NCBI GenBank assembly: GCA_030539115.1
Contig: JAUNSR010000001.1
Coordinates: 47,830-111,829 of the forward strand
Reading direction: 5' to 3'
From: Bacteroidales bacterium
Lineage (GTDB): Bacteria; Bacteroidota; Bacteroidia; Bacteroidales; JAUNSR01
DNA length: 64,000 bases
In this document: positions 1-64,000 of the stretch, in pieces
Layout: each line of letters begins with the position of its first letter
How positions within the stretch are numbered: the first letter of the stretch is position 1
Translations under genes and position numbers: made by a program
The notes under the pieces: generated by a model
What the model was told of the DNA's origin: nothing
What the model saw: the letters and a program-made list of their open reading frames with translations, nothing else
The model's database searches: none

Positions 1-445
1 AAATTTGATTTTCATTGATTAAAATTTAATTTTCGATAATGAAAATTAAATTATCATTGAATATAATTTTATAACATTTTCATACATCTGTGTTTCAACC
101 AATTACAAAATTGATTATATTTTTTTAAAGAAAATATTGGTTGTGTCATATTTGTAAAATGTCTTATTGAGCAAAACGATTATTCAACATTATACCATCC
201 CACAAAATCAATTTTATTTTACAACTCGATCTATTAATTATCAATCAAAAAAATTACAATCAAAGAATGATTTGACAAAGAAATTATAGAATAAACTTAA
301 CAATAAGTCAAATTTCTAATTACTTCAAAAAAGCATCAATAAACTTATTATTTATTTCTTTTTGTATGATTAATTGAAAAATTTTTTACTTTAGCACATT
401 ATTTTTAAAAAAATTATAGCTAAATATTATTTTTATTATACAATC
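1..445. other. Intergenic left edge upstream of trpB
   Basis: Very AT-rich with no credible open frame and no RNA gene seen. It contains short near-repeats of the type ATTTTCATTGATTAAAAT and ATTTTCGATAATGAAAAT in the first 60 bases, probably compositional. A possible promoter for the next gene lies at 361-394. Confidence 0.5.
361..394 (+). promoter_or_regulatory. Candidate trpB promoter (Bacteroidota -33/-7 type)
   Basis: TTTG at 361-364 and TACTTTAG at 387-394, 22 bases apart, resemble the Bacteroidota consensus TTTG / TAnnTTTG with one mismatch in the -7 box and spacing slightly longer than usual. The start codon is 51 bases downstream. The same TACTTTAG octamer precedes lon. Confidence 0.3.
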
Positions 446-1810
446 ATGGAACAAAAAAGATATCTTTTACCTGAATCTGAGATCCCTACTCATTGGTACA
501 ACATAGTGGCAGAACTTAAGAACAAGCCCTTGCCTCCATTAAATCCACAAACAAAAAAGCCTCTCTCTCCTGAAGATCTTTATCCTATCTTTGCGAAAGC
601 CGTTTCACAACAAGAACTTGACTCAACACATGCTTGGATAGAGATACCGGAAAAGGTTAGAGAGATGTACAGAAATTACAGATCGACACCTCTTGTAAGG
701 GCTTATGGTTTGGAAAAGGCTCTTGGAACACCGGCTCACATTTATTTCAAGAATGAAAGTGTAAGTCCTGTTGGGTCTCACAAGTTAAACTCTGCCATAG
801 CTCAGGCATACTATTGCAAACAGGAAGGAATTACAAATATTACCACAGAAACCGGCGCCGGTCAATGGGGAGCTGCTCTTTCTTATGCAGCAAAAGCATT
901 TGATCTTGAATTGGCTGTATATATGGTAAAAGTTAGCTATCATCAAAAACCGTATAGGCGTTCAATTATGCAGACTTATGGCGCTCAAGTTATAGCTTCA
1001 CCTTCCATGTCTACAAAAGCCGGAAGAAAGATTTTAACAGAACATCCCAACTATCAAGGATCACTTGGAACAGCCATTTCAGAGGCAGTTGAGTTGGCAA
1101 TGTCGACACCGAACTGCAAATATACATTAGGTTCCGTTTTAAATCATGTAACTCTACACCAGACAGTTATTGGTCAGGAAGCTGAAAAGCAGATGGCTTT
1201 GGCAGGTGAATATCCTGACATTGTGATAGCTTGTTTTGGTGGCGGCTCAAACTTTGGCGGAATCTCATTCCCTTTCATGCGTCACAATATCAGCGGTGAG
1301 AAAAACACACGTTTTATAGCTGCAGAACCATCTTCATGTCCTAAACTTACTCGTGGAGTTTTCCAATATGATTTTGGCGATGAGGCAGGTTATACTCCTC
1401 TTTTACCAATGTTTACTTTGGGTCACAACTTTGCTCCTGCAAACATTCATGCCGGCGGATTGCGCTACCATGGTGCAGGAGTGATTGTATCACAACTTCT
1501 AAAAGACAAGATGATGGAGGGTGTTGATATTCCTCAACTTGAAGCATTTGATGCAGCTAAGATTTTTGCAGAATCAGAAGGCATTATTCCTGCTCCCGAA
1601 TCTTCTCACGCTATTGCAGCCACAATAAGAGAGGCTCTTAAATGCAAAGAGACTGGTGAAGAAAAAGTTATTTTATTCTGTCTTTCGGGTCATGGCTTGA
1701 TTGACATGACAGCCTACGAGCAATATCTTGCAGGCGATTTGATGAACTATTCTCTTTCTGATGAAGAGATAGAAAAGAATGTTTCAGAGCTTGAAAAGAT
1801 AATAAAATAA
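446..1810 (+). CDS. trpB: Tryptophan synthase beta subunit, TrpB2 type
   Basis: A PLP enzyme that condenses indole with serine to give tryptophan in the cytoplasm. The 454-aa length and the N-terminal 80 residues before the fold II core are typical of TrpB2, longer than the roughly 400-aa TrpB1. Lys113 in GSHKLNSA is the expected Schiff-base lysine, ETGAGQWG follows near residue 132, and GGGSNFGG near residue 266 is the phosphate-binding loop. No trpA, trpC or other trp gene is next to it, and a strong terminator follows, so it is monocistronic. TrpB2 proteins commonly stand apart from the trp operon and are thought to salvage indole or act without TrpA. That role here is inference; the family call is firm. 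Confidence 0.93.
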   Translation: MEQKRYLLPESEIPTHWYNIVAELKNKPLPPLNPQTKKPLSPEDLYPIFAKAVSQQELDSTHAWIEIPEKVREMYRNYRSTPLVRAYGLEKALGTPAHIYFKNESVSPVGSHKLNSAIAQAYYCKQEGITNITTETGAGQWGAALSYAAKAFDLELAVYMVKVSYHQKPYRRSIMQTYGAQVIASPSMSTKAGRKILTEHPNYQGSLGTAISEAVELAMSTPNCKYTLGSVLNHVTLHQTVIGQEAEKQMALAGEYPDIVIACFGGGSNFGGISFPFMRHNISGEKNTRFIAAEPSSCPKLTRGVFQYDFGDEAGYTPLLPMFTLGHNFAPANIHAGGLRYHGAGVIVSQLLKDKMMEGVDIPQLEAFDAAKIFAESEGIIPAPESSHAIAATIREALKCKETGEEKVILFCLSGHGLIDMTAYEQYLAGDLMNYSLSDEEIEKNVSELEKIIK

Positions 1811-1834
1811 AAAAATATCACCTTTATATAATAT

Positions 1835-1877
1835 AGAGGACGTTATATTTAATGGAATATAGCGTCCTCTTTTTTTA
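1835..1877 (+). terminator. Intrinsic terminator of trpB
   Basis: Arms 1835-1849 and 1856-1870 pair over 15 bp (one U-G wobble) around a 6-base loop, followed by a T run to 1877. It starts 25 bases after the trpB stop. Confidence 0.9.
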
Positions 1878-2194
1878 ATACAATGAGGTAATTGCAATCA
1901 TTGTTACTGAAAAAAATTTATTTTAAACCATTCTTTAAAAATATCAGTCAAGAATCTTAATTTCAGAACGATATTATTTTTATTAATTATCAATAAAATG
2001 AAGTTATCATTAAAGGATAAATATTTTAACTTGTTTGTTTAATATTATTATGTATTTTGCAACAAATTTGAAAGATATAGTAAGATGTTTTTTCTCTTTG
2101 CCTGAGAATACATCTGCTGGAATCTTTCATTTCATTTTTTTTGATTATATATAACTTGAGCTTTGTCATTGCAAAGTATTTGAAATTTGATCTT
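1878..2194. other. Intergenic between trpB and the TPR protein
   Basis: AT-rich. No gene, RNA or convincing promoter box seen. An open frame on the minus strand crosses it into the next gene but has no protein-like character. Confidence 0.45.
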
Positions 2195-4192
2195 ATGAAC
2201 AAGAATAACCTTATGCCTCCAATGGGGGAAGTTAATCCGGAAATAGCGGCTATCACAGACAATATAGAATTAGAACAACTACATAAATTCATAATAACTG
2301 CCAACAGTGAAATTACAGAGGAGATTACAAATATTGTAAAAAATTTAATTGACAAACTTGCAGCAGTTTTTGGAGATGACCTTATTAAAGAAACATTGGA
2401 TTATCTTGCTGTCAGCAGAAGAGGATTGCATATTTCTGATTTAGGCAAACTTCTTGGAGAGAGTTGGGATAACGAGAAATTTGCGAAAGCTTCCACTGCA
2501 TTGGGCACACCCATTGTTGTTGCTTACGACAATGTTTTGATGATTTCAGCACCCTGTTTAAAAGAGGTGATATTTGGCTTGATAAATCCGGCTGAATTAA
2601 AGAGCTTTCATGAAGATATCGCAATAAGGATGACAGAACTTCCAATTAGCGACTCTTTGAGAAGCACAGAGACAATGTTTCATCTTTTAATGTCCGATCA
2701 GTTTGAAAGAGCGGCTCAATTCTTGGCTGCATCTGTTGGACAAACCATCACTAATTCGGCGGCCGCCCTTGGTGGATATTATGCAGCAAGCGATGAAAAC
2801 AAAAGCAATGTTTTATCCATGTTGGAATGTAATGTAGAAAATAGATTTGAACTTTTCAGACGCTACATTAATGATTTGTTTCTTTCACTTGCCAAAAACA
2901 ACACACCGGAAAACGCCTTTTCTATTTTAGATGGCGTTGAAAGCAGCCTAAAGGCTGTAATGGGTGAGAAAAACACCTTGGACAACATTCTTCTTTATTC
3001 TCTTCTTTTGATGAGAAAGGCGACTTTTGCACTTCACAAAAAAGATATGCAGGAGGTTAAAAATAATTTTGACATATCAATCGGCATGATTGAGCGACTT
3101 ATGAGTCAGGATCCAAAACCGTCAGATTTCTCACTTGCAAATTGTGATGCAATATTTAATATTGGTATGATCTGTCTTGATATGAATCAGGAAAAAGGGG
3201 CATTCTTCTGCTTTGACAATGGTTTTAAGATTCTTTCACGCAGAGAAGAGAATAACACTGACGAGACACTGCTTCTTCTATCTTCCTGGTATGTAAGCGT
3301 TTGCCGTGCCTGCGAGGCGTTGAAAAACAATGACAAGTTGAAAGATTATTTCAAGCAGGGAAAACAAACCCTTAAGAAGGCAATTTCAAGCAAAGCCACT
3401 CTTGCAGCCAAAAATCCTGGACTTTATCAAATAGACAAAGATTTGATGGTAATGTACAATGACTTTGGTGACCTTAGCTTTGCAGCTCAAATGAATGAGG
3501 AGGCGCTGGCCGCTTATGAGAACGCACTAATTATAGGAGAAAGACTATCTTCTGCTCTTCCCGACTCTATTGAGATGCAGGTGATGCCCACAATTACATT
3601 TGATCGTCTTGGAAGAATGTATGACACTCTAAAAAATACCGAGAAGGCAGAATCATATTTCAAAAAATCTCTTGAAACAAGAAAAAAGCTTAAAACCAAG
3701 GCTCCAAAGGATGTCAGATTATTAAATGACCTTGCTGGTTCTTATCACAATTTGGCTTCTTTCTATCTTCAGAATGGCAGAAAAAATGAAATTAAGCCTT
3801 TTTTAAACGGACAACTTGACGCACTTAAAGATTCTTTTGAGGCTCTTCCTTCAGATCAAACCGTTATTCCTTGGATTGATGCAGTGCTTACTTTTGGAGA
3901 TTTTCTTGCTTCTGAAAATTTCATTCAGGAGTCATTGAGGACTTTTCAGGATGCCATTAAGGATATGCAAAAACTTGCAGGAGCAAGAGTCAGTGAGCCT
4001 GTGTTAAACAGAATTGCCACTCTTCATTATAGAACAGGTAAAATTCAGATAACCATTAAAGAAATGGCTCCAGGAAGACAAAACTTAATGCTTGCCTCTG
4101 ATTTATGGAAACAACTTCTTAATGTAACCCATAACAAGCATTATCAGGAGAGCATTGATTTGGCTCAAGAACTTATTAAAGATTTAAATTAG
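2195..4192 (+). CDS. TPR-repeat protein with STAND-type winged-helix region, NTPase absent
   Basis: A 665-aa soluble protein with no signal peptide. Residues about 40-150 (ETLDYLAVSRRGLHISDLG, then a bulky W and an SAPCLKEVIF stretch) look like the winged-helix segment that follows the ATPase in STAND/NACHT proteins of the NPHP3 kind. Residues about 240-650 are a solenoid of TPR-like helix pairs, for example ALAAYENALIIGERL and KAESYFKKSLETRKKL. No Walker A or B motif precedes it, so it corresponds to the C-terminal half of such a protein. ATG at 2195 was preferred over an in-frame TTG at 2141. Function unknown; a scaffold or protein-protein interaction role is inferred. It stands alone between a terminator and a convergent gene. 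Confidence 0.75.
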   Translation: MNKNNLMPPMGEVNPEIAAITDNIELEQLHKFIITANSEITEEITNIVKNLIDKLAAVFGDDLIKETLDYLAVSRRGLHISDLGKLLGESWDNEKFAKASTALGTPIVVAYDNVLMISAPCLKEVIFGLINPAELKSFHEDIAIRMTELPISDSLRSTETMFHLLMSDQFERAAQFLAASVGQTITNSAAALGGYYAASDENKSNVLSMLECNVENRFELFRRYINDLFLSLAKNNTPENAFSILDGVESSLKAVMGEKNTLDNILLYSLLLMRKATFALHKKDMQEVKNNFDISIGMIERLMSQDPKPSDFSLANCDAIFNIGMICLDMNQEKGAFFCFDNGFKILSRREENNTDETLLLLSSWYVSVCRACEALKNNDKLKDYFKQGKQTLKKAISSKATLAAKNPGLYQIDKDLMVMYNDFGDLSFAAQMNEEALAAYENALIIGERLSSALPDSIEMQVMPTITFDRLGRMYDTLKNTEKAESYFKKSLETRKKLKTKAPKDVRLLNDLAGSYHNLASFYLQNGRKNEIKPFLNGQLDALKDSFEALPSDQTVIPWIDAVLTFGDFLASENFIQESLRTFQDAIKDMQKLAGARVSEPVLNRIATLHYRTGKIQITIKEMAPGRQNLMLASDLWKQLLNVTHNKHYQESIDLAQELIKDLN

Positions 4193-4214
4193 AATCTTAT
4201 TATTGAGAATAAAA

Positions 4215-4246
4215 ATGGTGACTGACAATCAAACGTCAGCCACCAT
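4215..4246 (-). terminator. Terminator of the 216-aa unknown gene
   Basis: Arms 4215-4226 and 4235-4246 form a 12-bp stem with one mismatch and an 8-base loop. Read on the minus strand the stem is followed by TTTTTATT. It may also end the TPR gene transcript from the other side. Confidence 0.65.
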
Positions 4247-4283
4247 CAAATTTACCATGAAAGACATCCTAAGATATTTCTCT

Positions 4284-4934
4284 TTATATTGAAGAGTTTT
4301 TTTTTATATTTTTTGTTGTTTGGCCTCTATGGACTATACAATTGGTTTCCCATTGAATAGGAGCATTAAACAAAACTTCGCTTAAGTCATCCTTTATTAT
4401 ATCAGCTCTCGAAGCTCTTCTAAACTCCGGATAACTTTTCTTTATCGGTATTAAAGAAATGCCATCTTTTTTTCTAATATATATTGGTTTAGATTCTTCT
4501 GTTTTTAATTTTTCCTCACCTAATTCCACATGACATTTCATCCTCTTGTTTGAAAATGATTTAAATGAGGTGATGAGTGATTTTCTTTTTTCCATAAAAA
4601 CAAAATCTCCTTTATTGACATGAAAATTGTATATATTTGAGAAAACTATCCTTGGAAAGAACTTGTCTATGATTGATCTATACAAAAGCCAACTGTTATT
4701 GCTGTCTTTATTAATACCGATTTTCCAAACAGCCTCGTTATAGTTTAATCTTAGAAAAGGGAAAAATTTGCTGAGAATGTTTGACTGTCTGGACAATATC
4801 AATCTGATAGGAACTCTGTTGTCTATAACAATTGGAGTAATTCCATCGTTTTTAAAAAAATCCAACTTATTTGCCTCTATCCAGCCATCAAGCTCAAGGG
4901 TAACCTCTTCAATTGCAAAAAAAACGTTTCTCAT
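4284..4934 (-). CDS. Hypothetical protein, 216 aa
   Basis: I do not recognise this family. From the ATG at 4934 (a TTG lies 18 bases further upstream) it gives a soluble-looking, lysine- and isoleucine-rich protein without signal peptide or membrane segment. The N-terminal half contains the phrases LDGWIEANKLDFF and LFNAPIQWETN appears near the end. A short proline/arginine-containing C-terminal part ends in a run of Lys and Asn. Support for coding is its length in an AT-rich region, its own terminator at 4215-4246 and an uninterrupted frame; no domain was recognised. A 53-aa frame just upstream on the same strand could be co-transcribed. Confidence 0.6.
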   Translation of the reverse strand: MRNVFFAIEEVTLELDGWIEANKLDFFKNDGITPIVIDNRVPIRLILSRQSNILSKFFPFLRLNYNEAVWKIGINKDSNNSWLLYRSIIDKFFPRIVFSNIYNFHVNKGDFVFMEKRKSLITSFKSFSNKRMKCHVELGEEKLKTEESKPIYIRKKDGISLIPIKKSYPEFRRASRADIIKDDLSEVLFNAPIQWETNCIVHRGQTTKNIKKNSSI

Positions 4935-4987
4935 GACAAATATGCTTTTCAAGTTAGTAAAAGAAAACTCTGTGAGTTATTTACTTT

Positions 4988-5149
4988 TCAAGATAGCTTA
5001 TTTTTCTTGTTTAAAAAAATTTTTCTACCTTTTATTACATCTATTAGAGTTAATTTATATCTTTTAATCTCTGAATATGTAAGAAATTCAACAAGAAAAG
5101 GTGAAGTAATTAGCAATGGAAGAATGATTGTTGTTACAATTGTTTTCAT
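4988..5149 (-). CDS. Possible small membrane peptide, 53 aa
   Basis: ATG at 5149 opens a 53-codon frame ending in TGA at 4988. The peptide starts MKTIVTTIILPLLITSPFLV, which reads as one hydrophobic helix after a single lysine, and continues into a basic tail ending GRKIFLNKKNKLS. It lies 53 bases upstream of the 216-aa unknown gene on the same strand and could form an operon with it. Evidence is only frame and composition, so it may be spurious. Confidence 0.25.
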   Translation of the reverse strand: MKTIVTTIILPLLITSPFLVEFLTYSEIKRYKLTLIDVIKGRKIFLNKKNKLS

Positions 5150-5512
5150 ACGACTTAAGTTTTGAATGAATTATAGATAATAGAAATTTATATTTTGAGT
5201 TTATAACAAAATATTATTTACAATTGTTCTTAAATTATATTTATTTTTTTAATTATTTTTCAATTGTTATTTTAGAAACAGCTATTGATTGGATGAATGA
5301 TTTTTCATATCGACCTATTATACAATGCAATATCTATTTCATTGAATTTAATGAGAAAAGAAAAATTTATTCTGTTCAATAATTAATTATTACAATATGG
5401 CTTGATAATATTTTATTATTTAATAATTTTACACATCTTTAATAAAAAGAATACCATTCAAACAATTAATTGTAGTATATCAATCTGTTGTTTTATTCAA
5501 TCTTAAAAATTA
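5150..5512. other. Intergenic upstream of the sensor kinase
   Basis: AT-rich divergent region. It repeats CAATTGTT at about 5221 and 5261, and ACAATTGTTTT occurs just before it at about 5137. No promoter box matching TTTG/TAnnTTTG with correct spacing was found, and no RNA gene was seen. Confidence 0.4.
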
Positions 5513-7648
5513 ATGGAATTCACTCTTATTCTTAGAAATAAAATATCAATCTTCTTTTTATTTTTTATAACAATGTTTGGTCAGGTCTATTCCAATAATA
5601 TAGAAAAGGCGCGGATAGACAGTTTAAATACATTGCTTGAAAAAGCTGCTGATTGGGATACGCGTAAATATATACTTGAAAATATCTTTGACTTATCCTT
5701 AAATGAATATGAAAGAAGATATAGTTCTTTGCGCAATTTATATAGTGAGGCAAAAAAAGAGAATGATGTTGAGGAACAGGTTTACTGTTTAAAGGAATTG
5801 GGCAATTATAATAATATTGATTCTTTATTGGTGTATATTAATGAATGTCAAAATCTCATGAAATATAATGCATCAATTAAAGGAACATTGATTTATCTTA
5901 ACAATAAATACGAAGAAGCTTTATTTCAAACTTTGTCTCAAAATGGAAGAAATGAAAGGCTTCAAAACATCCAGAATGACTATAAGCTTTACAACAACAG
6001 TCAATACGACATTTATGACCAAATTAATATTCTTGAAAAACTTACAATTTATATCTATGAATTGTTCTCAACCTCTACCCTTCATCCTGATTATCTTGAA
6101 AATCTAGAAGCTCTTTTGGATAAAATTCCCGAGGAGAATCACTTTTTAAAGGCAAATATTTATATCCGTCTGGCAAGAGTATACACAAGATTAAATGAAA
6201 GTGAGAAAGCGGTTGACATTGACCTTAAACTGCTTAATCATATAGACAATCTTTCAAGATATTACATATCAAAGAAAAGGTATTTTAGAGACTATTCTTT
6301 GAATTATTACACCACCTATACACGACTTTTATCAAATTTTGAAGTATTAACAAAAGATCAATTACTGGAATTTTATGCAAAGGCTAATTTAATTGGCAAT
6401 AATTTAGCCCAATTAAAAAATGGAGATCATTTATATAACAGACATTATTTCAATCTCTATAAAAGTCTGTTTTTAAAGAATTACAGTGCAGCTTTAAATT
6501 CAATACAAATAATCGACAGAAATAATTTCAACAAGATTCCTCAAATAAAATATCTTGAATATAAGATTAAGGTTTATAAGGAACTAAATCTTAACAAGAA
6601 TGAATTGGCTAATCTTTACGAACAATATATTTATTATCACAAACAAAATGATGCTGTTCATGAAATAGACAAGCTTAATGAGCTGCAGACTTTTTATGAT
6701 ATAAATAATTTGAAAGAGAAAAACGCACAATTGCTTATTGAGAAAAAAGACTTTGAACTTAAGAACAATCAAAGTACTATATTGTTTAGCTTTTGTCTAA
6801 TTTTCTTTTTGATTATAATGCTTATCATTGCTTTTATTCTTTTCTATCATAAAAGAAAATTCAATCATTTTCTTGAAAATGAAAATAATGAACTGCTTAA
6901 GATTAAAAAGCAACTTGAAATTGAAAAAAATAAGGCGGAAAGATCGGAACGGTTAAAATCAGCTTTTTTAGCTAATATGAGCCATGAAATAAGAACTCCA
7001 TTAAATGCAATTGTTGGATTTTCTCAGCTGCTTGTTGATGAAGAAGAGAATGGATCAAAAAGAGAATTTGTAAATATTATAATGACAAACAACGAACTTC
7101 TGCTTAGAGTCATTAATGATATTTTGGAGCTTTCTAAGATTGAATCAGGGTTTGTAGAATATTATGAGGAAAATTTCAATATTTCGGAATATTTTGATGA
7201 ATTGAAAACCACATTTGGCAGTAAAATAGACAAGAATAAACTAATTATCAAGGTTGAAAAGCCAATTGATAATTGTATTGTGTTTCTTGACAAAAGTCGT
7301 TTAGGACAATTAATGATGAATTTTATCTCAAATGCTATAAAATATACACCTCAGGGGAGTATAATTTGGGGATTTAAAGTGATTGATGATGGAATAAGAG
7401 TTTATGTTAAAGACACAGGTATAGGAATTGAAGAACATAAAAAAGATAAGGTATTTCAAAGATTTGAAAAACTTGACAACTTTGCACAAGGCACAGGTCT
7501 CGGATTGTCAATTTGTAAGGCATTGGTAGAAAATGCGGGCGGAAAAATAGGTTTTAACTCTACTCAGGGAAAAGGTTCCGAGTTTTGGGCAGAGATTCCA
7601 TGCAGGGTGGTCATAAATAATGTTTGTATTGAGAATAGCAAGCTATAA
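5513..7648 (+). CDS. Periplasmic TPR-type sensor histidine kinase
   Basis: A 711-aa membrane kinase. A signal peptide (residues 1-27, ending MFGQVYSNN) precedes a roughly 390-residue helical, TPR-like sensor that should lie in the periplasm. One transmembrane segment spans about 420-446, followed by a short coiled coil. The HisKA box FLANMSHEIRTPLNAIVGF carries the phospho-accepting His491. The ATPase domain shows an N box (NFISNAIKY, about 603), G1 (DTGIGI, about 635) and G2 (GTGLGLSI, about 661). There is no receiver domain and no response regulator beside it, so it is an orphan kinase; partner and ligand unknown. This architecture is common in Bacteroidota. Confidence 0.88.
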   Translation: MEFTLILRNKISIFFLFFITMFGQVYSNNIEKARIDSLNTLLEKAADWDTRKYILENIFDLSLNEYERRYSSLRNLYSEAKKENDVEEQVYCLKELGNYNNIDSLLVYINECQNLMKYNASIKGTLIYLNNKYEEALFQTLSQNGRNERLQNIQNDYKLYNNSQYDIYDQINILEKLTIYIYELFSTSTLHPDYLENLEALLDKIPEENHFLKANIYIRLARVYTRLNESEKAVDIDLKLLNHIDNLSRYYISKKRYFRDYSLNYYTTYTRLLSNFEVLTKDQLLEFYAKANLIGNNLAQLKNGDHLYNRHYFNLYKSLFLKNYSAALNSIQIIDRNNFNKIPQIKYLEYKIKVYKELNLNKNELANLYEQYIYYHKQNDAVHEIDKLNELQTFYDINNLKEKNAQLLIEKKDFELKNNQSTILFSFCLIFFLIIMLIIAFILFYHKRKFNHFLENENNELLKIKKQLEIEKNKAERSERLKSAFLANMSHEIRTPLNAIVGFSQLLVDEEENGSKREFVNIIMTNNELLLRVINDILELSKIESGFVEYYEENFNISEYFDELKTTFGSKIDKNKLIIKVEKPIDNCIVFLDKSRLGQLMMNFISNAIKYTPQGSIIWGFKVIDDGIRVYVKDTGIGIEEHKKDKVFQRFEKLDNFAQGTGLGLSICKALVENAGGKIGFNSTQGKGSEFWAEIPCRVVINNVCIENSKL

Positions 7649-8047
7649 TAATCGCTGTTGTTTTTATTGAAACAAAATCTCATTTTTTCATTTTCACGGT
7701 TGACAGCTTGACTTTACTTTTCTCCAAAGCTTTTAGTCAGGCAATAATTTTCATTTATCAAGATTGAAAAACCAGTAATTATCAACTCCTTACAACATTG
7801 ACAATATTTTATTTGGAAAACTAAATAAAAAGATAAAATAACAAATCCCATAATTGAGTTATTATTTATTCTCATTTATGGGATTAATTATTTGCTAAAA
7901 CCCTATTAAATAAAGAAAGATCAGAATAAACGATTAAAAAATCTCCACAAAAATCACTTTTATCCTAATAAACAGAAGATTGCAGAAATCAATAAATTGA
8001 ATTTAATCTTATAATCTGATTTATTGATTAAGTAAAGCCTACTGAAG
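7649..8047. other. Convergent intergenic region
   Basis: Holds the hairpin at 7844-7885 and, closer to the esterase stop, an 11-bp perfect inverted repeat AATCAATAAAT at 7987-7997 and 8019-8029, which is a second candidate end for the esterase transcript. Nothing else seen. Confidence 0.5.
7844..7885. terminator. Bidirectional terminator between kinase and esterase
   Basis: Arms 7844-7858 and 7871-7885 form a 15-bp stem with one mismatch. T-rich sequence follows on the minus side (TTTGTTATTTT). The genes on both sides converge on it. Confidence 0.65.
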
Positions 8048-8905
8048 CTATATCATTTTTATCTCTTTAAGCCATGAAAGAGTAAGCTGTTTCCACAATT
8101 CATGATAAGGGAAAGATGTATTATAACCCCAACCATGACCTCCACAAGGGAATATATACATTGAAGCAGGTATATTATTAAGTTTTAAAGCTTCATAAAG
8201 ATCAACACTGTTGCTCGGTGGAACAGTTTTGTCATCATCACTCAAAAGCAAAAGTGTTGGAGGAGTTTTTGAGGTTACATGCTTTTCATTTGAATAAAAA
8301 GCAATATCCTCCTCAGTAATCTCACTGCCAAGAAGATTTGAGCGTGAACCTTTATGGGTATTCTCTCCAAATGTTACAACAGGATAAAACAAAACCATAT
8401 AATCAGGGCGAGCATCATTGATTAGATGAGTGCCTGCAGTACATGCTAAATGACCTCCAGCAGAAGCTCCTGAGACGCCGATCTTGTTTTTGTCAATACC
8501 CCATTTTTCACTATTTTTTCTAATAAGTCTCATAGCTTGTTCAACATCATCCAAAGGGATTTGTTTATGACCATTTGGAAGTCTGTACTTAAGAACTATA
8601 CCTGTGATTCCATTATCTGCAAGCCATTGAGCTATCAGAGTACCTTCATGAGTATAGGCTTCATAAACATAGCCGCCTCCGGGACAAATTAAAAGTGCAG
8701 CACCGGTATTTTCGCCCTTAGCCTTAAAAATCTCAATTGTTGGGTCAGTTACATTGCTGTAACCGCCTCTTTCATCAAAAACCTCTTTATCTTTTATTCC
8801 ATTGGAAGTTGAAACCCCATTAGGATAAAGTTTTATAATTTCTGATTTTTGCGAAAAGGCTGAAAAACTTAACATGATAAGTAAAATAATAGATTTAAAT
8901 CTCAT
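8048..8905 (-). CDS. Secreted alpha/beta-hydrolase esterase (BD-FAE / acetyl-xylan-esterase-like)
   Basis: A 285-aa serine esterase exported by a signal peptide (residues 1-18, cut near SAFSQ). The oxyanion-hole segment CPGGGYV lies at 74-80, the nucleophile Ser148 sits in SGASAGGH, the acid is Asp224 or Asp225 in LLLSDDDKTVP, and the catalytic histidine is His257 in GGHGWGY. This order matches family enzymes that remove acetyl or feruloyl groups from plant polysaccharides. It is the only gene of its transcription unit, with the next upstream gene ending in its own terminator. Substrate cannot be fixed from sequence; carbohydrate ester hydrolysis is likely from the family. Confidence 0.87.
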   Translation of the reverse strand: MRFKSIILLIMLSFSAFSQKSEIIKLYPNGVSTSNGIKDKEVFDERGGYSNVTDPTIEIFKAKGENTGAALLICPGGGYVYEAYTHEGTLIAQWLADNGITGIVLKYRLPNGHKQIPLDDVEQAMRLIRKNSEKWGIDKNKIGVSGASAGGHLACTAGTHLINDARPDYMVLFYPVVTFGENTHKGSRSNLLGSEITEEDIAFYSNEKHVTSKTPPTLLLLSDDDKTVPPSNSVDLYEALKLNNIPASMYIFPCGGHGWGYNTSFPYHELWKQLTLSWLKEIKMI

Positions 8906-9249
8906 AATATAAATTGTGTTTTGGTATTGACAAAAGACTTTATTTTTGTTATAGGATGAAAAAGAATTCGAATTTTAAATAAATGACTTTATAAAATATT
9001 AGATTCTAATATTTTTGATATTTGAATTGAAAACATAGCTTGAGATAGGGTTTATATTATATAAAATTCAAATATCAAGTTTTAAAATAATTTAGTCACT
9101 GTCTAAAATTGTATTTTTCATCAAAAATGAATAGGACAAAAGTATAAATTTTTCAATTGTATATAATAAATAAGGACATTTCATTTTCATGAAACGTCCT
9201 TAAAAAGTAATCAGTAGTTTTTATAAAGAAAATTTAGAAAATAACAATT
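8906..9249. other. Intergenic upstream of the esterase
   Basis: Contains the terminator of the neighbouring Gly-rich protein gene at 9172-9201. The rest is AT-rich with no recognised promoter box or gene. Confidence 0.45.
9172..9201 (-). terminator. Terminator of the Gly-rich secreted protein gene
   Basis: Arms 9172-9184 and 9189-9201 give a 13-bp stem (one G-U pair in the minus-strand RNA) with a 4-base loop, followed on the minus strand by a weak T-rich stretch. It lies about 50 bases after the stop. Confidence 0.7.
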
Positions 9250-10173
9250 CTATTTCATTATTAATGATTGAGGATATTTGCATTTTATCCATAGCTTAAT
9301 ATTGTTTGAGGAATTGATTGAAGAGTTTTGACCACCCATTCCTCTACCAATTCCCGGAGCTCCCATGCCTCCCCCATTCATACCTGGACCTCCCTGACCA
9401 CCTCCTGGAGGAGGACCTTGCATTCTTCCTGCACCACCATGATTATCCATGTTTTCAAGAGACATTTTTTGATTTGCATTCATCTTTCCCTTTATTGGGT
9501 CCTCAAACTTATCTTTTTCAGAAAAAAGTCCTATCATTAGATTTTTGATCTTCATGCGTCTATCCGGAATAATCCTCGAAAGGGGTAATTCTATCAAGCA
9601 TCTGTTTAATTTATCTCCTTTTTCAAAAATGATTCTCTCCACCACATCATTATTATTCACATCTAAAGTGAGTTCTTGGTCGTTTTCAACCCAAAAAGCC
9701 CGGTTTATTTGAGGAATATTGCTTGGATATTGATTTATTGCGCCAATTGAATCTCTTTGTAATGTTTTTTTGCTGCCATTCTCATTCATTTCCATGACAA
9801 AAAAATCATTTTCGCCTAAACCGGTTGGCTTTAAATCAGCTTTATTCTGAGCTTGATTATCATTAAGTCCATTTTTAAAATCAATATTTCTATGATTTGG
9901 AGGCATGGTACCGGGAATTTTCAAAAAAACATTTTTCTTTTTTTTCCCTTTTTCATTGAAATAGACATTGAAGCCGCTTTGAGCCATCTGCATCATCCTT
10001 AACGGGCCTGAAAACCTAAAATCAAGAATCAGCTTATCATTATCTATTGACACATTGTAGGTAATGCCCGATTTTACGTCCTGCTCTTGCTTGAGAATGG
10101 TCTGTCCAAGACTCTCTTTTGAACTGAGTGCAGCACAAACAACAAAAACAACAAAAAAATACTTATATCCCAT
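9250..10173 (-). CDS. Secreted hypothetical protein with Gly/Met/Pro-rich segment
   Basis: 307 aa with a clear signal peptide (MGYKYFFVVFVVCAALSS...GQ) and no lipobox. Residues about 30-235 look like a beta-rich domain with phrases such as LILDFRFSGPLRMM and RAFWVENDQELTLDVN. Residues about 245-285 are a low-complexity stretch of repeated GGG, GPPPGG and GMGG units, followed by a short hydrophobic and basic end (KLWIKCKYPQSLIMK). No enzyme motif is seen and the family is unknown to me. The Gly-rich linker suggests an envelope or extracellular protein in which two folded parts are tethered. Single gene with its own terminator; divergent from the ferredoxin pair. Confidence 0.7.
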   Translation of the reverse strand: MGYKYFFVVFVVCAALSSKESLGQTILKQEQDVKSGITYNVSIDNDKLILDFRFSGPLRMMQMAQSGFNVYFNEKGKKKKNVFLKIPGTMPPNHRNIDFKNGLNDNQAQNKADLKPTGLGENDFFVMEMNENGSKKTLQRDSIGAINQYPSNIPQINRAFWVENDQELTLDVNNNDVVERIIFEKGDKLNRCLIELPLSRIIPDRRMKIKNLMIGLFSEKDKFEDPIKGKMNANQKMSLENMDNHGGAGRMQGPPPGGGQGGPGMNGGGMGAPGIGRGMGGQNSSINSSNNIKLWIKCKYPQSLIMK

Positions 10174-10668
10174 ATCTGTAAAAAACTTTCTCCTGTTAAT
10201 TAATTTTCATATTACGAATATCTTAATAATAAAATCGGATTTTATCATCGAAGCTTTGAAACGACAATCATTGGCGGGGAAGTTTCTTTTATTGTTGGGG
10301 AAGGCTTTTTTATTGCAAGTAATCTTCTATTTATTGTCGGCAATATTCTTTTTAATACCTGGAAAAAATCATTAAAAAAAAACGAATATGATGTAATAAT
10401 TTATTGTTGATATTTAATTACGGGTTAAATAGTGAATGATATTTTTAAACATAAATAATTCTTTAACTGCAATTATTCAAAAGATGATTTGCTAAATAAA
10501 AATACCATATTTTTATAGTAAGTTATATTCGCGTTGGAATACAATTCTGATAACAATTTTATGAATAAGCCGAACATTAAATAAAATAGGGTTGTTTTAG
10601 GATTATATATAAATGATTGAAGAGTTGTAATAAATCAATGGTTTTAATAAATAAAAAAAATAAAAGAT
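10174..10668. other. Divergent intergenic region with a 21-bp tandem repeat
   Basis: Apart from the repeat at 10270-10353, described separately, I see no gene. No TTTG/TAnnTTTG promoter with correct spacing was found for either flanking gene. A stop-free plus-strand frame runs through the repeat but has no start codon. Confidence 0.5.
10270..10353. repeat. Four degenerate 21-bp tandem repeats
   Basis: Units at 10270-10290, 10291-10311, 10312-10332 and 10333-10353 each begin with ATTG and end in a T-rich run; units 1 and 2 share GGGGAAG at the same offset, and units 3 and 4 keep AAT/TTCT positions. The unit length is exactly 21 in all four. It lies about 100 bases upstream of the Gly-rich protein start and about 315 bases upstream of the first ferredoxin. 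Confidence 0.7.
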
Positions 10669-10863
10669 ATGGGAATTAATAAAGTTTGGATAGATCCGGG
10701 ATGTATTTCTTGTGGTAATTGTGAATCAGTTTGTCCTGAAGTATTTGAAGTAACAGATGAATGCCATGTTATTGCTGATGCTCCTTTAAATGAATATGAG
10801 GAAGGGATAAGAGTCGCTGCCGAAGAGTGTCCTGTTCATGTAATTCAATACGAGGAGGGTTAA
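10669..10863 (+). CDS. Ferredoxin, single [4Fe-4S] type (copy 1)
   Basis: A 64-aa low-potential electron carrier of the cytoplasm. The motif CISCGNCESVCP gives Cys12, Cys15, Cys18 and Cys22, with further cysteines at 32 and 54 (EECP). By comparison with Thermotoga-type ferredoxins, Cys12, 15, 18 and 54 should hold the one [4Fe-4S] cluster, while Cys22 and Cys32 could form a disulphide. There is no second CxxCxxC motif. A near-identical gene follows 57 bases downstream, so the two look like a tandem duplication in one transcript. Likely partners are ferredoxin-dependent oxidoreductases such as the Kor complex encoded at 52-55 kb; that link is inference. Confidence 0.92.
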   Translation: MGINKVWIDPGCISCGNCESVCPEVFEVTDECHVIADAPLNEYEEGIRVAAEECPVHVIQYEEG

Positions 10864-10920
10864 TATTACCAACTCAAACAACTGTTCTTTATTTACAATA
10901 AATTCTTAAAATATAATATT

Positions 10921-11112
10921 ATGAGTATTAAGAAAATTTGGATAGAGCCAGGATGTATTTCCTGTGGCGAATGTGAAGAAATCTGTCCGGAAGTATTCGT
11001 TGTTACAGATGAATGTCATGTAAATCCTGATGCTGATATATCTAAATTTACTGACCGGATAAAAGAGGCTGCCGAGGCTTGTCCCGTTGAAGTTATAAAA
11101 TATGAAGAATAA
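10921..11112 (+). CDS. Ferredoxin, single [4Fe-4S] type (copy 2)
   Basis: 63 aa, paralogue of the preceding ferredoxin with the same six cysteines at the same positions (12, 15, 18, 22, 32, 54). The first 16 residues and the EVF(E/V)VTDECHV core are nearly identical, while residues 35-50 diverge, so this is a duplication with some drift rather than a fresh copy. Cluster ligands are expected to be Cys12, 15, 18 and 54. A strong hairpin terminator follows about 150 bases downstream and would end a two-gene transcript. Different surface charges of the two copies could suit different partner enzymes (inference). Confidence 0.92.
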   Translation: MSIKKIWIEPGCISCGECEEICPEVFVVTDECHVNPDADISKFTDRIKEAAEACPVEVIKYEE

Positions 11113-11470
11113 ATTCATTTTTCCTGCTAAAAACTGTTTAAATCTATAGTTTGTTTATATTTATCACTTTAGACAAGTTTAAAGAGTAAATTATTATTAA
11201 AAGGCTTATATAAAAAAGATGTATTATTAATAGTTTTTTTCTTAGAAGTCTTTACAAAAAGATCAAAAAAGCAGAATATTTTCAATTTAATATTCTGCTT
11301 TTTTTGATCTTTCTCCTCTCCTTGTCATCAACGTTATATTGTTTATCCTCTGACAAGATAAAATTCCAAATATCCGGTTTAAAATAATAACAAATAAAGC
11401 CTCAAATTTACTTATTGTATTAAGGTATTATAAGTTGAAAAAAGTCCAAATTATACTAAAAAACTAACTT
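11113..11470. other. Convergent region between ferredoxins and DUF4251 gene
   Basis: Holds the strong terminator at 11261-11309. The remaining sequence is AT-rich with no gene seen. Confidence 0.5.
11261..11309. terminator. Strong bidirectional terminator
   Basis: Left arm 11261-11280 and right arm 11289-11309 pair along their whole length (one extra T in the right arm); an A6/T7 tract in the stem serves as the U-tract in either direction. It separates converging genes. Confidence 0.88.
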
Positions 11471-11950
11471 TTAATTGCTTATCTGCTCCATAACACCTGT
11501 ATAAGAGATCGATTCTCTATTTGAACCGTGAACTATAAGCATGAATGTTGAATCATAATAAATAGAAATGAACACATCAAAATTCTCTTTTGGAGAACCT
11601 GTCTTAAATTTCACCTCCAATACATTGCCTTTATTTTTAATTTTAAGGTCTTTAATAGGACTATCAATTTTTATTCCGGAATCCTGCATATTTGCTGTAT
11701 ATGCAATACCAAAAAAAGGCAGATCAGCAGTAACTTTATCTCCATACACTTTCAAAAAGCCCTCCGGCCTTATTTTATGGGTGTAAAGTATGGAACTTGT
11801 TACAATTCTATCAATATCAAGCTTATAGTATCCGTTTTCTACTATTTTCACTATTTCCGAATTATCTTTTGCTATATTTTTTGTTGATGAACAGCTCATA
11901 AAAGCCATAAAAATCAGGCACGCAAATATCTTATATACAATTTTTTTCAT
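11471..11950 (-). CDS. DUF4251 family lipoprotein
   Basis: 159 aa with a lipoprotein signal: FMAFMSC places the lipidated Cys20 after a basic and hydrophobic N-terminus. The remainder has the DUF4251 layout, a repeated beta-strand domain with the characteristic VYGDKVTADLPFFGIAYTA core (about residues 68-86) and a second half ending in a hydrophobic strand. DUF4251 proteins are small Bacteroidota envelope lipoproteins without assigned function. It converges with the ferredoxin pair and diverges from the FecCD permease gene. Its location suggests but does not show a link with iron uptake. Confidence 0.82.
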   Translation of the reverse strand: MKKIVYKIFACLIFMAFMSCSSTKNIAKDNSEIVKIVENGYYKLDIDRIVTSSILYTHKIRPEGFLKVYGDKVTADLPFFGIAYTANMQDSGIKIDSPIKDLKIKNKGNVLEVKFKTGSPKENFDVFISIYYDSTFMLIVHGSNRESISYTGVMEQISN

Positions 11951-12201
11951 TACTCAATAATTAAATTTTTAATTAAACAAAATCGGGAGTTCAATATCTG
12001 AAATAATTTCTTTCCTAATACTATAACTTAATAGGATTTATATTTATTTATTAAAAAGCATAATATTCTATTTTTTCATTTTAATTATGAATTATGCTGA
12101 GTTGATTAAAAATCTGTTTATTATATAGATGTAAATAGATATAAGTATGTTGCTTTAAAAAAACCTTATTTTGATAATTATAGAAAGATGACAAAAAAAT
12201 A

Positions 12202-12209
12202 TACCTTTG
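12202..12209 (+). promoter_or_regulatory. -7 promoter box immediately before the FecCD gene
   Basis: TACCTTTG matches the Bacteroidota -7 consensus TAnnTTTG exactly. The ATG at 12216 is only 6 bases after it, so transcription should begin at or almost at the start codon. No TTTG at the expected -33 distance is present. Confidence 0.5.
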
Positions 12210-12215
12210 CCCAAT

Positions 12216-13244
12216 ATGAAAAAGCATTTAATACCAATAATAATATTTTCAATTATAATTCTATTTTTTGCAAACTTGATTTGGGGTTCAGTAAGCATCC
12301 CAATCGAGTCTGTTTTTTCTATAATTACAGGAAAGACACCTGAAAAAAGCAGTTGGGGATTTATAATTTTGGAATCAAGACTGCCTCAGGCAATAACGGC
12401 AATGTTTGCCGGAGGAGCATTGGCGGCTTCGGGACTTTTACTGCAATCAGTTTTTAATAATCCCCTTGCCGGTCCGTCAATACTTGGCATTGACTCGGGT
12501 GCGAGCCTTGGTGTGGCAATTGTGATTCTTCTTGGTGGTGGTTCATTGGCTGTTATCGAGGGGCTACCCTTTTCCTCCGGCTATTTGGCTTTGGTAGTTT
12601 CAGCATTTATAGGTGCTTCGATAATATTGGGGCTGATTATTTTCTTTGCCTCCATAGTAAAAAGCAACACCATGGTCTTGATTATAGGCATAATGGTCGG
12701 ATATCTTACCTCAGCAATTATTTCTATTCTAAACTTTTTCTCAAATGAACAAGGAGTTCATGCTTATACAATGTGGGGCATGGGAGATTTTTCTTCGGTT
12801 TCCCTTTCCAAACTTCCTATCTTTTGTATTATGATTTCGATAGGTCTTTTGCTTTCCATTCTTTTAATAAAACCATTAAATGCCCTGCTTCTTGGAGAAA
12901 GATATGCAGAAAACCTTGGTATCAATGTAAAAAGGATTAGAATCATTCTTCTTGTTGCTACAGGCATTCTTACAGCCATCACAACTGCCTTTTGCGGTCC
13001 GATTTCCTTTATAGGGCTTGCAGTTCCTCATATATCAAGATTGATTTTGAAAAGTTCGAATCAAAATATTCTAATGCCTTGCACAATTCTGTGCGGCAGT
13101 TCGATTGCTCTTCTTTGCAATTTTTTAAGTAACTGGCCCGGTTATTCAGGAATTATTCCATTAAATGCAATTACTCCTATTATTGGTGCTCCAATTATTA
13201 TATATGTGATAGTTAATCAAAAGCGTATTCAATATTTTAATTGA
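12216..13244 (+). CDS. FecCD-family iron/cobalamin ABC transporter permease
   Basis: A 342-aa inner-membrane permease with about ten hydrophobic helices, homologous to BtuC/FecCD/FhuB proteins that import ferric siderophore, haem or cobalamin from the periplasm. Family marks seen include ESRLPQAITAMFAGGALAASG (only part of a longer motif) near the start, NPLAGPSILGIDSGASLG and the C-terminal CGPISFIGLAVPHISRL. ATG at 12216 was chosen over TTG at 12207, because a promoter box overlaps that TTG. The ATPase gene follows after 9 bases, so the two are one operon. No periplasmic binding protein or TonB receptor gene is adjacent. Substrate remains open. Confidence 0.9.
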   Translation: MKKHLIPIIIFSIIILFFANLIWGSVSIPIESVFSIITGKTPEKSSWGFIILESRLPQAITAMFAGGALAASGLLLQSVFNNPLAGPSILGIDSGASLGVAIVILLGGGSLAVIEGLPFSSGYLALVVSAFIGASIILGLIIFFASIVKSNTMVLIIGIMVGYLTSAIISILNFFSNEQGVHAYTMWGMGDFSSVSLSKLPIFCIMISIGLLLSILLIKPLNALLLGERYAENLGINVKRIRIILLVATGILTAITTAFCGPISFIGLAVPHISRLILKSSNQNILMPCTILCGSSIALLCNFLSNWPGYSGIIPLNAITPIIGAPIIIYVIVNQKRIQYFN

Positions 13245-13253
13245 TGATTTACG

Positions 13254-14444
13254 ATGGGAAAAGTAGAAAAGAAGAAATTGGATAATGCTTTGACAAAAGA
13301 TAATATTGCGAATGAGGATAACATTAACTCTTTCTCAAAATTTGTTGCGTCAGAGGATGAGAATGTCGAGTCTGTTTCTAAATTATCGGAGCCGGAGGAT
13401 GAAAATATTGTTTTAAAAGCAAAAAACATTTCAATAGGTTACAAAAGAGGCAATAAAGTTATCAAGAGAGTCCACAATGATCTTTCTTTCAGCCTTAATT
13501 GCGGAGAGCTGATTTGTCTTCTTGGTCCAAATGGAGCCGGAAAATCAACTCTTTTAAAAACAATAGGCACTTTCATCCCAACAATTGAGGGAGATATTAA
13601 TCTGTATAACAAGAATATTTCAGAGTATTCTGAAAAGGAACTTTCAAAACTTATCAGTGTTGTATTAACCGACAAAACTTCAGCAGGAGGATTAAGAGTT
13701 AAAGAGTTGGTTGCATTAGGGAGACAGCCTCATACCGGATTCTTTGGTCGTTTAAATAAAAATGATTTACAAATAGTTGATAAAGCTCTGTATTCCACTG
13801 GAATAATTGACAAAAAACATTGTTTTGTTGCCGAACTGTCCGATGGTGAACGTCAAAAAGTTATGATTGCCAAAAGCCTTGCTCAAGAAGCTCCAATTAT
13901 TATTCTTGATGAACCGACATCTTTTCTTGATATTCTCAGCAGAATAGAAATAATTAATCTTCTTCAAAATCTTGCTCATAATCATAAAAAAGTTATTCTT
14001 CTTTCCACCCATGATTTAGAGCAGGCTCTTTTATTTTCTGATCAATTACTTCTTCTTTCAAAAGAAAAAGGTCTAATTCAAGGGACACCGGAAGATTTGA
14101 TATTCAGCAATGCTTTAAATGATTTATTTTATCATAAAGATATTTCATTTGACAGAAAAAATGGTTCTTTTCAATTGGAACCCGAATATGATATAAATAT
14201 ATGTATTAAAGCGAACGAAGAATTGTCTTTTTGGACAAGAAACATTGTAAAACGTTATGGATTTAATCCATTGTCTTATGATGCGACAGATAAACAATTT
14301 GAAATAGAGATTGAGTTATTCTCTCCAAACAAAATAGCTTGGAGAGAAAATAATGATAAAGAATATATTGTCAATTCGTTCTATGAATTATCCAAATTAC
14401 TTAATAAGAAAAGGGAGAGCCTAAATATTAAACAGCATCTTTAA
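13254..14444 (+). CDS. ABC transporter ATPase, FecE/BtuD-like, with N- and C-terminal extensions
   Basis: 396 aa, the energy-supplying partner of the upstream permease. The ATPase core runs from about 52 to 300: Walker A GPNGAGKSTL at 91-100, signature LSDGERQK, Walker B IIILDEPTS and an H-loop in LLSTHD. Family members are usually about 250-270 aa. This one has an acidic, polar N-terminal arm of about 50 residues (rich in Asp, Glu, Asn and Ser, no alternative ATG inside) and a C-terminal domain of about 95 residues. C-terminal tails occur in Bacteroidota relatives; the N-terminal arm is unusual. It is cytoplasmic, and its transcript probably starts at the promoter box before the permease gene. 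Confidence 0.88.
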   Translation: MGKVEKKKLDNALTKDNIANEDNINSFSKFVASEDENVESVSKLSEPEDENIVLKAKNISIGYKRGNKVIKRVHNDLSFSLNCGELICLLGPNGAGKSTLLKTIGTFIPTIEGDINLYNKNISEYSEKELSKLISVVLTDKTSAGGLRVKELVALGRQPHTGFFGRLNKNDLQIVDKALYSTGIIDKKHCFVAELSDGERQKVMIAKSLAQEAPIIILDEPTSFLDILSRIEIINLLQNLAHNHKKVILLSTHDLEQALLFSDQLLLLSKEKGLIQGTPEDLIFSNALNDLFYHKDISFDRKNGSFQLEPEYDINICIKANEELSFWTRNIVKRYGFNPLSYDATDKQFEIEIELFSPNKIAWRENNDKEYIVNSFYELSKLLNKKRESLNIKQHL

Positions 14445-14685
14445 ATGAAGCGATAAACAAACTTATTATTAGAATCGACTTTAGGTTTTTAATGATATTA
14501 TCAGCCTTAACGCAGTTAATGTTATAATTACACTAATACCATTTTATGATATTACTGACAGATATAAGATATCACTTGCTTTTAGAGGTAATATTTTGCT
14601 ATGCCGCAAAGCATTAACAATAATTACTATATTAAATATGTTTGGCAACGTCAAAATTTTGATTGACAACATGTAAACAAGAACT

Positions 14686-15510
14686 CTATAGAATAAATTT
14701 TTCTATTACATGGGCAACGCCATCCTCATCATTTGAAAGAGTAATATAATCGGCAGCCTCCTTTACTGCATCTTGGGCATTACTCATTGCTACACCAAGT
14801 CCGGCATATTTTATCATAGACAAATCGTTAAAGCCATCACCGCAGGCAATCATTTGCTCTTTTGTAAGTTTAAGATGTTTTAGAAGTCTCTCCAAAGATG
14901 CAGCCTTATCTATATTCTGAGGCATAAGTTCCAAAAAGAAAGGCTCGGAACGGAAAATATTCATGACTTCTCCAAATCTTTCATTCATTTTTTCCTGCAA
15001 AGGTACCAGCACTTCACCATCACCTACAATCAGACATTTAGGAACAGGATTTTTTATTTCATTTACAAAAGATGAAACTTTGCGAATAGGCATCTTATTG
15101 ATGGAAGCCTCCTTAAGGATATATTTATTATCAGAATTCTCTGCAATAATATCCTTGTCTATATAGGAAATAATATCAACTCCATGCTCTTTTGCCATTT
15201 CATAAAGCATTGGAATTGTTTCTTTATCGATATCCCTTTCATGAATCACCTCCTTGGTTTTCCAATTGATTATTTTTCCACCATTAAATGAAAGAATAAA
15301 GCCCCCAAATGAAGCTAAGTCTATTTGTTCAGCAAGAGGAACAATTCCATAGGTTGGACGGCCCGAAGCAAGAACAACAATAACGCCATTTTGCTGAGCT
15401 TTCTTTAGTGCCTCTAATGTTGTTTGTGAAATTTCCTTTTTACTGTTTGTCAATGTGCCATCCAAATCCAGCACTAACACCTTATAATTCTGTTTACCTG
15501 AAGACTGCAT
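14686..15510 (-). CDS. Cof-type HAD-IIB sugar-phosphate phosphatase
   Basis: 274-aa haloacid-dehalogenase phosphatase. Motif I VLDLDGTLTN (nucleophile and general acid Asp), motif II VVLASGRPTYG and motif III/IV CGDGFNDLSMIKYAG followed by GVAMSNAQDAVKEAA are all complete, and the IIB cap lies between them. Such enzymes hydrolyse sugar phosphates, FMN or PLP with broad specificity. A longer frame upstream to 15549 exists, but a perfect -7 promoter box sits inside it (15528-15535), so ATG at 15510 is the true start by that argument. Single gene. Substrate not predictable from sequence. Confidence 0.9.
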   Translation of the reverse strand: MQSSGKQNYKVLVLDLDGTLTNSKKEISQTTLEALKKAQQNGVIVVLASGRPTYGIVPLAEQIDLASFGGFILSFNGGKIINWKTKEVIHERDIDKETIPMLYEMAKEHGVDIISYIDKDIIAENSDNKYILKEASINKMPIRKVSSFVNEIKNPVPKCLIVGDGEVLVPLQEKMNERFGEVMNIFRSEPFFLELMPQNIDKAASLERLLKHLKLTKEQMIACGDGFNDLSMIKYAGLGVAMSNAQDAVKEAADYITLSNDEDGVAHVIEKFIL

Positions 15511-15527
15511 AAAAAATAATTTGAGTG

Positions 15528-15535
15528 CAAAGGTA
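15528..15535 (-). promoter_or_regulatory. -7 promoter box of the Cof phosphatase gene
   Basis: TACCTTTG on the minus strand, identical to the box before the FecCD gene. The ATG is 17 bases downstream, giving an expected leader of about ten bases. This box decides the start codon. No clear -33 TTTG. Confidence 0.55.
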
Positions 15536-15658
15536 AATAATTTTTTCAAGATTCACATTGGAACTTAAATCCTTATGAATTAAGCAAAACACTCCACTAT
15601 TTATAAACGCTGCTTAACAGCATACAAATTCTATTTTTTAGTTTTGGCTTACTTTCCG

Positions 15659-16366
15659 TCAAATACTTCCTTTATTCACCTTTTCAAGAAAAATTTGTTT
15701 GAAACTTCTCCCGATAGGAAGTTCAATATTATTTATTATAACAGAGTCTTTTAAAACTGCATTTATCTTTTTAATCGGGACAATAAAAGAGCGATGGATT
15801 CTGACAAAGGAATAATCGTTTAATTCATTCTCCATCGAAGAAAATGTACGAAGAGTCATTATTTTCCGGGTTTTCGTATGGATACGCAAATAGTCCTTCA
15901 TTCCTTCAATATAAATAATGTCATCGAGATATATTTTTTCCATTTTATATTCAGTCTTCACCAGGATATAAGCCTTATCATCTTTTTCCCTCTTGGCATC
16001 AAGACATAAAACATTTGCCGCCTTGTCGACAGCCTTTTCAAATCGCTCAAAAGAATAGGGTTTTAAAAGATAATCGCAAACATTATATTCATATCCCTTT
16101 ATCGCATACTCCTGATAGGCGGAAGTAATTATAACCATAGGGGGATTAACCACACTTTCCAAAAAGTCTATTCCTGACATTCCATCCATACAAATATCCA
16201 GAAAGATCAGATCTACATTATTCTTTTCAATATATTTTAAAGCACTTTCAGCATTTATAAATGTCTCGGCAAGCAACATTGAATCTTTTCTCTTTATAAA
16301 AGAGGCAAGTTTCATTCTTGCCGGCGGTTCATCCTCTACAATTATTGTTTTTATAAGACGGCTCAT
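15659..16366 (-). CDS. LytTR-family response regulator
   Basis: 235 aa. Receiver domain 1-125 with acidic pair Glu11-Asp12, phospho-acceptor Asp57 (LIFLDICMDGMSG), Thr81 and Lys102 (YLLKPY). LytTR DNA-binding domain about 135-232, with MKDYLRIHTKTRKIMTLRTF and FVRIHRSFIV as recognisable strands. Members bind pairs of short direct repeats in promoters and activate transcription. The kinase gene lies immediately upstream (105 bases) on the same strand, making a standard LytS/YpdA-type two-component operon. Targets unknown; the structured region 17540-18288 upstream of the operon is a candidate. Confidence 0.92.
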   Translation of the reverse strand: MSRLIKTIIVEDEPPARMKLASFIKRKDSMLLAETFINAESALKYIEKNNVDLIFLDICMDGMSGIDFLESVVNPPMVIITSAYQEYAIKGYEYNVCDYLLKPYSFERFEKAVDKAANVLCLDAKREKDDKAYILVKTEYKMEKIYLDDIIYIEGMKDYLRIHTKTRKIMTLRTFSSMENELNDYSFVRIHRSFIVPIKKINAVLKDSVIINNIELPIGRSFKQIFLEKVNKGSI

Positions 16367-16471
16367 TACTTTAAAATGTTTTTAGAATTCAAAAATGTCA
16401 AACAAATTCAGATAAGAAAGATATTTATTTTTTAGAACTACAACTAAAAGGAATTCTTTCCAAAGTGATAA

Positions 16472-17539
16472 TCATTGGAATTTAATTTCAACATTAACCT
16501 TAAACATTCCATTTGAATTGTCAATTCTTAAAGAATATCTATTTTTATAAATCAAATCCAGCCTTTTTTTCACAAGTATAAGCCCTCTTCCAGATTCTGG
16601 AAAAGTCTTTTCTTTAATCATATTATCCTTTCTTTTTTGAATAACATCATTGTCGGCACAGTTCTCCACATAAAGTGACAATTTCTTTGAATCCGAATTT
16701 ATCTCAACTACGATTGCACCATCTTTGGCAGACTCAGTTGAATGTTTAAATGCATTTTCAATAAAAGCAATCAACAACATTGGAGCTATTTGCCTGGTTT
16801 TATCGGCAACATTGAGTTTAAATTCTATTACACCAGGATTATTATACCTCATTCTTTGAAGTTCTATATACTCAGAAATATAATTTACCTCATCATTCAA
16901 TGAAACAAAACTTAATTTAGTTTTATAAGTCATATATCTCATCATATATGAAAGCTTCAGAATAGAATCCGACGCTTTTTCAGGAGAAATCCAAATTAAG
17001 GCATCGATATTGTTTAACGTATTATATAGAAAATGAGGATTCAACTGACTTTTTAATAGATTATTTTCGCTTTGTATTCTTCTAACCGATTCGTTTCTTA
17101 GTTTTTCGCCCTTTACAATCCCTATCAAGGCAGAAAAAGTAAGCAGTAAATCAGTTAAATAGAAAATAAAATCAATAAATGAGATGCTATTTTGTTGATT
17201 TTTACTTTGGCTGTATATTATTGCCAAAAATAAGCCTCCAATTACGATTAATGAGCATTTAGAAAAAAGCATCATCATGCTTTTTGAGGTATAAATCTTT
17301 CTTGAGTTCTCTTTTGTGTAGAAGTTAAAATGAAATATCTCTGTAATTATTAAAGAAACTGCAGCAAAAACCACAAGTGTTTCTATTATCGCAAGAAGAA
17401 CAAAATATTCTATCTCCAATGGCTCCAAAAAGAGCTGAAAAATAAAAGCAAAAACACTTGTTCCTATTACAACTATCAACAAAGACTTAAAAATTGATAT
17501 TAAAATGGGTAAAAGATTATTTTTAGAATACATAATCAT
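16472..17539 (-). CDS. LytS/YpdA-type membrane sensor histidine kinase
   Basis: 355 aa. Four hydrophobic segments (about 10-38, 44-66, 92-110 and 122-142) with no large extracytoplasmic domain, then a His_kinase block QLNPHFLYNTLNNIDALIW with phospho-accepting His169, and an ATPase region including LLIAFIENAFKHS (N box) and GRGLILVKKRL. This is the usual partner of LytTR regulators, found directly downstream. The signal probably comes through the membrane segments. Two candidate starts, Met1 and Met3, are equivalent in practice. A weak -7-like box TATCTTTA is at 17559-17566. Confidence 0.9.
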   Translation of the reverse strand: MIMYSKNNLLPILISIFKSLLIVVIGTSVFAFIFQLFLEPLEIEYFVLLAIIETLVVFAAVSLIITEIFHFNFYTKENSRKIYTSKSMMMLFSKCSLIVIGGLFLAIIYSQSKNQQNSISFIDFIFYLTDLLLTFSALIGIVKGEKLRNESVRRIQSENNLLKSQLNPHFLYNTLNNIDALIWISPEKASDSILKLSYMMRYMTYKTKLSFVSLNDEVNYISEYIELQRMRYNNPGVIEFKLNVADKTRQIAPMLLIAFIENAFKHSTESAKDGAIVVEINSDSKKLSLYVENCADNDVIQKRKDNMIKEKTFPESGRGLILVKKRLDLIYKNRYSLRIDNSNGMFKVNVEIKFQ

Positions 17540-17558
17540 TGAATATGTTTTATGGCTC

Positions 17559-17566
17559 TAAAGATA
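17559..17566 (-). promoter_or_regulatory. Weak -7-like box of the LytS/LytTR operon
   Basis: TATCTTTA on the minus strand differs from TAnnTTTG at the last base. It lies 20 bases before the kinase start codon. No -33 element was found. Confidence 0.25.
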
Positions 17567-17623
17567 ACTAAATGAGTATTAAATTGAGATGGGAAGGTTA
17601 ATAATTCTTTGGTGTTTTCCCCT

Positions 17624-17661
17624 GAGTGTTATGAAAACTCCTTACTTTTTCCATAACACTC
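17624..17661. repeat. Inverted repeat upstream of the LytS/LytTR operon
   Basis: GAGTGTTATG at 17624-17633 and its perfect complement CATAACACTC at 17652-17661, 18 bases apart. The flanks TTCCCC and GGGAA just outside can extend the hairpin. Centre is about 103 bases before the kinase start codon. Confidence 0.6.
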
Positions 17662-17833
17662 ACGTAATTTGGGAACAACCATTGATTGAATCTTAAAATT
17701 ACATTTTAAAGATTATAATTATTTCCGGTGATTTCAAAAACAATCTACAAACGTCATATATTTATCGACGAATGACATACTTCTAAACATAGGAGAACAC
17801 GAACCAAAGAAAAATAACAAACAATTCCAATTA

Positions 17834-17902
17834 TAATCTGATCAGAAAGATTCGGGAAATATTCGGGTCCTGTATAAAATAATAACCTTTCTGATCAGAT
17901 TA
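17834..17902. repeat. Perfect 16-bp inverted repeat with GATC cores
   Basis: TAATCTGATCAGAAAG at 17834-17849 and CTTTCTGATCAGATTA at 17887-17902, separated by 37 bases. Each arm contains the palindrome TCTGATCAGA. The spacer carries a direct repeat ATTCGGG at 17850-17856 and 17861-17867. As RNA it would be a stable hairpin, but no clear T run follows on either strand. Confidence 0.7.
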
Positions 17903-18244
17903 CGAATAATCCTTTATAAATAATCAGGGTTATTTTCTTTGCTTCTTTTCGATCTAACTTCAACTTGCATCCAACAGGCTGAATGATTTACACCTCTTTC
18001 GTTCTAAACAGTATAATATAAAAATATTATATTATCATTAAATGATCCGTGTTCAATATTTTATATATAGAAGATAGCTCTCTTGCCTCTTTGTAAATAA
18101 AACGCCGGTAAGAAGTTATAGTTCAAGTTATTATATTATGTTGTTCTATATTAATCTATCTTTATAATTCAAAGATTATTTAAGAAAAAACATACATAAA
18201 TATTAAAATCGAGAGTTGAATCAGCTGATTATCAGAGATAATAA

Positions 18245-18264
18245 ATTAGTATTTAAATACTAAT
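18245..18264 (-). terminator. 20-bp perfect palindrome after the methyltransferase gene
   Basis: A fully self-complementary ATTAGTATTTAAATACTAAT lies 25 bases after the stop codon and is followed on the minus strand by TTATT. Probably the transcript end, though a perfect palindrome with an AT core could equally be a protein-binding site. Confidence 0.45.
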
Positions 18265-18288
18265 ATTAGCTTCTCAAATAAGGCGAGT

Positions 18289-19011
18289 CTATTTCTTAAG
18301 TGTAAGTTTGGCAAGATAAAGGAAGTGTTCATCCTCATAGATTTTTTCGGCAGTAAAACCCGACTGTTCAGCCTTTTCAGCCAAGGTATCAAAATCTATA
18401 AAAATCCAATCGAATGGTACGCCTTTAAAGTTTTCAAAATCCATTCTATATTTCATCTCTCCATAATATGAAGCATTCAAATCAATAAGAGCTGAGCCGT
18501 CATCATCCAAAAAGAGATAAATAATATTTGATGAATCCAACAAAATTGTTCCATTTTCATTAAGAAGAGATTTTGCCTTAGAGAAGAATTCCGGAAAGCG
18601 ATCCAATTTCTGTACAATCCCTGCCCCATTCATAAGAGATATTATTGTATCAAACTTTTCATCCTTAAGGTTAAAGAAATCAATATTCCTGACATTCTTT
18701 ATGCCTCTTTTCTCCATAACCTGAACAGCACCCTGAGAAATATCTATGGCAGTAACATCAAATCCATTCTCCTGAAGCCAAAGAGCATGGCTTCCGGCTC
18801 CGGCTCCAAGGTCTAAAACTCTGCCATTAACCTCATCCAAAGCTTTTTGTTCAGCCTCAGGCATATCTTTGTAAGCTCTGAAGAAAGTTGATATATCCCA
18901 TCTTTCTGTTTCCGCAATATCACTGGCAACAACGAACTTTGCGTTTTTCCTCCCTTCCATCCAAGCCAGCAAACCTTTGCCGTAAGCATCTTTATCTATT
19001 ACTTTCTTCAT
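18289..19011 (-). CDS. SAM-dependent methyltransferase, class I
   Basis: 240-aa cytoplasmic methyltransferase. Motif I VLDLGAGAGSHALWLQ lies at about 66-81, followed by the acidic strand end AIDIS. Motif IV is around FDTIISLMNGAG. The N-terminal 60 residues (GKGLLAWMEGRKNAKF, then TFFRAYKDMP) are characteristic of a Bacteroidota subgroup of small-molecule methyltransferases whose substrate is not known. It forms its own unit, with a well-formed promoter at 19131-19161 and a palindrome downstream. I cannot assign a substrate; a rRNA or tRNA role is not suggested by any motif. Confidence 0.82.
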   Translation of the reverse strand: MKKVIDKDAYGKGLLAWMEGRKNAKFVVASDIAETERWDISTFFRAYKDMPEAEQKALDEVNGRVLDLGAGAGSHALWLQENGFDVTAIDISQGAVQVMEKRGIKNVRNIDFFNLKDEKFDTIISLMNGAGIVQKLDRFPEFFSKAKSLLNENGTILLDSSNIIYLFLDDDGSALIDLNASYYGEMKYRMDFENFKGVPFDWIFIDFDTLAEKAEQSGFTAEKIYEDEHFLYLAKLTLKK

Positions 19012-19130
19012 TTCTCTATAAAATTATCCGTATGCATTAAAAAAGCATAATATGCTCTTACTTTTTATTTTTCAACAAATTACTGATCATGTCATTTTTT
19101 TAAATGGCATTCAAGAGTCATAATTTGCCA

Positions 19131-19161
19131 CAAATATACCTCTATCCAACAAGCTTACAAA
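19131..19161 (-). promoter_or_regulatory. Full -33/-7 promoter of the methyltransferase gene
   Basis: On the minus strand TTTG (19158-19161) is followed after exactly 19 bases by TATATTTG (19131-19138), an exact match to the Bacteroidota consensus with normal spacing. The predicted leader is about 110 bases. Confidence 0.75.
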
Positions 19162-19222
19162 ATATGTCTTAACACTAACATTATTATTATTACTTTTTGC
19201 AAATACATCTAAACGAATAAAT

Positions 19223-20044
19223 CTATTTTCCATCAAAGCAACAAGATATAGTAGATTTGTCTACAAACATTGAAACCTTTCCATCAACAGGATAAATCCT
19301 TGAAACAGGATAATTATAAAAATCATCGCTCTCACAAATTATACCCTTTACAATTTTCTTCTTTTCTTTTCCCGTGAGAAGCAAAAAAATATTTTTGCTT
19401 CTATTTATCAGTGGAAGCGTCATTGTAATTCTAAATTGATTATTATCTTTCTTTAGAGCTACTTTATATATTTGAGAATCTATATTATTTTTCAATTCAT
19501 CGTTTTCAGAAATCTGATTATTATTGCACCCTCCACTCTCCAAATCACAAATATTTGGAGAATCTTCAAACTGACTTTCATTATCAAACTGATCAGGAAA
19601 TAAAGAGGCAATATGACCGTCACTGCCAACGCCAAGAATTGTCAAATCAAAAACCGGCACACCACCTTCCCAAGGCAAAATCTTTCTTACTACAGAATCA
19701 TACCTTTGTGCCTCATCAAATGGGTTTGACTCGCCATGAATTCTATGAATATGTTTTTCCAACAAAGGCACCTTACCAATGAGATGAACCACGGTCATGT
19801 GATAATTGCTCTCTTTATCAGTAGGGTTAACACATCGTTCATCCACAAAAAAAAGCTGAATTCTTTTCCAATCGATTTTATGAAGATATTCGTGAGCCCA
19901 AATATCAAAAAGATATTTGGGAGTTGTGCCACCCGAAACAGCAATAAACAGATCCCTGTCTTTAATTTTATGAAGAATAAAAAGCATCTCCTCAGTCAAT
20001 GCCCGGCAGGTCTCTTCAATGGTATCGCTAATTACTATTTTCAT
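19223..20044 (-). CDS. pgl: 6-phosphogluconolactonase
   Basis: Hydrolyses 6-phosphoglucono-1,5-lactone, the second step of the oxidative pentose phosphate pathway. SGGTTPKYLF (about 39-48), FFVDERCVNPTDKESNY and LGVGSDGHIASLFP are the conserved phosphate- and substrate-binding blocks. At 273 aa it is about 35-40 residues longer than usual. The extra length is an acidic, Asn-rich insert directly after LFPDQ (about residues 152-190, including two cysteines). It lies 112 bases after zwf, and gnd is upstream of zwf, so all three pathway enzymes are encoded in one row. Confidence 0.93.
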   Translation of the reverse strand: MKIVISDTIEETCRALTEEMLFILHKIKDRDLFIAVSGGTTPKYLFDIWAHEYLHKIDWKRIQLFFVDERCVNPTDKESNYHMTVVHLIGKVPLLEKHIHRIHGESNPFDEAQRYDSVVRKILPWEGGVPVFDLTILGVGSDGHIASLFPDQFDNESQFEDSPNICDLESGGCNNNQISENDELKNNIDSQIYKVALKKDNNQFRITMTLPLINRSKNIFLLLTGKEKKKIVKGIICESDDFYNYPVSRIYPVDGKVSMFVDKSTISCCFDGK

Positions 20045-20156
20045 CTAAATTCTCTTTTATAAATTTAAGAAATTTCAACTTCAACCCTGCAGAGAAAAAT
20101 AAATTCATTTATTAATTAAACAATGCTGTTTTAAATTCTTTTAAGGGATAAGGCTG

Positions 20157-21686
20157 CTACAGCAAGCAATAATCCTTATTATTGGTCAGATTTTTACATG
20201 GATTAGTCCATGTTCTGCCATCTGTCATAAGTTTTTCCTGCTCTATAGGTCCCCATGTTCCAACCGGGTATCCATAAAGAGGGTTGTTTTCATCATTCTC
20301 CCATGATTTTAAAACAGGGTCAAGAAATTTCCATGAAGCCTCTACAGTATCCGTTCTTGAATAAAGCATCGGATCGCCCATTATACAATCCAAAAGCAAA
20401 CGTTCGTAAGCCTCAGGAAGCCGTTTGCCCTCTGAAAGAGAATCATACTTAAAATCCATGCTAACCTGCCTAACCTCAAAGGAGCTTCCGGGTTCCTTCA
20501 AGCCAAACTCAAGCACAATACCCTCGTCAGGAAGTATTCTAATAATCAGTTTATTGCAATAAAGTCCGGTACACTGCTTTTCAAACAATTCATACGGAGT
20601 AGAATTGAAATGAATAACAATTTCCGACACCTTTGTAGGCATTGCTTTTCCGGTTCTGATAAAGAAAGGCACGCCACTCCACCTCCAATTGTCAATAAAA
20701 AGCTTCATTGCAACAAAAGTCTCAGTTCTTGAATCAGGATTAATACCATTTTCATCCCTATAACCCTTTACTGTATTATTGTCAGAGGGTGAAACATACT
20801 GTCCCCTGACAACATATTGAGAGACATCCTCCTCGGTTATTGGTCTTAAAGACTCTATCACTTTATGAACCTCATCACGAAACATCTGCTCATTAAATTT
20901 TGCAGGAGGCTCCATTGCCATTATGCCAAGAAGCTGCATAAGATGATTTTGAACCATATCTCTCAGTGCACCTGCACCGTCATAATAACCCGCTCTATCG
21001 AGAACGCCCAATTTCTCAACAGCCGTTATTTCAACATAATTGATATAGTTTCTATTCCAAAGAGGCTCAAAAATTCCGTTTGAGAATCTAAAAACCAGAA
21101 TATTCTGCACCGTTTCTTTGCCAAGATAATGATCTATCCTATAAATCTGTGACTCCTTAAATATTCCGGTAAATACTTTATCAAGATCCTTTGCACTTGA
21201 AATATCCTTACCATAGGGCTTTTCAACAATGATTCTTCTCCAATACTTACCCGGCTTCTCCTTTTGAAGACTCTCTTTTGCCAAGCTTTTACAAATTTCG
21301 GAATACATATTTGGAGGAGTTGCCAAATAGAAGAGATAGTTGGGAGCTATCTCAAGCTTTCCTGTAAACTCTTCCAATTTTGAGGAAAGAAGAGAATAGA
21401 CATGCTCATCTCTTGTATCCATAGCAAAATAAAATATATTGGAAACAAAAGAACTTAAGCAATATTTTTCTTTGCTGTCTATTATCGTCGACTCAAGATT
21501 TTTGTGCATCTTATCCCGAAAACTTTCATCTGAAAAATATGTTCTTGAAACTCCCAATATTACAAACTTCTCAGGAAACAGACCATTACAGTATAGTTTA
21601 AACAGTGCCGGAATTAGTTTTCTTGAAGTCAAATCTCCTGAAGCTCCAAATATTACCATAATAAAAGGAGAAGCCAAATTATTCAT
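20157..21686 (-). CDS. zwf: Glucose-6-phosphate 1-dehydrogenase
   Basis: 509 aa, full length for the family. Oxidises glucose-6-phosphate to the lactone and makes NADPH. The coenzyme loop VIFGASGDLTSRKL is at about 11-24, VEKPYGKD near 155 and the substrate motif RIDHYLGKETVQN near 181 with its catalytic His. The start is 12 bases after the gnd stop, so translation is probably coupled. A cysteine- and leucine-containing C-terminal end is unremarkable. Confidence 0.97.
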   Translation of the reverse strand: MNNLASPFIMVIFGASGDLTSRKLIPALFKLYCNGLFPEKFVILGVSRTYFSDESFRDKMHKNLESTIIDSKEKYCLSSFVSNIFYFAMDTRDEHVYSLLSSKLEEFTGKLEIAPNYLFYLATPPNMYSEICKSLAKESLQKEKPGKYWRRIIVEKPYGKDISSAKDLDKVFTGIFKESQIYRIDHYLGKETVQNILVFRFSNGIFEPLWNRNYINYVEITAVEKLGVLDRAGYYDGAGALRDMVQNHLMQLLGIMAMEPPAKFNEQMFRDEVHKVIESLRPITEEDVSQYVVRGQYVSPSDNNTVKGYRDENGINPDSRTETFVAMKLFIDNWRWSGVPFFIRTGKAMPTKVSEIVIHFNSTPYELFEKQCTGLYCNKLIIRILPDEGIVLEFGLKEPGSSFEVRQVSMDFKYDSLSEGKRLPEAYERLLLDCIMGDPMLYSRTDTVEASWKFLDPVLKSWENDENNPLYGYPVGTWGPIEQEKLMTDGRTWTNPCKNLTNNKDYCLL

Positions 21687-21698
21687 ATCAGTGTTTTG

Positions 21699-23123
21699 CT
21701 ATTGTTTTGTTGTATTCCAATCGACATGAAAGAATTGACCGCGGGGAGAATCTGTTCTTTCAAACATATGCGAGCCAAAATAATCCCTTTGAGCCTGAAT
21801 CAAATTGGTTGGTAAGCTTTCACTTGTTATACCATAGAAATAATTCAAAGCCGAGCTATGAGCAGAAACCGGCATCTCGTGTTTAATGGCTGTTGCCACA
21901 ATATTTTTCCAGGAAGCCATAGAAGCTTTTATCTCATTTATAAAAAACAAGTCTTCAAGCAAATTCTTTAATTCAGGATTATAATGATATGCATCTTTTA
22001 TCCTGTCAAGAAATACAGAACGGATAATACATCCTGCCCTCCATATAGAGGCTATTGCGCCATAGTCAAGATTCCAATTATTGTCCTGAGAGGCCTTTCT
22101 CAAAAGCGAAAAGCCTTGAGCATAAGAGATTAGTTTTGAAGCATATAAAGCATTCATCAAATCATTGACATGAGCCTCATTACCCTTTATTGCCTCAATT
22201 TGCCGAGGATATGTATATGACAAATCCACTCTTTCATCTTTATGAGCCGATAAATCTCTCTCAAACTGAGCGGTTGCAATCACACTTAGCGGAACTCCCA
22301 TTTCCATTGCACTCTCCACACTCCATCTTCCTGTTCCCTTTTGACCTGCCGTATCAAGAATACTGTCAATCAGATATTCATTGTTTAGCTCCTTAAATTC
22401 CAGTATTGAAGATGTGATCTCAATAAGATAGCTCGACAATTTACCCTCATTCCACTCCTTAAATATTCTCGACATCTGAGAGTTATTATATCCAAATAGT
22501 TTTTTAAGCAAAAAATAGGACTCTGCAATAAGCTGCATATCTCCATATTCAATGCCATTATGTACCATCTTTACAAAATGACCTGCACCATCCGGACCAA
22601 TCCATTGACAACAAGGAGAACCGTCGGGAGCTTTGGCTGAAATCTTCTGAAATATATTCTTTACTAAAGGCCAACCTTCAATCATTCCACCGGGCATCAT
22701 AGAAGGGCCCCAAAGAGCACCCTCTGCCCCGCCTGAAACGCCACAGCCGATAAATAGACGGCCCTTATTTTTTAGAAAATCACATCTTCGCTTAGTATCT
22801 TTATAATATGAATTTCCTCCATCTACTATCAAATCACCATAATCTAACAGTGGATAAAGGATATCTATCATTAAATCGACCGGCTCACCTGCCTTTATCA
22901 TAAGAAAAATTTTCCGAGGCCTTTCAAGTGAATCGACAAATTGCTGAGGGGTATAAGTATCGACAAAATTTTTATTCCTGCCCTCTTTCTCCATAAACTT
23001 TCTGGTTCTTTCTGGAGTATGATTATAGACTGATACCTGATAGCCATTTCTCTCCATGTTTAAAGCCAGATTGGCACCCATTATTGCCAAACCAATAAGT
23101 CCTATATCTGATTTGTCTTCCAT
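21699..23123 (-). CDS. gnd: 6-phosphogluconate dehydrogenase, decarboxylating
   Basis: 474 aa. Converts 6-phosphogluconate to ribulose-5-phosphate, CO2 and NADPH. The nucleotide-binding fold IGLIGLAIMGANLALN is at the N-terminus (residues 8-23), GPDGAGHFVKMVHNGIEYGD carries the catalytic Lys and the ILDTAGQKGTGRWS signature is present. First gene of gnd-zwf-pgl. The order puts the third pathway step first, as commonly found in Bacteroidota. No canonical promoter box was found in the 182 bases upstream. Confidence 0.97.
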   Translation of the reverse strand: MEDKSDIGLIGLAIMGANLALNMERNGYQVSVYNHTPERTRKFMEKEGRNKNFVDTYTPQQFVDSLERPRKIFLMIKAGEPVDLMIDILYPLLDYGDLIVDGGNSYYKDTKRRCDFLKNKGRLFIGCGVSGGAEGALWGPSMMPGGMIEGWPLVKNIFQKISAKAPDGSPCCQWIGPDGAGHFVKMVHNGIEYGDMQLIAESYFLLKKLFGYNNSQMSRIFKEWNEGKLSSYLIEITSSILEFKELNNEYLIDSILDTAGQKGTGRWSVESAMEMGVPLSVIATAQFERDLSAHKDERVDLSYTYPRQIEAIKGNEAHVNDLMNALYASKLISYAQGFSLLRKASQDNNWNLDYGAIASIWRAGCIIRSVFLDRIKDAYHYNPELKNLLEDLFFINEIKASMASWKNIVATAIKHEMPVSAHSSALNYFYGITSESLPTNLIQAQRDYFGSHMFERTDSPRGQFFHVDWNTTKQ

Positions 23124-23247
23124 ATTAATTAAGATATTATTGTTATGCTGTTTCCTTCAATTCAATTGTATAACAACCTCTTAAAGATTATGTTCTCAGA
23201 TAATATTTTGTAATTTTTATTTCAAAGCGGAGTTTATGGCAATAAAA

Positions 23248-23283
23248 AAAGTCTCACTCGAAATAATCTTCGAATGAGACTTT
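23248..23283 (-). terminator. Terminator of the OmpA-like lipoprotein gene
   Basis: Arms 23248-23262 and 23269-23283 form a 15-bp stem (one wobble pair), followed on the minus strand by a T run (TTTTTTTATT). It lies 23 bases after the stop. Confidence 0.9.
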
Positions 23284-23305
23284 AAATAAATTTATTTATA
23301 ACAAA

Positions 23306-23995
23306 CTACAAATTTCCTGCTTCCGCCTTTTTAATCATCGTTTCGTTTGCGGTAATGTAGATTTCTACACGACGGTTTTGTGCACGTCCTTCTGCTGTTG
23401 AATTATCTGCAACCGGAACATCATAAGCCAATCCCTCTTCAGAGATTCTTGATCCTGCGATAGACAAAGCTCTTAAATATTTTCCTACTGCTTCTGCACG
23501 TTTTTGTGAAAGAGATTCATTTATTGCACGAGAGCCTGTATTGTCTGTATGACCTTGAATAGTCAAGTCTGTATCCGGCATATCCTTCATCTTTGCAGCA
23601 AAATCAGAAAGTGCTTTTTTAGATTGTGCACTCAAAGTTGAGCTGTTTGTTGCAAAAAGAATTCCGCTTTCAAATGTAACTTTAACAGCCTGAAGATTAT
23701 TTGCATCAGTAACAGTTTCAACAGTTGCTCCCTGAATAGATTCAAGTTCAGCTTTCTTTTTATCCATTTTTTTACCAATCAAAGCTCCGGCACCGGTTCC
23801 AACGACTGCACCGATAGCAGCTCCAATTGCAGCTCCCTTTCCATCTTTTCCTATCAACGCTCCAAGTCCAGCTCCTGCTGCCGCACCGCTTGAACCACCA
23901 ATCATCATTCCTTTTTCAGTGTTGTTCAACGTTCCGCAACTTGACATCAATAATGACCCGCAAATTGCATACACAGCAAATGTTCTTTTTTTCAT
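23306..23995 (-). CDS. OmpA-family lipoprotein with glycine-zipper segment
   Basis: 229 aa. Lipobox LLMSSC lipidates Cys20. Residues about 30-75 are a glycine-zipper membrane segment (alternating GAAAGAGLGALIG and GAAIGAAIGAVVG units). Residues about 108-220 are an OmpA_C peptidoglycan-binding domain with TDLTIQGHTDNTG and the final AQNRRVEIYI. The protein should tie the outer membrane to the cell wall. It has its own promoter and an 85-base leader with a small hairpin, and its codon choice and strong signals suggest high expression. Similar YiaD/Pal-like proteins are common. Confidence 0.93.
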   Translation of the reverse strand: MKKRTFAVYAICGSLLMSSCGTLNNTEKGMMIGGSSGAAAGAGLGALIGKDGKGAAIGAAIGAVVGTGAGALIGKKMDKKKAELESIQGATVETVTDANNLQAVKVTFESGILFATNSSTLSAQSKKALSDFAAKMKDMPDTDLTIQGHTDNTGSRAINESLSQKRAEAVGKYLRALSIAGSRISEEGLAYDVPVADNSTAEGRAQNRRVEIYITANETMIKKAEAGNL

Positions 23996-24043
23996 TGTCT
24001 TATAATTTTTTGTTATTACAGTGTTCTGTTTTTTATTACAGAT

Positions 24044-24090
24044 AACATCTTAGTTGGAAGATGTTGTTTTTTTTACACTTTGCAAATATA
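24044..24090 (-). promoter_or_regulatory. -7 promoter box and leader hairpin of the OmpA-like gene
   Basis: TATATTTG on the minus strand at 24083-24090 matches TAnnTTTG exactly. Just downstream in the predicted leader, AACATCTT (24058-24065 on the minus strand) and AAGATGTT (24044-24051) form an 8-bp hairpin that could protect the mRNA 5' end. Confidence 0.6.
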
Positions 24091-24376
24091 ATAATTTAGC
24101 TTAGCAGTTATTTATTACCATAAAAAAAGTTACCATTGCAACTTGTTTAACCTCTTGAAGTTAAAAATCAGACAAATTGTTATTTTTTTCAGGAAAAAAA
24201 ACTCTTTTTCAATAATTATTGAGGTTCTTTTTAAGACTTTTTCTTGTTTTATACCACTTTCAAAACAAACATAATCCTTGATAAATAGATTGTTATCAGT
24301 CATAAACTCAATTTCATTCAGGAAAATATTACTATATTATAGTATCGAAAAAAAATGCCAAATATGTAAAGTAAAA

Positions 24377-24439
24377 TCGATGGTTAAAATTTAAAACTCG
24401 ACGGTAAAAATTTTATTTTCGACGGTTAAAATTTAAAAA
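24377..24439. repeat. Three 21-bp tandem repeats, TCGAyGGT units
   Basis: Units at 24377-24397, 24398-24418 and 24419-24439 all start TCGA(T/C)GGT and continue with an A/T block AAAATTT. Units 1 and 3 are nearly identical; unit 2 has diverged in its second half. The 21-base spacing equals two helical turns, which would place three protein sites on one face of the DNA. Confidence 0.75.
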
Positions 24440-24559
24440 TCATTAATTAAAAATTCGGACTAACAATATATCATTGATTATCAATCTATTGTAAAATTCC
24501 AACGACAACCAAGACTAAAAAAATCCTGTGTCAAAAATGACAAATTAGCACGATACTAT

Positions 24560-24661
24560 ATGAAATCACTGAAAAGAGTTTACTTTATAATCTACCTCAG
24601 GAATCTCCTTAAGGACTATGTTATTCAGTCGATCCATAAGGTAAGAGTAAACTTAATTTAG
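24560..24661 (+). CDS. Possible 33-aa cationic peptide
   Basis: ATG at 24560 opens a 33-codon frame ending in TAG. The peptide begins MKSLKRVYFIIYLRNLLKDY and is rich in Lys/Arg alternating with Ile, Leu, Tyr and Val, as in an amphipathic or membrane-active helix. The stretch is less AT-rich than its surroundings. It could be coding, but at this length chance is a serious alternative. Confidence 0.2.
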   Translation: MKSLKRVYFIIYLRNLLKDYVIQSIHKVRVNLI

Positions 24662-24756
24662 TAATAAAAATTATAGGAAAACATATTTCAACTATTAGTA
24701 TTAGCAGAGTCAACTATTTAAAGTAATAAGATTAAGAATAGTCAACCTGAATAAGG

Positions 24757-24797
24757 ATAATACAGACGCAACACTCTAAGTTTTGCGTCTGTATTAT
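24757..24797 (-). terminator. Terminator of the NikR-like gene
   Basis: Arms 24757-24771 and 24783-24797 give a perfect 15-bp stem with an 11-base loop. The T tract after it is weak on both strands. It lies about 50 bases after the NikR-like stop. Confidence 0.7.
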
Positions 24798-24847
24798 TTA
24801 AGCAAAATAAAAAACTTTAATTCAATCTAAACATCTCACTATCCTTA

Positions 24848-25249
24848 TTAATCTGCCCTGCTCATAATGAGCTTTCCGTGTCTGAGGTCTTTAATTGAGA
24901 TAAACTTGTCAGAGAGTTTTGTCAGCAACTGCGCTTCACCCATTACAGTGATAACATATAGGCAATACTCTTCATTTAATGAATTTTTAAAAGATGAAAG
25001 AATCAAGGAGCTGTATTCGTTCTGGATTCTTGAAATTTCAAGCATAATTTCCTCCTTTGATTTATCAAACATAAGCACAACAGCCCCGGCAACGATGTGG
25101 TTGCAAAGCCATTTCTTCTCACTCATATATTTTTCGACAATAAATCTAAGGGCTTGAGAGCGATTTGAAAAATCGTTTTCCTCAACAAATCTATCAAATT
25201 CATTCAACACCTCTCCATCGAGAGAAACTCCAAATCTTTTAACAGCCAT
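24848..25249 (-). CDS. NikR-like ribbon-helix-helix regulator lacking the nickel histidines
   Basis: 133 aa from ATG at 25249 (a longer frame has 15 unlikely residues). The N-terminal ribbon-helix-helix VKRFGVSLDGEVLNEFDRF and NRSQALRFIVEKYM matches NikR, and the C-terminal ACT-like domain ends DLRHGKLIM, like the GVRHGHL of E. coli NikR. Aligning by eye, E. coli Ni ligands His76, His87, His89 and Cys95 correspond to Asn77, Lys88, Ser90 and Cys96 here. Only the cysteine is kept. It therefore probably does not sense nickel in the known way. It is divergent from the AsmA-like gene and may control it or itself (inference). Confidence 0.82.
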   Translation of the reverse strand: MAVKRFGVSLDGEVLNEFDRFVEENDFSNRSQALRFIVEKYMSEKKWLCNHIVAGAVVLMFDKSKEEIMLEISRIQNEYSSLILSSFKNSLNEEYCLYVITVMGEAQLLTKLSDKFISIKDLRHGKLIMSRAD

Positions 25250-25496
25250 ATCAATATAAATATTTATTTCAACGCGAAATCTTATAAATAACAAGCAAGA
25301 ATAATTAACTGAATAATTTCAATTTATGTATTAATACAAATTTAAATAATTATTAATTTGAAGATATAAATATTTCAATTGATTTGAGTCTTATCAGAAT
25401 CACAGGCAATAGATAGCTCATCCTTAAAAAATGTTCTTTTAATCTGATTTTTCACTTCATTATAGATTTCGAATAGTATTTGAACATATTTAGAAT

Positions 25497-25515
25497 TAAA
25501 TTTGTCAAAGACAAA
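25497..25515 (+). promoter_or_regulatory. -7 box overlapping an inverted repeat before the AsmA-like gene
   Basis: TAAATTTG at 25497-25504 matches TAnnTTTG and lies 40 bases before the start codon. TTTGTC-AAA-GACAAA at 25501-25515 is a perfect 6-bp inverted repeat that overlaps the box and would suit a repressor site; the NikR-like protein is an obvious candidate binder. Confidence 0.4.
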
Positions 25516-25544
25516 CAAAATGATTTTTATAATTCTTCTCACAG

Positions 25545-28500
25545 ATGCTTAAATTGACAAAATTTGCCTTTTTATTAAAAAATAAGACAATAAAAATTAC
25601 AGCAATAATTTTTATCATTTTCACTTTTCTTTATGTAACTGCGGGGATTTGCATCAATTATTTTCTTTCTCCCGAAGTTCTTACACCAATCATTGTAAAT
25701 AATATCCATTTATACAGCAATTCTGATGTGACATTTGAGAAAGCCGAACTATCGATGTTCAAGCATTTTCCAACAATTTCGTTATCGTTCAATAAAGGAA
25801 GTATCAATGTTAAACAAGATTCTGCATCAATTATTGACAGAAATGACTCGTTATGCACATTTAAAAATCTTGAGATAAGAATTAATCCATATTCTTATCT
25901 TATGAACAAAAAGGTACATATCTCATCATTAATTTTAGATAGTGCCAGCGTCAGCATGTTTACAGATAACTTTGGAAAGACTAACTGGGAAAATATTATT
26001 CTTCAGGACAGCATTTCCTCTGACAGTACATCATCAGATATAAGTTATGTTAATTCAATTAAACTCGGGAAAATAGAATTAAACGACATTTCATTGAATA
26101 TTGATGACAGATTAAATCATATCAATTCTTCAATCAAGAATTTCTCAGGAGAGCTGAAAGGTAATTTTAGTCTTACAGATAATAATCTTGACATAAATTT
26201 TAATACACATTCTATTAATCTTTCTCAAGAAAAGGCAGCTCTATTGAAAGATATGCAACTTGGTGCTCATGCTCAAATCTCTTTAAACCTTCCAAATAAG
26301 ACATTAATTATTGAGAATGGTGTATTTAAAGTCAATGGCATAAGCATGAGTGCAAAAGGATATATGCGTTATGATTCTATTGCAAACAGCACTGAAGTTG
26401 AAATTTCTTCTGGACTTGAAGTTCCATCTCTTGAAACAGTTTTAAACCTTATTCCAAAGACCTTTCTCAAAGAGGGCGTTGATATGAAGACCTCAGGTGA
26501 AGCCAATCTCACGGCTGAAATCAAAGGGAATTATGATAAAACCAATTTCCCTACAATTCAACTTTTTGGAGAAATCAATAATGGGACTTTTAGATATGAG
26601 CCAATGGAAGCCGGCATTGAAGAATTAAATCTTAAGTTCTTATCAAATATTGATTTAAACAATCATAAAGAATCAAATATTTCAATTGAAAGGTTTGAAT
26701 TTAAAGCCCTCTCTTCATATATATCATTAAATGGTCGTATAAACGATTTTATAGACAATCCATCAATTAAAGGAGATATTAAGGCAAATCTTGACTTTAA
26801 TGAGCTTACCAAGATTTTTCCTTTAAAAGACAGTGTTTCAGTAAATGGCAAGCTTAAGGCGGACATGTCTTTAGACTTTATTGTCTCAGAGTTTATGAAT
26901 CAGAATCTTAACCGATTTAAAGCTAAGGGTTCAATGCTTGGCAGTGATATAAAAATCGAGAGTCCAAATGACAGCATCTTTATTGTTTTTGATAAAGCTT
27001 CTATACTATTCAAAACAAACAGTAAGGATAATAGTATTCAACAGGGAAGGAATTTTATTGATGGGGATATTCAAATTGACAATCTTGACATAAAATATAA
27101 AAATAACATTGCTTTAATGAAGCAAGGTTATATGAGCCTGAAAAGTTCTCCTCTTAAGGATACAACAGCTATTCTCTCGCTTACATCAAATATTGATGCT
27201 AACAGATATCAATTAAAATACAATGATTCAATATATATCAAAGGTGGCAAGACAAATATTGCATTTAAACTCTCGCCATCAAAGAAAGACAAATTATTGC
27301 CTAAGGTAGAATCAAAAATCAAGATGGATTCAATATTTGTTATGTATGAAAACCATAGAATGAGAATGCTTAATGGTGAATTCAATCTTATTTCTGAGAA
27401 AGACAGCAAGGAAAATAAGTTTTGGAACAGCGAAGGCAAAATAGGATACAGCCATCTTGGCATATTCTCTAAAGACTTTCCTCTTTTGATAAAGCTTCCT
27501 AAATCTACATTAACTCTATACGACAATAAGTTAAAGCTTGATGAAACTGTTGCCATAATGGGTGAATCGCATATTTCATTAGATGGGAATCTTGAAAATA
27601 TCAAACAATTTTTTCTTAATGAAGGAAAGCTTCATGGCAAATTGGACCTAAAAGCTCAATATATCAATGTCAATGAGATTATTAAAGCGCTCGAAATTTC
27701 TGATGAAGAGAAGACAGCCCTATCTTCAGATTCCATAAATAATATTTTAGAGGGAAACAATGAAAAAACAGGAAGAAGCATTGCCGCTCAGGATAATGCG
27801 ACAAGCGATTCATTATCTATATTTGTCATTCCTGAAAACTTGGATCTCGTTTTAAACACAGACATAAAAGCAATAAAACTTGGGAAGCTTGATATAGAAA
27901 ATTTTAATGGAGAGCTTTATGTAAGAAATCAGTGCATTGAAGTTGAGAATCTGTCATTCCATTCTGCAGCTGCCGATATGGTTGCAACACTTCTTTATAG
28001 AGCAAAGGATAAAGAAAAAGCATATACCGGATTTGATATAAGGATGAAAGATATAAAGGTGGGTGAACTTGTTAATTTTGTGCCTGCTCTCGACACTTTG
28101 GTCCCGATGCTTAACTCTTTGGATGGTGTGGTTAATTTTAATATTGCTGCAGAAAGCGAACTTGATAAAAACCTGTCTCCTGTTATTTCATCTATTAATT
28201 CTGCTATAAATCTTAGAGGTGACTCATTGATATTAATGAACGGAGATACTTTTGCAGAAATATCTAAAATGCTTAGGTTTAAAAATAAGGATAAAAACAT
28301 TATTGACAGTGTGGCAGTCAATCTTATAGTCAGAAACGGTATGATAGAGGTTTATCCATTTTCAGTTTCAATTGACAGATATCAGGCAGCAATAGCAGGC
28401 AAGCACAGTTTGGAAAGCGGTTTTGATTATCATATATCTTTGCTCGAGTCACCAATTCCTTTCAAGATAGGTGTAAATATTAAGGGAGACATGGATAATT

Positions 28501-28661
28501 TTAAGTTTAGAATCTGTAAGCCTAAATTCAAAAACTTAAATGATGTAGCAAGACTTGCACCTCTTGACAGCACCTCGCAAATAGTAAGAAAAAATATTAA
28601 AAAGACTCTCTTGGATGAGATAAAGCAGGACACAACAGCTCTGAAGATTGAAAGTTTCTAA
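25545..28661 (+). CDS. AsmA/YhdP-like large envelope protein
   Basis: 1038 aa. A single membrane helix (about 17-38, IIFIIFTFLYVTAGICINYF) anchors it in the inner membrane, and the rest is a long beta-rich periplasmic part. The N-terminal region (VTFEKAELSMFKHFPTISLSF) and the C-terminal region (LDGVVNFNIAAESELDKNL..., then FPYSVSIDRY-like PFSVSIDRYQAAIAGKHSL) follow the AsmA pattern of DUF3971/AsmA_2-type proteins. Such proteins are now regarded as bridge-like lipid carriers between inner and outer membrane. Single-gene unit with a strong terminator, divergent from the NikR-like regulator. Confidence 0.85.
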   Translation: MLKLTKFAFLLKNKTIKITAIIFIIFTFLYVTAGICINYFLSPEVLTPIIVNNIHLYSNSDVTFEKAELSMFKHFPTISLSFNKGSINVKQDSASIIDRNDSLCTFKNLEIRINPYSYLMNKKVHISSLILDSASVSMFTDNFGKTNWENIILQDSISSDSTSSDISYVNSIKLGKIELNDISLNIDDRLNHINSSIKNFSGELKGNFSLTDNNLDINFNTHSINLSQEKAALLKDMQLGAHAQISLNLPNKTLIIENGVFKVNGISMSAKGYMRYDSIANSTEVEISSGLEVPSLETVLNLIPKTFLKEGVDMKTSGEANLTAEIKGNYDKTNFPTIQLFGEINNGTFRYEPMEAGIEELNLKFLSNIDLNNHKESNISIERFEFKALSSYISLNGRINDFIDNPSIKGDIKANLDFNELTKIFPLKDSVSVNGKLKADMSLDFIVSEFMNQNLNRFKAKGSMLGSDIKIESPNDSIFIVFDKASILFKTNSKDNSIQQGRNFIDGDIQIDNLDIKYKNNIALMKQGYMSLKSSPLKDTTAILSLTSNIDANRYQLKYNDSIYIKGGKTNIAFKLSPSKKDKLLPKVESKIKMDSIFVMYENHRMRMLNGEFNLISEKDSKENKFWNSEGKIGYSHLGIFSKDFPLLIKLPKSTLTLYDNKLKLDETVAIMGESHISLDGNLENIKQFFLNEGKLHGKLDLKAQYINVNEIIKALEISDEEKTALSSDSINNILEGNNEKTGRSIAAQDNATSDSLSIFVIPENLDLVLNTDIKAIKLGKLDIENFNGELYVRNQCIEVENLSFHSAAADMVATLLYRAKDKEKAYTGFDIRMKDIKVGELVNFVPALDTLVPMLNSLDGVVNFNIAAESELDKNLSPVISSINSAINLRGDSLILMNGDTFAEISKMLRFKNKDKNIIDSVAVNLIVRNGMIEVYPFSVSIDRYQAAIAGKHSLESGFDYHISLLESPIPFKIGVNIKGDMDNFKFRICKPKFKNLNDVARLAPLDSTSQIVRKNIKKTLLDEIKQDTTALKIESF

Positions 28662-28667
28662 CAAAAC

Positions 28668-28703
28668 AAAACCGCATTTATATTTGACTATAAATGCGGT
28701 TTT
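28668..28703. terminator. Bidirectional terminator, AsmA-like / Usp genes
   Basis: Perfect 15-bp stem, arms 28668-28682 and 28689-28703, 6-base loop, with A and T tracts on both sides. It fills the 46-base gap between converging genes. Confidence 0.92.
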
Positions 28704-28707
28704 ATTT

Positions 28708-29829
28708 TTAATTTCTGATTACAAGCAAAGGCGTATCCGAATGGAAAAGCACCTTGTGAGCAATGCTTGGATTAAAAAGACGGGCAAAAATATTTCTTTT
28801 ATGAGTGTTCAAAACAAGTACATCGATATTGTTATCCTTGATAAAATCATCAGTATTGCTTAGAAGGGTTTCTTCATTTACTTTATCATAAACAAAAGGG
28901 ATTTCAGGATAATATTTTTCTATAAATTGTCTGCCAATCTCAAGTTTTGTCTCAGATTTCTTCTCATCCTTATCCATAAGATAAATAAATGAAATCTCTT
29001 TCTCTTTAAACCCGGGCATATTCATCAAGGAATTAAAGCCGACAAGGTCTCTTTGATCAAAATTTGTCACATAGGCAAGTCTCTTAATATCATCTATAAC
29101 TTTGATAGTCGTTTTTTCAGGTATTGCAAAGACAGGAGATTTGGAAGTATCCATAACTTCAGCAGTAACACTTCCTATTAAATCTATCTCCTTTTGATTT
29201 TTTCCTCTCGTTCCCATAACAATAAGAGAAGGATGATAGTCTTTGCTCCATCTACTTATCTCCTCTTCCGGAATACCCTCTGTAATAATCATCTCATAAG
29301 GAATGTAAGGAAGAGAACCCTCTAAAATTTTTGTTCTTAAATACTTCTCGAAATCTTCCACCTGCTTTTTTACCTTCTTTTGATTTTCAACACTTGTTAT
29401 CTCTGAATCCAAATCATTAATATATATATCTGCATCAGGATAAGCGCCGGGGATATATGGCATAAAATAGGCATGAAGAAGATAAACTTGGGCATTCTCC
29501 TTTTTTGCCAAATTAAAAGCGAAACTGCAAGCCTTTTTTGAATAAATCGAGAAGTCAATAGGGACTAAAATCTTTTTGGGAAGTGAAACATCGATATCTT
29601 CCAAATGCAGAGTCTTTGAAAACTCGGGAAATTCCTTTAGTATTTTTATGGCATCAAGCTTGTCCTTCTCCTGAATTTTCACTTTTACTCCCGAAGAGAC
29701 AAATGGTTGTATAAGATTCTCATTCTGAAGTATAGTTTCAATGCCGGCGCTCTCAAAAATGGTCTTAAGAATATGCGCCTTTTCAAATGTTTGAACTGTA
29801 AATATTATTAGATGGTCCTGCTGTTTCAT
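28708..29829 (-). CDS. DUF2007 domain fused to two universal-stress domains
   Basis: 373 aa, cytoplasmic. Residues 1-75 resemble DUF2007 (putative signal-transducing domain; FTVQTFEKAHILKTIFESAG...). The first Usp domain (about 85-235) starts KKILVPIDFS and ends with the ATP-binding pattern G-x2-G-x9-G-S (GTRG...GS). The second (about 245-373) keeps the fold but lacks that pattern (ends VLFHSDTPLLVIRN), so probably only the first binds ATP. Function in stress or metabolite sensing is inferred from the family. Single gene. Confidence 0.85.
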   Translation of the reverse strand: MKQQDHLIIFTVQTFEKAHILKTIFESAGIETILQNENLIQPFVSSGVKVKIQEKDKLDAIKILKEFPEFSKTLHLEDIDVSLPKKILVPIDFSIYSKKACSFAFNLAKKENAQVYLLHAYFMPYIPGAYPDADIYINDLDSEITSVENQKKVKKQVEDFEKYLRTKILEGSLPYIPYEMIITEGIPEEEISRWSKDYHPSLIVMGTRGKNQKEIDLIGSVTAEVMDTSKSPVFAIPEKTTIKVIDDIKRLAYVTNFDQRDLVGFNSLMNMPGFKEKEISFIYLMDKDEKKSETKLEIGRQFIEKYYPEIPFVYDKVNEETLLSNTDDFIKDNNIDVLVLNTHKRNIFARLFNPSIAHKVLFHSDTPLLVIRN

Positions 29830-30142
29830 AATATAAAAAATTTGGGATGAAACATAAATATTAAATATAAACAGATTTAAAACAATTATGTATATAAAAA
29901 TAGATGAAATTCGTTTGATGCGATTAATAATTATATAAACCTATTAAGTAGTGTTATGATTTAATTTTCATCCAAAAGTTTTAACCCATCATACAAATTC
30001 CTTGGCAAATCATTGTACAGTAAAAGAAGATTTATAAACATATTTATTATCACATATTAATCTTTTACCATAAAAAACTATTATGTAAAAAGAAACCCCG
30101 ACAGACAAAATTCTACGGGGCTTCTTAATCTCTTTTTTCAGC
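29830..30142. other. Intergenic between Usp and HTH genes
   Basis: Contains the HTH gene terminator at 30090-30126. Otherwise AT-rich with no recognised promoter or gene. Confidence 0.45.
30090..30126 (-). terminator. Terminator of the HTH protein gene
   Basis: Stem AAGAA(A/G)CCCCG / CGGGG(C)TTCTT, arms 30090-30100 and 30116-30126, 15-base loop, followed on the minus strand by TTTTT. Unusually GC-rich for the region. Confidence 0.8.
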
Positions 30143-30409
30143 TTAGGCTTCAATAGGTCGAGAAATTTCATTAAGAATTTTCTCAGCCTTTTCCAAAATT
30201 GTAGTATCATCTAAAACAACTATACCTCCTTCAGGACCGGGTTCGATGTGCAAACCGCAATTGTTTCCAACTTGATAATTACTTCCTCCGAAGTAATTTC
30301 GCACAGTCTGAACAGTGGTATTCAATTCATCGGCAATTCTATGAATTGAGCCCTCAGGAAGACTTTCTTTAATTTTACGCAATTCATTAAATGTTATAGT
30401 CTTTGTCAT
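30143..30409 (-). CDS. Small HTH DNA-binding protein
   Basis: 88 aa. Residues about 18-42 (GSIHRIADELNTTVQTVRNYFGG) form a helix-turn-helix of the type that reads IADELN-x-TVQTVRNYF. A short glycine-rich middle part (IEPGPEGGIVVLDD) looks like a beta hairpin and a terminal helix follows. The layout occurs in small conserved Bacteroidota proteins of unknown role. It has its own GC-rich terminator. It could be a repressor or a nucleoid-like protein; the sequence does not decide. Confidence 0.8.
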   Translation of the reverse strand: MTKTITFNELRKIKESLPEGSIHRIADELNTTVQTVRNYFGGSNYQVGNNCGLHIEPGPEGGIVVLDDTTILEKAEKILNEISRPIEA

Positions 30410-30758
30410 GGCGGTAATTGTTTTATGGTTTACATTAATATAATAGCGTTGCTTCTAATATATTATTTTTTTCTTGGCTTTCCAAATAATTGGAATCCTT
30501 TATTGCAATAAAATGTTTACAAACACATTTACTAATTTATAAACAAAAAAAGAATTGATTTTACCGAATACCATCATCTGTTTTATAACAGTATTTAAAT
30601 AAATAACAGGAGCTAAAATTCCATTTGGATATTATTTAATTATTAAAGAAATATGAAACTTAAAATGATTTGATTTATCTGAACTTTTTAAATGATTATT
30701 CATTATTACTAATGAGAGCATTTATAACTGACCTATTTATTAAAATATAGATAAATTA
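30410..30758. other. Divergent intergenic region, HTH and fimbrillin-like genes
   Basis: AT-rich, no gene or RNA seen. The HTH protein would be a natural candidate to act here, but no clear operator stands out. CCAAATAATTGG at about 30482 is only an imperfect palindrome. Confidence 0.4.
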
Positions 30759-31685
30759 ATGTTTATGAAAAGAAATCTATTTTTGTTGATAATTCTTTTA
30801 CTTGCTGCAGCATGTGATGAATGCGGTGTTGAAGATAAAGTTGAATCCAAAATTCCTATTAATTTCTCGTCTCCTCTTTTGGCGCCGACAAAAGTAACTG
30901 ACTTTAGTTTTTTACCTGGAGAACAAATAGGTATTTTTATGTTAAATTCAGGCAGTACATTGAGCGCATCAACTATAGTTGATGATGTAAACAATTATAA
31001 TTATTATGTAAGCAGTGTCACATCTTTTGTTGCCAGTTTTTTACCATATACAACAGATACTGTATTTTTTCCAACTCCCGGGAATGTAGACTTTATTGCA
31101 TACTATCCATATTCAAACAGTATAAGTTCAACGTTCACCTGTCCTGTTTCAACTACTTCATCAGATCAAACAAATAGAGCGACAGTAGATTTTGTGTATT
31201 CCAACAATGCAACAAATATAAGCAGTGCAAATGTTAGCTTGGTGTTTAAACATGCACTGTCTTTTCTTGAATTTGATGTCGTAACCGAAACAGGCCTTGC
31301 ATTAACAGAAATGGTGGGTATGACTCTTACTCTCAACAACTTTAGTACAACTGCGGATGTAAATCTATCAGATGGAAGTATAATAAATCTCAACAGCGCA
31401 ACTCAGGATATAGTTTTGCCGGGAAAATATTATGCTGGAAACGAAGAATATATTGCAGATGGAATCATAGTTCCGCAGACAGTGGCTCAAAACTCTACAG
31501 TAACCTTTACTATGACTAATGGAAGAGTTTTCACTTATGATTTTCCTGATGATTTAGTTTTCGAAAGTGGCAAGATATATATATTTACTGTAACTCTTGA
31601 CAGAGGCACGAGTGCAAGTTTTACCGGTAGTGTAAGTTTTTGGCAACCGGGAACACTCGAAAACAGCGATATCGTTGCCAACTAA
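30759..31685 (+). CDS. Fimbrillin-family (Mfa-like) lipoprotein
   Basis: 308 aa. Lipobox LLLAAAC gives lipidated Cys19, followed by acidic residues (DEC). The mature part follows the fimbrillin-like/Mfa_like_1 pattern: an N-terminal transthyretin-like domain (IGIFML, VDFIAYYPY, VSLVFKHALSFLEFDV) and a C-terminal domain ending with FWQPG. In Bacteroidales such proteins are exported as surface lipoproteins and polymerise into fimbriae after proteolysis. No other fimbrial gene (minor subunit, anchor) is next to it, so it may be a tip or orphan subunit. Single gene with terminator. Confidence 0.82.
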   Translation: MFMKRNLFLLIILLLAAACDECGVEDKVESKIPINFSSPLLAPTKVTDFSFLPGEQIGIFMLNSGSTLSASTIVDDVNNYNYYVSSVTSFVASFLPYTTDTVFFPTPGNVDFIAYYPYSNSISSTFTCPVSTTSSDQTNRATVDFVYSNNATNISSANVSLVFKHALSFLEFDVVTETGLALTEMVGMTLTLNNFSTTADVNLSDGSIINLNSATQDIVLPGKYYAGNEEYIADGIIVPQTVAQNSTVTFTMTNGRVFTYDFPDDLVFESGKIYIFTVTLDRGTSASFTGSVSFWQPGTLENSDIVAN

Positions 31686-31778
31686 TTGAATAGTATTTTT
31701 ATGAAATAAAATCAAATAAAGAAAAAGTGTTCTATTAATAAAGTGTTCTATTGGATTAAATTGATTTAGCAATCAAAA

Positions 31779-31813
31779 AAAGAGCTCTTAATCATTGTTA
31801 TTAAGAGCTCTTT
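31779..31813. terminator. Bidirectional terminator, fimbrillin-like / batE
   Basis: Perfect 14-bp stem, arms 31779-31792 and 31800-31813, 7-base loop, with flanking A and T tracts. It ends the bat operon on the minus strand. A 13-base direct repeat (AAAGTGTTCTATT at 31724 and 31740) lies just before it. Confidence 0.92.
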
Positions 31814-31822
31814 CTATATTAA

Positions 31823-32572
31823 TTAAATTTTCACAATGTCAGCAGATGGAAGCCATCCAACCTTACCATCTGAAAGTTCTATCTCAGACCAATTGCCAAG
31901 GACATTTCTTATCTTGACTTTTGTACCCTCATGGATAACAAAAATTTCAGTACCACTATCTGCCGGCGAACCTTTAACAGTTACCGTAGGTGTGAATACT
32001 ATAGCATTCTCCCTTAGTTCGAGCTTGTTCTTCTGGCTGAATGAACAAACATTGCAGAATATGCAAATAACAAGGAATAATACTCCACCGAAGAAACCGA
32101 TTTTTCTTACAAATATTCTTCTGCTGAAAATATAAGTAAACAATAAAATAATAGTAACAATAAATGAAGCAACTGCTATATAAGCCCATTTGTTGCTGCT
32201 CATAAAATCTCTTACATTTTCAAACCATTGTGTAAGAAAAAAAGTATCAACAGTCTCAATCTTATCAGTTGTTTGCAGCTGAGCGAGTTTTAAATTAAAT
32301 TTTGTATCCTTATTTGATGGGTCAAGCAAAAGGGAACGCTCATAGTTTAATATAGCCTGTGGATATTGTTTATTCTTAAAATAAGCATTTCCAAGGTTAT
32401 AATACAAAGATGATGACACACCTTCGTTTTGCGTAATCTCTTCATAAGAGGTTATTGCAGATTTAAAATCTCCCGAAGTATAATCTTTTTCAGCTTTTTG
32501 CATTAATTCTGATTGAGCAACAATCACACTGCAAAACAAAAGAGAAATAATGGTAGTAAATATTTTTTCCAT
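31823..32572 (-). CDS. batE: BatE: TPR and SH3-domain membrane protein
   Basis: 249 aa, last gene of the bat operon. Signal peptide (1-19), TPR-like repeats about 22-100 (SSLYYNLGNAYFKNKQYPQAILNYERSL), two membrane helices (about 122-147 and 155-175) and a C-terminal bacterial SH3 domain (about 190-249, EGTKVKIRNVLGNWSEIELSDGKVGWLP). The SH3 part may bind peptidoglycan. BatE is needed with BatA-D for aerotolerance in Bacteroides. The start follows batD by 63 bases. Confidence 0.88.
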   Translation of the reverse strand: MEKIFTTIISLLFCSVIVAQSELMQKAEKDYTSGDFKSAITSYEEITQNEGVSSSLYYNLGNAYFKNKQYPQAILNYERSLLLDPSNKDTKFNLKLAQLQTTDKIETVDTFFLTQWFENVRDFMSSNKWAYIAVASFIVTIILLFTYIFSRRIFVRKIGFFGGVLFLVICIFCNVCSFSQKNKLELRENAIVFTPTVTVKGSPADSGTEIFVIHEGTKVKIRNVLGNWSEIELSDGKVGWLPSADIVKI

Positions 32573-32635
32573 TTTATATTTTCTTTTTTATCACAAAACA
32601 AATCTTTAATGATTAAAAGATTTAATCTGTCTGAT

Positions 32636-34450
32636 TTATTTTTTTATTACAGATTCCATTTTATTAATAGCATCTACTGTTTCATCATACAATTTATCCA
32701 TTGCTTCATTGCTTTGAGCAGGCGAATAACGGGCAAATTCACAAGTTTCAACTATTTCAAGAAATTCTTTTATCAATGCATCATCAACTCCATGGCTTTG
32801 AAGTTCATTCTCTACATTATCTTTAGTTAAAGAAGAAGTAGGGATATTTAATTTATCGCTAAGATAACCCCAAACTGCTTTAAGCATCTCTTCATAAAAA
32901 CTATCAGATTTATGCTCTTTAAGATATCCGTCAGCGGCTTTTAGTCTCTTTGAAGCAACTTTATTAGCCTTTTTGGTTCTCATGAGAGCTAAGTTTGCAT
33001 TCTCTTTTACCTGTTTTCTGTAAACTATAACTATAATAATAAATAATAGTATAGGAAGAATATAAGATATGTAGAATAAGATACTTCCATAAAAGAAGTT
33101 GCTGCTTTTAGAGACTTTCAAATCACCGGATTTAATAAATCTCACATCGCTGCCAAGAAGTTTTACATCCTCTTGATTAGCTCCCGAAAAGTTGGTAACA
33201 CTTGTTGATGCGGTTTGATCACCCTTTTCCACATTAATTTTATAAGAAGAAGTGGAGAGAGTTTTATAAGTTTTTGATTTAATATCAAAATAAGAAAAAT
33301 TCATTGATGGAATTTCAAACTCACCTGCATAACGAGGTATTATTGTGTATTCGATTGTCTTTGTACCTGTCATCCCGGATGCTGAAGCTTTGATATTCAC
33401 ATCTACCTTTGGATCAAATGACTCAATATCTGCAGGAAGTTTTAACTCAGGGTCCTTAGTATATTTTAAATTTCCATTGCCTGAGATAACAACTTTTAGA
33501 GTTAATGCTTCATTAGCCTTTAACTGTTGAGTAGAAATTGAAGATGTCAAATTAAAATCTCCAACTCCTCCAAGAAAACTATCAGGTTTGCCAAAAGGTA
33601 ACGCCTCAACCTTAACTGTAACTTTAGGGGTTTCAAGACTTTTTGTAACATTCTGATAATTGTCAAAGATATCATCAAAAATACTTCTTACACTTTGTTG
33701 CACTCTAACTGGAATATCAACATCAATTGAAGAGGATGCTATCTCAATATCGCCTGCTCTTTGAGGAAATAATAAATATTGACGAAGATTGACAGTATAA
33801 TAATTACGTCCATTAACATTCTCCAAATCAAAACTCTTCTGATCAGGAAGTTCAATATCCTGAACTGTGAAGCCTTCAAAACTTGGATATTTAAGCGACG
33901 AAATCTGAGTTTGAGGATTAACAGTATATAATTTTAATGTTGCAACAATAGCTTCTCCCTCAAAAACACTTTTCTTAGATAAATTCAGTCTATAAAGGAC
34001 ATCGGTTGCTCCAACTCCTGAGCCGGTAGTTGATGAGCCGGTTTGCTCATTTGCTATTTCGTTTGCCTTATCTTGAGGCAGAACTTTTATAGATAATGAA
34101 TTAGATGTATATATTTTACCATCAACCTTTACAGTAGCTTCAGGAATATTGTAGGTTCCTTCATTTCGTGCTAAAAGAGTAAAAGTAAAAGTTGTCGAAC
34201 TTTGAGAGGAAGTTTTACCGTTAATAATGCTTCTACTAAAACTGGTAGAAGGAATAGGACCCATGAGAACATCAAAGTCTGAAAACTCCTGAGTTCTGAG
34301 ATCTTTTCCTTGGCCATTAACAATATATTCAATTCTGAACTGTTGACCTGAAATGACACTTTTAGGGGCTTGTGCCTTAAAATTTATATTGTCGGAGAAG
34401 GCAAATAAAGCAGGCAGAAGAGTCAGAATAATGAAAAAAATTCTTTTCAT
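32636..34450 (-). CDS. batD: BatD oxygen-tolerance protein
   Basis: 604 aa. Signal peptide 1-18, then a long beta-rich periplasmic region of Ig-like repeats (e.g. FRIEYIVNGQGKDLRTQEF, LKVVISGNGNLKYTKDPEL), one membrane helix at about 458-480 and a helical cytoplasmic tail with a C-terminal helix pair. Order and length fit BatD. It is separated from batC by 160 bases containing an inverted repeat and a -7 box, so it may have its own promoter in addition to the operon transcript. Confidence 0.9.
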   Translation of the reverse strand: MKRIFFIILTLLPALFAFSDNINFKAQAPKSVISGQQFRIEYIVNGQGKDLRTQEFSDFDVLMGPIPSTSFSRSIINGKTSSQSSTTFTFTLLARNEGTYNIPEATVKVDGKIYTSNSLSIKVLPQDKANEIANEQTGSSTTGSGVGATDVLYRLNLSKKSVFEGEAIVATLKLYTVNPQTQISSLKYPSFEGFTVQDIELPDQKSFDLENVNGRNYYTVNLRQYLLFPQRAGDIEIASSSIDVDIPVRVQQSVRSIFDDIFDNYQNVTKSLETPKVTVKVEALPFGKPDSFLGGVGDFNLTSSISTQQLKANEALTLKVVISGNGNLKYTKDPELKLPADIESFDPKVDVNIKASASGMTGTKTIEYTIIPRYAGEFEIPSMNFSYFDIKSKTYKTLSTSSYKINVEKGDQTASTSVTNFSGANQEDVKLLGSDVRFIKSGDLKVSKSSNFFYGSILFYISYILPILLFIIIVIVYRKQVKENANLALMRTKKANKVASKRLKAADGYLKEHKSDSFYEEMLKAVWGYLSDKLNIPTSSLTKDNVENELQSHGVDDALIKEFLEIVETCEFARYSPAQSNEAMDKLYDETVDAINKMESVIKK

Positions 34451-34559
34451 CGGATTATATTTATAATGTTTTATTAATTCATATCCATAATAAACATATG
34501 ATATAACACATATTTTTATGGGTAAAATGCACTTTAGTTATTCAAAAATATATATTCTG

Positions 34560-34598
34560 CAAAAGTATGCCAAAAAGAAATTATTATGACATACTTTT
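34560..34598 (-). promoter_or_regulatory. Hairpin and -7 box between batC and batD
   Basis: AAAAGTATG at 34561-34569 and CATACTTTT at 34590-34598 are perfect complements (20-base loop). The downstream arm on the minus strand overlaps TACTTTTG (34560-34567), an exact TAnnTTTG box. It could be a weak terminator plus internal start, or a processing site. Confidence 0.4.
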
Positions 34599-34610
34599 TA
34601 ATAAAATACT

Positions 34611-35366
34611 TTACCAATCTTTTTCAACTTTACGTTTCTGAAGTTGCTGCATCTGAGCTTTCTTTACTTTCTCCTGCACCCCCTTCTCATCTTGATTTAA
34701 CGCATTAAGTATCTGCTCGGCAGTCTCCTTAGAAATTTGATCACTTTGCTGAGGCTGTTGTTGCTGTTCTTGCTGCTGATCCTGATTTTGGTCCTTATTT
34801 TGATCTTGTTTGTCTTGATCTTGTTTTTGGTCCTGGTTCTGCTGTTGGTCTTTGTTTTGATCCTGCTTTTCTTTATTTTTATTCTGCTCTTGATCCTCCT
34901 TGTCCTTATCTTTGTTTTGGTCCTGCTGTTGCTGCTGATTCTGAAGTAGTTTTTGAGCTAAAGCCAGATTATATCTTGTTTCATTGTCAGAAGGATTTTG
35001 TCTTAATGATTGTTTGTAATATTCTATTGCCTTATCATATTGTTGCTGTGACATAAAAATATTGCCTGCGTTATGGAGGGTTTCACTAACCACTGATTTA
35101 TCCTGAGTATTTTGAGCAGAAATACCATATTGCTTAATTGCATCTTCATACTTCTGTTGTTTATAAAGAGCATTACCAAGATTAAAAGCAGCCTGTGGAG
35201 AGTTTGGATTAACCTCCTGACTTTTTCTATAATCAATTTCAGCTTGAGTATAATTTTCCTTATTATATTGCTTATTACCTTTTCTTATATTCTGCCTTTC
35301 TGCTTTCTGTGAAAAAGCAGAAAATATCAGAGAAATAAAAAAAAGTGTTGAAAATATTCTTCTCAT
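34611..35366 (-). CDS. batC: BatC: TPR protein with Gln/Asp/Lys-rich tract
   Basis: 251 aa. Signal peptide 1-19, then three TPR-like helix pairs (NSPQAAFNLGNALYKQQKYEDAIKQY and QQYDKAIEYYKQSL are typical) to about residue 140. Residues about 142-205 are a low-complexity tract of Gln, Asp, Lys, Asn and Glu, followed by a short helical C-terminus. This tract is coded by imperfect repeats of GATCAAAACAAG type and is prone to slippage. The gene is 10 bases after batB. Role: periplasmic scaffold of the Bat complex. Confidence 0.9.
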   Translation of the reverse strand: MRRIFSTLFFISLIFSAFSQKAERQNIRKGNKQYNKENYTQAEIDYRKSQEVNPNSPQAAFNLGNALYKQQKYEDAIKQYGISAQNTQDKSVVSETLHNAGNIFMSQQQYDKAIEYYKQSLRQNPSDNETRYNLALAQKLLQNQQQQQDQNKDKDKEDQEQNKNKEKQDQNKDQQQNQDQKQDQDKQDQNKDQNQDQQQEQQQQPQQSDQISKETAEQILNALNQDEKGVQEKVKKAQMQQLQKRKVEKDW

Positions 35367-35376
35367 ACCATAAAAT

Positions 35377-36402
35377 TTAAAAAAGTTTTATCTTGCGAAG
35401 AACGCTGTTCTTTCTGTCAAGAATAAAAATATTAAACAATAAAAGAACAAGAACTGCCCATGCAAAAGGCTGAAACTTCTCATCATAGTCAGAATATACT
35501 CTTGATTCAAGTTCTGTCTTATTCATTTTTTTAACATCATCGGTAAGAGCCTTTAATGCACTGTTTGTATTGTCTGCTCTGACATAAATACCTTTGCCTG
35601 CAGCAGCAATCTCTTTTGCCATCTCTTCATTAAGGCGAGATACTACAACATTTCCCTCTTTATCCTTTTTAAAGCTGTTGACATTTCCGCTGTCATCAGG
35701 AACGGGAGCTCCCTGAGGGTCACCAATTCCAATAACATCAACTTTAATGTTTTTTTCAGCAGCGGCAGTTGCAGCTTCAACGGCATTACCTTCATGATTT
35801 TCACCATCTGTTATCACCACAATAGCTTTGTCACTGGTCTCATTCGGGGTAAATGAGCGGGCAGCCAAATTAATGGCAGCTCCAATAGCTGTACCTTGAG
35901 AAGAAACCATATTAGGGTTGATAGAAGAAAGAAACATTTTAGCAGATACATAGTCACTCGTAATTGGAAGTTGAGTAAAAGCGTCTCCGGCAAAAACAAT
36001 CAATCCCACTTTATCATTTTGCAATTGATCGACAAGCCTGGCAAGCATTTGCTTTGCTTTCTCCAAACGGTTGGGAGCAATATCTCTTGAGAGCATGGAA
36101 TTAGATATATCAAGAGCAATCATTATTTCAACGCCCTCTTTTTTAACCGTTTCAAGTTTGGAACCAAACTGAGGACCCGCTATAACTATTACAAGAAATG
36201 CCAAAGAGATTGTTTGAATAATAAATTTCCAACGTGGTTTTGACGGTGAAACATCAGGCATTAATTGTTCAAGGAGTTTTGGATTCCCGTATTTCTCAAT
36301 ATTCTTTTTTCTTCTTAGTAAAGAATAAATATAAAATATGATGATGCCCGGAACAACAAGTAAAAGCCATAGAAATTCCGGATGGGCAAATTTAAAATAC
36401 AT
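35377..36402 (-). CDS. batB: BatB: von Willebrand A membrane protein
   Basis: 341 aa. Two hydrophobic segments near the N-terminus, a VWA domain (about 88-290) with a complete MIDAS motif DISNS (ALDISNSML) and TxD partner (VITDGENHEG), and one C-terminal helix (about 315-333). The domain should face the periplasm and bind a divalent metal. It pairs with BatA, 17 bases upstream, which is homologous. Confidence 0.92.
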   Translation of the reverse strand: MYFKFAHPEFLWLLLVVPGIIIFYIYSLLRRKKNIEKYGNPKLLEQLMPDVSPSKPRWKFIIQTISLAFLVIVIAGPQFGSKLETVKKEGVEIMIALDISNSMLSRDIAPNRLEKAKQMLARLVDQLQNDKVGLIVFAGDAFTQLPITSDYVSAKMFLSSINPNMVSSQGTAIGAAINLAARSFTPNETSDKAIVVITDGENHEGNAVEAATAAAEKNIKVDVIGIGDPQGAPVPDDSGNVNSFKKDKEGNVVVSRLNEEMAKEIAAAGKGIYVRADNTNSALKALTDDVKKMNKTELESRVYSDYDEKFQPFAWAVLVLLLFNIFILDRKNSVLRKIKLF

Positions 36403-36419
36403 ATCTTTTAAGTTTTTAA

Positions 36420-37409
36420 TTACGGAATTGAACGAAGAAGAGTATTTCTCAACAATATGTGAATCAAAAGCAAAGCAAATGCTGCAAGAGCAAATGGAAG
36501 ATATTCCTCCTGTTTTTTGCTATATTCACGAACGCTGATTTTAGTTTTTTCCATTTGATCAATTTCCTCAAATATCTGACTTAGTTTTCCTTTATCAGTG
36601 GCTCTAAAATACTTACCTCCGGTAATGGCAGCAATATCTTTGAGAGTAGGTTCATCAATATCAACTTTCATATCCTGATAAACAATCTGTCCATAAGGAG
36701 TCCTTGCAGGATAAGGAGCTGTTCCGATAGTTCCAACACCAATAGTATAGACTCTAATTCCAAAAGTCTTTGCAATTTCAGCAGCAGTAACAGGAGCAAC
36801 ATCCCCTGAATTGTTTGTACCATCAGTTAGAAGAATAATTGTCTTTGATTTGGCCTGTCCATCTTTTATTCTATTAATAGCTGTTGCAAGCCCATTGCCT
36901 ATTGCAGTGGCATTGCCATCAATAAGTTCAGTATTAACATCTTTAAGAAGATTTAAGAGAACAGCCTGATCAGTTGTCATAGGACACATCGTAAAACTTT
37001 CCTTAGCAAAGATTACAAGACCGATATTATCAGTTGGACGACCATTAATAAACTGAGCTGCTACATCTTTAGCAGCCTCAACTCTATTTGGTTTAAAATC
37101 TGCAGCCAACATAGAGCCTGAAACATCAAGGGAAAGCATTATATCAATTCCTTCTGTATTACTTTTACTCCAATTATCGGTAGACTGAGGGCGGGCAAGC
37201 ACAACAATCACCATTGCAATGGCACCGAGCAGAATTGCAAAGTTTACATGACGGAGATATTTCTTGTAGCTTGCTGTCATCTTACCAAAAGCACTTAATG
37301 CAGGCACCTGAAGAGAGGCTTGAGCCCCACTTTGTTTCCACAGATACCATGCAACAGCAGGCAAAAGCAGTAATAATAAATATAAATAGTTGGGATTAGC
37401 AAATATCAT
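36420..37409 (-). CDS. batA: BatA: von Willebrand A membrane protein
   Basis: 329 aa. N-terminal helices, VWA domain with MIDAS DVSGS (SLDVSGSML) and TDGTNNSGD, and a C-terminal helix (about 305-323). BatA and BatB are paralogues and may form a heteromeric complex. It follows a 321-aa membrane protein by 22 bases. The usual role is protection of anaerobic growth and survival under oxygen. Confidence 0.92.
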   Translation of the reverse strand: MIFANPNYLYLLLLLLPAVAWYLWKQSGAQASLQVPALSAFGKMTASYKKYLRHVNFAILLGAIAMVIVVLARPQSTDNWSKSNTEGIDIMLSLDVSGSMLAADFKPNRVEAAKDVAAQFINGRPTDNIGLVIFAKESFTMCPMTTDQAVLLNLLKDVNTELIDGNATAIGNGLATAINRIKDGQAKSKTIILLTDGTNNSGDVAPVTAAEIAKTFGIRVYTIGVGTIGTAPYPARTPYGQIVYQDMKVDIDEPTLKDIAAITGGKYFRATDKGKLSQIFEEIDQMEKTKISVREYSKKQEEYLPFALAAFALLLIHILLRNTLLRSIP

Positions 37410-37431
37410 TTTTTCTTTTCTTTAATGTAAA

Positions 37432-38397
37432 TTACGCCTCCTGATCTTTATTGGCTGCATCAACAGTATCTATTGTTTCAACCTCAACAGTCTGAGAAAT
37501 AAACATTTTAGCATTTGCAATGCTTAGTTCATTTTCATCAGCAATAGGTTTCATTTTGGCAAACTTTACATAATCAGCCAAATCAAGGACTTGTTTTAAA
37601 CTTGAAATAGAAGATTTTGTAATCTCCTTATTTTTAATTGCCTGAAGTATCTCTGAAGAGGTCATCTCAAGAGCATAAATATCAAATCTCTCAAGGATGT
37701 AAACTCTGAGAATATCTGTCAGAGCCGTATAATACTCTTTATCCATTCCCTTTTGCCAAAGCTTCTTATCGACCAAATCTTCAAGAGCCTTCATTGCTTC
37801 TAAATGTGGAGGCAGTTTTGGAGCAATATGTTCAATCTCATTTGGATGATCTTTCCTGTATTTCCATCTTTTATAGAAATATAAAGACCAAACAATTATG
37901 AATAGAAAAAATAATACACCCATAACCTCCCAATAATAATCATCAAAAACAAAAGGAGCATTTTTAATACCTTTTATATCATAAAACTCTTTGCTTTCGG
38001 TGTCTACCTGGTAAGTTCCAACTTTTAAAGCTACCTGATTAGAATGTAGAGTATCATTTCCCACTATAAATTCAAAAGGAGGCAGATAATAAAGAGCAGA
38101 ATCAAAAGAGGTTACTAATAAATCCTGTTTAACAGTGATTTTATTGTTTCCAAGATCTATAGTATCATAAGGAGATGCACCCAAAACCTCAATGCCCTTC
38201 ATTATTGTATCCTTAAACACAGGAAATCTCACGACATCGTTTTTATTCTGAGTTACCTCAAGATGAATACCTGTCTGCTCACCAATCATTATTGCAACAG
38301 AATCTATAGAAGCATCTATTTTAACATCCTGTGCATTTGCTCCAAAAGTGCAAACTGAGAACAATAAGATTGCAGCTGTTTTTAATTTAAATTTCAT
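37432..38397 (-). CDS. Bat-operon membrane protein between DUF58 and BatA
   Basis: 321 aa from ATG at 38397 (15 codons in from the longest frame, at the start of the signal peptide MKFKLKTAAILLFSVC). A periplasmic beta domain of about 140 residues (IGEQTGIHLEVTQNKNDVVRFPVF), one helix at about 159-177 and a cytoplasmic helical region with KLWQKGMDKEYYTALTDILRVYI. The C-terminal part resembles the region after the membrane helix of BatD, so it may be a BatD-related partner (DUF4381-like). Function unknown beyond membership of the operon. Confidence 0.82.
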   Translation of the reverse strand: MKFKLKTAAILLFSVCTFGANAQDVKIDASIDSVAIMIGEQTGIHLEVTQNKNDVVRFPVFKDTIMKGIEVLGASPYDTIDLGNNKITVKQDLLVTSFDSALYYLPPFEFIVGNDTLHSNQVALKVGTYQVDTESKEFYDIKGIKNAPFVFDDYYWEVMGVLFFLFIIVWSLYFYKRWKYRKDHPNEIEHIAPKLPPHLEAMKALEDLVDKKLWQKGMDKEYYTALTDILRVYILERFDIYALEMTSSEILQAIKNKEITKSSISSLKQVLDLADYVKFAKMKPIADENELSIANAKMFISQTVEVETIDTVDAANKDQEA

Positions 38398-38547
38398 TAG
38401 ATATAAATACTTAGTTATCCAAAGTTTGCCAGCCTCATTCAATGTAATAAGGATTAAGAAATAAATAACAAAAGAGACAAACTTTGAAATAATGTTATTT
38501 ACTATTTATGAATCGATGTACCTTTCTCTTTAAAATATTAAAGACAA

Positions 38548-39420
38548 TCAGTTTCCTCTTTTCTTAAACATATTTAAAAGAGCAGGAACAAAATCTTCAT
38601 CAGTTGATATAGAAACAGTGTCAACACGGCTCTTATTAAACATCTCAAAAGATTTTTGAGAAGATTCTAACCACCATTTGTTGTAGATTTCCCTTGTTCT
38701 CTTAGATGAAGTGTCAACCCATATCTCCTCTTCGCTTTCAGCATCCCTCATTTTCACAAGACCTACATCAGGCAATTCCTTTTCTCTTGGGTCATAGATT
38801 TGAACAGCAACCATGTCATGTTTTTTGTTTGCTATTGTGAGGGCACTTTGAAAGTCTCCAGCATCTATAAAATCAGAAATAAGGAAAGCAGTGCATCTTT
38901 TCTTTTGAGCATTGGTGATATATTGAAGCACTTTGTTAATATCTGTTCCTCTTTCAACAGGTTGAAAGTTTATAAGTTCACTAATAATAGCAAGTACATG
39001 TTTCTTACCTTTTTGAGGAGGTATGTATTTTTCTATTCTATCGGAAAAGAATATCACTCCAATCTTATCATTATTCTGAATAGCAGAAAAAGCCATTGTT
39101 GCTGCAATTTCTGTAATCATCTCCTGCTTTGTCATATTTACAGTTCCGAATTCTCGGCTTCCGGAAACATCTACAAGAAGCATTACAGTCATTTCTCTCT
39201 CTTCTTCAAATATCTTTATATGAGGAGAGTTTTGTCTGGCAGTTACATTCCAATCAATATCCCTTATATCGTCTCCATATTGATATTCGCGGACCTCTGA
39301 GAAAGCCATTCCCCTCCCTTTAAAGGCTGAATGGTATTGACCGGCAAATACATTTTTGGACAATCCCCGGGTTTTGATTTCTATCTGTCGTACCTTTTTT
39401 AACAATTCACTGGTTTCCAT
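38548..39420 (-). CDS. DUF58 protein of the moxR-bat operon
   Basis: 290 aa cytoplasmic protein. The N-terminal DUF58 signature GMAFSEVREYQYGDDIRDIDWN is partly given here by YQYGDDIRDIDWN; the VWA-like part has a MIDAS-like DVSGS (LLVDVSGSREFG). Found between MoxR and the VWA proteins in most bat operons and thought to work with the MoxR ATPase as a chaperone-like pair. The gap to moxR is 64 bases. Confidence 0.92.
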   Translation of the reverse strand: METSELLKKVRQIEIKTRGLSKNVFAGQYHSAFKGRGMAFSEVREYQYGDDIRDIDWNVTARQNSPHIKIFEEEREMTVMLLVDVSGSREFGTVNMTKQEMITEIAATMAFSAIQNNDKIGVIFFSDRIEKYIPPQKGKKHVLAIISELINFQPVERGTDINKVLQYITNAQKKRCTAFLISDFIDAGDFQSALTIANKKHDMVAVQIYDPREKELPDVGLVKMRDAESEEEIWVDTSSKRTREIYNKWWLESSQKSFEMFNKSRVDTVSISTDEDFVPALLNMFKKRGN

Positions 39421-39484
39421 AAAACACCGGTTATTAATTAATTATTTACTTTTTCTGTTTGGCAACTAACCAAAAAGCAAATTA

Positions 39485-40480
39485 CTAAGGCACTTCAACT
39501 TTATTAAGAATCTCACTAACTACCTCTTCAGAAGTCAAATTATTTGCTTCTGCTTCGTAACTCAAGCCAATACGATGACGCATAACATCATGACTTATTG
39601 CACGTACATCCTCAGGAATTACATATCCTCTTCTTTTTAAAAAGGCATAAGCTCTGGCTGCAAGTGCTAAGTTAATAGATGCACGAGGAGAAGCCCCATA
39701 AGCAATCATACCTTTCATTTCGCTTAGTCCGTGAAGTTCAGGGTAACGGGTAGCAAAGACAATATCAACAATATACTTCTCAATTTTCTCATCAATGTAA
39801 ACTTGATTTACAACTTCTCTGGCATCAAGAATCTCTTGTTTTGAAAGAATAGGTTTTAAATCAATATTTTTACCGCTGATATTCTGACGAATAATTAATT
39901 TTTCTTCTTCCTTCTTTGGATAGTCAATTTTTACTTTAAGCATAAAACGATCCGACTGCGCCTCAGGAAGAGGATAAGTTCCCTCCTGTTCAATAGGATT
40001 CTGGGTTGCCATTACAAGAAATGGAGCTTCAAGCTTATATGTCTGATCTCCTATTGTTACTTGACGCTCCTGCATTGCCTCCAAAAGAGCTGACTGAACT
40101 TTTGCCGGAGCACGGTTAATTTCATCTGCTAAAACAAAATTTGCAAATATCGGTCCTTTCTTAACCGAAAACTCTTCATTCTTTTGAGAATAAACCATTG
40201 TACCAACTACATCGGCCGGCAATAAGTCAGGGGTGAATTGAATTCTATTATATTTAGCATCGATAAGCGAAGCAAGTGATTTGATAGCCAAAGTTTTTGC
40301 CAATCCGGGTACACCTTCAAGAAGAATATGTCCATTTGACAAAAGTCCAATCAATAAAGATTCCACCAAATGTTTTTGACCAACAATTACTTGATCCATT
40401 CCCTGTGTTAGCATATTAACAAAAGAGCTCTTGCTCTCTATCAGTTCATTTAATTGTCTGATATCTACTGTCTGACTCAT
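39485..40480 (-). CDS. moxR: MoxR-type AAA+ ATPase
   Basis: 331 aa. Walker A in EGVPGLAKTLAIKSL, Walker B and MoxR signature LADEINRAPAKVQSALLEAM, and sensor ATQNPIEQEGTYPLPEAQ are complete. MoxR proteins act as chaperones that install cofactors or assemble complexes with VWA partners, encoded here downstream. First gene of the eight-gene operon. Confidence 0.95.
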   Translation of the reverse strand: MSQTVDIRQLNELIESKSSFVNMLTQGMDQVIVGQKHLVESLLIGLLSNGHILLEGVPGLAKTLAIKSLASLIDAKYNRIQFTPDLLPADVVGTMVYSQKNEEFSVKKGPIFANFVLADEINRAPAKVQSALLEAMQERQVTIGDQTYKLEAPFLVMATQNPIEQEGTYPLPEAQSDRFMLKVKIDYPKKEEEKLIIRQNISGKNIDLKPILSKQEILDAREVVNQVYIDEKIEKYIVDIVFATRYPELHGLSEMKGMIAYGASPRASINLALAARAYAFLKRRGYVIPEDVRAISHDVMRHRIGLSYEAEANNLTSEEVVSEILNKVEVP

Positions 40481-40624
40481 AGCTTTAATACAGTTTTATT
40501 TATTTGTTTATTATAATCTTTTCTTTCTATTAATTATTTCCTAATCAATAAGAGTTTTTATTGCATCTAAATGAGAATAGCCCTTAAATTGTTTTACAGG
40601 TAATCGTTTTCTTTTAGACGCCTA

Positions 40625-40632
40625 CAAAATTA
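40625..40632 (-). promoter_or_regulatory. Candidate -7 box of the moxR-bat operon
   Basis: TAATTTTG on the minus strand fits TAnnTTTG; the start codon is 145 bases downstream. No -33 TTTG at the right distance. The long leader could carry regulation. Confidence 0.4.
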
Positions 40633-40801
40633 AGATATTAAGTATAGAGCATATCCCCCCTTAGATTAAAAAATGTAAATAAAGATTTAAAAAAAATTAA
40701 GTTCTTTGTTTTACATAGTACCGAAGTATAGCAAAATTCTTTTGATAACTTTAAACATATATAATTATAGCTTTATAAGAGGAGTAATTTTAAAATAAAC
40801 A

Positions 40802-40816
40802 GAACGAATTTCGTTC
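40802..40816. promoter_or_regulatory. Palindrome GAACGAA-T-TTCGTTC
   Basis: 7-bp arms around one base, upstream of the moxR promoter region. Looks like a dimeric regulator site, factor unknown. Confidence 0.35.
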
Positions 40817-40856
40817 AAAAAATATATTTAAAATTAGATCAATAACTAACACGAAA

Positions 40857-40897
40857 AAAGCCCGAAATTCTATGTATAAACAAAAATCTCGGACTTT
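40857..40897 (-). terminator. Terminator of the rhamnosidase gene
   Basis: 13-bp stem with two wobble pairs in the minus-strand RNA (arms 40857-40869 and 40885-40897), then TTTTTT. It lies about 100 bases after the stop. Confidence 0.75.
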
Positions 40898-40999
40898 ATA
40901 TGTTTAACCATGAAGAATATTTTTTATATCTATAACCTGAAGAGGTTTATGATTTCACCATTAACCTCATGTAAATAAATAAAGAATATTATTCATTTT

Positions 41000-43696
41000 T
41001 TATTTCATTTCATGTTCAATTGTATAGGTACCTGAACCAAGTTTATAATCAGGACGATTTTTAAACTCTCCTTTTGAATTAGGTAAATAAAGTGAAGCAG
41101 TTGTTCCTACAGGAATTGTAACCGTTATCTCCATTTGGTTATCCTCTTTTTTCCAATCTATGCCGGCTTTGCCATAAGGCGTTATCTTGGAATATTTAGC
41201 ATAAGTAAGTTCTTTTGGAGGTTGTGGTTTAAAAATAATATGTTTATATCCTGGATTTGAAGGGTCGGCATTCATTCCGGCAATATCTCTATACAGATAA
41301 TTTAAAGACCCGCCAAACATAGGATGATTTCTGGAATTACCACCATCCCATTGCTCCCAAGTCGTTGTAGCACCTTGAGAAATCCAATACCCAAAACTTG
41401 GAAAATCTCTCTTATTCAATGCTTGATAAGCCTCTTCAACTAATCCATTTTTAGCCAAAGTTTCAAAAAAGAATTGTGTTCCAAATATACCTGTATCAAG
41501 GTGTCCGTTATTTGCTTTTATGTCATTTTTCAAACTTTCTATCACATCAGTTTTATATTCTTCCGGCACACCAATTACAAGAGCAAAAATATTAGCTCCG
41601 TATGCTCCATAAGTTTTATTCTCCACATCATAAAACTTCTTATGGAAAGCTTCTTTTGTCTCATCAGCGAGTTTAGAATAATAGGCAGCTTCCTCATTAT
41701 TACCAACTATAGAGGCGCTTTTAGATGTATAGTCAGCACACCTCCACAGAAAGAATGTATGAACCAACTCATCAGAAGGCATTTTATATGCTGGGCACCA
41801 ATCACCAAGGTTCATCCAATACAAAGGAGATTCCTTTGAAGGAGACTTAGCAAAAAGTGTTTTATCTTCAGTTATAAAGTTTTGCAAATATCTGATATAT
41901 CCTTTCATAGCATCATAATTATTTGCAATCATATCTTTATCCCCATATTGTACATAAAATTCATAAGGCATAATATTAATTGCTGCACCCCAAGCGACTC
42001 CTCCACCACAACCAGGCTGCCAAGGAGCAGCATTTGGCACATAACCTGTTTTTAAATTTTGGGCTTCATTCATATCCTGAATCCATTTATTATAAAAGGA
42101 TGCGACATCAAAGTTGTTCATTACAGTGATACAAGAAACCTGACCATCACCTGTATAGGCAGAACGTTCCCTATGAGGACAATCGCTGGCAACACCGCCA
42201 TGCATATTGTCTGTTTGGCTTCGTCTCCAAATTTTATTTATCTCATTAAAAAGTTTATTTGAACATTCAAATTCACTGTTTACATCAACATCCGTATATA
42301 CAGCTTCAGCACAAATATTATCATTTGACAATTGAGAATCGCTTATTATCTCCACATTCCTAAACACATACCAAGTAAAATGAGTGGAATAATTTTCATT
42401 GCCTGAACCATTTGCAGTATAAATATTTTTCCCATTTGGGGATTCGCTCTTATATTTTATCTCAATAACATCACCCTCTTTAGCATTGATATCCTTAAGT
42501 TTTACCCAGCCTGAGATTTCCTCTCCAAAATCTATACTATAGACATACTTTTTGTTTTCTATATTTTCCTTAAAATCCACTGCTTGATGAGTTTCTTTAA
42601 CTTTATCTGAAGGAGAAGTTTGGGCAACAAGTCTTCCCTCTGGAGCTTTTCTTTCTACAGCCTGAAGCCATTCAGTTTCATCACAATCTGCTTCTGCCCA
42701 ATCTTTAATTTCTTGTCTTGCATCGTATTCTTCACCATAATAAATGCCATCTGCCATAATTGGGCCCTCTTTAACCTTCCATGTAGTGTCAGTTACAACT
42801 TGCTCAACTGAGCCGTCTTCATAATTAACCTGTATCTGTGCAAGTGTCCTTGGAGAACCATAAGGCATAACCCAATTTATCATTGAATTGTAAAAGCCAT
42901 TGCCAAGAGTTATTCCAAGTGCATTTTTACCCATTGAAACAAGTTCTGAAATATCATAGCATAGATACATGACTCTGTAATCCTTAAATTCGTCTTTTAC
43001 TGGAATTCCCTTATTCTCCAAACCCTCCCTTTTTCCGTAATTTGTTTGATTTGGCACTAAAACATCATCACTCACTTTCTGACCATTTGCATAAAGTTCA
43101 AAATAACCAAGGCCGGTTACATAAGCTTCTACATTTTTAAAAGGACGTGTAATATTGAATGATTTTCTAAATATAGGAGCGCGAGAAGGAAGTGCACCTT
43201 CGGCAATTCTTTCTTCACCTTGCCACGGAGCACCAATCCATTTAGCTTTCCACTCATCCTTATTTAATATTCCTGTATGAAAAGAGGCTGGAGAACTCCA
43301 CTGTGAAGGATTGCCATTTTTATCCCAGGTTCTAACCCTCCAATAATAGGTTTTCATCGATTCAAGAGGTTTGCCATCATATCTTACAAGAGTCGATTTA
43401 TCACTTCTTTGTTTATTTGTTTGCCATACATCGGATATTTCACTATTCAAATTGTTAAGCGAAGAGGCTACACTTATCTCATAAGCTTTTTGCTTTTCAT
43501 TTTGAGAATTATTCAAGGCTTCGTTAATCCATGAAAACCTTGGATTAGATACATCCAACACAGAAGGATCAGTTACAAATTCGCAAGTTAAATTACCCGG
43601 AATAAGATTACCCGGTTTTTCTTTTTTAATACTTAGAATTATTATTGTCGCCAAAATCACAGCAACAAGCAATAATTTTTTGGAGATGTTTTTCAT
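41000..43696 (-). CDS. GH78 alpha-L-rhamnosidase
   Basis: 898 aa. The N-terminus is a hydrophobic signal/anchor (about 8-24). Then come a beta-sandwich region with RVRTWDKNGNPSQWS, a carbohydrate-binding-like N domain, and the (alpha/alpha)6 catalytic domain from about 490. DCPHRERSAYTGDGQ near 505-520 is the strongly conserved GH78 acidic motif (usually DCPQRERLGWTGDAQ), and WEQWDGGNSRNHPMFG near 785 is the other signature. It releases terminal rhamnose from pectin (rhamnogalacturonan), flavonoids or bacterial glycans. It is a single gene with no SusCD pair, so substrate is open. Probably periplasmic. Confidence 0.94.
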   Translation of the reverse strand: MKNISKKLLLVAVILATIIILSIKKEKPGNLIPGNLTCEFVTDPSVLDVSNPRFSWINEALNNSQNEKQKAYEISVASSLNNLNSEISDVWQTNKQRSDKSTLVRYDGKPLESMKTYYWRVRTWDKNGNPSQWSSPASFHTGILNKDEWKAKWIGAPWQGEERIAEGALPSRAPIFRKSFNITRPFKNVEAYVTGLGYFELYANGQKVSDDVLVPNQTNYGKREGLENKGIPVKDEFKDYRVMYLCYDISELVSMGKNALGITLGNGFYNSMINWVMPYGSPRTLAQIQVNYEDGSVEQVVTDTTWKVKEGPIMADGIYYGEEYDARQEIKDWAEADCDETEWLQAVERKAPEGRLVAQTSPSDKVKETHQAVDFKENIENKKYVYSIDFGEEISGWVKLKDINAKEGDVIEIKYKSESPNGKNIYTANGSGNENYSTHFTWYVFRNVEIISDSQLSNDNICAEAVYTDVDVNSEFECSNKLFNEINKIWRRSQTDNMHGGVASDCPHRERSAYTGDGQVSCITVMNNFDVASFYNKWIQDMNEAQNLKTGYVPNAAPWQPGCGGGVAWGAAINIMPYEFYVQYGDKDMIANNYDAMKGYIRYLQNFITEDKTLFAKSPSKESPLYWMNLGDWCPAYKMPSDELVHTFFLWRCADYTSKSASIVGNNEEAAYYSKLADETKEAFHKKFYDVENKTYGAYGANIFALVIGVPEEYKTDVIESLKNDIKANNGHLDTGIFGTQFFFETLAKNGLVEEAYQALNKRDFPSFGYWISQGATTTWEQWDGGNSRNHPMFGGSLNYLYRDIAGMNADPSNPGYKHIIFKPQPPKELTYAKYSKITPYGKAGIDWKKEDNQMEITVTIPVGTTASLYLPNSKGEFKNRPDYKLGSGTYTIEHEMK

Positions 43697-44020
43697 TTCG
43701 TATGATATAAAAGGTTTATTATTGATTTAGCAATTAATGTGTTTTATCGATTTTTTCAAAAATATAAATCATCTGTGTTTTTGTTTTGATAGAAATGATA
43801 TAAATTTATAAAAATATGATATTAATATACCATTATGAATATTTTTTAATCTTGAATTTTTATTTTCTTCATGATTTTAGAAAAAAATATTGTAATATAG
43901 CAGTTAAAACGACGTCTTATTTATATATTTTATTTATCACCACATTGATTATATACATTTTTAAATAAAAATACAAGTATATAATTTATGACTTATCATA
44001 TTTTAATCTTCTAATTGATT
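43697..44020. other. Divergent region, rhamnosidase and HU genes
   Basis: AT-rich. Apart from the -7 box at 43757-43764 nothing is recognised; GACGTC at about 43911 is the only GC-containing palindrome. Confidence 0.4.
43757..43764 (-). promoter_or_regulatory. -7 box of the rhamnosidase gene
   Basis: TATTTTTG on the minus strand fits TAnnTTTG, about 60 bases before the start codon. No clear -33 element. Confidence 0.4.
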
Positions 44021-44275
44021 ATGGATCACAAAAAGTTTATGCTTGAACTTCAGAAAAGGACAGGGCTTGACAAAAGCAGACTTGTTTCTTTGTTAAAGAC
44101 TACTCAAGAAGTGATTTATGAACAACAAATAAATCTTAATTCAATATATCTTGACGGCATTGGAGAAATTGTGCCTAAAAAAAGACTTGAATTTATATAC
44201 AAAAATCCCAGAAATCAGGAAGTTGTATTATACCCTCCAAGAATAACCGTTCATTTCAAACCACAAATTTCTAAA
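44021..44275 (+). CDS. HU-family DNA-binding protein, short
   Basis: 84 aa, starting at ATG 44021 (an upstream TTG was rejected). It has the HU/IHF plan: two N-terminal helices (MLELQKRTGLDKSRLVSLLKTTQEVIYEQ), a GIGEIVPKKR turn in place of the usual GFGTF, and an arm containing NPRNQEVVLYPP with the expected NP pair. Arms are shorter and less basic than in canonical HU. It lies 10 bases before the larger HU-LysM gene and is probably co-transcribed, so the two could form a heterodimer. Confidence 0.85.
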
Positions 44276-44285
44276 TAATCAAAAA

Positions 44286-45536
44286 ATGAACGAAACAGCA
44301 GGTAAAAACAGACTTAAACAAATCATTATAAACGAAAGTGGAATGGAACCTGCTTTTGTCAATATTTTTATTGACAATATGCTGGATATTATTGCCGAAT
44401 CGATTGAAAACGGTGAAAATATTTCCATTGAAGGAATCGGTGAATTTCGTACTGTTTCGTTTGAAAAAGGCAACAAAAAAAGAGTTGTTTTTATTCCAGA
44501 CCAAATTATGCGGTCCAGAGTCAACGCTCCTTTTGAAGCCTTTGAGCCTTTAGTTATAGAAGAAGCTCATCCTGAAAATCACATAAGCGTGATTAATTCA
44601 TCTCAGGATGAGGAAGAAAATAAAATTGAGAAACTTAATAGTCAGCTTATTGTTAATAATACTGATTCTGATGATATTCTTCAGAATAATTATTCAAACA
44701 ATGAGACGCCTATGGACAAAAATGAAAATGAAAGAGATCCTCATCATTCCGAAAAATGGGAAGAAAAGGAAAACAAACAATATGAAAAGCAAATCGAGGA
44801 GGTTGAAGCTCCGGTAGAGGTTTATGATGGAGATGCCAATCTCACTGAAGAGGTGGACCAAGCTGTTGTGAAGCCTTATAAAGAGATTGAAAAAGAGATC
44901 GGTTGTAAAGATGAAAGCTGTTCTCCGATTGGTTTTGGGAACAGAAAGTCAACACTTATTGGAGCGGTGATTCTTCTTGCAATAGTCATTCTTGGCGCAA
45001 TCATTTATTTTGTTTATGTTGTTGAAAAAGATGATAAACCAAATCAGAATATTGGCTTAAAAGCAGAGGTCATTACGCCAAAGACAAATATCGAAAACGG
45101 AAAAGATGCCAAAACATTTTCACTTGAGGACAGTTTGTCTAATGATAAAAAACTTGATTTGGTGCAGCAGAATGCTGCATCAAATCAAACTGAAAAACAA
45201 TCTGATTCAGTTGTTTCAGTTATTAAACCCAATAGTAATTCTCTTTCAACCACCGATAATGAGAATAAGCCTAATAAAGGAGATTTTAATTTTCCTATTA
45301 ATATAGTGCTTAATAATGGAGGGAGATTAACATTACTTTCTCAGAAATATTATGGTCACAAAGCCTTTTGGGTATATATATTTCTTGAGAATAAGAATAA
45401 TTATTCAGATCCAAACAATATTCCATCAGGTGCTGAACTTACAATTCCATCACCTGAAAAATATAATATTAATGTTCAAAACACTGCTTCTTTAAATAAG
45501 GCAAAACAAATGGCAGTTGAAATACTATCCAAATAA
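44286..45536 (+). CDS. HU-like domain, membrane helix and LysM-like domain in one protein
   Basis: 416 aa. Residues 1-95 are an HU-like DNA-binding domain (IEGIGEFRTVSFEKGNKKR, then PDQIMRSRVNAPFEAF). Residues about 100-215 are an acidic, Glu/Asn-rich linker. A membrane helix lies at about 222-245 (IGAVILLAIVILGAIIYFVY). A Ser/Asn/Lys-rich extracytoplasmic linker leads to a C-terminal LysM-like domain at about 343-392 (LTLLSQKYYGHKAFWVYIF, then IPSGAELTIP). The topology would put DNA binding in the cytoplasm and peptidoglycan binding in the periplasm. Similar HU-membrane fusions exist in Bacteroidota with SPOR domains; role in chromosome-envelope tethering is inference. Confidence 0.85.
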   Translation: MNETAGKNRLKQIIINESGMEPAFVNIFIDNMLDIIAESIENGENISIEGIGEFRTVSFEKGNKKRVVFIPDQIMRSRVNAPFEAFEPLVIEEAHPENHISVINSSQDEEENKIEKLNSQLIVNNTDSDDILQNNYSNNETPMDKNENERDPHHSEKWEEKENKQYEKQIEEVEAPVEVYDGDANLTEEVDQAVVKPYKEIEKEIGCKDESCSPIGFGNRKSTLIGAVILLAIVILGAIIYFVYVVEKDDKPNQNIGLKAEVITPKTNIENGKDAKTFSLEDSLSNDKKLDLVQQNAASNQTEKQSDSVVSVIKPNSNSLSTTDNENKPNKGDFNFPINIVLNNGGRLTLLSQKYYGHKAFWVYIFLENKNNYSDPNNIPSGAELTIPSPEKYNINVQNTASLNKAKQMAVEILSK

Positions 45537-45607
45537 GTTCGAATTTGCATAAATCATATAAGCCAATAAAAGGCTATAATTATTAATTATCTTTCAATTG
45601 ACCTTTA

Positions 45608-46471
45608 TTACATTTTCAAATAAAAATCTTTTGTTAAAGAGATATATTCATTTGTGTAATGTTGTCTTTCTATCTCTATTGAAAACGTATCAGAAATTAA
45701 TACAAACTCAGAATCAGAAAAAGAAAATTCAGCCAATACTCTTTTTATCGGGGAATTAGGATTGCCTTTTACAAAAGATTTTCTTTTACAAAAGAGGAGA
45801 TTCTCTTTACACAAAGCTTCAATTTTCCCGTCCGCTTCATAAGGATATATTAAAGATAAAATCCCTTGAGAGGCTAATAATGAAGCACTTTTCCTTATCA
45901 AAGTTTCATAAGAAAGGGAGTCTGTATGGCGGGCCTTTGTGCGTTTGTTGCAATCAGATTTTAGAGAATTCTCGAAATAAGGGGGATTTGAAACTATTAA
46001 ATCATATTTTTTTTGCTCTCTGCTCCCACTCTTATTGTTTAATTCTGCACATGCGGCTTCTAATATATCAATATTTCCATTTTGAGAAGAGTTATTTATG
46101 GGGATGAAATCCTCAATAGAAGAATTAATCACATTTAATCTCTCTTTCCAAGGAGAATTAAAAAAATTATTTTTTGCACAAGAAAAAGCATCCAAATCAA
46201 TTTCCACAGCATCTATTTTTGCATTCTCAAATCTTTGAGCTATCATTAAAGATATAAGACCACTCCCGGTTCCTATATCCAGAACATTAAACATAGCATT
46301 TTCAAATTTCAATTCTTTACAAACATCACTTGTAATATTAGCTTTTTCATTATCGGCACGGCAATCTTTATAACACCATGCACCAATAAGAACACCATCA
46401 GTACCAACTTTCATTGCACAATCAGAATGATCAACAATAAACTGTTTAAATTTGAAGAAAGAATTTGACAT
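45608..46471 (-). CDS. trmN6: tRNA1(Val) adenine-37 N6-methyltransferase
   Basis: 287 aa. Methylates A37 of tRNA-Val using SAM. The start FKFKQFIVDHSDCAMKVGTDGVLIGAW is the family N-terminus. Motif I VLDIGTGSGLISLMIAQRF is at about 62-80 and motif IV NPPYFENS, with its catalytic NPPY, near 160. It is about 40 residues longer than E. coli YfiC, with short acidic inserts after GAWCYKD and before the NPPY motif. Single gene. Confidence 0.9.
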   Translation of the reverse strand: MSNSFFKFKQFIVDHSDCAMKVGTDGVLIGAWCYKDCRADNEKANITSDVCKELKFENAMFNVLDIGTGSGLISLMIAQRFENAKIDAVEIDLDAFSCAKNNFFNSPWKERLNVINSSIEDFIPINNSSQNGNIDILEAACAELNNKSGSREQKKYDLIVSNPPYFENSLKSDCNKRTKARHTDSLSYETLIRKSASLLASQGILSLIYPYEADGKIEALCKENLLFCKRKSFVKGNPNSPIKRVLAEFSFSDSEFVLISDTFSIEIERQHYTNEYISLTKDFYLKM

Positions 46472-46870
46472 ATTAAAAATGCATATCTGTTAATAGAGTT
46501 ATAACCTTTAAAACTCATTTCCAAGATGGATAAAGATTGAAATTAATCTATTGGGAAATTTTATTTTATATTTAAAATACAAAGGAACAAAAAAAATTTC
46601 GTCAACTTCATCTAAATACTTAACTTTGGCATGAGTATTGCATACTTACAATAAAGTATAAACTAATAATAACTAAATTGAAAAAAAGATTATTGCGCCT
46701 ATCTCACATTATTATATAATGCTTTATTTTTAAACTTATAATTAATAAGTTTACCTCTTTAGCCATTTTTGTAGCTTATATTTAAATATTATTTACCATT
46801 TGGCTTAATCTTCTCCAACTTTTAATATAGTTCATCAAATGAAATTGCCGCACCTCACTTAAAAACGAGA

Positions 46871-46993
46871 TGCCTGATAAATGGTTTACAAAGCGTTCAT
46901 TTGTATATTAATATTAAAAATAAAATAAAAGCAAAATTAAATTGCCATAACTTAAAAAGATGATATGCCTAATAAATGGCAGATAAATGGCAG
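46871..46993. repeat. TGCCTRATAAATGG direct repeats before lon
   Basis: TGCCTGATAAATGG at 46871-46884 and TGCCTAATAAATGG at 46966-46979, plus an exact 11-base tandem ATAAATGGCAG at 46972-46982 and 46983-46993. The last copy ends 37 bases before the lon start codon and directly before the putative -7 box, an activator-site position. Confidence 0.6.
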
Positions 46994-46998
46994 ATTTA

Positions 46999-47006
46999 TA
47001 CTTTAG
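46999..47006 (+). promoter_or_regulatory. Candidate -7 box of lon
   Basis: TACTTTAG, one mismatch from TAnnTTTG, 24 bases before the start codon. No -33 TTTG, but direct repeats lie where a -33 element would be, consistent with an activated or alternative-sigma promoter. Confidence 0.3.
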
Positions 47007-47030
47007 TGTTAAAAATTAAATTATATAAAA

Positions 47031-49526
47031 ATGAATAAATCAGTTTATATTGCTGACAATATGACATATTATAATTCTGCAGTACACTTCGCAGATGATC
47101 TATCTTTTGACAATGATGATCAACAAGGGGCTACAATGCCTATTTTCGCTGAAATAAATGGAGAGCCTGACACCAATTGCAAAGGATTGAAAGAGGAGTC
47201 TCTTCCAATCCTGCCTCTTCGCAACATGGTTTTGTTTCCGGGAATTGCATTGCCTGTTTCGATAGGGAGAAGCAAATCTCTTAAACTTATTAAAGATGCA
47301 AATACAAACAAGAGTTTTATTGGTGTTGTTTGTCAAATTGACAGTTCTGTTAATGAGCCGGGATTAAAAGATCTTTATCATATAGGTACTGTAGCAGAGG
47401 TTCTCAAAGTGCTTGAAATGCCCGATCAAACTACAACGGTAATTCTTCAAGGGAAAAAACGTTTCAATCTTAATGAGATTGTTGACACTAAACCATATTT
47501 AAAAGGCAATATTTCTCTTTGTGAAGAGATAAATCCATCTGACATGGATAAAGAATTTGATGCTCTTATCGATTCTATAAAAGATATTACCCTTCGTATT
47601 TTTAAAAATATGACAGATGGTCCCAAAGAGATGCTTTTTGCTCTTAAAAATATTGATCATCCTGTATATCTTGTTAATTTCCTTTGTTCAAGTCTTCCAG
47701 GCACTCCTGAAGACAAGCAAAAACTTCTTTCTTTAGACAATACAAAAGATAGAGCTTTTGCTCTTTATAAAAAGCTAAATAAAGATATTCAGATTTTAGA
47801 GATAAAAGCTGACATTCAGAATAAAACAAGGGAAGATATCAATCAGCAACAAAGAGAGCATTATCTTCAAGCTCAAATGAAAACCATCCAAGATGAATTG
47901 GGTGGCTCTCAAGAGGAAGAGTTTGCGGAACTTAGGGCAAGAGCCTCAAAAAAAAGATGGAGTCCTGAAGTTGCTGCTGTTTTTGAAAAAGAGATGAAAA
48001 AGCTTGAGCGTATTCATCCTCAAATGCCTGACTTCTCTATTCAATACAACTATATTCAAACAATGCTTAATTTGCCTTGGGGTGAATATTCAAAGGATAA
48101 TCTTAATCTTAAGAACGCTCAAAAGATTCTTGACAAACAACATTACGGACTTGAAAAGGTTAAAGACAGGATTCTTGAGCATCTTGCAGTTCTTAAACTT
48201 CGTGGTGATTTCAAATCTCCTATTATTTGCCTTTATGGCCCTCCCGGAGTTGGTAAAACATCTTTAGGTAAATCTATAGCCGAAGCTTTAAAGCGCAAAT
48301 ATGTTAGAGTTTCTTTTGGAGGTCTCCATGATGAAGCTGAGATTAGAGGACATAGAAGAACTTATATTGGAGCTATGCCAGGTAGGATAATTAATGCCAT
48401 TATAAAAGCCGGCACTTCCAATCCTGTCTTTGTGCTTGATGAGATAGATAAAATTGGCAACGATTTTAAGGGCGATCCGGCATCTGCATTACTTGAAGTT
48501 TTAGACCCTGAGCAAAATTCCACTTTTCATGACAATTATCTTGACATAGATTATGACTTGTCAAATGTTATGTTTATTGCAACTGCAAATAATATAAACA
48601 ATATCCAGCAACCACTTCTTGACAGAATGGAGATGATTGATATCAGCGGATATATTATTGAGGAAAAAGTAGAAATTGCAAGAAGACATCTTTTGCCTAA
48701 ACAGCTTGAGGCTCATGGTATAAAGAAATCTGATTTCGATATTCCAAAGAAAACAATGGAAGATATAGTTACTTATTATTCCCGTGAATCTGGAGTGCGT
48801 CAACTCGACAAGAAAATTGCTCAAATAATGAGAAGGCTTGCAAGAAAGATTGCTTCTAAAGAGGAATATCCTAAGATTTTGCTTCCCGAACATCTTCAAG
48901 AATTTTTAGGTCAAAAGGAATATAATCCCGATGTTTATGAAGGCAACAACTATGCAGGTGTTGTTACGGGATTAGCATGGACAGCTGTTGGAGGCGAAAT
49001 TCTTTTTGTTGAATCAAGTCTGACAAAAAGCAAAGCTGAAAAGCTTACTCTAACAGGTAATTTAGGCGATGTAATGAAGGAATCTGCTGTTCTTGCTCTT
49101 CAATATATCAAAGCTCATTCTTCATTATTGGGAATAAATGAAGAAGTTTTTGATAAATGGAGTGTCCACATACATGTTCCTGAAGGAGCTATTCCAAAAG
49201 ATGGTCCATCAGCCGGCATTACTATGGTTACATCTTTGGCTTCTGCTTTCACCCAAAGAAAAGTAAGAGCTAACTTGGCTATGACGGGAGAAATCACTCT
49301 TCGTGGAAGAGTTCTTCCTGTTGGTGGAATTAAAGAAAAAATTCTCGCCGCTAAAAGAGCCGGAATAAAAGACATCGTTCTTTGCATCGATAACAAAAGA
49401 GATATTGAAGAGATAAATGAAACTTATCTTAAGGGATTGACTTTCCATTATGTCAGAGATATCTCTGAGGTGCTTGACTTTGCTCTTCTTAATGAAAAAG
49501 TAGACAAGCCATTAGAAATTGCCTAA
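47031..49526 (+). CDS. lon: ATP-dependent protease Lon
   Basis: 831 aa, full length. A 50-residue N-terminal extension precedes the LON substrate domain ([19 protein letters not shown]). The AAA+ domain has Walker [16 protein letters not shown] and Walker B VFVLDEID. The protease domain has the catalytic Ser in DGPSAGITM (about residue 727) and Lys in [14 protein letters not shown] (about 769). It degrades damaged and regulatory proteins. Single gene with strong terminator. Its upstream direct repeats suggest regulation, possibly heat or stress dependent. Confidence 0.97.
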
Positions 49527-49613
49527 TTGAAGTATTTAAATATACTTTTGTCGTTTTACATATTAATCTATATAAACTTTTTAATGTTTTATTAATTGCA
49601 GAACGACATCTGC

Positions 49614-49662
49614 AAATAACAAAGCGGTATAAGAATTTTTATTCCATACCGCTTTGTTATTT
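49614..49662. terminator. Terminator of lon (also facing uxuA)
   Basis: Perfect 17-bp stem, arms 49614-49630 and 49646-49662, 15-base loop, with A/T tracts within the stem base. Separates converging genes. Confidence 0.9.
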
Positions 49663-49742
49663 ACATTTTGTCAAAATAATAATATGCTAACCTAAAAGAT
49701 TTAAAGACAATGGTCTGATAAAAATTTTTTGAATAAAACATT

Positions 49743-50924
49743 CTATTTTACAGCTTCATCTAACATTTTTGATATTCCTATTTCCAGGCCTCTAAGTTCA
49801 GCCAATCCTCTTAACCTTCCTATACATGAATAGCCGGGGTTAGTTTTTTTATTAAGATCGTCAACCATTCTATGACCATGATCACAACGCATCGGAATAT
49901 TTATCTTTCTTTTTTGTTCAAGAATAAGCATCTGCTTCATTACTTCAAACATATTTACATCACCCTCTAAATGATTAGCTTCATAGAAATTACCCTCATC
50001 ATCTCGTTTTGTACTTCTTAAATGAACGAAGCCAATCCTATCCCCACATCTTTCCATCATGCCGACCAAATCATTATCCGCTCTTACGCCAAAAGAGCCG
50101 GTGCATAAACACAGCCCATTTGATTTATTTGGGACTGCTTCAACAAGTTTCATAAAATCATCCTCAGTGCTTAAAATTCTTGGCAGCCCAAGGATAGGGA
50201 AAGGAGGATCATCAGGATGGATAACTAAACTTACATCTTCCTTATCAGCTATAGGTGTTATTTCTTTTAAGAAAAGAATAAGATTTTCTCTTAAACGAGA
50301 AGCGTCAATATCTGAATACGTGTTCAAAGCATGGGCAAATTGCTCTAGGGTAAAACTCTCTTCTGCCCCTGGAAGCCCCGCAATCATATTTTTCACCAAA
50401 AGAGTTTTATCATCTTCACTCATTTTCTCATACCTTTGAGCAGCTTTCTCTATCTCTTTTTCAGTATAATCCTTTTCAGCATTTTTTCTTCTCAATATAA
50501 AGAGATCGAAGGCAATAAAAGCTGACTTTTCAAATCTTAAAGCCTCTGACCCATCCGGCATTCTATAGGCTAAATCCGTTCTTGTCCAATCCAGTACAGG
50601 CATAAAATTATATGTAATACACTTTATGCCACATTTGGATAGATTCTCAATCGATTTTTTATAGTTCTCAATATATAATATATAGTTTCCACTTCGTGTC
50701 TTTATATCTTCATGAACCGGCACACTCTCAACCACACTCCATTTAAGACCTGCCTCTTCAATAATTCTTTTTCTTTTCATTATTTCATCAACGCTCCATA
50801 TCTCTCCATTTGGAATATGATGTAAAGCATTGACTATTCCGGTTGCTCCGGCCTGTCTTATATCGGAAAGTGAAATTGGATCATTCGGACCATACCATCT
50901 CCATGTTTGTTCGCATAAATACAT
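49743..50924 (-). CDS. uxuA: Mannonate dehydratase
   Basis: 393 aa. Dehydrates D-mannonate to 2-keto-3-deoxygluconate in the glucuronate pathway. ATG at 50924 gives the standard N-terminus [19 protein letters not shown]; the longer frame adds ten atypical residues. Conserved metal-site blocks [27 protein letters not shown] and [12 protein letters not shown] are present. No uxaC, uxuB or transporter gene adjoins it, so other pathway steps are elsewhere. A short perfect palindrome lies 39 bases upstream. Confidence 0.96.
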
Positions 50925-50962
50925 AATATAGATTTTAAAATTACAGCAATTCAAATAAAATG

Positions 50963-50975
50963 CACAAACTTTGTG
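50963..50975. promoter_or_regulatory. Palindrome CACAAA-C-TTTGTG upstream of uxuA
   Basis: 6-bp perfect arms around a single base, 39 bases before the uxuA start, followed by an unusually GC-rich GTGCGCGC. Candidate operator of a uronate-responsive (LacI- or GntR-type) regulator, which is not encoded in the window. Confidence 0.4.
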
Positions 50976-51275
50976 TGCGCGCCCAAATTACAAATTATTT
51001 AAATATTTATTTCCAAATTTTAGAAAAATCTCACACGCTGCAATTAAAAAGATGTTATAATATATTCTATTAAAAAGAATAAGGTAAAGTTTTTCGAAAT
51101 TTACTACTTAGTTTATTGCAACTCAGAAATGCTAAATTCAATTTACCGAATCATTAGACCTCACTTTAAATATGATAAATTTTTTGTTAGAGATAATATA
51201 TCCAGTCTCTAAATACAGATTTGATACATGGATAGAAGCTCCAATTACAACCTAATCATAAGTTTATAAATAAAA

Positions 51276-51319
51276 AACTGCATCTCCGAAGTTGAAATAA
51301 AAACTTCAGAAATGCAGTT
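51276..51319 (-). terminator. Terminator of the kor/DUF3332 unit
   Basis: 18-bp stem with two wobble pairs in the minus-strand RNA (arms 51276-51293 and 51302-51319), 8-base loop, then TTTTTTATTT. Confidence 0.9.
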
Positions 51320-51347
51320 AAAAAAAATTTTGATTAATAATCAAATA

Positions 51348-51884
51348 TTATTTCATTGCATAAAGGTTACCCTCAATAACTTGTTTGAAAGCAGTAAATC
51401 CTGCCTGAGATAGTTCAACATCCATTGTTTTACCATCAGGAAGATACATTTTCACATTAGAATCATCAATAAGAGTCATCAATTTTGTTGATTCTCCATT
51501 AATATCAATGCTCCAAGTCTTTGTTTCTTTTTCAAAAACAAGATCAAGAGATTTTTCGTTATCAAGATTAGTTATTGTATAACCATTGTCGTTTGATGCA
51601 ATTTTATAATTTGCATTGTCTGTCTTGATAGTTTCATTCATTGCAAAAGCATTTCCTCCCCAGAAATCAATTGTATTGAAGATTAGGACATCAGCAAGAT
51701 AAACTACCTCATAAACAGGCACGATATGCAATGCAAGAAATACTACTTCATTTAAGAATTTATCGCCAATACTTTTGTTCCATTCCCACATAGAAGTTGT
51801 TACTCTAAATGGGCCAATGCAAGATGAGAATAAAGTTGAGCCTAAAACAAGAGCTGCAACCAATTTAATTTTACTATTTTTCAT
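51348..51884 (-). CDS. DUF3332 family lipoprotein
   Basis: 178 aa. Lipobox TLFSSC gives lipidated Cys22. The first half (GPFRVTTSMWEWNKSIGDKFLNEVVF) and the short membrane-associated stretch VYEVVYLADVLIFNTIDFW(G)GN are diagnostic for DUF3332. The second half is a small beta domain. Function unknown; members are short envelope lipoproteins. The gap to korC is 45 bases, so read-through from the kor operon is likely, though a functional link is not evident. Confidence 0.87.
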   Translation of the reverse strand: MKNSKIKLVAALVLGSTLFSSCIGPFRVTTSMWEWNKSIGDKFLNEVVFLALHIVPVYEVVYLADVLIFNTIDFWGGNAFAMNETIKTDNANYKIASNDNGYTITNLDNEKSLDLVFEKETKTWSIDINGESTKLMTLIDDSNVKMYLPDGKTMDVELSQAGFTAFKQVIEGNLYAMK

Positions 51885-51929
51885 AAGCTTAAAAGTTGAT
51901 GAATAAATTAGAAATATTTCGCTAAATCA

Positions 51930-52475
51930 TTAATTTACCTTTGTAATAATTTCCATTCCCTTTTTAATAGCAAGTTCATTCATTGGGATCAACTTGTGGT
52001 GACGTTCAGGAAGAGACTTTTTCAAGCCCTTAATCACATTATCATATTGTACAATAGGGTCAAGTTTAAGAAGACCACCAAGAACTATCATATTAAAAGC
52101 TTTGCTGTTCTGCATTTCAGTTGCAGCATCCATAGCATCGATTTTGTATATATTGATATCTTTTCGTTCTGAAGGATGATGAATACCATAGCTATCATAA
52201 ATAAGTATCCCTCCAGGCTTTACCTTACTCTCAAATTTGTCCATTGAGGGTTGATTAAGCACAATGACAACATCATATTCATTAAGAACCGGCGAACTAA
52301 TTCTTTCATCGCTAAGAATAACAGTTACATTAGCTGTACCGCCTCTTTGTTCAGGACCATAAGATGGCATCCAAGACACCTCTTTATCCTCCATCAATCC
52401 TGAATAAGCAAGAATTTTACCCATTGACAAGACGCCTTGTCCACCAAAACCTGCAATAATTATCTCTTGTTTCAT
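51930..52475 (-). CDS. korC: 2-oxoglutarate:ferredoxin oxidoreductase gamma subunit
   Basis: 181 aa. Gamma domain of the pyruvate/2-oxoacid ferredoxin oxidoreductase family, with the N-terminal IIAGFGGQGVLSMGK and WMPSYGPEQRGGTANVTV. Works with KorA, KorB and KorD in the cytoplasm to interconvert 2-oxoglutarate and succinyl-CoA with ferredoxin. Its start follows the korB stop by one base. Confidence 0.93.
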   Translation of the reverse strand: MKQEIIIAGFGGQGVLSMGKILAYSGLMEDKEVSWMPSYGPEQRGGTANVTVILSDERISSPVLNEYDVVIVLNQPSMDKFESKVKPGGILIYDSYGIHHPSERKDINIYKIDAMDAATEMQNSKAFNMIVLGGLLKLDPIVQYDNVIKGLKKSLPERHHKLIPMNELAIKKGMEIITKVN

Positions 52476-52476
52476 C

Positions 52477-53238
52477 TTAAATATCTTTTAAATCTCCCAA
52501 TGGATATTTTTCAAACATATGCACCTGCATCCATTTATTGGCTTGATCAGGAGACATTTTCCAACCTGAAGAACAAGTAGAAACAAATTCGACCAAAGAA
52601 GTACCCTTTTTATTCATTGAATTTTCAAATGCCTTTCTAAGAGCTTTTTTAGCTTTTCTTATAGCTGCCGCTGTTTCAACTGATTGTCGTGTTACATAGC
52701 ATGCTCCATCAAGTTGAGCAATAAGATTGGAAATTTTCAATGGATAACCATTCAATTTCACATCTCTACCATGAGGACAAGTAGCCGTCTTCATCCCCTC
52801 AAGTGTAGTTGGAGCCATCTGACCACCGGTCATTCCATAAATTGCATTGTTTACAAAAACAATAACAATATTCTCACCTCTATTAGCTGAATGTATTGTT
52901 TCAGCAGTTCCAATAGCCGCCAAATCACCATCACCTTGATAAGTAAATACCATCTTATCCGGAGAGAGGCGTTTTACTGCGCTGGCTATTGCAGGTGCCC
53001 TTCCATGAGCAGCTTCAATCCAGTCAATATCGATATAATTGTAAGCAAAAACTGCACAGCCGACAGGAGAAACTCCTATTGTTTTATCCTCCATGCCCAT
53101 TTCTTCAACCACTTCAGCAATCAATTTATGCACAACACCATGGCTGCAGCCGGGGCAATAATGCATAGGGTTATCGTTCATTAACCTTGGCTTGGCATAA
53201 ACGATATTTTCAGGTTTTATAATTTCTTTTAAATCCAT
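52477..53238 (-). CDS. korB: 2-oxoglutarate:ferredoxin oxidoreductase beta subunit
   Basis: 253 aa. TPP- and cluster-binding subunit. MHYCPGCSHGVVHKL (Cys28, Cys31), GVSPVGCAV (Cys61) and the TPP motif YQGDGDLAAIG...NNAIYGMTGGQ(M)APTT identify it; the GMTGGQ(M) version is usual for Kor and Vor type enzymes. Substrate 2-oxoglutarate rather than branched-chain keto acids is inferred from the four-gene order. Confidence 0.95.
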   Translation of the reverse strand: MDLKEIIKPENIVYAKPRLMNDNPMHYCPGCSHGVVHKLIAEVVEEMGMEDKTIGVSPVGCAVFAYNYIDIDWIEAAHGRAPAIASAVKRLSPDKMVFTYQGDGDLAAIGTAETIHSANRGENIVIVFVNNAIYGMTGGQMAPTTLEGMKTATCPHGRDVKLNGYPLKISNLIAQLDGACYVTRQSVETAAAIRKAKKALRKAFENSMNKKGTSLVEFVSTCSSGWKMSPDQANKWMQVHMFEKYPLGDLKDI

Positions 53239-53256
53239 CTTTATTTCAATTTCTTG

Positions 53257-53439
53257 TTACAACAGATAGCGAAGAAAATAGGTAATTAATCTTACTCCTA
53301 TTGCCCCAAATCCAAGATACATCCATAACCTGTCTTGAGCTTTATCAGGTGTAATAAAATATAAAACTACTGCTGCAAGAGCAAGCAAGTAGAAAATTAC
53401 CGTAAGTATATTACTTATCTGTCGTTGTTCGTGGTTCAT
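53257..53439 (-). CDS. 60-aa two-helix membrane protein within the kor operon
   Basis: 60 aa with two hydrophobic segments (about 9-28, ILTVIFYLLALAAVVLYFIT, and 40-59, YLGFGAIGVRLITYFLRYLL) separated by a short polar loop TPDKAQDRLW. N-terminal MNHEQRQIS suggests a cytoplasmic end. It lies 3 bases after korA and 18 before korB, so it must be translated from the same mRNA. No family assignment. It might dock the complex or a partner at the inner membrane; that is conjecture. Confidence 0.82.
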   Translation of the reverse strand: MNHEQRQISNILTVIFYLLALAAVVLYFITPDKAQDRLWMYLGFGAIGVRLITYFLRYLL

Positions 53440-53442
53440 AAT

Positions 53443-54624
53443 TTATGGTACCATTGTATTTAGATTCGAGACTGCATCATTAATCTGCTCAGAAGAGAGT
53501 GTATTAAGATTGCCATTCAATCCTGTAGACTCTTTTCCTGCACTAATATTCAGCTTATTTTTCATTGCATCCCATACTTCTGCCGGGTCAGGAACTATAC
53601 CTCCCAAACGTCCATAATGTTCTACGGCAATTTTGCATTCAACAGCCAATTTTACATCTTCAATCATTTGACCTGCATTAAGCTCCATACATAAAATACC
53701 TTTAACTTTCTCAGACAAGGCTTTTATTGGTTTAGATGGAAAAGGCCATAATGTAATTGGTCTTAAAAGTCCAATTTTCACACCTTCTCCGGCTGCAATT
53801 TCGATAGTCTTTTGACAAATACGAGCAGATGAACCAAATGCTACTATCAGATAATCTGCGTCTTCGCAATTTATCTCTTCATAGCGTACTTCATTCTCCT
53901 CTATTTGCTTATATTTCTTTTGGAAACGAATATTATTCTTTTCCATCTCTGCTGAATCAAGTTCCAAAGAGGTAATTACATTGCGTTTTCTCTCTGATGG
54001 TTTTCCTAAAGCAGCCCATGGACATTGTTTTCTTATCTCCTCCTCTGTTCTTCTTGGCTGGAAATCCGGAAGTACAACCTTCTCCATCATTTGACCAATG
54101 ATTCCATCGGCAAGAATGATAGCAGGATTGCAATATTTAAAAGAAAGATCAAATCCTAATTTCACAAAATCAGCCATTTCCTGAACAGAAGCCGGTGCCA
54201 GTGTAATCAGACGATAATCGCCGTGACCACCACCTTTAGTAGTCTGAAAATAATCTGCCTGACTGGGTTGTATAGTTCCCAATCCAGGACCACCTCTCAT
54301 CACATTTACAATTAAGCCGGGCAATTCAGCACCTGCCATATAAGAAATACCCTCTTGTTTCAAGCTTACGCCGGGACTTGAAGAGGAAGTCATAACCGCT
54401 TTACCGCAACCGGCTCCACCATAGACCATATTTATTGCGGCTACCTCACTCTCTGCCTGAAGCACAACCATTCCTGTTGTTTCCCAGGGAGATTCTTCCA
54501 TTAAAGTTTCCATGATTTCAGATTGCGGAGTGATAGGATAACCAAAGTACCCATCGCAACCATAGCGAATTGCCGCATGAGCAATCGCTTCATTTCCCTT
54601 CATTAATTTTACTTCTTTCGCCAT
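53443..54624 (-). CDS. korA: 2-oxoglutarate:ferredoxin oxidoreductase alpha subunit
   Basis: 393 aa from ATG at 54624 (the longest frame adds 20 residues that do not look native). Pyrimidine-binding subunit with YFGYPITPQSEIMETL and LQAESEVAAINMVYGGAGCG near the N-terminus and the SSSPGVSLKQEGI block. Forms the active site with KorB. korD lies 219 bases upstream on the same strand. Confidence 0.94.
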   Translation of the reverse strand: MAKEVKLMKGNEAIAHAAIRYGCDGYFGYPITPQSEIMETLMEESPWETTGMVVLQAESEVAAINMVYGGAGCGKAVMTSSSSPGVSLKQEGISYMAGAELPGLIVNVMRGGPGLGTIQPSQADYFQTTKGGGHGDYRLITLAPASVQEMADFVKLGFDLSFKYCNPAIILADGIIGQMMEKVVLPDFQPRRTEEEIRKQCPWAALGKPSERKRNVITSLELDSAEMEKNNIRFQKKYKQIEENEVRYEEINCEDADYLIVAFGSSARICQKTIEIAAGEGVKIGLLRPITLWPFPSKPIKALSEKVKGILCMELNAGQMIEDVKLAVECKIAVEHYGRLGGIVPDPAEVWDAMKNKLNISAGKESTGLNGNLNTLSSEQINDAVSNLNTMVP

Positions 54625-54843
54625 TTTGGTTACTACTGTTTTTATCCGGACCTTTTTGATGATATTTTTTATACTTGCCAGCAACTAAACAATGTCAAAT
54701 CATTTAGCCGTTGACCAATTATATTTATTGTTAATAAAGCATTGAAAAAAAACATTATTAGTTTATTGTCCGGAGTCATTCATCTTTTAATATAAAGATA
54801 AAATGATGAAAAAATAATTTATTAAACCTTTAATTCTTTGTTG

Positions 54844-55074
54844 TTAATTCACTTTTACTTTGTAAACAGTGATACAACCATCAGGACAAACATATCCACA
54901 ACTTGCACAACCAATGCAATCGTCCGCCTTAGCCATATAAGCATAATGATAACCCTTGTCGTTGACATCTTTCGGTTCTAAGGAGAGAACATCTGCGGGA
55001 CAAGCCACAACACATAAATCACATCCCTTACAACGCTCTTTGTCAACTACAACGGCCCCTTTTATTTTAGCCAT
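54844..55074 (-). CDS. korD: Kor delta subunit, 2[4Fe-4S] ferredoxin
   Basis: 76 aa. Two complete CxxCxxCxxxCP motifs: Cys15, 18, 21, 25 and Cys53, 56, 59, 63. It takes electrons from KorB to soluble ferredoxin. First gene of the kor cluster, with a -7 box 28 bases upstream; the 219-base gap before korA may hold another signal but no TAnnTTTG box is evident. Confidence 0.95.
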   Translation of the reverse strand: MAKIKGAVVVDKERCKGCDLCVVACPADVLSLEPKDVNDKGYHYAYMAKADDCIGCASCGYVCPDGCITVYKVKVN

Positions 55075-55102
55075 AATAATCGTTTTATTGTTTAAGGAGC
55101 AA

Positions 55103-55110
55103 CAAATATA
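55103..55110 (-). promoter_or_regulatory. -7 box of the kor operon
   Basis: TATATTTG on the minus strand, exact TAnnTTTG. A TTTG at 55134-55137 is 23 bases away, slightly more than the usual 19-20. Predicted leader about 20 bases. Confidence 0.55.
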
Positions 55111-55288
55111 CTTTTTTTATTTGCGTTAGTATACAAATTTCTAAACAAAATAAAATTTCAATTACTTTATTATATCTATTATTTTATATTGATTGCTACG
55201 TATATTATAATTCAAAACTTTTTCTCATCCCTTTTGTTATATCCTCAGAGTTATTAATAACAACTATAAATCATAAAATTCTTATATT

Positions 55289-55813
55289 ATGGCAAAAGGT
55301 AGTTTGGCTATTTTAAAATCTGTTATTGATGTTCAGACAGTCATTGATGAATTGAATGCTGCTCTTTCTGAAGAGTGGTTGGCATATTATCAATATTGGG
55401 TTGGAGCTGCTGTTGTTGTAGGTCTTCAAAGAAGCGAGGTAGAGAAAGAATTTCTTGAACATGCCCAGGAAGAATTCAACCACGCAAATCTTCTCTCTCA
55501 GAGACTGAAAGAGTTGGATGCCGTTCCTGTTCTTGATCCTCAGGAATGGTTCAAATTGGCTCGATGCACCTATGACCCTCCTAAAGATCCTGAGGTGACT
55601 GTTCTTTTAAAACAAAATATTATTGCAGAAAGATGTGCTATTGCACGATATCAGGAAATTGCAAAGCTTACAGAGGGAAAAGATTTTGTCACATGCGACC
55701 TTGCCAAGTTTATTCTTGCTGAAGAAGAGGACCATGAGCAAGATTTAGTGGACTTTATTACTGATATAGATTCTGCTATGGAAATTATAAAAGCTAAACT
55801 TGATATTAAATAG
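55289..55813 (+). CDS. Dps-like (DPSL) ferritin
   Basis: 174 aa four-helix ferritin-like protein. The di-iron site is bacterioferritin-like: Glu28/Glu29 (SEEWLAYYQY), Glu62-His65 (EEFNHANL), Glu115 (IIAERCA) and Glu146-His149 (EEEDHEQ). It also carries the cysteine pair Cys93 (ARCTYDPP) and Cys116 (ERCAIARYQ) that distinguishes the DPSL class, known from Bacteroides fragilis and archaea. DPSL cages use hydrogen peroxide to oxidise iron, protecting anaerobes from oxidative stress. Divergent from the oxygen-sensitive kor operon. Single gene with terminator. Confidence 0.9.
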   Translation: MAKGSLAILKSVIDVQTVIDELNAALSEEWLAYYQYWVGAAVVVGLQRSEVEKEFLEHAQEEFNHANLLSQRLKELDAVPVLDPQEWFKLARCTYDPPKDPEVTVLLKQNIIAERCAIARYQEIAKLTEGKDFVTCDLAKFILAEEEDHEQDLVDFITDIDSAMEIIKAKLDIK

Positions 55814-55864
55814 AATATATTTATTGAGTTAGTTTTCTATTTAATGGTTATTGTTATTATCATA

Positions 55865-55904
55865 AAAAATTGTGAGACATAATTCTTCTTGTCTCACAAT
55901 TTTT
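55865..55904. terminator. Bidirectional terminator, DPSL / radical SAM genes
   Basis: 15-bp stem AAAAATTGTGAGACA / TGTCTCACAATTTTT, arms 55865-55879 and 55890-55904, 10-base loop; A and T tracts on both ends. Confidence 0.92.
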
Positions 55905-55932
55905 TTATTATGTTTTTGCTGCACAATTCTTT

Positions 55933-57096
55933 CTACTCAAAAAAAGTCATTATTCTGGCTGGAGATTTTCCGGAGGCTATTTCAGCTGCCATAAATGTCA
56001 TTGCAGGCGTTACATGATCAAAGAATTTGTAATATCCAGAGCAGTATATGTTATGACCTTTTTCTCCTGTTGACGATATTCCCAATCTGTCTTTCAAACA
56101 CCCGCCGTTGCAAAATTTTAAATACCTGCATTTTTTACATTGTGACGTAAGATTGCTCTTTTTCATTTGGCCAAACTTCAATTGTTTTCTTCCGTACATC
56201 AATCCCGTTAAACTATGGTCTATCATATTGCCCAAAAAATATTCAGGATTTGTAAACTGATTGCATGCATAAAGATCGCCGTTCGATTCAGCGCTTGCTT
56301 TATGACCGCAGGTTTGAGCAAAGATACAACTGCTGGATTCATTTCTACAGAATGAATTCAAAGTTTCATCGAAAATCACTATTTTGAATTTTCCAATATC
56401 ATTTCTAACCCACTCATCAAATATTGTACAAAGAAAATTTCCGTAACAGGAGGCAAATTCATTGTATTCTGAACTTTTTAAATTATCCTTATAAAAGACA
56501 GGCTTGAATTGAATATTTCTAAATGATTCGGATTTAAAAAATGAATATATCTCAAAGGGATAAAAAACATTATATTCATTTACATTTGAAATGATACTAA
56601 ATCTGACACCAAATCGCTTAAGCATATTTACGCCATGCATTACATCATCAAAAGAGCCGTTTCCATCCTTTTTAATTCTGTTTCTATCATGACAATGTCT
56701 CGGCCCGTCAATGCTTATCTTAACATTAAAATCATTTTCTTTAAAGAATCTGCTCCAATCTTCATCAATTAAAACTCCATTGGTATTGATATCATTAAAT
56801 ATTTTTCTTCCTATACCAAATTTTTTTTGAAATTCAACGGCCTTTTTAAAAAAATCAATACCCCTTAAAAGCGGCTCGCCACCCTCCCAGCAAAATTTTA
56901 CCGCACTATGAATCTGTGCATCTATATATTGCTTGGTAAACTTTTCAAGGGTTTCAACAGACATAAAATTCTTTGATTGTTCATCATATCCTCTAAGGCT
57001 GCAATATTCACAATTTAGATTACATTGCGCCCCTGATGCTTTTACTGTTACATAAATTGGAAACGCTACTGATCCGTATGAATTATCGTATTCCAT
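55933..57096 (-). CDS. anSME-type radical SAM/SPASM protein
   Basis: 387 aa from ATG at 57096. Radical SAM motif CNLNCEYC (Cys25, 29, 32) for the SAM-cleaving cluster. The C-terminal SPASM part has FAQTCGHKASAESNGDLYACNQF(T) and CKKCRYLKFCNGGC, enough cysteines for two auxiliary clusters. This pattern fits anaerobic sulfatase-maturating enzymes that turn a sulfatase active-site Cys or Ser into formylglycine. No sulfatase is in the window, so a different peptide substrate is possible. An inverted repeat overlaps its upstream region. Confidence 0.85.
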   Translation of the reverse strand: MEYDNSYGSVAFPIYVTVKASGAQCNLNCEYCSLRGYDEQSKNFMSVETLEKFTKQYIDAQIHSAVKFCWEGGEPLLRGIDFFKKAVEFQKKFGIGRKIFNDINTNGVLIDEDWSRFFKENDFNVKISIDGPRHCHDRNRIKKDGNGSFDDVMHGVNMLKRFGVRFSIISNVNEYNVFYPFEIYSFFKSESFRNIQFKPVFYKDNLKSSEYNEFASCYGNFLCTIFDEWVRNDIGKFKIVIFDETLNSFCRNESSSCIFAQTCGHKASAESNGDLYACNQFTNPEYFLGNMIDHSLTGLMYGRKQLKFGQMKKSNLTSQCKKCRYLKFCNGGCLKDRLGISSTGEKGHNIYCSGYYKFFDHVTPAMTFMAAEIASGKSPARIMTFFE

Positions 57097-57127
57097 ATAA
57101 TTACTTATAATATTTATTGCTTGATAA

Positions 57128-57156
57128 TAGAACAATTTTAAATGCATTTTGTTCTA
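57128..57156. promoter_or_regulatory. Inverted repeat TAGAACAA-N13-TTGTTCTA
   Basis: Perfect 8-bp arms at 57128-57135 and 57149-57156, 32 bases before the radical SAM start. Candidate operator, factor unknown. Confidence 0.4.
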
Positions 57157-57406
57157 TATGTTTTTTTTTAATCTTTGTCTTCTTGACTGTTAACAAGCAA
57201 TATTTTATGTGACATATCAATAAGAATAATCAATCTTTTATTTCTTTTTACATAGAATGCTTTGATTATATAAAGAATCTATTTTTAATTTTTAATTCTT
57301 ATCAGCATAATGATTAAAAAAATTGTCTCGATAAAAAACAAATTTTATCGAGACAATTTTCAATATATAAACTATCTGCAAATAAATAGTTAAATAAACC
57401 AGCTAT
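57157..57406. other. Gap between radical SAM gene and PCMD operon
   Basis: Contains the operon terminator at 57321-57358; the rest is AT-rich and featureless. Together with the upstream repeat the gene-free stretch is about 310 bases. Confidence 0.45.
57321..57358 (-). terminator. Terminator of the PCMD/DUF4493 operon
   Basis: Perfect 16-bp stem, arms 57321-57336 and 57343-57358, 6-base loop, followed on the minus strand by TTTTTTAATC. About 50 bases after the last stop. Confidence 0.92.
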
Positions 57407-58198
57407 TTAATAAGGATCTATCGTTGAGTTATTCTGATTGTCATCAACGGTATTATCAATCGAAACAGCATTTACAGAGACACTTCCAGAAGGTGTGGTT
57501 TTTACAGAAATCTTTATCCACTTAGCAGGCAAATTATTTTTCACTGTTCCCTCTATTCGTCTCTCTTGTTGAGAAGATTTACCGGTAGCTTCAATTAAAT
57601 ATGTTATATCCATATTTTCTCCAACATTAAAGTAGGCTATTGGAGATGAAACGGTGGAATTAGAATCAAAAACCAATTTTCTATTATCATTATTATAAAG
57701 CGTTATTTTGTAGTCAGAAAAACTCTCTGCCATAGATGAATCAAAAGAAACACTTGCTTTGGAGTTAATCATGCTGCAATTGATTTCGACAGAAGTTTCC
57801 TTAGACTTAACAATATCAAAACTTTCACTTTCGCCGAAATACCTTGGGCGTCCCCATAAATTATTATCATTTTCAGCCTCTGTATCATCGCAGTTCTGGG
57901 CTGATGCATAATAATTTGCTCCGGCTTTAAAAAAAAGATTTTCAGAAGTTAGAGTATTATATTTTTGACTAAGTCTCACAACATTATTTTGACGAATGGT
58001 AACCAAATATTGAGATATATCAGTTTCATCATTTGATCTTACAATTATTCCTGACCCATTGTTTATAGAATCATCATTAGATAATTTCAAAACCAAATTA
58101 CCCACCTCATCATTATCAAACATCTCACTCTCACTACAGGAATATAAAGTAAGAGCGAAGACCAACATCAATAAATATTTATTTAATCTTAACACCAT
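57407..58198 (-). CDS. DUF4493-like lipoprotein, last gene of the PCMD operon
   Basis: 263 aa from ATG at 58198. Lipobox LTLYSC (Cys21) followed by SESEMFD, an acidic stretch typical of surface-exported lipoproteins in Bacteroidota. The rest looks like a DUF4493-type pair of beta-sandwich domains (GNLVLKLSNDDSIN..., NCSMINSKASVSFDSSMAESFSDYKITLYN) with no PCMD domain. Ends in an Asn/Asp-rich tail. Starts 7 bases after the previous stop. Confidence 0.75.
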   Translation of the reverse strand: MVLRLNKYLLMLVFALTLYSCSESEMFDNDEVGNLVLKLSNDDSINNGSGIIVRSNDETDISQYLVTIRQNNVVRLSQKYNTLTSENLFFKAGANYYASAQNCDDTEAENDNNLWGRPRYFGESESFDIVKSKETSVEINCSMINSKASVSFDSSMAESFSDYKITLYNNDNRKLVFDSNSTVSSPIAYFNVGENMDITYLIEATGKSSQQERRIEGTVKNNLPAKWIKISVKTTPSGSVSVNAVSIDNTVDDNQNNSTIDPY

Positions 58199-58205
58199 AA
58201 TCAAT

Positions 58206-59939
58206 CTAATAATTCAAATTAACATTATCAATTCTTAGAATACTTCCCACCACGTAATCCTGATTAAAAGGTGTTATATTATAACTACCCTCAATCTGAA
58301 CCATTTTATTTAACGCTACATCAGTGCCCGATTGAAAGAAAACTCCAATATAGGCAGCCTTAACAAATTGATTCTTATAAACAAAATCAAGAGTTTTGTT
58401 TATATATTCAGATTGAGTTGAGGATTTAAATTCAGTAGTTTCTGCTATAATATTTTTTTCCAAGTCATATAATTTTGCATATACTATACATTCATCTCCT
58501 GATACCGGAGAATACTTATAGTCAAAAGACAAAGACAAAGGTCTTGAAGTGTGTGAAATGCCCAATGAATAAGAATCTGACGATTTGTCAAAACTTCCGG
58601 TAAAGAGATATCCTGTAAATGGCGTTCCATCACCTTGAACTGATGTTAGAATATTTGCTCTTGTCCATGATCCATATACATTTTGATTATAGAAAGCCAA
58701 GGTAGCTATTTCTGCCCCCTTACTTCCTTGAGTTGCATCTTCCACAGAGACTGTATTACTGCGCCAGCGATATTTAACTCCATATCCTGAACCTTTGTTT
58801 AATCCTATACCACCAGAATTAGCATTTTCAGCACCTAAGGTAGTTCTTTCATTTCTTGTAGACCATCCTGTGCAATAATCACAATATATATTTGCACTCC
58901 ATGATCCATTGCCGGAATAAAGCTTGGTCTGAGTCCAATCTTCAAAACTATTGTTTTGAATTTGTTGAGCAGCCTCGGTTGTAACAACCTGTGAGTTTGA
59001 ACTTATTATATTCTCAAATCTTGAGCGAATAGTATATGTAGTATTTGGTTGTAATCCTTTAATAACAATACGATCGCTTTCCAACTCTGATTTCAGCCAA
59101 GTAATATTATCTGAAGAGGCTTCGTAAACAATGTTTGAAATTACCTTATCAGCTATTTCAGCTTTATTTGTCATATTTTCAGATGTCATCGGAGTAATAT
59201 ATACCTTACTGCCCCATACATCAATATCATTTTGTTGCGGTAAAGTGAAAGCAGGAAGATTTGGAGTATAATTAATAGTGTAGCGATTTTTTAAAGCCAC
59301 ATTATTAACTGTGCATGAAAAGCTTTTTATCTCTCCTAATGTATTATTGCCGACAAAATACAATTTATAGCTTTTCCCCGACGGCACGAAACAATCATGA
59401 TTATTTTCAACCGGTGTAAGCTTTTGATCATTCTCCTCGGATATATTTATAACAATTGATGAGGCATCAAAATAGGATAATACTTCATCAGAAAGATACG
59501 GTCTGATAATACTGCATCCTAATTCAACAACAAGATCGGAAACAGCCGTTGTCTTACCCTGTTCAATAACAAAATTCTTTGAAGCATATAAATATGGATA
59601 TTCTGACGACACCACATTCTCAGAATATGAAATTTCAAGAGTATATGATCCCGACTTTAATGACAATGAGCTGAATCCGCCAACCTCATTGAATGCTATT
59701 TCTTTGGTCTCATTGTCAATAACAGTATATGTCAAATCCGAAACATCGGGTGGAGTAAATGTACCGGCTGCTTTTGTTAATAAATTATCACTTGTATCAA
59801 CATTAACTGATATATTATTTATTAACAAAGTACCTTTCCCATCATTAAATGTTTCTGCATAATCATCATGACATGAAATAAAATTTCCCGCCATAAATAC
59901 AAAAAACATATACACAAAAAAAATTCTTTTACTATTCAT
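58206..59939 (-). CDS. DUF4493-Fn3-PCMD-like lipoprotein (variant)
   Basis: 577 aa from ATG at 59939, overlapping the upstream gene by 8 bases. Lipobox ending ISC (Cys23) and acidic HDDYAE. DUF4493-like domain about 30-235, Fn3-like domain about 245-335 (LQPNTTYTIRSRFEN) and a C-terminal jelly-roll-like domain about 340-577 starting NNSFEDWTQ. The last differs clearly from the other two PCMD domains but keeps the N(S/L)(x)FxxW start, KGAEIATL core and final VDNVNLNY. Probably carbohydrate or glycoprotein binding (PCMD means putative carbohydrate metabolism domain). Confidence 0.75.
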   Translation of the reverse strand: MNSKRIFFVYMFFVFMAGNFISCHDDYAETFNDGKGTLLINNISVNVDTSDNLLTKAAGTFTPPDVSDLTYTVIDNETKEIAFNEVGGFSSLSLKSGSYTLEISYSENVVSSEYPYLYASKNFVIEQGKTTAVSDLVVELGCSIIRPYLSDEVLSYFDASSIVINISEENDQKLTPVENNHDCFVPSGKSYKLYFVGNNTLGEIKSFSCTVNNVALKNRYTINYTPNLPAFTLPQQNDIDVWGSKVYITPMTSENMTNKAEIADKVISNIVYEASSDNITWLKSELESDRIVIKGLQPNTTYTIRSRFENIISSNSQVVTTEAAQQIQNNSFEDWTQTKLYSGNGSWSANIYCDYCTGWSTRNERTTLGAENANSGGIGLNKGSGYGVKYRWRSNTVSVEDATQGSKGAEIATLAFYNQNVYGSWTRANILTSVQGDGTPFTGYLFTGSFDKSSDSYSLGISHTSRPLSLSFDYKYSPVSGDECIVYAKLYDLEKNIIAETTEFKSSTQSEYINKTLDFVYKNQFVKAAYIGVFFQSGTDVALNKMVQIEGSYNITPFNQDYVVGSILRIDNVNLNY

Positions 59940-61539
59940 ATAACAATTCAAATTCGTCAACTAATAATTCACTGCCGGTTCCAACAGAACCCGTAACTTT
60001 CGAACCTGTAAAATCACCTCCATATTTACTTGAAGTAGCAACTATAGTTATCTTGGAAGGATAGGAATTTAAATCTGAATAATTAATATCAAAACTAAAC
60101 TCAGTATATTTACTCACAGTTTCTGAGCCGACAAATTCTCCATACCCTATTTCTTTATCATCCGAATTCCAAATTCTTACATAAATGTGACATTGGTCAT
60201 TTTTAAGATCGGCAGGTGTTCCTACATAATCAACAGGCATGGATTTATACTTGTACCACCCTTTTAAGCCTGTTGGTCGCGCTCCTGTAAAGCTTCTTCC
60301 AAAAGTTACACTTTTGGCAGGGGCAGTCATATTTGTTTTATATTCGCCTATAAAAAGGTTTCCAGCTGCAGTACCAACCAATGTTACATTTCCAAGAGTA
60401 GTCATTTTAGCAGCCTTTCCTTTTACCACATCAGTTAGTTCAGGCTGTGAATTTGCATCTCTTGAACCTGCAAGAGCAGATGTCACGCCATCATTTCCTG
60501 TTGCCCAAAACGAATTTGCACCATCCTCATTCGGATACCAACTTTTCTTAAAGTTTCCGGTAGGATTTTGTGACCAATTGTCAAAATTCAAATTTGGAAT
60601 ATCAACGATTTTTTCTGTAGTAAATGAAGACTCATTTGTTGAATAATCCTCCACTCTAACTCTCCATTTATATGTTTGACCATCCTTTAAGCCACGTACC
60701 GTAGTTTTAAAAGTGGTCGATGTCAATATATCTATATTCTTCTCATCAACAGCCGTCCATGAAGAAGAGTTATCCAATCTGTATTCCACAATTGGAACAG
60801 CTCCTTGTTTCATTCCGCCTGTTAATGTCACTTTCTTAGCCCAAGCATCGGATGTTCCTAATGTTGCCTTAACTTCAGTATGAACAACATCAACATTCCA
60901 ATTCTCAAAATATTTATCAAAACGGGAAACAACAAATGCCTGAGGTCTTCTAAAATCTATTACAGTGGAAGGATCAGGTGTAACCACTCCTTTCAAACCT
61001 CCCAATTGAAGCTTATTAATCTTCACACTGGAAAGTGGCTGTGTCGGTGAAACATAAATAACGACATTTTTATTTATCTCATCGATAATTGCATCTCCGA
61101 CCTGATTGTCAACCTCAATTTTTCTTTCAAAATACTGATTCACCTCGACTTTCCATATATATTCCTGATAGGTAAGAAATCTGAAATTTACCGGATTTCT
61201 AAAATTCATTCTTGTATCAGCAGAAACAGGAAGTTCATCAACTGATGCAAAACTGAAATTAGGGAAACGGTTGAATTGTTCACAAACTGATGAATCCGGA
61301 TAAAATGTCGCGCCATCGGTATATAGCAATCTAACCAATTTAGCAGATTCTATGTCTACGCTGTCAGACAATGTTATTTTAGCAGTTCTCTTTGACAAGT
61401 CAAATACTGTCTCTCCTATTTGTCCATCCACCTTTATGTCAGTTATGTCAACAGGAGTATATGGGTAAGGGATATCATTTTCGATGCAACCTGCAGTCAA
61501 AAACAAAAGAGATATTATGGCGCAATAATTTTTCATCAT
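59932..61539 (-). CDS. PCMD-domain surface lipoprotein
   Basis: 535 aa. Lipobox LFLTAGC (Cys18) then IENDIP. Residues about 25-215 are Ig-like repeats (DITDIKVDGQIGETVFDLSK; the second starts KIEVDNQVGDAIIDE), about 215-315 an Fn3-like domain (RGLKDGQTYKWRVRVED), and about 320-535 a PCMD domain: NLNFDNWSQ, SALAGSRDANSQ, GKAAKMTTL, FGRSFTGARPTGLKGWYKYK, SSKYGGDFTGSKVTG, LLVDEFELLYE. The PCMD part is strongly similar to that of the 63926 gene. Starts 3 bases after the barrel gene stop. Confidence 0.85.
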   Translation of the reverse strand: MMKNYCAIISLLFLTAGCIENDIPYPYTPVDITDIKVDGQIGETVFDLSKRTAKITLSDSVDIESAKLVRLLYTDGATFYPDSSVCEQFNRFPNFSFASVDELPVSADTRMNFRNPVNFRFLTYQEYIWKVEVNQYFERKIEVDNQVGDAIIDEINKNVVIYVSPTQPLSSVKINKLQLGGLKGVVTPDPSTVIDFRRPQAFVVSRFDKYFENWNVDVVHTEVKATLGTSDAWAKKVTLTGGMKQGAVPIVEYRLDNSSSWTAVDEKNIDILTSTTFKTTVRGLKDGQTYKWRVRVEDYSTNESSFTTEKIVDIPNLNFDNWSQNPTGNFKKSWYPNEDGANSFWATGNDGVTSALAGSRDANSQPELTDVVKGKAAKMTTLGNVTLVGTAAGNLFIGEYKTNMTAPAKSVTFGRSFTGARPTGLKGWYKYKSMPVDYVGTPADLKNDQCHIYVRIWNSDDKEIGYGEFVGSETVSKYTEFSFDINYSDLNSYPSKITIVATSSKYGGDFTGSKVTGSVGTGSELLVDEFELLYE

Positions 61540-61542
61540 AAT

Positions 61543-62283
61543 TTAAAAATAAAAGCTCATACCGAGATTGATTGAGAAAAGATCTATTTTAAAATTTCCG
61601 CTGCTCTTTGTTCTGCTTCCATCATAAATTTGATCAGTTTTCTGGTCTATCCATTTAAAATCAAATCCCAAAACTCCCACAGAAACCTCTACAGCTGCAA
61701 AATTTGTTATAAATGCAGTCATGCCCGGTGCAATACCTACCTGTAAATTATTGATTGTCTGGAAAGTTCCGGTCAAATCATTCCCCTTTCCGGAGGTATC
61801 TTTTGCCTGTCCATAACCATAAGTTAATCTTGCCTCATTGAAAAGCCCGAAAATCCTGCTTGATCCAATAGGAATATAGGTTCTCAGAAATGCTGTAGAA
61901 GCAAAATTATGCTCCAAATAATACTGATCGTCTATCTCGAATGAAAGATCATCACCAAAATCGATATCAATATTCTCAAGATTGGCGTAAGTTCTTGAAT
62001 ATGTAAATCTCAAACCGGCAGCGACATTATTTGCAAAAAAATAGCCGAAGAACGGTGTTACCTTACAAGTATACCCCTCGGTTGTCATATTCTTTAGGAC
62101 CAAAAACTTATAGTTGTCATCCTGATGCTCAGTATATGAAAAAGTTGCTCCTGAAAGCCACTGACCTTTTGGTATAAATGTCTGTTTCATTATACCCCTA
62201 TCAAAACCGCGGTTTGTATCGCTTTGAGCGACACAAACCACAGCCATGAAAGATAATATTATACTAATAAAAATATTTTTCAT
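61543..62283 (-). CDS. Small outer-membrane beta-barrel protein
   Basis: 246 aa. Signal peptide MKNIFISIILSFMAVVCVAQ, then alternating hydrophobic strands (VAAGLRFTYSRTYANL, FGLFNEARLTYGYGQ) and a C-terminal phenylalanine in LGMSFYF, the standard signal for outer-membrane barrel insertion. Length fits an 8- to 10-strand barrel of the OmpX/PorT kind, with no plug or TonB box. Its ATG overlaps the stop of the upstream PCMD gene by one base (TAATG), so translation is coupled. Confidence 0.85.
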   Translation of the reverse strand: MKNIFISIILSFMAVVCVAQSDTNRGFDRGIMKQTFIPKGQWLSGATFSYTEHQDDNYKFLVLKNMTTEGYTCKVTPFFGYFFANNVAAGLRFTYSRTYANLENIDIDFGDDLSFEIDDQYYLEHNFASTAFLRTYIPIGSSRIFGLFNEARLTYGYGQAKDTSGKGNDLTGTFQTINNLQVGIAPGMTAFITNFAAVEVSVGVLGFDFKWIDQKTDQIYDGSRTKSSGNFKIDLFSINLGMSFYF

Positions 62284-63926
62284 TAAAAATACGATAATGT
62301 GAATTCATCAACATACAGCACACTTCCCGAACCAACTTGTCCTACCACTTTGCTTCTCTCAAAATCTCCTCCATAATGACTTGAGGTAGAGACTATGGTT
62401 ATTTTTGCAGGTTTTGCTGTAAGATTTGTATAATTTATGTCAATATCAAATTTCTTGTATGAACTTGTAGTCTCTTTACCTACAAATTCACCAAATGCTA
62501 TCTCATTACCTGAGGCATCCCAAAGTTTGATATATATATTACATTCATCGGTTGTAAGATTTCCCGGTTTTGTACCATAACTTATAGCAGCAGGTTTGTA
62601 GTCATAATATCCTGAAAGTTTTATAGGGCGAGCTCCGGAATATGCCCTTCCAAAACTAACGCTGGCAGAAGGATTTGTCATATTGGTTGCATACGAGCCA
62701 ATAAACAAATTGCCTGCCGCAGCTCCTACAAGAGTAATACCGGTTAATGTTGTAAGCCTTGCCGCTTTACCCCTAACCACATTATCCTCAACATATACAG
62801 TATTTGCATTATTTCCTCCTGCAAGAATAGATGTAATGCCGGTGTTGCCTGATGCCCAATAAGAATCAGAGGCTGCAGAGTTTGCAAAATAGTTTTTGCC
62901 ATTTACCGACCAAGTATCGAAGTTCAGATTTGGAATCTCTTCATAAGATTCTGTTTTGAATGTCATATACTCGCTTATTCTCTCACCAATCATCAACCGA
63001 ACCTCATATGATGTTGCAAAATCAAGCTCTCCTGTCTTTACAGAATAGTTGTTACCGGATTTCTGCGCTAAAATTGAAGTCCATTGAGAGGAACCGGATT
63101 TTCTAACCTGAAAATAAGCATTCTCTGTCTCGGCCTCAGCTGCCGAGCCATAAAGATATGCAAATTTACCCCAAGCATTCACGCTTGTCATAGATAAATT
63201 CGGATCGGTAGCTACCTCAGGTTCAACAGGGACTGTAATTGTTACATTAAACTGATTTAAAGACGGATCAAATGTTATGTCAAAATCGCCTCCACCTGTT
63301 GATGAGACATCATAATTAAGTTTATAATGGTGACGGGCGGTAACATTTGTTATTGGCGTATTCAATGTAAAACTTTTTCCATCATTGTTGACCATTGCCA
63401 GTGAGGCATTTAAATCAACAACCGGGTAAAATCCAGAACGAGTTTCTGATATATTGAAAACAAGGCTCTTTTCAGCTCCGGTTACGATACAGTCTAAACT
63501 TTTGAAATATTTCTTTAGATTGTCGCTGTATTTTACCGACACCTTGACATTTGATATTTTGCATTCAATCTGGATGGGCTTTATTACATTTTTCTCTACT
63601 GCAACTGTTGTTTCCCCTTCATAATATGGAGAATCAAAAGACACATCCGAGACGTTCTTTGTTGAAGAATATGCATAAACCCTATATGTCCCGACACCTA
63701 AAAGAATATTATCTTTTATCGTTGTATAATCATCATTTTGATAAGCTATCTGATTGGCTGAATTAAATATTTTCAGACCTATCTGCTCTGTGGTTGAAGC
63801 CTTTGTAATTGTATTGCCATTTGTTATTACATCAAGTTTTAGATAGCCCATTTCAGGCATCTCATCCTCCTGACAAGAGACAAAAAGCAAAATAAACAGA
63901 GAGAAAATTATATGTTTAAGTTTCAT
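62283..63926 (-). CDS. DUF4493-Fn3-PCMD surface lipoprotein, first gene of operon
   Basis: 547 aa. Lipobox LLFVSC (Cys18) followed by QEDEMPE, an acidic surface-export signal. DUF4493 about 25-220 (MGYLKLDVITNGN, SNVKVSVKYSDNLKKYF), Fn3-like about 240-330 (GELDFATSYEVRLMIG) and PCMD about 333-547 (NLNFDTWSVNGKNYF, GKAARLTTL, FGRAYSGARPIKLSGYYDYK, SSHYGGDFERSKVVG, LYVDEFTLSYF). Promoter region lies near the window edge; TTTGAAAA/TTTTCAAA arms occur at 63946-63953 and 63962-63969. Confidence 0.88.
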   Translation of the reverse strand: MKLKHIIFSLFILLFVSCQEDEMPEMGYLKLDVITNGNTITKASTTEQIGLKIFNSANQIAYQNDDYTTIKDNILLGVGTYRVYAYSSTKNVSDVSFDSPYYEGETTVAVEKNVIKPIQIECKISNVKVSVKYSDNLKKYFKSLDCIVTGAEKSLVFNISETRSGFYPVVDLNASLAMVNNDGKSFTLNTPITNVTARHHYKLNYDVSSTGGGDFDITFDPSLNQFNVTITVPVEPEVATDPNLSMTSVNAWGKFAYLYGSAAEAETENAYFQVRKSGSSQWTSILAQKSGNNYSVKTGELDFATSYEVRLMIGERISEYMTFKTESYEEIPNLNFDTWSVNGKNYFANSAASDSYWASGNTGITSILAGGNNANTVYVEDNVVRGKAARLTTLTGITLVGAAAGNLFIGSYATNMTNPSASVSFGRAYSGARPIKLSGYYDYKPAAISYGTKPGNLTTDECNIYIKLWDASGNEIAFGEFVGKETTSSYKKFDIDINYTNLTAKPAKITIVSTSSHYGGDFERSKVVGQVGSGSVLYVDEFTLSYF

Positions 63927-64000
63927 CTTTAAATTATTTTTATGTTTTGAAAATCAAGCTGTTTTCAAATAATAACAATAGTTTTTTTTCACGAATCAGT

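Follow-up and report, generated by a model that had tools for sequence, protein, structure and literature searches.

The closest described systems to the unit reported here are the HU-CCDC81/SPOR proteins of Bacteroidota (PF18174, PF18175, PF05036), which likewise bring together two HU domains, one membrane segment and a C-terminal peptidoglycan-type domain. Bacterial CCDC81-like HU proteins were reportedly predicted by Burroughs et al. in 2017 (Cell Cycle) to act in chromosome partition, and we take the proteins with the order HU-CCDC81_bac_1/bac_2, membrane segment and SPOR to be the group treated there. The window, a stretch of 64,000 nucleotides on contig 10 of a Bacteroidales genome (3.37 Mb in 89 contigs), holds a second design of this kind that is less widespread; contig 59 of the same genome also encodes a protein of the first design (L108:466-1680, membrane segment assigned by eye). 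PF18174 was found in 120 of the 148 genomes drawn from the order, with the SPOR part checked in L108 only, whereas the LysM profile of the window-type unit, at E 1e-12, was found in 26; in a sample of the phylum this profile matched 2 of 198 genomes, namely the source genome and one weak match of 56 bits. The HU-CCDC81/SPOR proteins carry both HU domains, of the CCDC81 type, in one chain ending in SPOR, whereas the window unit is of the PF00216 type, is divided between two genes and ends in LysM. For the window protein, PF18174 was not listed among the matches, PF18175 scored 13.8 bits against a cut-off of 35, and no C-terminal SPOR was found by Pfam or fold matching, the domain in that place being LysM. 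With HU and IHF the unit has in common the fold, a probable dimer-type pairing and, on its short HU protein (HU1), an arm and basic residues; it differs in membrane anchoring, and its anchored subunit (HU2) is without the arm proline or the arm. A literature search, with most subscription papers outside its coverage, returned no recognised description of an HU-TM-LysM protein, and in a Parabacteroides distasonis record neither gene has an annotation beyond "HU family DNA-binding protein".

The features of the pair are collected in Table 1. The fused gene had been proposed in a first-pass annotation made from the raw sequence, and its open reading frame, strand and coordinates were all reproduced; the spacing to the short HU gene, given there as 10 bases, is 7 bases. 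For HU1 the start was taken as the ATG at 44021, the called TTG start at 44015 adding two residues. The neighbors of the pair in the window are a small-domain methyltransferase and a Lon-like protease (named from its sequence), with the methyltransferase on the other strand downstream of the pair and then Lon (45608-49526). In two congeners (L016 and L015) the methyltransferase gene lies ahead of the pair and shares its strand, and the gene after the pair is TrmD-like (named by eye). Because the position and strand of the methyltransferase and the identity of the following gene differ, the block around the pair is rearranged between the window and these congeners.

Table 1. Features of the HU1/HU2-LysM pair, in window positions
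Feature	Position	Strand	Evidence or remark
HU1, short HU protein, 85 aa	44021..44278	+	PF00216 E 3.8e-10; conserved upstream partner; charge, NP arm
Fused gene, HU2 - acidic linker - membrane helix - linker - LysM, 416 aa	44286..45536	+	
HU2 domain, residues 1-92 (fold about 5-83), arm shortened	44286..44561	+	PF00216 E 2e-5; model; fold match
Cytoplasmic linker, residues 93-221, net charge -20, predicted disordered	44562..44948	+	pLDDT mostly <50
Membrane helix, residues 222-247	44949..45026	+	Mean hydropathy 3.07 over 19 residues; helix in model
Periplasmic linker, residues 248-337, about 90 residues, predicted disordered	45027..45296	+	
LysM fold, residues 338-388	45297..45449	+	Model, Kbp structure match, profile match
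C-terminal helix after LysM, residues 400-416	45483..45533	+	Kept in relatives

For assessment of conservation, a single-sequence scan gave matches in 13 of 60 genomes, some of them LysM-only in other proteins; alignment A1 left out three loci that are not the fused gene (L011, L013 and L018), and six others (L010, L014-L016, L019 and L020) are repeat views of loci that were already included. A scan of 84,980 species genomes returned 297 relatives, and the best 80 of the 297, all from Bacteroidales or Bacteroidota, were analyzed. Among these best 80 the fused gene is present in 77, and is cut by a contig end in two (L072 and L083); the remaining match (L087) is a different protein. A short HU gene lies directly upstream in all 69 relatives of the best 80 with separate genes and enough upstream sequence, a count that leaves out L041, which starts 82 bases from the locus end; the gaps between the HU1 and HU2 genes run from -26 to +28 bases, and the genes overlap in 57 of the 69. 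Many relatives have the order ftsY, rimO, HU1, HU2-LysM, MoxR ATPase, DUF58 and VWA genes. The two-gene unit is conserved in gut and oral Bacteroidales. Chance, pseudogene and mobile-element readings of the locus were rejected on the conserved frame, synteny, domain order and partner gene, and on the scarcity of matches elsewhere: 50,697 phage records gave one, to the LysM part, and 72,556 plasmid records gave one, which is chromosome-like. A 218-kb "plasmid 89" of Parabacteroides distasonis (L115, NZ_OY725834.1) carries a UvrD-type helicase, ftsY, rimO, the HU pair and bat-type genes, and looks like a piece of chromosome.

The topology of the fused protein was examined from hydropathy, flanking charge and an AlphaFold model built on alignment A3 (47 sequences: the window and 46 of the 77 fused relatives). 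The single membrane helix called in the first-pass annotation is found in the model, at residues 222-247 and as the only one, and exactly one segment exceeded the hydropathy limit in 77 of 78 proteins (the 77 relatives and the window), with a second in none. Flanking lysine and arginine residues are more numerous on the HU side of the helix than on the LysM side in 60 of the 78, equal in eight and fewer in ten (means of 4.1 on the HU side and 2.1 on the LysM side); as the 78 rows are related to each other, they do not count as independent tests. A negative net charge is carried by the HU-side stretch of 77 of the 78 proteins (median -27), and the acidic linker that had been proposed for the window protein was found with the charge given in Table 1. 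By the positive-inside rule, the charge around the helix favors HU inside and LysM in the periplasm, as the first-pass annotation had supposed; for the window protein itself the count is tied, at 3 on either side, and the orientation is taken from the relatives and from the acidity of its HU-side stretch. Over the 78 proteins the periplasmic linker is 27-175 residues long (median 77); its shortness in two relatives, at 27 and 31 residues, and the tie in the window protein are points against the tether discussed below. The flexible chain of 90 residues in the window protein should be long enough to reach peptidoglycan.

No match to the Pfam LysM model was obtained with the single window sequence, searched to E 1, and NCBIfam NF008399, the LysM of Kbp, matched it weakly (E 0.0021). 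NF008399 was matched at E <=0.01 by 44 of 47 orthologues, and a profile of 11 orthologues matched Kbp (7pvc) at E 1.3e-7. In the model the domain has the order strand-helix-helix-strand with pLDDT of 95-98 in most blocks and is followed by a helix at residues 400-415, and residues 337-391 superimpose on Kbp (7vcm) with Z 8.4 and an rmsd of 0.9 Å over 55 residues, the LysM matches as a group having Z 8.4-8.5. The claim of a LysM domain would have failed on a predicted structure without this fold; the structure was examined, and the fold is there. The absence of other folds from the fold searches was not counted as evidence. Although the LysM fold is common to Kbp (YgaU) of E. coli and the window-type protein, the latter differs in its membrane-helix anchor, a conserved FWxYIY core and an extra C-terminal helix, and it has no BON domain: none was among the Pfam matches of the window protein, and the linker preceding LysM is disordered in the model. 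The nearest LysM folds are those of Kbp and of phage or injection-system baseplates, which are not proven peptidoglycan binders. The same LysM subfamily also occurs in a periplasmic setting, at the C terminus of the outer-membrane-type protein of L087 (4540-6225), which has a barrel and an OmpA domain.

The HU fold claimed for the fused protein was borne out by PF00216 (25.2 bits against a curated cut-off of 22.4; HU1 scored 40.3 bits against the same cut-off) and by the model, in which the HU fold covers residues 7-83, block means of pLDDT are 81-96 over residues 1-90 and the best match among solved HU proteins is 5fbm_A (Z 10.2, rmsd 1.6 Å, 77 residues). In the HU2 domain the shortened arm is followed by a conserved NxPFxxF motif. 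The two heads are unlike in charge and arm. HU1 of the window has a net charge of +6, in the range of the canonical HUs of the source genome (+4 to +6), and an arm with NP; over 70 HU1 proteins, the window included, the median net charge is +5, the arm-tip proline is present in 63, and positions 53-55, 58, 68, 74, 80, 86 and 90 are basic in 89-97%. HU2 of the window has a net charge of -2 to -3, depending on the domain boundary, and the two-stranded arm with its tip proline is deleted in both alignment and model. Over 78 HU2 proteins, the window included, the median net charge is 0, and 66 were scored long-armed and 12, the window among them, short-armed, this scripted scoring having called long two proteins (L053 and L096) that are armless by eye; valine or isoleucine occupies the arm-proline position in 62 of the 66. 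The source genome also encodes two similar HU-related proteins of 128-133 aa with a common N-terminal extension, MAAKYDL... (L105 and L106).

Because the basic residues and the NP arm are on HU1, and HU2 is neutral to acidic without an arm proline, the DNA-contacting subunit in this organism, if DNA contact occurs, is most likely HU1 rather than HU2. A heterodimer would have one arm only, since HU2 of the window is armless. The architecture read from the raw sequence by the first-pass annotation was correct, but its assignment of DNA binding to the fused HU itself was not supported, given the charge of that domain, the loss of the arm in the window's genus and the replacement of the arm proline in long-armed relatives.

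Pairing of the two HU proteins was addressed through seven relatives among the best 80 of 297, five Porphyromonas and two Dysgonomonadaceae (L066 and L069), in which both HU domains lie in one chain (HU1-HU2-TM-LysM). A first alignment of these with HU2-LysM rows (A4) placed HU2 onto HU1 and was dropped in favor of A5, in which the one-chain rows are aligned with HU1 rows. In a tree of HU2 and LysM the one-chain forms need two origins, being joined in no bootstrap tree, with long branches flagged. Across its two HU domains, the AlphaFold model of L066 matches single-chain IHF (2iie; Z 8.7, 131 residues, 3.8 Å). That natural one-chain fusions exist, and that this one models like single-chain HU-type pairs, argues that HU1 and HU2 would pair as a dimer, in agreement with the earlier suggestion that the short HU is the partner of the fused one. 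The fusions, which arose in two lineages, count against the reading in which HU2 homodimerizes and HU1 is a separate nucleoid protein sharing only the operon. So do opposite charges at equivalent positions: position 51 is acidic in 93% of HU1 and basic in 94% of HU2, and position 67 is basic in 70% of HU1 and acidic in 83% of HU2. We consider homodimerization improbable.

The one-chain relatives also bear on what the head contacts. Their HU1 half is acidic in all seven (-2 to -8), their HU2 half is negative in six and +3 in L096, and the conserved basic positions are eroded. Since both halves are largely acidic in these forms, DNA binding would not be conserved everywhere, and residue charges give good evidence that DNA binding by the head can be lost with pairing, membrane helix and LysM retained. 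In the fold search the one-chain HU pair (L066, residues 1-169) scored highest against 9io5_T, from the gliding ATPase complex of Mycoplasma mobile (Z 13.0, 144 residues), suggesting that this chain may also have an HU-like pair. Doublet-microtubule chains align with the L066 pair as well (Z 10.1-12.2); the CCDC81-type HU pairs of such doublets are eukaryotic and structural, without a membrane or LysM part. PMC10105768 names a CCDC81 homologue as an inner-junction protein of the 8G2Z doublet, which may be the chain that matches L066.

These observations suit a reading in which the HU pair docks a protein and not DNA, so that the unit would join peptidoglycan to some cytoplasmic protein, such as a factor for division, shape or envelope maintenance, much as HU domains of CCDC81-like proteins serve as structural parts of microtubule doublets. 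Most one-chain relatives have two acidic heads, HU2 is armless and neutral to acidic in the window's genus, and doublet-microtubule proteins, which are structural and are not known to bind DNA, rank high among the fold matches of the pair. However, the basic residues and arm proline of HU1 are kept in the window and most relatives, which is expected mainly for DNA contact, and we regard a docking head as possible but less likely than not.

Computation gives the domain folds, the single membrane helix, the conserved pairing, the natural fusions and the charge asymmetry; most likely, the unit consists of a trans-membrane LysM anchor that bears a heterodimeric HU head. A tether between DNA and cell wall is the best, although unproven, reading for this organism, and is doubtful for the one-chain relatives. 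In such a tether, separate HU1 and the HU2 domain would dimerize into a head on the cytoplasmic face of the inner membrane, HU2 mainly supplying dimerization and the anchor. The basic HU1 with its proline-tipped arm would contact DNA with no sequence specificity, LysM would bind peptidoglycan at the end of the flexible periplasmic linker, and nucleoid and cell wall would thereby be joined through a loose, distributed tether that might have a part in chromosome positioning or segregation. The chromosome link through HU1 is plausible in this organism on residue composition and arm. For the loose nucleoid-wall tether as a whole, with the head on DNA via HU1 and LysM reaching peptidoglycan, we put the chances at about even, held there mainly because the one-chain heads are acidic.

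A further reading is that of a membrane-bound regulator, in which LysM senses the state of the wall and the HU head alters local DNA structure or transcription near the membrane. A one-pass protein with an HU head and an exported sensor-like domain would fit it, as would the MoxR, DUF58 and VWA (bat-type) genes that adjoin the pair in many relatives. HU heads, however, lack sequence-specific DNA contacts, a signal would pass poorly through the long disordered linkers that flank the helix, and the pair of the window is not beside those genes; we think regulation of this kind quite unlikely.

How the chromosome is positioned in Bacteroidota, and whether DNA and wall are physically joined, are open questions on which the unit bears, and a short two-gene unit in culturable gut commensals such as Parabacteroides distasonis makes the question of DNA-wall joining testable. 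The unit may link DNA, or another cytoplasmic thing, to the cell wall, and the HU fold may be shifting from DNA binding to protein binding in this family. More boldly, and with somewhat less than even confidence, it could be a dedicated Gram-negative DNA-wall tether in which an armless, anchored HU recruits an armed, soluble HU and LysM grips peptidoglycan, a device that in Porphyromonas and Seramator would have been welded into one chain, its HU head turned from DNA to a protein partner. If that is true, Bacteroidales would have two HU-based trans-membrane links in parallel, with SPOR at the end of the first and LysM at the end of the other.

Follow-up and report, generated by a model that had tools for sequence, protein, structure and literature searches.

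A Bacteroidales operon encoding DUF4493 and PCMD lipoproteins beside a small outer-membrane barrel: a candidate surface complex with glycan-binding heads

A seven-gene operon of a Bacteroidales bacterium, encoding six lipoproteins and one small outer-membrane beta-barrel, is judged on balance, and with considerable reserve, to specify a single surface lipoprotein-barrel complex that displays glycan-binding heads and serves as an adhesin or capture assembly. The conserved gene set to which this operon belongs is henceforth referred to as the cassette. In the proposed arrangement, the eight-stranded barrel, present once here and usually as two paralogous copies elsewhere, would be a membrane seat and not a channel. 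The PCMD lipoprotein encoded beside the barrel would dock there through a tether following its lipid-bearing cysteine, and an acidic export signal would bring the DUF4493 lipoproteins to the outer leaflet. Judging by its position, DUF4493 would sit at the membrane and probably pack the lipoproteins together, while the PCMD domains would occupy the far, outward-facing ends. These heads would bind glycan without cutting it, which would give the assembly its adhesive or capturing function.

Surface lipoprotein-barrel complexes shape how Bacteroidales capture glycans, how they grip mucus and fiber, and how they encounter phages and antibodies. The present genes occur in numerous gut- and animal-associated members of the order. 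Their arrangement is conserved in genera such as Bacteroides, Phocaeicola, Barnesiella, Coprobacter and Odoribacter, and all that is known of their products is a set of domains whose function is unknown or has been guessed.

Organization and surroundings of the operon

The window, meaning the whole stretch of DNA that was analyzed (64,000 nucleotides), corresponds to C10:47830-111829, a contig segment of a 3.37 Mb genome. The initial annotation of this window described a five-gene operon, and five ORFs were indeed found where it had placed them, all on the minus strand. The complete operon is larger, comprising seven genes of which the first two lie past the window edge. These are g1, encoding a DUF4493 lipoprotein of 265 aa (L007:5231-6028, approximately 65401-66198 in window numbering), and g2, encoding a DUF4493 lipoprotein of 434 aa (L007:3889-5193, approximately 64059-65363). 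The third gene, g3 (62283..63926, minus strand), encodes a 547-aa lipoprotein with its lipid cysteine at residue 18, followed by DUF4493 (25-233), an Fn3-like domain (241-328) and PCMD (335-544), as assigned by Pfam and by matches of a structural model to the PDB. It is followed by g4 (61543..62283, minus strand), which encodes the predicted outer-membrane barrel of 246 aa, and, 3 bases downstream, by g5 (59932..61539, minus strand), which encodes a 535-aa lipoprotein with PCMD at residues 318-532. The product of g6 (58206..59939, minus strand, ATG at 59939) is a 577-aa lipoprotein in which DUF4493 is accompanied by a sub-threshold PCMD-like C-terminus, and the last gene, g7 (57407..58198, minus strand, ATG at 58198), encodes a DUF4493 lipoprotein of 263 aa.

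When the ATG nearest each preceding stop was taken as the start, the gaps among the five window genes were -1, +3, -8 and +7 bases, matching the range of -8 to +7 that had been reported. The single terminator previously placed at 57321-57358 was likewise recovered as a strong 19-pair hairpin with a T tract on the 3' side of g7 (annotated at 57312..57361, minus strand, and predicted at about 57318-57361; -22.9 kcal/mol, z = -6.7). The gap between g2 and g3 is 132 bases, compared with 10-14 bases in the closest relatives, so an internal promoter may lie between these two genes.

On the upstream side, approximately 840 AT-rich bases separate the operon from the divergent ruvA and sprA genes, and an Rfam scan of the region upstream of the operon returned no match. 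The downstream neighbor is a radical-SAM sulfatase-maturase-like gene. No named NCBIfam family was found among the operon products. The genome has five DUF4493 copies, all of them within the seven-gene operon, and its other PCMD genes are located on contigs C1 and C78.

The surroundings bear on one alternative, namely that the operon forms the end of an otherwise ordinary polysaccharide utilization locus with a SusCD pair just outside the window. PCMD was first tied to carbohydrate metabolism by genome context (PMC2954218), and SusCD loci with their surface glycan-binding proteins share with the cassette operon-encoded surface lipoproteins, Ig/Fn3 stalks and distal binding-type domains. The conserved unit of the cassette, unlike SusCD loci, comes without a TonB-dependent SusC, a SusD, an enzyme or a regulator. 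As initially stated for the window genes, no SusC/D, glycosidase or transporter was found in the operon, and the flanks on either side are also free of them. Among 117 cassette neighborhoods, SusC-like proteins were detected within approximately 10 kb in two, as counted by a search with a single query of limited reach. The operon is accordingly regarded as highly improbable to be the tail of such a locus.

PCMD and DUF4493 domains

Pfam cut-offs of 27 bits for DUF4493 (PF14900) and 28 bits for PCMD (PF13201) were applied. DUF4493 scored above its cut-off in five operon genes, with 149 and 131 bits for the two genes beyond the window and 151, 63 and 116.5 bits for g3, g6 and g7, so the three domains of this type described for the window were recovered. 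Three PCMD or PCMD-like domains had also been described, of which those of g3 (120 bits) and g5 (131 bits) exceeded the cut-off and that of g6 fell just under it (27.5 bits). Regarding the three Fn3-like domains of the initial annotation, the one in g3 is clear in the structural model (residues 241-328, Z ~11), and the other two are weak sequence matches. No paper naming DUF4493/PF14900 or PCMD/PF13201 was found in the main texts of the open-access literature.

PCMD is homologous to BT2081 (3hbz), a CBM-like jelly roll. A profile of the PCMDs of these loci retrieved 4jrl, 3s30, 4het and 3hbz with E values of 1e-37 to 1e-40 (1e-39 for 3hbz). The jelly roll in the g3 model matched the same four structures at Z ~18 (17.7 for 3hbz), in an alignment spanning residues 239-544 only, i.e. 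outside DUF4493. BT2081 contains a deep aromatic-lined pocket for which carbohydrate binding was proposed, perhaps with catalysis via D259 and D338 (PMC2954218). Across the 183 PCMD domains of these loci, an aromatic residue occupies pocket positions 202, 206 and 340 almost without exception and position 261 in most cases, and the calcium-ligand acids are mostly retained. Residue D259 is replaced in most of them, and in the PCMDs of the window position 259 is N or H and position 338 is G, i.e. both proposed catalytic aspartates are missing. Because these aspartates are lost while the pocket aromatics and calcium-ligand acids are kept, the domains are more likely to bind glycan than to cleave it. 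The fold, aromatics and acids are thus held in common with the PCMD structures of BT2081, BVU_0247, BT3745 and BACOVA_00087 (3hbz, 3s30, 4het and 4jrl). Proteins of the BT2081 type are short lipoproteins that have a single Ig-like domain and an intact D259, whereas in the PCMD proteins of the cassette this residue is mostly gone and PCMD is preceded by DUF4493 or by a longer N-terminal region.

DUF4493 gave only chance-level matches against PDB sequences, and in the g3 model this part is all-beta and of low confidence. Both the all-beta model and the tandem lipoprotein subunits with recurring N-terminal domains would suit a pilus-like polymer, in which DUF4493 would be a distant fimbrillin and strand exchange would stack the subunits, as it does in type V pili. 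Such a polymer is considered very unlikely. Comparison of DUF4493 with the Mfa_like_1 or Mfa2 profiles gave no signal, in an assay where the positive control was weak too, and Pfam found no fimbrillin domain in the operon. Additionally, the cassette includes a barrel, which type V pili are not known to use.

Export signal and tether

Acidic residues near the lipid cysteine are a feature of the signal by which lipoproteins of this phylum are exported (PMC5080379). As first noted from the window, acidic residues closely follow this cysteine in its four lipoproteins, which start C-QEDE, C-IEND (g5), C-HDDY (g6) and C-SESE. All six lipoproteins of the operon have at least two acidic residues no more than six residues from the cysteine, a criterion for surface lipoproteins (PMC12578637), and they are predicted from this sequence feature to be surface exposed. 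Acidic residues were present at positions +4 and +5 in 57% and 45% of 267 proteins, versus 16% and 27% of a small comparison set of 51 other lipoproteins. The domains behind the signal follow a fixed polarity. The median distance from the lipid cysteine to the start of DUF4493 is 10 residues (183 proteins), PCMD lies at or near the C-terminus, and no case of PCMD preceding DUF4493 was encountered among the proteins surveyed.

The barrel-adjacent PCMD lipoprotein opens with a distinctive peptide, C-I-x-N-D-I-P-Y-P, referred to here as the tether. In g5 it reads C-I-E-N-D-I-P-Y-P from the lipid cysteine onward and is encoded at 61456..61488 (minus strand). Among 88 orthologues its residues were retained in 84 (N), 77 (D), 79 (P), 83 (Y) and 86 (P) proteins, and the tether was on average more conserved than the remainder of the lipoprotein. 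Of 89 barrel-adjacent PCMD proteins, 73 carry the motif; it is absent from all 196 DUF4493 proteins and occurs in 2 of 20 PCMD proteins classed as not adjacent. The latter two (L075 and L085) adjoin barrel matches that were masked by longer antisense ORFs. By motif occurrence, the tether is restricted to barrel-linked PCMD proteins, and it offers a way, at the sequence level, into the question of how surface lipoproteins find their own barrel.

A precedent for such a peptide exists in the Bacteroidota BAM complex, where the lipoprotein BamH has its conserved N-terminus wedged into the partner barrel, BamG, between two of the strands (PMC12578637). By analogy, docking of the g5-type tether on the barrel is the natural reading. 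The same resemblance would also suit an envelope-biogenesis factor, in which barrels and lipoproteins would help other surface proteins to be assembled or positioned, a role that the BamG-K dome may have. In both systems a conserved surface-lipoprotein N-terminus is found beside a partner barrel that is a platform, or in the cassette a putative one, for several lipoproteins, and Muribaculaceae-type genomes keep barrel-barrel-PCMD as a separate chromosomal unit. However, BamG is a 14-stranded FadL relative and BamH-K belong to other families, whereas the cassette barrel was modeled as eight-stranded and not FadL-like. No isomerase or other folding domain was found in the operon. BAM components are widespread, whereas the cassette is missing from approximately nine tenths of the order (393 genomes sampled), unlike a general assembly factor. 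A role in envelope biogenesis is consequently thought quite unlikely, and docking within a glycan-binding surface complex is preferred.

The outer-membrane barrel

The model of g4 (pLDDT 81) consists of a signal helix and long strands forming an eight-stranded barrel of the OprF/OmpA/OmpW kind, and it superimposed on OprF (4rlc) with Z 14.1 and an rmsd of 2.6 over 133 aligned residues. None of the curated families matched g4, and the general OMP_b-brl model gave weak matches in 6 of 19 barrel relatives. Among the most conserved stretches of the barrel is TF(I/V)PKGQW, located before strand 1. The strands are approximately 20 residues long and extend past the membrane, so the barrel could act as a platform. 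The initial annotation had proposed it as either the anchor or the exit gate of the assembly. Given the OmpA-size eight-stranded model, the barrel would be too narrow as a protein exit gate, and the role of anchor would fit better.

In a tree of 146 barrels, first-position and second-position barrels formed two clades without exception (146/146), and the one barrel of this genome grouped with the first clade. This perfect split indicates that the barrel pair is an old duplication, the second copy of which is absent here.

The closest precedent for a lipoprotein paired with a barrel of this size is the S-layer pair BT1926/BT1927 of B. thetaiotaomicron, which the cassette resembles in outline. 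BT1926, an eight-stranded barrel, is regarded as the outer-membrane anchor or secretion partner that holds the S-layer lipoprotein BT1927 (PMC12578637). The gene logic is alike, with a surface lipoprotein gene beside a gene for a small eight-stranded barrel, and by extension the cassette barrel could hold its lipoproteins in a layer of the S-layer-like or spacing kind. Weak remote similarity between the barrels emerged when the BT1926-like set was broad (hhalign 94% over 155 columns, against 11% and 1% for two control barrel families), but the value dropped to 5% with the core BT1926-like set, so the cassette barrel is at best a remote relative. The lipoproteins are unrelated in sequence, a BT1927-like protein giving no match to the DUF4493 and PCMD profiles by either blastp or hhalign. 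The cassette also differs in its number of lipoproteins (four to six), in often having a pair of paralogous barrels and in lacking an invertible promoter. The BT1926-type comparison locus was retrieved via its published inverton repeat (PMC12118408); none of the cassette loci contains this repeat (CCGTTACCTA-type), and a search upstream of the cassette in 101 loci found no inverted repeat of at least 15 bases. An S-layer-like coat is therefore viewed as unlikely, and the surface complex with glycan-binding heads is retained as the preferred reading. Mutual exclusion of cassette and BT1926-type loci was also considered and was dropped, one Bacteroides genome (L093, L260) having both.

Conservation and distribution

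A survey of gene neighborhoods across Bacteroidales, which had been set beforehand as a check, demonstrated that the gene order recurs across genera and is not restricted to this genome. A barrel match was present in 43 of 393 sampled genomes of the order, of which 34 were strong, and 322 stretches matching the barrel were found in a named genome collection. Named carriers include Bacteroides finegoldii, B. acidifaciens, B. congonensis, B. cutis, Phocaeicola plebeius and P. coprophilus, as well as Barnesiella, Coprobacter, a Parabacteroides, Odoribacter lunatus and Muribaculaceae. Since B. finegoldii, B. acidifaciens and P. plebeius are culturable, the proposed complex is open to direct deletion tests.

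The canonical order in the 117 neighborhoods is DUF4493-PCMD (~850 aa, with a PCMD-like C-terminus), DUF4493 (~420 aa), DUF4493-Fn3-PCMD (~710 aa), barrel 1, barrel 2 and PCMD lipoprotein (~530 aa). Median gaps are 4 bases from DUF4493 to DUF4493/PCMD, -8 from DUF4493/PCMD to barrel, 4 between barrels and 2 from barrel to PCMD. Several Bacteroides carry one or two extra DUF4493 genes after the cassette, as this genome does. Order, spacing and co-occurrence are kept across many genera beyond chance.

The barrel and DUF4493 parts also travel together when they are not adjacent. A strong barrel was present in 32 of 35 genomes with at least two DUF4493 copies, compared with 2 of 358 others (Fisher test ignoring phylogeny), which leaves three and two discordant genomes, respectively. 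The coincidence spans many families, and within the genus of the window some genomes have both parts and some have neither. In Muribaculaceae-type genomes, the barrel-barrel-PCMD part is often separate from the DUF4493 genes, a locus being called split when no DUF4493 gene occurred in the fetched flanks of the barrel locus (up to 10 kb). DUF4493 genes were nevertheless present in all 16 genomes of this type that were searched, the only copy in one of them (L164) being barrel-linked. Both halves were kept in 15 of 15 split genomes, and in 14 of these 15, three DUF4493 genes lay on one contig. In two split genomes, a DUF4493-PCMD, DUF4493, DUF4493-PCMD trio was located on another contig; one of the 15 split genomes is the same assembly as one of these two. 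Retention of both halves after separation argues for one functional unit.

Good support for the surface complex suggested in the initial annotation comes from approximately 100 loci in which order and close spacing are conserved, from co-retained modules, from the acidic signal and from the barrel-specific tether, and the gene context suggests that the operon products form a complex. A more specific version is put forward tentatively. The two old paralogous barrels would be seats for the acylated peptide of the PCMD lipoprotein, with the DUF4493 lipoproteins stacked on top; the barrel and DUF4493 modules would be one obligate unit even when apart; and the whole would be an outer-membrane machine of gut- and animal-associated Bacteroidales.

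Cassettes of Bacteroides have the same chromosomal neighbors, which suggests vertical inheritance. In one relative, a gene for a 1342-aa Listeria-Bacteroides-repeat protein begins 5 bases past the PCMD gene.

Occurrence of the operon components elsewhere

DUF4493 is not confined to the conserved lipoprotein and barrel cassette and occurs elsewhere too. Single DUF4493 proteins of ~400 amino acids were found at L228:7550-8815, L229:6891-8048 and L230:7099-8298, loci from other genomes in which the barrel is absent. In one relative, a gene for a 1342-amino-acid protein containing Listeria-Bacteroides repeats (L060:11915-15943) starts 5 bases past the PCMD lipoprotein gene and is apparently a member of the operon at that locus.

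A second pair consisting of a PCMD lipoprotein and a small barrel was observed on another contig, C1, of the window genome (L009:1513-3606), where the lipoprotein and PF13568 barrel genes lie 210 bases apart. PCMD genes in the Bacteroides/Phocaeicola loci L093, L096, L113, L116, L117 and L122 also adjoin barrels resembling that of L009. The pairing of PCMD lipoproteins with small barrels may have more than one origin. A barrel similar to BT1926, the eight-stranded barrel of the B. thetaiotaomicron S-layer pair, is present at L263 in a genome of the window genus devoid of the cassette, with 56% identity to its Bacteroides counterpart.

Flanking regions and other features of the window genome

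The region 5' of the first operon gene (L007:6030-6870, beyond the window edge) is AT-rich, spans ~840 bases and yielded neither an Rfam match nor a clear invertible repeat. Directly 3' of the operon terminator, a radical-SAM/SPASM protein is encoded at window 55933-57147, scoring 378.6 bits against the anaerobic sulfatase maturase model, above the cut-off of 349.45. Past sprA, L007:15941-18178 encodes a C10-family (streptopain-like) protease; its propeptide is a Spi inhibitor, and its end weakly matches a type IX secretion tail. The fimbrillin-like lipoprotein at window 30759-31685 (Mfa_like_1) is the sole such protein found in the window genome, compared to 8 to 18 in other genomes of the genus.
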